A program made the position numbers and the translations under genes. DNA of 5,490 nucleotides from Alphaproteobacteria bacterium. GTDB lineage: Bacteria; Pseudomonadota; Alphaproteobacteria; UBA8366. The notes below the pieces were generated by a model. That model was given only the letters and a program-made list of their open reading frames with translations. It was not told the DNA's origin and did not search any database. Shown in pieces: positions 1 through 5,490 of the stretch. Each line of letters opens with the position of its first letter. Within the stretch, counting starts at the first letter, position 1. Where the stretch lies: assembly GCA_029861675.1 (NCBI GenBank), contig JAOTYV010000304.1, positions 1-5,490 of the forward strand, given 5' to 3'.

Positions 1-1022
1 GACGCCGCGCTGTTCGGGCCGAATGCCGCAAGATCGTACCCTTCAAGGATATTCAAGATCTGCACGAGGTGAATACCGCCCGAGCTTGGCGGCGGCATCG
101 AATAGACATCGTATCCGCGATACCGGCCATGAACCGGCTCACGCATAACCGCGCGGTAATCCGCGAGATCTTGTGCGGTAATAAGCCCCTTGTTGGCCTT
201 CATTTCCGCAACGATCCGTCCGGCGACGTCGCCCTTGTAGAATGCCGTTGCCCCGCCCTTGGCAATGGACCGGAGCGATTCAGCCAGATCGCGCTGCAGC
301 AGCCGGTCCCCGGCATTCAACGGTTTACCGTCCTTGCCGAAGAAAATCCGCTTTGTCTCCGACATTTTCTTGAGCCGTTTCGCCCGGCGTTTGAGTTGAT
401 GGGCCATGTCGCGGCTAACCAAAATTCCTTCGGCGGCGAACCGGATGGCCGGCGCCATCACCTTTTCGAGCGGCATGGTGCCGTAGCGCCGCAGCGCCAT
501 CGTCAGGCCGGCGACGGTACCGGGCACGCCGACCGATCGATGGCTGTATCGAACGCGAGCGCGATCGACCGCGCCATCCGCCTTGAGAAACATCGTTCTG
601 GTGGCCGATTTCGGCGCGGTTTCCCGGTAATCGATGGCGACGGTCTTGCCGTTTCCGGCAAGGTGCAGCAGCATGAATCCGCCACCGCCAATGTTGCCGG
701 CCCGGGGCAGCGTCACCGCCAGCGCAAAACCGACGGCAACCGCCGCATCCACCGCGTTACCGCCCTGCTGCAGAATGTCGATCCCAACGCCGGTTGCCCG
801 CGCTTCCTGCGACGAAACCATGCCACGGGTACCGAAGATCGGATGAATGCGATCCTGCGCGGATCGATAGCCATTTTCGAATTTGGGCGATTGCGCAAGC
901 GCGGAGATCGGGCCCAATGCCGCGAAACATACGGAAACAACTACATATGCGTACGTACGCATGCATGTACGTTTTTTCCGAAAATGATGAATCCGCGAAA
1001 TGTTCGAGCTTGCGTCGCCCAT
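1..1022 (-). CDS. ggt: Gamma-glutamyltransferase (gamma-glutamyl hydrolase), N-terminal 340 codons, cut by left window edge
   Basis: This enzyme transfers or hydrolyses the gamma-glutamyl group of glutathione or gamma-glutamyl-amides, usually in the periplasm. I translated the whole segment and found no frameshift or stop. Family landmarks are HGMVSSQEARAT near residue 67, GGNAVDAAVAV, PRAGNIGGGGFMLLH, and DYRETAP with the substrate-binding arginine at R133 (matching E. coli R114). VGVPGTVAGL and, near the edge, MPPPSSGGIHLVQILNILE follow. The catalytic threonine and small subunit lie outside the window. I chose the ATG at 1022 because AGGAG lies 11 bases upstream, just after the preceding stop codon. 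An in-frame ATG at 962 would give a more compact signal peptide (MRTYAYVVVSVCFAAL...) but has no ribosome site. Either start keeps the hydrophobic core and an ALA|QS cleavage site. The cysteine in the core does not fit a lipobox. It is the fourth gene of the operon, 17 bases after the alcohol dehydrogenase. The family call is very sure; the start is less so. Confidence 0.95.
   Translation of the reverse strand, partial: MGDASSNISRIHHFRKKRTCMRTYAYVVVSVCFAALGPISALAQSPKFENGYRSAQDRIHPIFGTRGMVSSQEARATGVGIDILQQGGNAVDAAVAVGFALAVTLPRAGNIGGGGFMLLHLAGNGKTVAIDYRETAPKSATRTMFLKADGAVDRARVRYSHRSVGVPGTVAGLTMALRRYGTMPLEKVMAPAIRFAAEGILVSRDMAHQLKRRAKRLKKMSETKRIFFGKDGKPLNAGDRLLQRDLAESLRSIAKGGATAFYKGDVAGRIVAEMKANKGLITAQDLADYRAVMREPVHGRYRGYDVYSMPPPSSGGIHLVQILNILEGYDLAAFGPNSAA
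942..972. repeat. 31-base perfectly alternating purine/pyrimidine tract with nested palindromes
   Basis: Every base from 942 to 972 alternates pyrimidine and purine without exception. The tract contains the perfect 12-base palindrome GCGTACGTACGC (949-960), followed by overlapping GCATGC and ATGCAT words. Such tracts can adopt Z-DNA or a small cruciform under negative supercoiling; that is known for the sequence class and inferred here. It covers the shorter candidate start codon of the gamma-glutamyltransferase (960-962) and codes for its first residues (M-R-T-Y-A-Y). The alternation is read directly; any function is unproven. Confidence 0.6.
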
Positions 1023-1033
1023 TGTTGTTTCGG

Positions 1034-1038
1034 CTCCT
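1034..1038 (-). promoter_or_regulatory. Ribosome binding site for the gamma-glutamyltransferase
   Basis: The minus strand reads AGGAG here, one base after the alcohol dehydrogenase stop codon (1040-1042) and 11 bases before the ATG at 1020-1022. The spacing is somewhat long. It supports the upstream start over the ATG at 960-962, which is preceded by an A-rich stretch without a purine-rich GG core. Confidence 0.55.
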
Positions 1039-1039
1039 G

Positions 1040-2221
1040 TCATTCTTGGAGTCGCCCTTCCACCGCATTGACAAATATTTCTTTTAGATCAGAAACACCA
1101 ACGATTCTAGGATTTCCGGCGCGCGTCGGATCAGCATGCGCGAGCTGGGCAATCCGATCGCATTGTTTCGAATCAACCGCGATTTCACTTAATCCATGGG
1201 GTATGCCGACTGTACGTCTCAGCGCCATAATCCACTCGAAGACACTGTCGAACGTGGGATCCGGCAGCCCTAGCGTACGCCCCAATTGGGCAAATTTTTG
1301 CTCGATCTCAGGCCGGTTGAACTGCAATACATACGGCAGAACGATTGCGTTCGTCAGGCCGTGATGGGTCCCATAGAGAGCGCCCACCGCGTGGCTGATG
1401 GAATGCACCGCGCCCAATCCTTTTTGGAACGCGGTCGCGCCCATCGACGCCGCAACCAACATGTGCGTCCGTGCGGCAATATCGGCGCCATCCGCATACG
1501 CCTTCGGCAACCATTCGGCGCACAACCGAAGCCCTTCGAGGGCCACGCCATCGGCCAGCGGATGGAATCCCGGTGCGCAGAACGCCTCGAGACTATGGGT
1601 GAGCGCGTCCATGCCCGTCGCCGCCGTAAGGTTGGGCGGCAGCCCGACACAGAGCTCCGGATCGGCGACGACCGCCTGCGGCATCATCCCCGGATGGAAG
1701 ATGATCCGTTTGATCCCGCTATCGCCTTGGGTGATGACCGCGGCGCGGCCAACTTCCGATCCGGTGCCGGCCGTTGTGGGAATGGCCACGACCGGCGCGA
1801 TCGCCGCCGCATCCGCCCGCCGCCAATTGTCGCCCACATCCTCGAAATCCGCCAAGGCCCGGCTCTGGCCCGATTGAAAGGCGATGGCCTTGCCGGCATC
1901 GAGCGCACTGCCGCCACCGAAGGCGATCACGCCATCATGGCCGCCATCGCGAAAGACCTGGACGCCGGCGGCGACTTCCGTCTCGTTCGGATTCGGCTGA
2001 AGATCGGCGAAAAGACCGGCAACCAGCGCCTCGTCCGCCAACATCGCCTGAAGCCGCGCCACCATCGGGAGCCCGGCGAGACCGGGATCGGTCACGATCA
2101 AGGGCCTGGAAATGCCCTTTTCGCGGCACAACGACGGCACCTCGCGAAGGCGCCCCGGACCGATATGGATTTCCGTCGGAAAGCTCCAATCGGCGGTCAG
2201 TGTTTTCGGATCGATTGGCAT
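1040..2221 (-). CDS. Iron-containing (group III) alcohol dehydrogenase, 393 aa
   Basis: A cytosolic NAD(P)-dependent alcohol dehydrogenase of the FucO/AdhB type, expected to interconvert a primary alcohol and its aldehyde. The N-terminal dinucleotide-binding half shows VTDPGL (D45, equivalent to the NAD-preferring aspartate of FucO), GGGSALDAGKA at 102-112 and PTTAGTGSEV at 148-157. The C-terminal helical half carries the metal ligands D205 and H209 (MDALTHSLEAF), H273 (HSISHAVG) and H287 (GTHHGLTNA), with the 4- and 14-residue spacings usual for the family. A conserved DPTRAGNPR lies near residue 364. Length is normal for the family. I chose the ATG at 2221, 11 bases after the ligase gene's stop codon, over a TTG at 2266 that would add 15 low-complexity residues and overlap the ligase. 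There is little ribosome site, so translational coupling is likely. In this operon it probably oxidises the hydroxyl of a gamma-glutamylated or free amino alcohol; this is inferred. Confidence 0.94.
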   Translation of the reverse strand: MPIDPKTLTADWSFPTEIHIGPGRLREVPSLCREKGISRPLIVTDPGLAGLPMVARLQAMLADEALVAGLFADLQPNPNETEVAAGVQVFRDGGHDGVIAFGGGSALDAGKAIAFQSGQSRALADFEDVGDNWRRADAAAIAPVVAIPTTAGTGSEVGRAAVITQGDSGIKRIIFHPGMMPQAVVADPELCVGLPPNLTAATGMDALTHSLEAFCAPGFHPLADGVALEGLRLCAEWLPKAYADGADIAARTHMLVAASMGATAFQKGLGAVHSISHAVGALYGTHHGLTNAIVLPYVLQFNRPEIEQKFAQLGRTLGLPDPTFDSVFEWIMALRRTVGIPHGLSEIAVDSKQCDRIAQLAHADPTRAGNPRIVGVSDLKEIFVNAVEGRLQE

Positions 2222-2232
2222 CGGCGTCGGGC

Positions 2233-3597
2233 TCAACCGCGTTCGAAGTTGCGCTGGAGTTCCCAATCGGTCACCCGGCCGTCATATTCGCTCTGTTCCC
2301 ATTTTCCGGTATGGAGGTAGTGCTCCACGACCGCGTCGCCGAGCAGTTGGCGCAGAACCGTCGACCCCTCCAACGCGCTGAGCGCTTCGCGCAACGTTCC
2401 CGGAATATCTCGGACCGCCTCCATCTCATAGAGGTTGCCGGAAATTTCCGGTTCCAGTTCCAGCTTGTTCTCGATGCCGTACAAACCGGCGGCGATCAGC
2501 GCCGCATAGGCGAGGTAGGGATTCGCGTCGGCGCCCGGAATGCGGCATTCGACCCGAAAGGCGGGACCGTGTCCCACCAGGCGGAACCCCGCGGTCCGAT
2601 TGTCCCGGCTCCATCCCGTCTTGGTCGGCGCGAATGATCCCGCCTGAAACCGTTTGTAGGAATTGATGTAGGGCGCCAGGAAGTAGGTCATCTCACCGGC
2701 CAGGGCGAGCTGCCCCGCAAGATAATGGCGGAACACATCGGACATGCCGTCGGCCGCGGCGCCATCATGGAAAACCGGCGTGTCAGTATCGGCATTCCAC
2801 AGCGACGAATGGATATGGCAGCTATTGCCGGCAAACTGATTGTCCCATTTCGCCATGAAAGTGATCGACTTGCCCTGGGCATAGGCGATTTCTTTCGCGC
2901 CGTTCTTGTAGATGCTGTGCCGATCCGCCATTACCAGCGCTTCCGCATAGCGCAGGTTGATCTCTTCCTGGCCCGGCCCCCATTCGCCCTTGGAAAATTC
3001 GACCGGGACACCGGCCCCCTCCATGCCGTTGCGAATGGCGCGGATCAGCCCTTCCTCCTTGGTCGTCTGGAAAATGTGGTAGTCCTCGGAATACCAGCCT
3101 GCGGTGGCGAGGCCGCGATAGCCCTTTTCGCGGGCCCCGTCATAGGTCTCGTCGAAGACGTATAATTCCAGCTCGGACCCCATTTTGGCGACGAACCCCA
3201 TCTCGCGGGCGCGCGCCAACTGGCGTTTGAGAATCGACCGGGGCGCATGGCCGAGATCCTCGCCGTGATGGTCGACGCAGTCGGCCATTACCAGCGCCGT
3301 CGCCTCCAGCCAGGGAATTCGCCGCAACGTGGCCAAATCCGGTTTGAGGGCAAAATCGCCATATCCCTTGTCCCAGGACGCCGCCTGATAGCCGGGAACC
3401 GGTTCCATATCCATATCGACAGTCAGCAGATAGTCGCACACATGCATCTCGTCGATGCACTGATCGAGGAAAAACCGGCCGGTCACCCGCTTCCCGATCA
3501 AGCGCCCCTGCATGTCCGGAAAACACACCAAAACGGTGTCGATCTCGCCACTGCCGATGGCCGCCTGCAATGCCGCAATATCAAGAATACCGTCCAT
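2233..3597 (-). CDS. Glutamine synthetase-family gamma-glutamylamine ligase (PuuA/IpuC-like), 454 aa
   Basis: A glutamine synthetase fold ligase expected to join glutamate to an amine with ATP hydrolysis, in the cytosol. The N-terminal beta-grasp domain covers about 1-115, including DTVLVCFPDMQGRLIGKR. The catalytic domain follows with the metal-binding pair GSELEL (E142, E144), GEWGPGQEEIN (E205, E212), CHIHSSLW (H261, H263), KRFQAGSFAPTKTGWSRDNRTAGFR (positions 315-339) and RVECRIPGADANPYLAYAA (E350, R352). True GlnA usually has an N-R-S-A-x-x-R-I-P type loop. Here FRLVGHG follows instead, and the adenylylation tyrosine tail is not recognisable, so ammonia assimilation is unlikely. The ATG at 3597 has AGGT 7 bases upstream, overlapping the stop codon of the aldehyde dehydrogenase gene. 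The neighbours (aldehyde and alcohol dehydrogenases, gamma-glutamyltransferase) support a gamma-glutamylated amine pathway. The amine is unknown: putrescine, ethanolamine, alaninol and others remain possible. Confidence 0.92.
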   Translation of the reverse strand: MDGILDIAALQAAIGSGEIDTVLVCFPDMQGRLIGKRVTGRFFLDQCIDEMHVCDYLLTVDMDMEPVPGYQAASWDKGYGDFALKPDLATLRRIPWLEATALVMADCVDHHGEDLGHAPRSILKRQLARAREMGFVAKMGSELELYVFDETYDGAREKGYRGLATAGWYSEDYHIFQTTKEEGLIRAIRNGMEGAGVPVEFSKGEWGPGQEEINLRYAEALVMADRHSIYKNGAKEIAYAQGKSITFMAKWDNQFAGNSCHIHSSLWNADTDTPVFHDGAAADGMSDVFRHYLAGQLALAGEMTYFLAPYINSYKRFQAGSFAPTKTGWSRDNRTAGFRLVGHGPAFRVECRIPGADANPYLAYAALIAAGLYGIENKLELEPEISGNLYEMEAVRDIPGTLREALSALEGSTVLRQLLGDAVVEHYLHTGKWEQSEYDGRVTDWELQRNFERG

Positions 3598-3604
3598 CGA
3601 TTTT

Positions 3605-3610
3605 ACCTCA
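3605..3610 (-). promoter_or_regulatory. Ribosome binding site of the ligase gene, fused to the aldehyde dehydrogenase stop codon
   Basis: The minus strand reads TGAGGT. TGA (3608-3610) ends the aldehyde dehydrogenase and the overlapping GAGGT acts as the Shine-Dalgarno sequence, 7 bases before the ATG at 3595-3597. A ribosome finishing the first gene sits on the start site of the second, which suggests coupled translation. Confidence 0.6.
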
Positions 3611-4999
3611 TCCTGCCAGCCGCAAATGATATGACTTCGGCCGCGTCAATTGCTCGTAGCCGACCTGGGATAATGTGCATCCACGGCCGGATTGTTTCAC
3701 CCCCGTCCAGGCCAGCGCCGGGTCGAGATAGTCGCAGCGATTCATGAAAACGGTCCCGGTTTCCAACTGTTCGCCGAGATGTAGGGCCGCATCCGCATCC
3801 CGGGTCCAAATGGAAGCGGTGAGGCCAAAATCGCTGTCGTTCATCAACGCCACGGCGTCGCCGTCATCCGCCACCGGCATAATACCGACGACCGGGCCGA
3901 AACTCTCTTCCCGCATCACCGCCATGCGATGATCGACGCCGGTCAGGACTTGCGGGGCAAGATAGGCGGAGTCGCCGTGATCCATCGGAAAACCGGCGGG
4001 ATCGATATGCGTACGCGCACCAGCGGACACGGCATCAGCCACTTGCACGCGTACGTCATCCGCCAAAGACATACGCGCCATTGGGCCAATTGTTGTATTT
4101 TGTGACAAAGGGTTGCCCAATTTGTAATCGCGCACCATCTCGGTGTACGCATCGATAAAATCGTCAAAAAGGCTCTTGTGTACGTATATTCGCTCGATTC
4201 CGCAGCATGACTGACCCGAATTGAAGAAAGCCCCGTCAACCAAATTCTCCACCGTTGCATCGATCGACGCGTCGGCCCGCACATAGGCCGGATCCTTGCC
4301 GCCCAATTCCAATCCGGCGCCGGCAAACCGGCCGGACAGCGCGCGCTGAACCGCCAACCCCCCTTCGACCGACCCGGTAAAGGCGACAAAGCCGACCTCC
4401 GGTTGCCGCATGAGCGCTTCCGCCTGGGCATGACCGAGATAGAGGTATTGAAATACCCCATCCGGCAACGCCGCTTCGGCAAAAGCGGCCGCCATCCGTT
4501 CGGCGGAAAGCGGCGTCTGGTGCGATGGTTTCAGGATCACCGCATTGCCCGCCAGCAATGCCGGCATAATGGCATTCACCGACGTGAGATAAGGATAGTT
4601 CCAGGGCGCCAGGACAAACACCAATCCTAACGGATCACGGCGGATGAAGCGGCGAAACCCCGGCATAGGCGCTGCCTCGATATCCGCGAGGGCCGCCGGC
4701 GCGATCTCGATCATATGACGGGCGCGCTCGGCAAATCCGCGGATTTCGCCCGGCGAATGGGCGATCGGCCGGCCCATTTGCCGGGTCAGCTCCTCGGCGA
4801 TCGCCGGACCGTCCCGTTCGAACGCATCGACCGCGCGGAAGAGGATTTCCTGGCGTTTCTCAACCGGCAGCCGGCGCCAGTCGGATTGTGCTGTCTGTGC
4901 CCGCGCGACGGCGTCTGAAACGGCGGCGTCGGCCGCCATCTCCCGTTCTACGAAGATTTGGCCGTCGATCGGCGAAACGGTCCGGAGAATATCGCTCAA
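3608..4999 (-). CDS. NAD(P)-dependent aldehyde dehydrogenase, 463 aa, UUG start
   Basis: An aldehyde dehydrogenase superfamily enzyme oxidising an aldehyde to a carboxylate in the cytosol. Motifs in order are APWNYPY (N134), [15 protein letters not shown] (K157), FTGS (207-210), LELGGKDP (general-base E231), [11 protein letters not shown] (catalytic C265, followed by C266) and EESFGPV (E366, cofactor). The C-terminal GVKQSGRG completes the fold. The overall layout and length resemble the E. coli Sad/YneI subgroup. The residue after KPS is H160, where many NAD enzymes have glutamate, so cofactor choice is open. The start is TTG at 4997-4999: AAGGAG lies 5 bases upstream and an in-frame TAA lies four codons upstream (5009-5011), so no earlier start is possible. 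The next methionine, M21, would cut into the conserved N-terminus. It is the first gene of the operon. It probably takes the aldehyde made by the co-transcribed alcohol dehydrogenase; this is inferred. Confidence 0.95.
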
Positions 5000-5004
5000 G
5001 CGGG

Positions 5005-5010
5005 CTCCTT
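5005..5010 (-). promoter_or_regulatory. Strong ribosome binding site before a UUG start
   Basis: The minus strand reads a perfect AAGGAG, 5 bases before TTG at 4997-4999. The in-frame TAA at 5009-5011 overlaps its first two bases. Together they fix the aldehyde dehydrogenase start as UUG. Confidence 0.8.
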
Positions 5011-5066
5011 ACGCGGCGCGGGGAACGGGATGAACAGCCGGGGCGCCTCGCGCTTGATAGCACCTT

Positions 5067-5090
5067 GCAACGATTCGCGAAAGATGTTGC
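5067..5090. promoter_or_regulatory. Candidate operator dyad in the divergent promoter region
   Basis: GCAAC (5067-5071) and GTTGC (5086-5090) form a 5-base inverted repeat. It surrounds the 8-base palindrome TTCGCGAA (5074-5081), whose centre is one base off the outer dyad's centre. The position between divergent genes suits a dimeric regulator, but short dyads of this kind occur by chance. No regulator gene is visible in the window. Confidence 0.25.
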
Positions 5091-5138
5091 CTGGGCTGAC
5101 AAATCCTACGCGCTCTGCGACGATGCGGCGCGCAATGC

Positions 5139-5143
5139 AGGGG
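5139..5143 (+). promoter_or_regulatory. Ribosome binding site of glpK
   Basis: AGGGG lies 8 bases before the ATG at 5152-5154. It supports this start even though the frame stays open further upstream. Confidence 0.6.
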
Positions 5144-5151
5144 AAATAGGC

Positions 5152-5490
5152 ATGAGCAGCACCGACGCCATCATCGCCATCGACCAGGGCACGACAAGCA
5201 CGCGGGCAATCCTGTTCGATAGCGACCGAATGCCCCTCGCCACCGCGCAGCGCGAGCTCACGCAGCACTACCCCCACCCCGGCTGGGTCGAACACGATGC
5301 GGAGGAGATTTGGCAGGCAACCGTCGACACCGTGCGCGACGTCATCGCCCGGGCGCCCGGCGGCGTCGCCTCGATCCGGGCGATCGGCATCACCAATCAG
5401 CGCGAAACCACCGTGGTCTGGGATGCCGAGACCGGCAAACCGGTGCTTCGCGCCATCGTCTGGCAGGACCGGCGGACTGCCGAAACCTGC
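5152..5490 (+). CDS. glpK: Glycerol kinase, first 113 codons, cut by right window edge
   Basis: A cytosolic FGGY-family kinase that phosphorylates glycerol with ATP to sn-glycerol 3-phosphate. The visible part is the first portion of FGGY domain I. It shows the phosphate-binding [15 protein letters not shown] (9-23), the glycerol kinase hallmark [16 protein letters not shown] (39-54), [13 protein letters not shown] (79-91) with the glycerol-contacting R84 and E85, and [10 protein letters not shown] (102-111) with W104. These match E. coli GlpK closely and separate it from xylulose or gluconate kinases. The full protein is usually about 500 residues, so roughly a fifth is seen. It is transcribed divergently from the gamma-glutamyl operon and may or may not share a regulator with it. 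Its other glp partners (glpF, glpD, glpR) are not in the window. Confidence 0.95.

Follow-up and report, generated by a model that had tools for sequence, protein, structure and literature searches.

A glutamine synthetase (GS)-like ligase encoded together with an aldehyde dehydrogenase (ALDH), an iron alcohol dehydrogenase (Fe-ADH) and a gamma-glutamyltransferase (GGT) raises the question of which amine is glutamylated and oxidised, and how the product is released. In the 5,490-nucleotide stretch of alphaproteobacterial DNA analysed here (the window), all four genes lie on the minus strand in the order ALDH-GS-FeADH, then GGT. Open reading frames, gaps and Pfam matches confirmed the same-strand operon of the preliminary description, with gaps of 10 (3598-3607), 11 (2222-2232) and 17 bases (1023-1039). 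The features of the window are the following:

5152-5490, plus strand: glycerol kinase, N-terminal part only, divergent from the operon and cut by the window end; Pfam FGGY_N 6.6e-34.
5000-5151, no strand: intergenic DNA separating the divergent units; a three-way alignment shows blocks common to the window and two relatives.
4999-3608, minus strand: ALDH, predicted gamma-glutamyl-aminoacetaldehyde dehydrogenase (GAADDH-like), 463 aa; Pfam Aldedh 4.6e-123.
3597-2233, minus strand: GS-like ligase, predicted gamma-glutamylethanolamide synthetase (ETAGA-like), 454 aa; Pfam Gln-synt_C 1e-97.
2221-1040, minus strand: Fe-ADH, predicted gamma-glutamylethanolamide dehydrogenase (GETADH-like), 393 aa from ATG; Pfam Fe-ADH 1.1e-45 and ADH_Fe_C 6.6e-42.
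1022 (ATG) to 3, minus strand: GGT, N-terminal part only, cut by the window end; Pfam G_glu_transpept 1.4e-89.

The Pfam assignments of the four operon genes are far beyond chance; for these scans the Fe-ADH was read from an upstream TTG at 2266 and the GGT from an upstream start at 1043. The ALDH start is a TTG with AAGGAG five bases upstream. Because the GGT is truncated by the window end, its catalytic small subunit is out of view.

The ligase looks like an amine-glutamylating relative of GS, not an ammonia GS. Its nearest solved sequences are 11zs (601 bits) and 5dm3 (513 bits), the latter from Chromohalobacter salexigens; the next, the glutamine synthetase 8s59, reaches 166 bits. Phe322 occupies the ammonia-flap position in place of the flap glutamate, a replacement on which a true ammonia glutamine synthetase was ruled out. 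Two known pathways share the underlying logic: the Puu pathway of E. coli masks, oxidises and releases its amine, with a flavin oxidase step and the PuuD hydrolase, and in the Ipu pathway the amine is glutamylated, then oxidised and released. The operon had initially been placed as a novel relative of these two, a reading that we now consider highly improbable, alike as the masking logic is and despite the presence of a GS-like ligase and an ALDH. The NCBIfam gamma-glutamylputrescine synthetase model gives the ligase 189 bits (cutoff 650), the PuuC model gives the ALDH 233 bits (cutoff 850), and neither a PuuB-like oxidase nor a PuuD-like hydrolase is among the window's five genes; Puu membership was rejected on these grounds. 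Ipu membership was rejected as well: IpuC of Paenarthrobacter aurescens TC1 is only 39% identical to the window's ligase, carries Trp instead of Phe at the flap site and neighbours a P450, a ferredoxin and a glutamine-amidotransferase, and no such hydrolase is found among the five genes.

Closer to the window than either is the published ethanolamine pathway of Phaeobacter, Chromohalobacter and Streptomyces (GlnA4). In Phaeobacter MED193, the predicted-pathway proteins ETAGA, GAADDH, GETADH and GGAH are described as rising on phosphorylethanolamine together with EtoX, a binding protein that binds ethanolamine (PMC10132767). In this type (ETAGA-GAADDH-GETADH-GGAH with EtoVWX), which includes that of C. 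salexigens, the ligase, ALDH and Fe-ADH genes run in one direction with short gaps, as in the window. The two differ in gene order (GS-ALDH-FeADH versus ALDH-GS-FeADH) and in the window's GGT after the Fe-ADH and divergent glycerol kinase; moreover, no importer, RpiR regulator or amidohydrolase-like releasing gene is found among the window's five genes. S. coelicolor GlnA4 is reported to form gamma-glutamylethanolamide and is called ethanolamine-specific, and in its model Phe331 occupies the site matching Phe322 (PMC6529630). Likened by its published description, the GlnA4 cluster (SCO1610-SCO1615) resembles the window in its GS-like ligase with a flap Phe and its dehydrogenase and aldehyde dehydrogenase, both of which are predictions; it differs in a predicted amidohydrolase, SCO1615, and that description names no GGT (PMC6529630).

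Six annotated plasmid operons with the order GS-ALDH-FeADH (S. meliloti, Ruegeria, two Paracoccus, Aminobacter and R. leguminosarum) add RpiR, an N-formylglutamate amidohydrolase and a TRAP or permease importer, although not every element occurs in each. Identity of the window's proteins to theirs is only 51-62% for the ligase, 52-57% for the ALDH and 50-52% for the Fe-ADH. In a FastTree tree of 102 ligases, several deep forks of which are weak, 5dm3, the TRAP-linked ligases and the window's ligase fall in one largely Fe-ADH-linked clade; L121, L123 and L128 (same genomes as L004, L003 and L007) and L116 (the genome of L001) were omitted. The flap residue is Phe in all 63 Fe-ADH-linked ligases and Trp in IpuC and 11 of 12 GATase-linked ligases. 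Since Phe also occurs in 18 of 19 ligases without any marker neighbours, it is not by itself diagnostic of an ethanolamine ligase. Two features of the ethanolamine type are present in the window: an ethanolamine-clade GS-family ligase without the flap glutamate (Phe322, bit scores, clade), and an ALDH and an iron ADH adjoining it in one direction. Judged from sequence, the operon very probably encodes an ethanolamine gamma-glutamylation pathway. Going by family, clade and operon, the ligase would couple L-glutamate to ethanolamine using ATP, the Fe-ADH would convert the hydroxyl to an aldehyde, and the ALDH would convert the aldehyde to gamma-glutamylglycine, with the glutamate mask keeping a reactive aminoaldehyde blocked. 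Less certainly, a hydrolase would then split gamma-glutamylglycine into glycine and glutamate.

Homology leaves the substrate unfixed, and it may be alaninol, serinol or propanolamine besides ethanolamine. The same chemistry acting on a different amino alcohol (alaninol, serinol, 1-amino-2-propanol or 3-aminopropanol) would yield another amino acid. Consistent with this, the window's ligase and 5dm3 belong to distinct GS clades, the EtoX TRAP importer has no match at E<=1e-40 in the relatives G001 and G047, and a 58% identical ligase lies in a Paraburkholderia cluster resembling rhizobitoxine synthesis, where the amino alcohol would presumably be serinol. A permease search, run without a positive control, came back empty in all 15 relatives' genomes. 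We nevertheless consider a different amino alcohol improbable: the 67-70% identical ligases of G038, G039, G040 and G043 each adjoin an EtoX-like binding protein, and the flap residue, though widespread, is shared with GlnA4 and 5dm3. One of these binding proteins was compared with 4uab, namely the TRAP binding protein of G043 (beside a 69% identical ligase), for which a single distinct solved sequence, 4uab/4xf5 (562 bits), passes E<=1e-20. The 4uab structure is described as Csal_0678 with ethanolamine bound (PMC12410723).

The gene neighbourhoods were counted for the best 80 of at least 577 confirmed loci. GS, ALDH and FeADH run in one direction at 39 of these 80, which speaks for the pathway, although the other loci do not have the trio. 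An N-formylglutamate-amidohydrolase-like gene is nearby in 25 of the 39 trio loci and an ethanolamine importer (EtoX TRAP or permease) in 24; both are common among trio loci, not defining. The amidohydrolase-like gene is missing nearby in 14, of which 13 also lack a GGT, and a GGT adjoins the ligase in only one of the 39. The chemistry of the preliminary description (amine masked, alcohol to aldehyde to acid, amino acid released) is probably right, given the type of ligase and the conserved ALDH and Fe-ADH, but this pathway was already published for ethanolamine (PMC10132767, PMC6529630). Of 11 further class members, four have the trio; in the other seven no ALDH was seen near the ligase, nor in two of the seven any Fe-ADH, and tblastn found no GGT beside the ligase in any of the 11. 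Gene calling in the relatives relied on a home-made codon score and labelling on BLAST against few references, so transporters or hydrolases may hide among unlabelled neighbours; many contigs are also short, and genes that fall on separate contigs may still be close together (glycerol kinase in G033, G039 and G040).

The releasing step is where the operon's GGT has to be weighed. It is 63% identical to the GGT that L001 has in this position and scores 325 bits to 2dbu, presumably the E. coli gamma-glutamyltranspeptidase. Among the 15 closest relatives fetched, two (G001 and G047) have a GGT in the operon, at the same position after the Fe-ADH as in the window; G040 has a further GGT-like gene, 29% identical, about 5 kb from its ligase. 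The proposed role as a PuuD-like last step is weakened by the scarcity of GGT and the frequency of the amidohydrolase-like gene at the trio loci counted above, and by N termini that by eye are signal-peptide-like in the window, G001 and G047. Because the GGT looks secreted, its role in release is unproven. For it to carry out the last step, gamma-glutamylglycine would have to reach the periplasm; failing that, the step would fall to a cytoplasmic hydrolase whose gene lies elsewhere.

We lean slightly towards the GGT being a secreted scavenger of glutathione or gamma-glutamyl peptides that supplies glutamate, with a cytoplasmic hydrolase encoded elsewhere freeing glycine. E. coli-type GGTs are described as periplasmic glutathione degraders (PMC8062742), and glutamate supply could matter given the Km of 85 mM reported for glutamate in GlnA4 (PMC6529630). 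Trio loci with neither an amidohydrolase-like gene nor a GGT nearby also agree with release by a hydrolase encoded elsewhere. Other candidate hydrolases are present: a full-length Peptidase_C26 protein occurs at E<=1e-64 in 14 of the 15 relatives, G001 and G047 included, and these two each encode one N-formylglutamate-amidohydrolase-like protein away from the operon. In a tree of 27 amidohydrolase-like rows (14 search hits, 5 plasmid references and 8 hand-picked operon copies), the latter proteins belong to ten non-operon genes that are sister (84/86) to four from genomes that have the importer; of these four, three are operon genes. Operon membership needs two changes on this tree, so the genes are not cleanly split by it. 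Since their group is sister to mostly operon genes, the proteins of G001 and G047 may catalyse the same reaction. Against a scavenging role, the GGT keeps its place after the Fe-ADH in all three operons, those of G001 and G047 contain no amidohydrolase-like gene, and these genomes hold 12 and 10 GGT-like matches (E<=1e-30), respectively, so that general scavenging could fall to another GGT.

The divergent glycerol kinase bears on substrate supply. Its best NCBIfam model is GlpK (1e-45 for the 113 residues present), and the glycerol kinase that L001 has in this position is 63% identical to it. Of 11 relatives that lack the TRAP importer, 9 carry the sole glycerol kinase found (E<=1e-80) no more than 10 kb from the ligase; at the same threshold, none was found within 10 kb in 4 of 4 relatives with the importer. 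Within the loci and genomes covered here, this link is restricted to one order, which accounts for all three occurrences among the best 80 of at least 577 loci, and the genomes showing it are not independent of one another. GDPD and GlpD occur at the ligase locus in only 3 of 15 relatives. The region 5000-5151 probably holds both promoters, and no sigma-70-like site was found in it. Promoter and terminator signals were set aside, as the whole window has one sigma-70 promoter-type and one terminator site, below shuffle means of 1.7 and 5.6. A riboswitch was likewise discarded, with no Rfam match at gathering score in the window, L116, L117, L118 and L123 (84,555 bases). The window contains no intergenic repeats; the G001 intergenic region has one 34-base repeat pair.

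Ethanolamine is a component of membrane lipids, where it forms a phospholipid head group. As the TRAP importer is missing from the closest relatives, in which the pathway lies beside a glycerol kinase, ethanolamine may, more tentatively, derive from such head groups. A further-reaching scheme, which we regard as doubtful, is that in this alphaproteobacterial lineage the pathway lost its importer and was wired into membrane-lipid recycling: a neighbouring phosphodiesterase would split glycerophosphoethanolamine in the cell, the glycerol half would pass through GlpD/GlpK and the ethanolamine half through gamma-glutamylation, and secreted GGT would, after export, release glutamate and glycine in place of a cytoplasmic amidohydrolase. 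The window's operon looks like a less usual gene-content variant of the known ethanolamine pathway, with a glycerol kinase gene next to it and a GGT gene in the place of the different releasing enzyme that many relatives have. It extends a recently recognised route for this phospholipid head group to a lineage that lacks the known TRAP importer; the variable parts of the pathway would seem to be the releasing step and substrate supply. If the link to glycerophosphoethanolamine is true, a head group that is very common in bacterial lipids would have both its halves recycled by a single locus.

The window holds four minus-strand genes separated by gaps of 10, 11 and 17 bases, and a glycerol kinase gene that diverges from them:

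4999-3608, minus strand, aldehyde dehydrogenase (ALDH; Pfam)
3597-2233, minus strand, glutamine synthetase (GS)-like ligase (Pfam)
2221-1040, minus strand, iron alcohol dehydrogenase (FeADH; Pfam)
1022 to the window end, minus strand, gamma-glutamyltransferase (GGT), partial (Pfam)
from 5152, plus strand, glycerol kinase (FGGY_N, 6.6e-34; best NCBIfam model GlpK)

The coordinates and Pfam matches (E-values from 1e-45 to 1e-123 for the four genes) bear out the operon layout of the preliminary description. Reading the sequences by eye, we take the GQSC and ELGGK motifs to be present in the ALDH and the Asp and His metal ligands in the FeADH. In an alignment, the noncoding DNA that separates the two divergent units (5000-5151) contains blocks, such as GCTGACAAA and GCTCTGC.ACGATG, common to the window and two related genomes, G001 and G047; these are perhaps a shared regulator site.

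The preliminary description proposed a Puu- or Ipu-like route in which an amino alcohol is glutamylated, oxidised to the acid and released as an amino acid. In outline this chemistry is probably right. The same enzyme types make up a published ethanolamine pathway, including that of Phaeobacter MED193 (PMC10132767); as a pathway it is not new (PMC10132767 and PMC6529630). An ethanolamine gamma-glutamylase, two dehydrogenases, a gamma-glutamylglycine amidohydrolase and EtoX, the TRAP importer's binding protein, all from one operon, go up in MED193 on phosphorylethanolamine, and EtoX binds ethanolamine; a figure legend presents this route as predicted, and its genes are described there as close kin of those of a pathway that has been demonstrated for Chromohalobacter salexigens and Agrobacterium (PMC10132767). 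Annotated GS-ALDH-FeADH trios occur on plasmids of S. meliloti, Ruegeria, two Paracoccus, Aminobacter and R. leguminosarum, and most of these six operons also carry genes for RpiR, for N-formylglutamate amidohydrolase and for a TRAP or permease importer; identity to the window is 51-62% for GS, 52-57% for ALDH and 50-52% for FeADH. By sequence similarity, a sister operon in the relative G043 (ligase 69% identical to the window's) is tied to ethanolamine through its importer, because its TRAP binding protein matches 4uab/4xf5 at 562 bits, the sole distinct solved sequence at E<=1e-20, and 4uab is Csal_0678 with ethanolamine (PMC12410723; the same ligand is given in PMC4646407).

Among solved sequences, the window's ligase scores highest against 11zs (601 bits), followed by 5dm3 (513 bits); a glutamine synthetase ranks third with only 166 bits. 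The ammonia flap of the window's ligase reads GSFAP, as against GYEAP in two aligned glutamine synthetases, with Phe322 replacing the glutamate. In an alignment of 102 ligases, whose neighbour groups overlap, this Phe is found in all 63 ligases encoded near an FeADH (the window's included), in 17/17 near an EtoX-like binding protein, and also in 18 of the 19 with none of the marker neighbours; IpuC and 11/12 GATase-adjacent ligases have Trp. Given this distribution, the aligned Phe sets the window's ligase apart from ammonia enzymes and IpuC, not from all other amine ligases. Phe331 takes the flap place in a model of the characterised ligase GlnA4, an ethanolamine ligase described as specific for that substrate (PMC6529630).

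Scanning with 20 aligned ligases confirmed at least 577 loci, of which we took the best 80. Among these, ALDH and FeADH genes run in the ligase's direction at 39; within those 39 we find an N-formylglutamate-amidohydrolase-like gene at 25, an RpiR regulator at 25, a permease at 15, an EtoX-like TRAP protein at 9, glycerol kinase at 2 and GGT at one (L001, in G001).

The ligase occurs at E<=1e-150 in 27 of 43 genomes of the closest relative's order, and gene content was compared in the best 15 of those 27. ALDH-GS-FeADH-GGT with the divergent glycerol kinase is repeated, in the window's order, in G001 and G047, and the three ligases cluster in the ligase tree (support 0.961). An EtoX-like protein (E<=1e-40) is present in four relatives (G038, G039, G040 and G043), with no match at that threshold in the other 11. 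An S. meliloti amidohydrolase-like query gave 14 matches in 10/15 relatives. One clade unites four of these, one from each of the genomes with the importer; three of the four lie in the operon, and that of G038 lies elsewhere. The remaining ten, including those of G001 and G047, make up a second clade (97/95) that is sister to the first (84/86), so the same activity is possible there on phylogenetic grounds. Glycerol kinase (E<=1e-80) occurs in 13/15 relatives, as a single copy in 12 of the 13. It lies less than 10 kb from the ligase in 9/11 importer-less relatives, the exceptions being G033 and G035 (none found in the latter at E<=1e-80), and within 10 kb in 0/4 importer-bearing ones, where it is on another contig or far off in three and was not found in one. 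A split this sharp would arise by chance at about 0.011 (55/5005, calculated by hand), but because the genomes share ancestry it is a lineage trait, not an independent test. The same stretch in G001, G047 and G050 also encodes a glycerophosphodiester phosphodiesterase, a GlpD-like oxidoreductase and a sodium/calcium exchanger, assigned by Pfam for some copies and by BLAST labels for the others; this hints at a link to glycerophosphoethanolamine but does not show it.

GGT as the release step is doubtful. The window's partial GGT best matches 2dbu, and the full-length G001 copy is a complete G_glu_transpept (1.4e-173); NTTHY or NTTHF in the G001 and G047 copies holds the presumed nucleophile. 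G050 has a related GGT (61%) away from the ligase, and in the remaining 12 relatives the top match is at most 42% identical. By eye, the window, G001 and G047 copies share a signal-peptide-like N terminus. E. coli-type GGTs are periplasmic (PMC8062742), and for a GGT located there gamma-glutamylglycine made in the cytoplasm would be out of reach unless exported. Of the 15 relatives, 14, with G001 and G047 among them, encode a full-length Peptidase_C26 protein (E<=1e-64). We thus keep GGT as a possible releasing enzyme, at less than an even chance. Among the papers listed by a literature search that covered few subscription journals, no title or abstract opening describes GGT or glycerol kinase beside an operon of this kind.

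Other genes accompany related ligases. An IF-2B (MtnA-like) gene lies downstream in 6/15 relatives (L116:4160-5925 in G001, L117, L123, L124, L127 and, about 5.5 kb away, L118), beginning four bases past GGT in G001 and G047; a class II aldolase gene or aldolase-SDR fusion comes next in five of the six. Such gene families are reminiscent of the disposal of 5-deoxyribose or methylthioribose, another process that yields an aldehyde. In 7/15 (L122, L123, L124, L125, L128, L129, L130), FeADH is directly followed by a gene for a small protein with a TrmO_N domain (called at 153-174 aa; Pfam on two copies, BLAST labels for the rest). A TauD-family dioxygenase gene precedes the ligase in 3/15 (L125:10490-11335, L129:7487-8353, L130:10595-11476), directly in two and with one small gene between in the third; its product might convert some precursor into the amine. 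On a Paraburkholderia phenoliruptrix plasmid (L088:2874-10353), a ligase 58% identical to the window's accompanies an aminoethylphosphonate-transaminase-like gene, a PLP enzyme, a desaturase and a gamma-glutamyl hydrolase gene, a composition that recalls rhizobitoxine synthesis; serinol may be the amine that is glutamylated there.

On the Aminobacter aminovorans plasmid, typed as conjugative, bhcR and bhcABCD of the beta-hydroxyaspartate cycle directly adjoin the ethanolamine trio (L085:13010-18342). This arrangement joins the ethanolamine pathway to a glyoxylate route and, as the cycle handles glyoxylate, fits glycine as the product. The window operon probably encodes the known ethanolamine gamma-glutamylation pathway in a form that differs in gene content.
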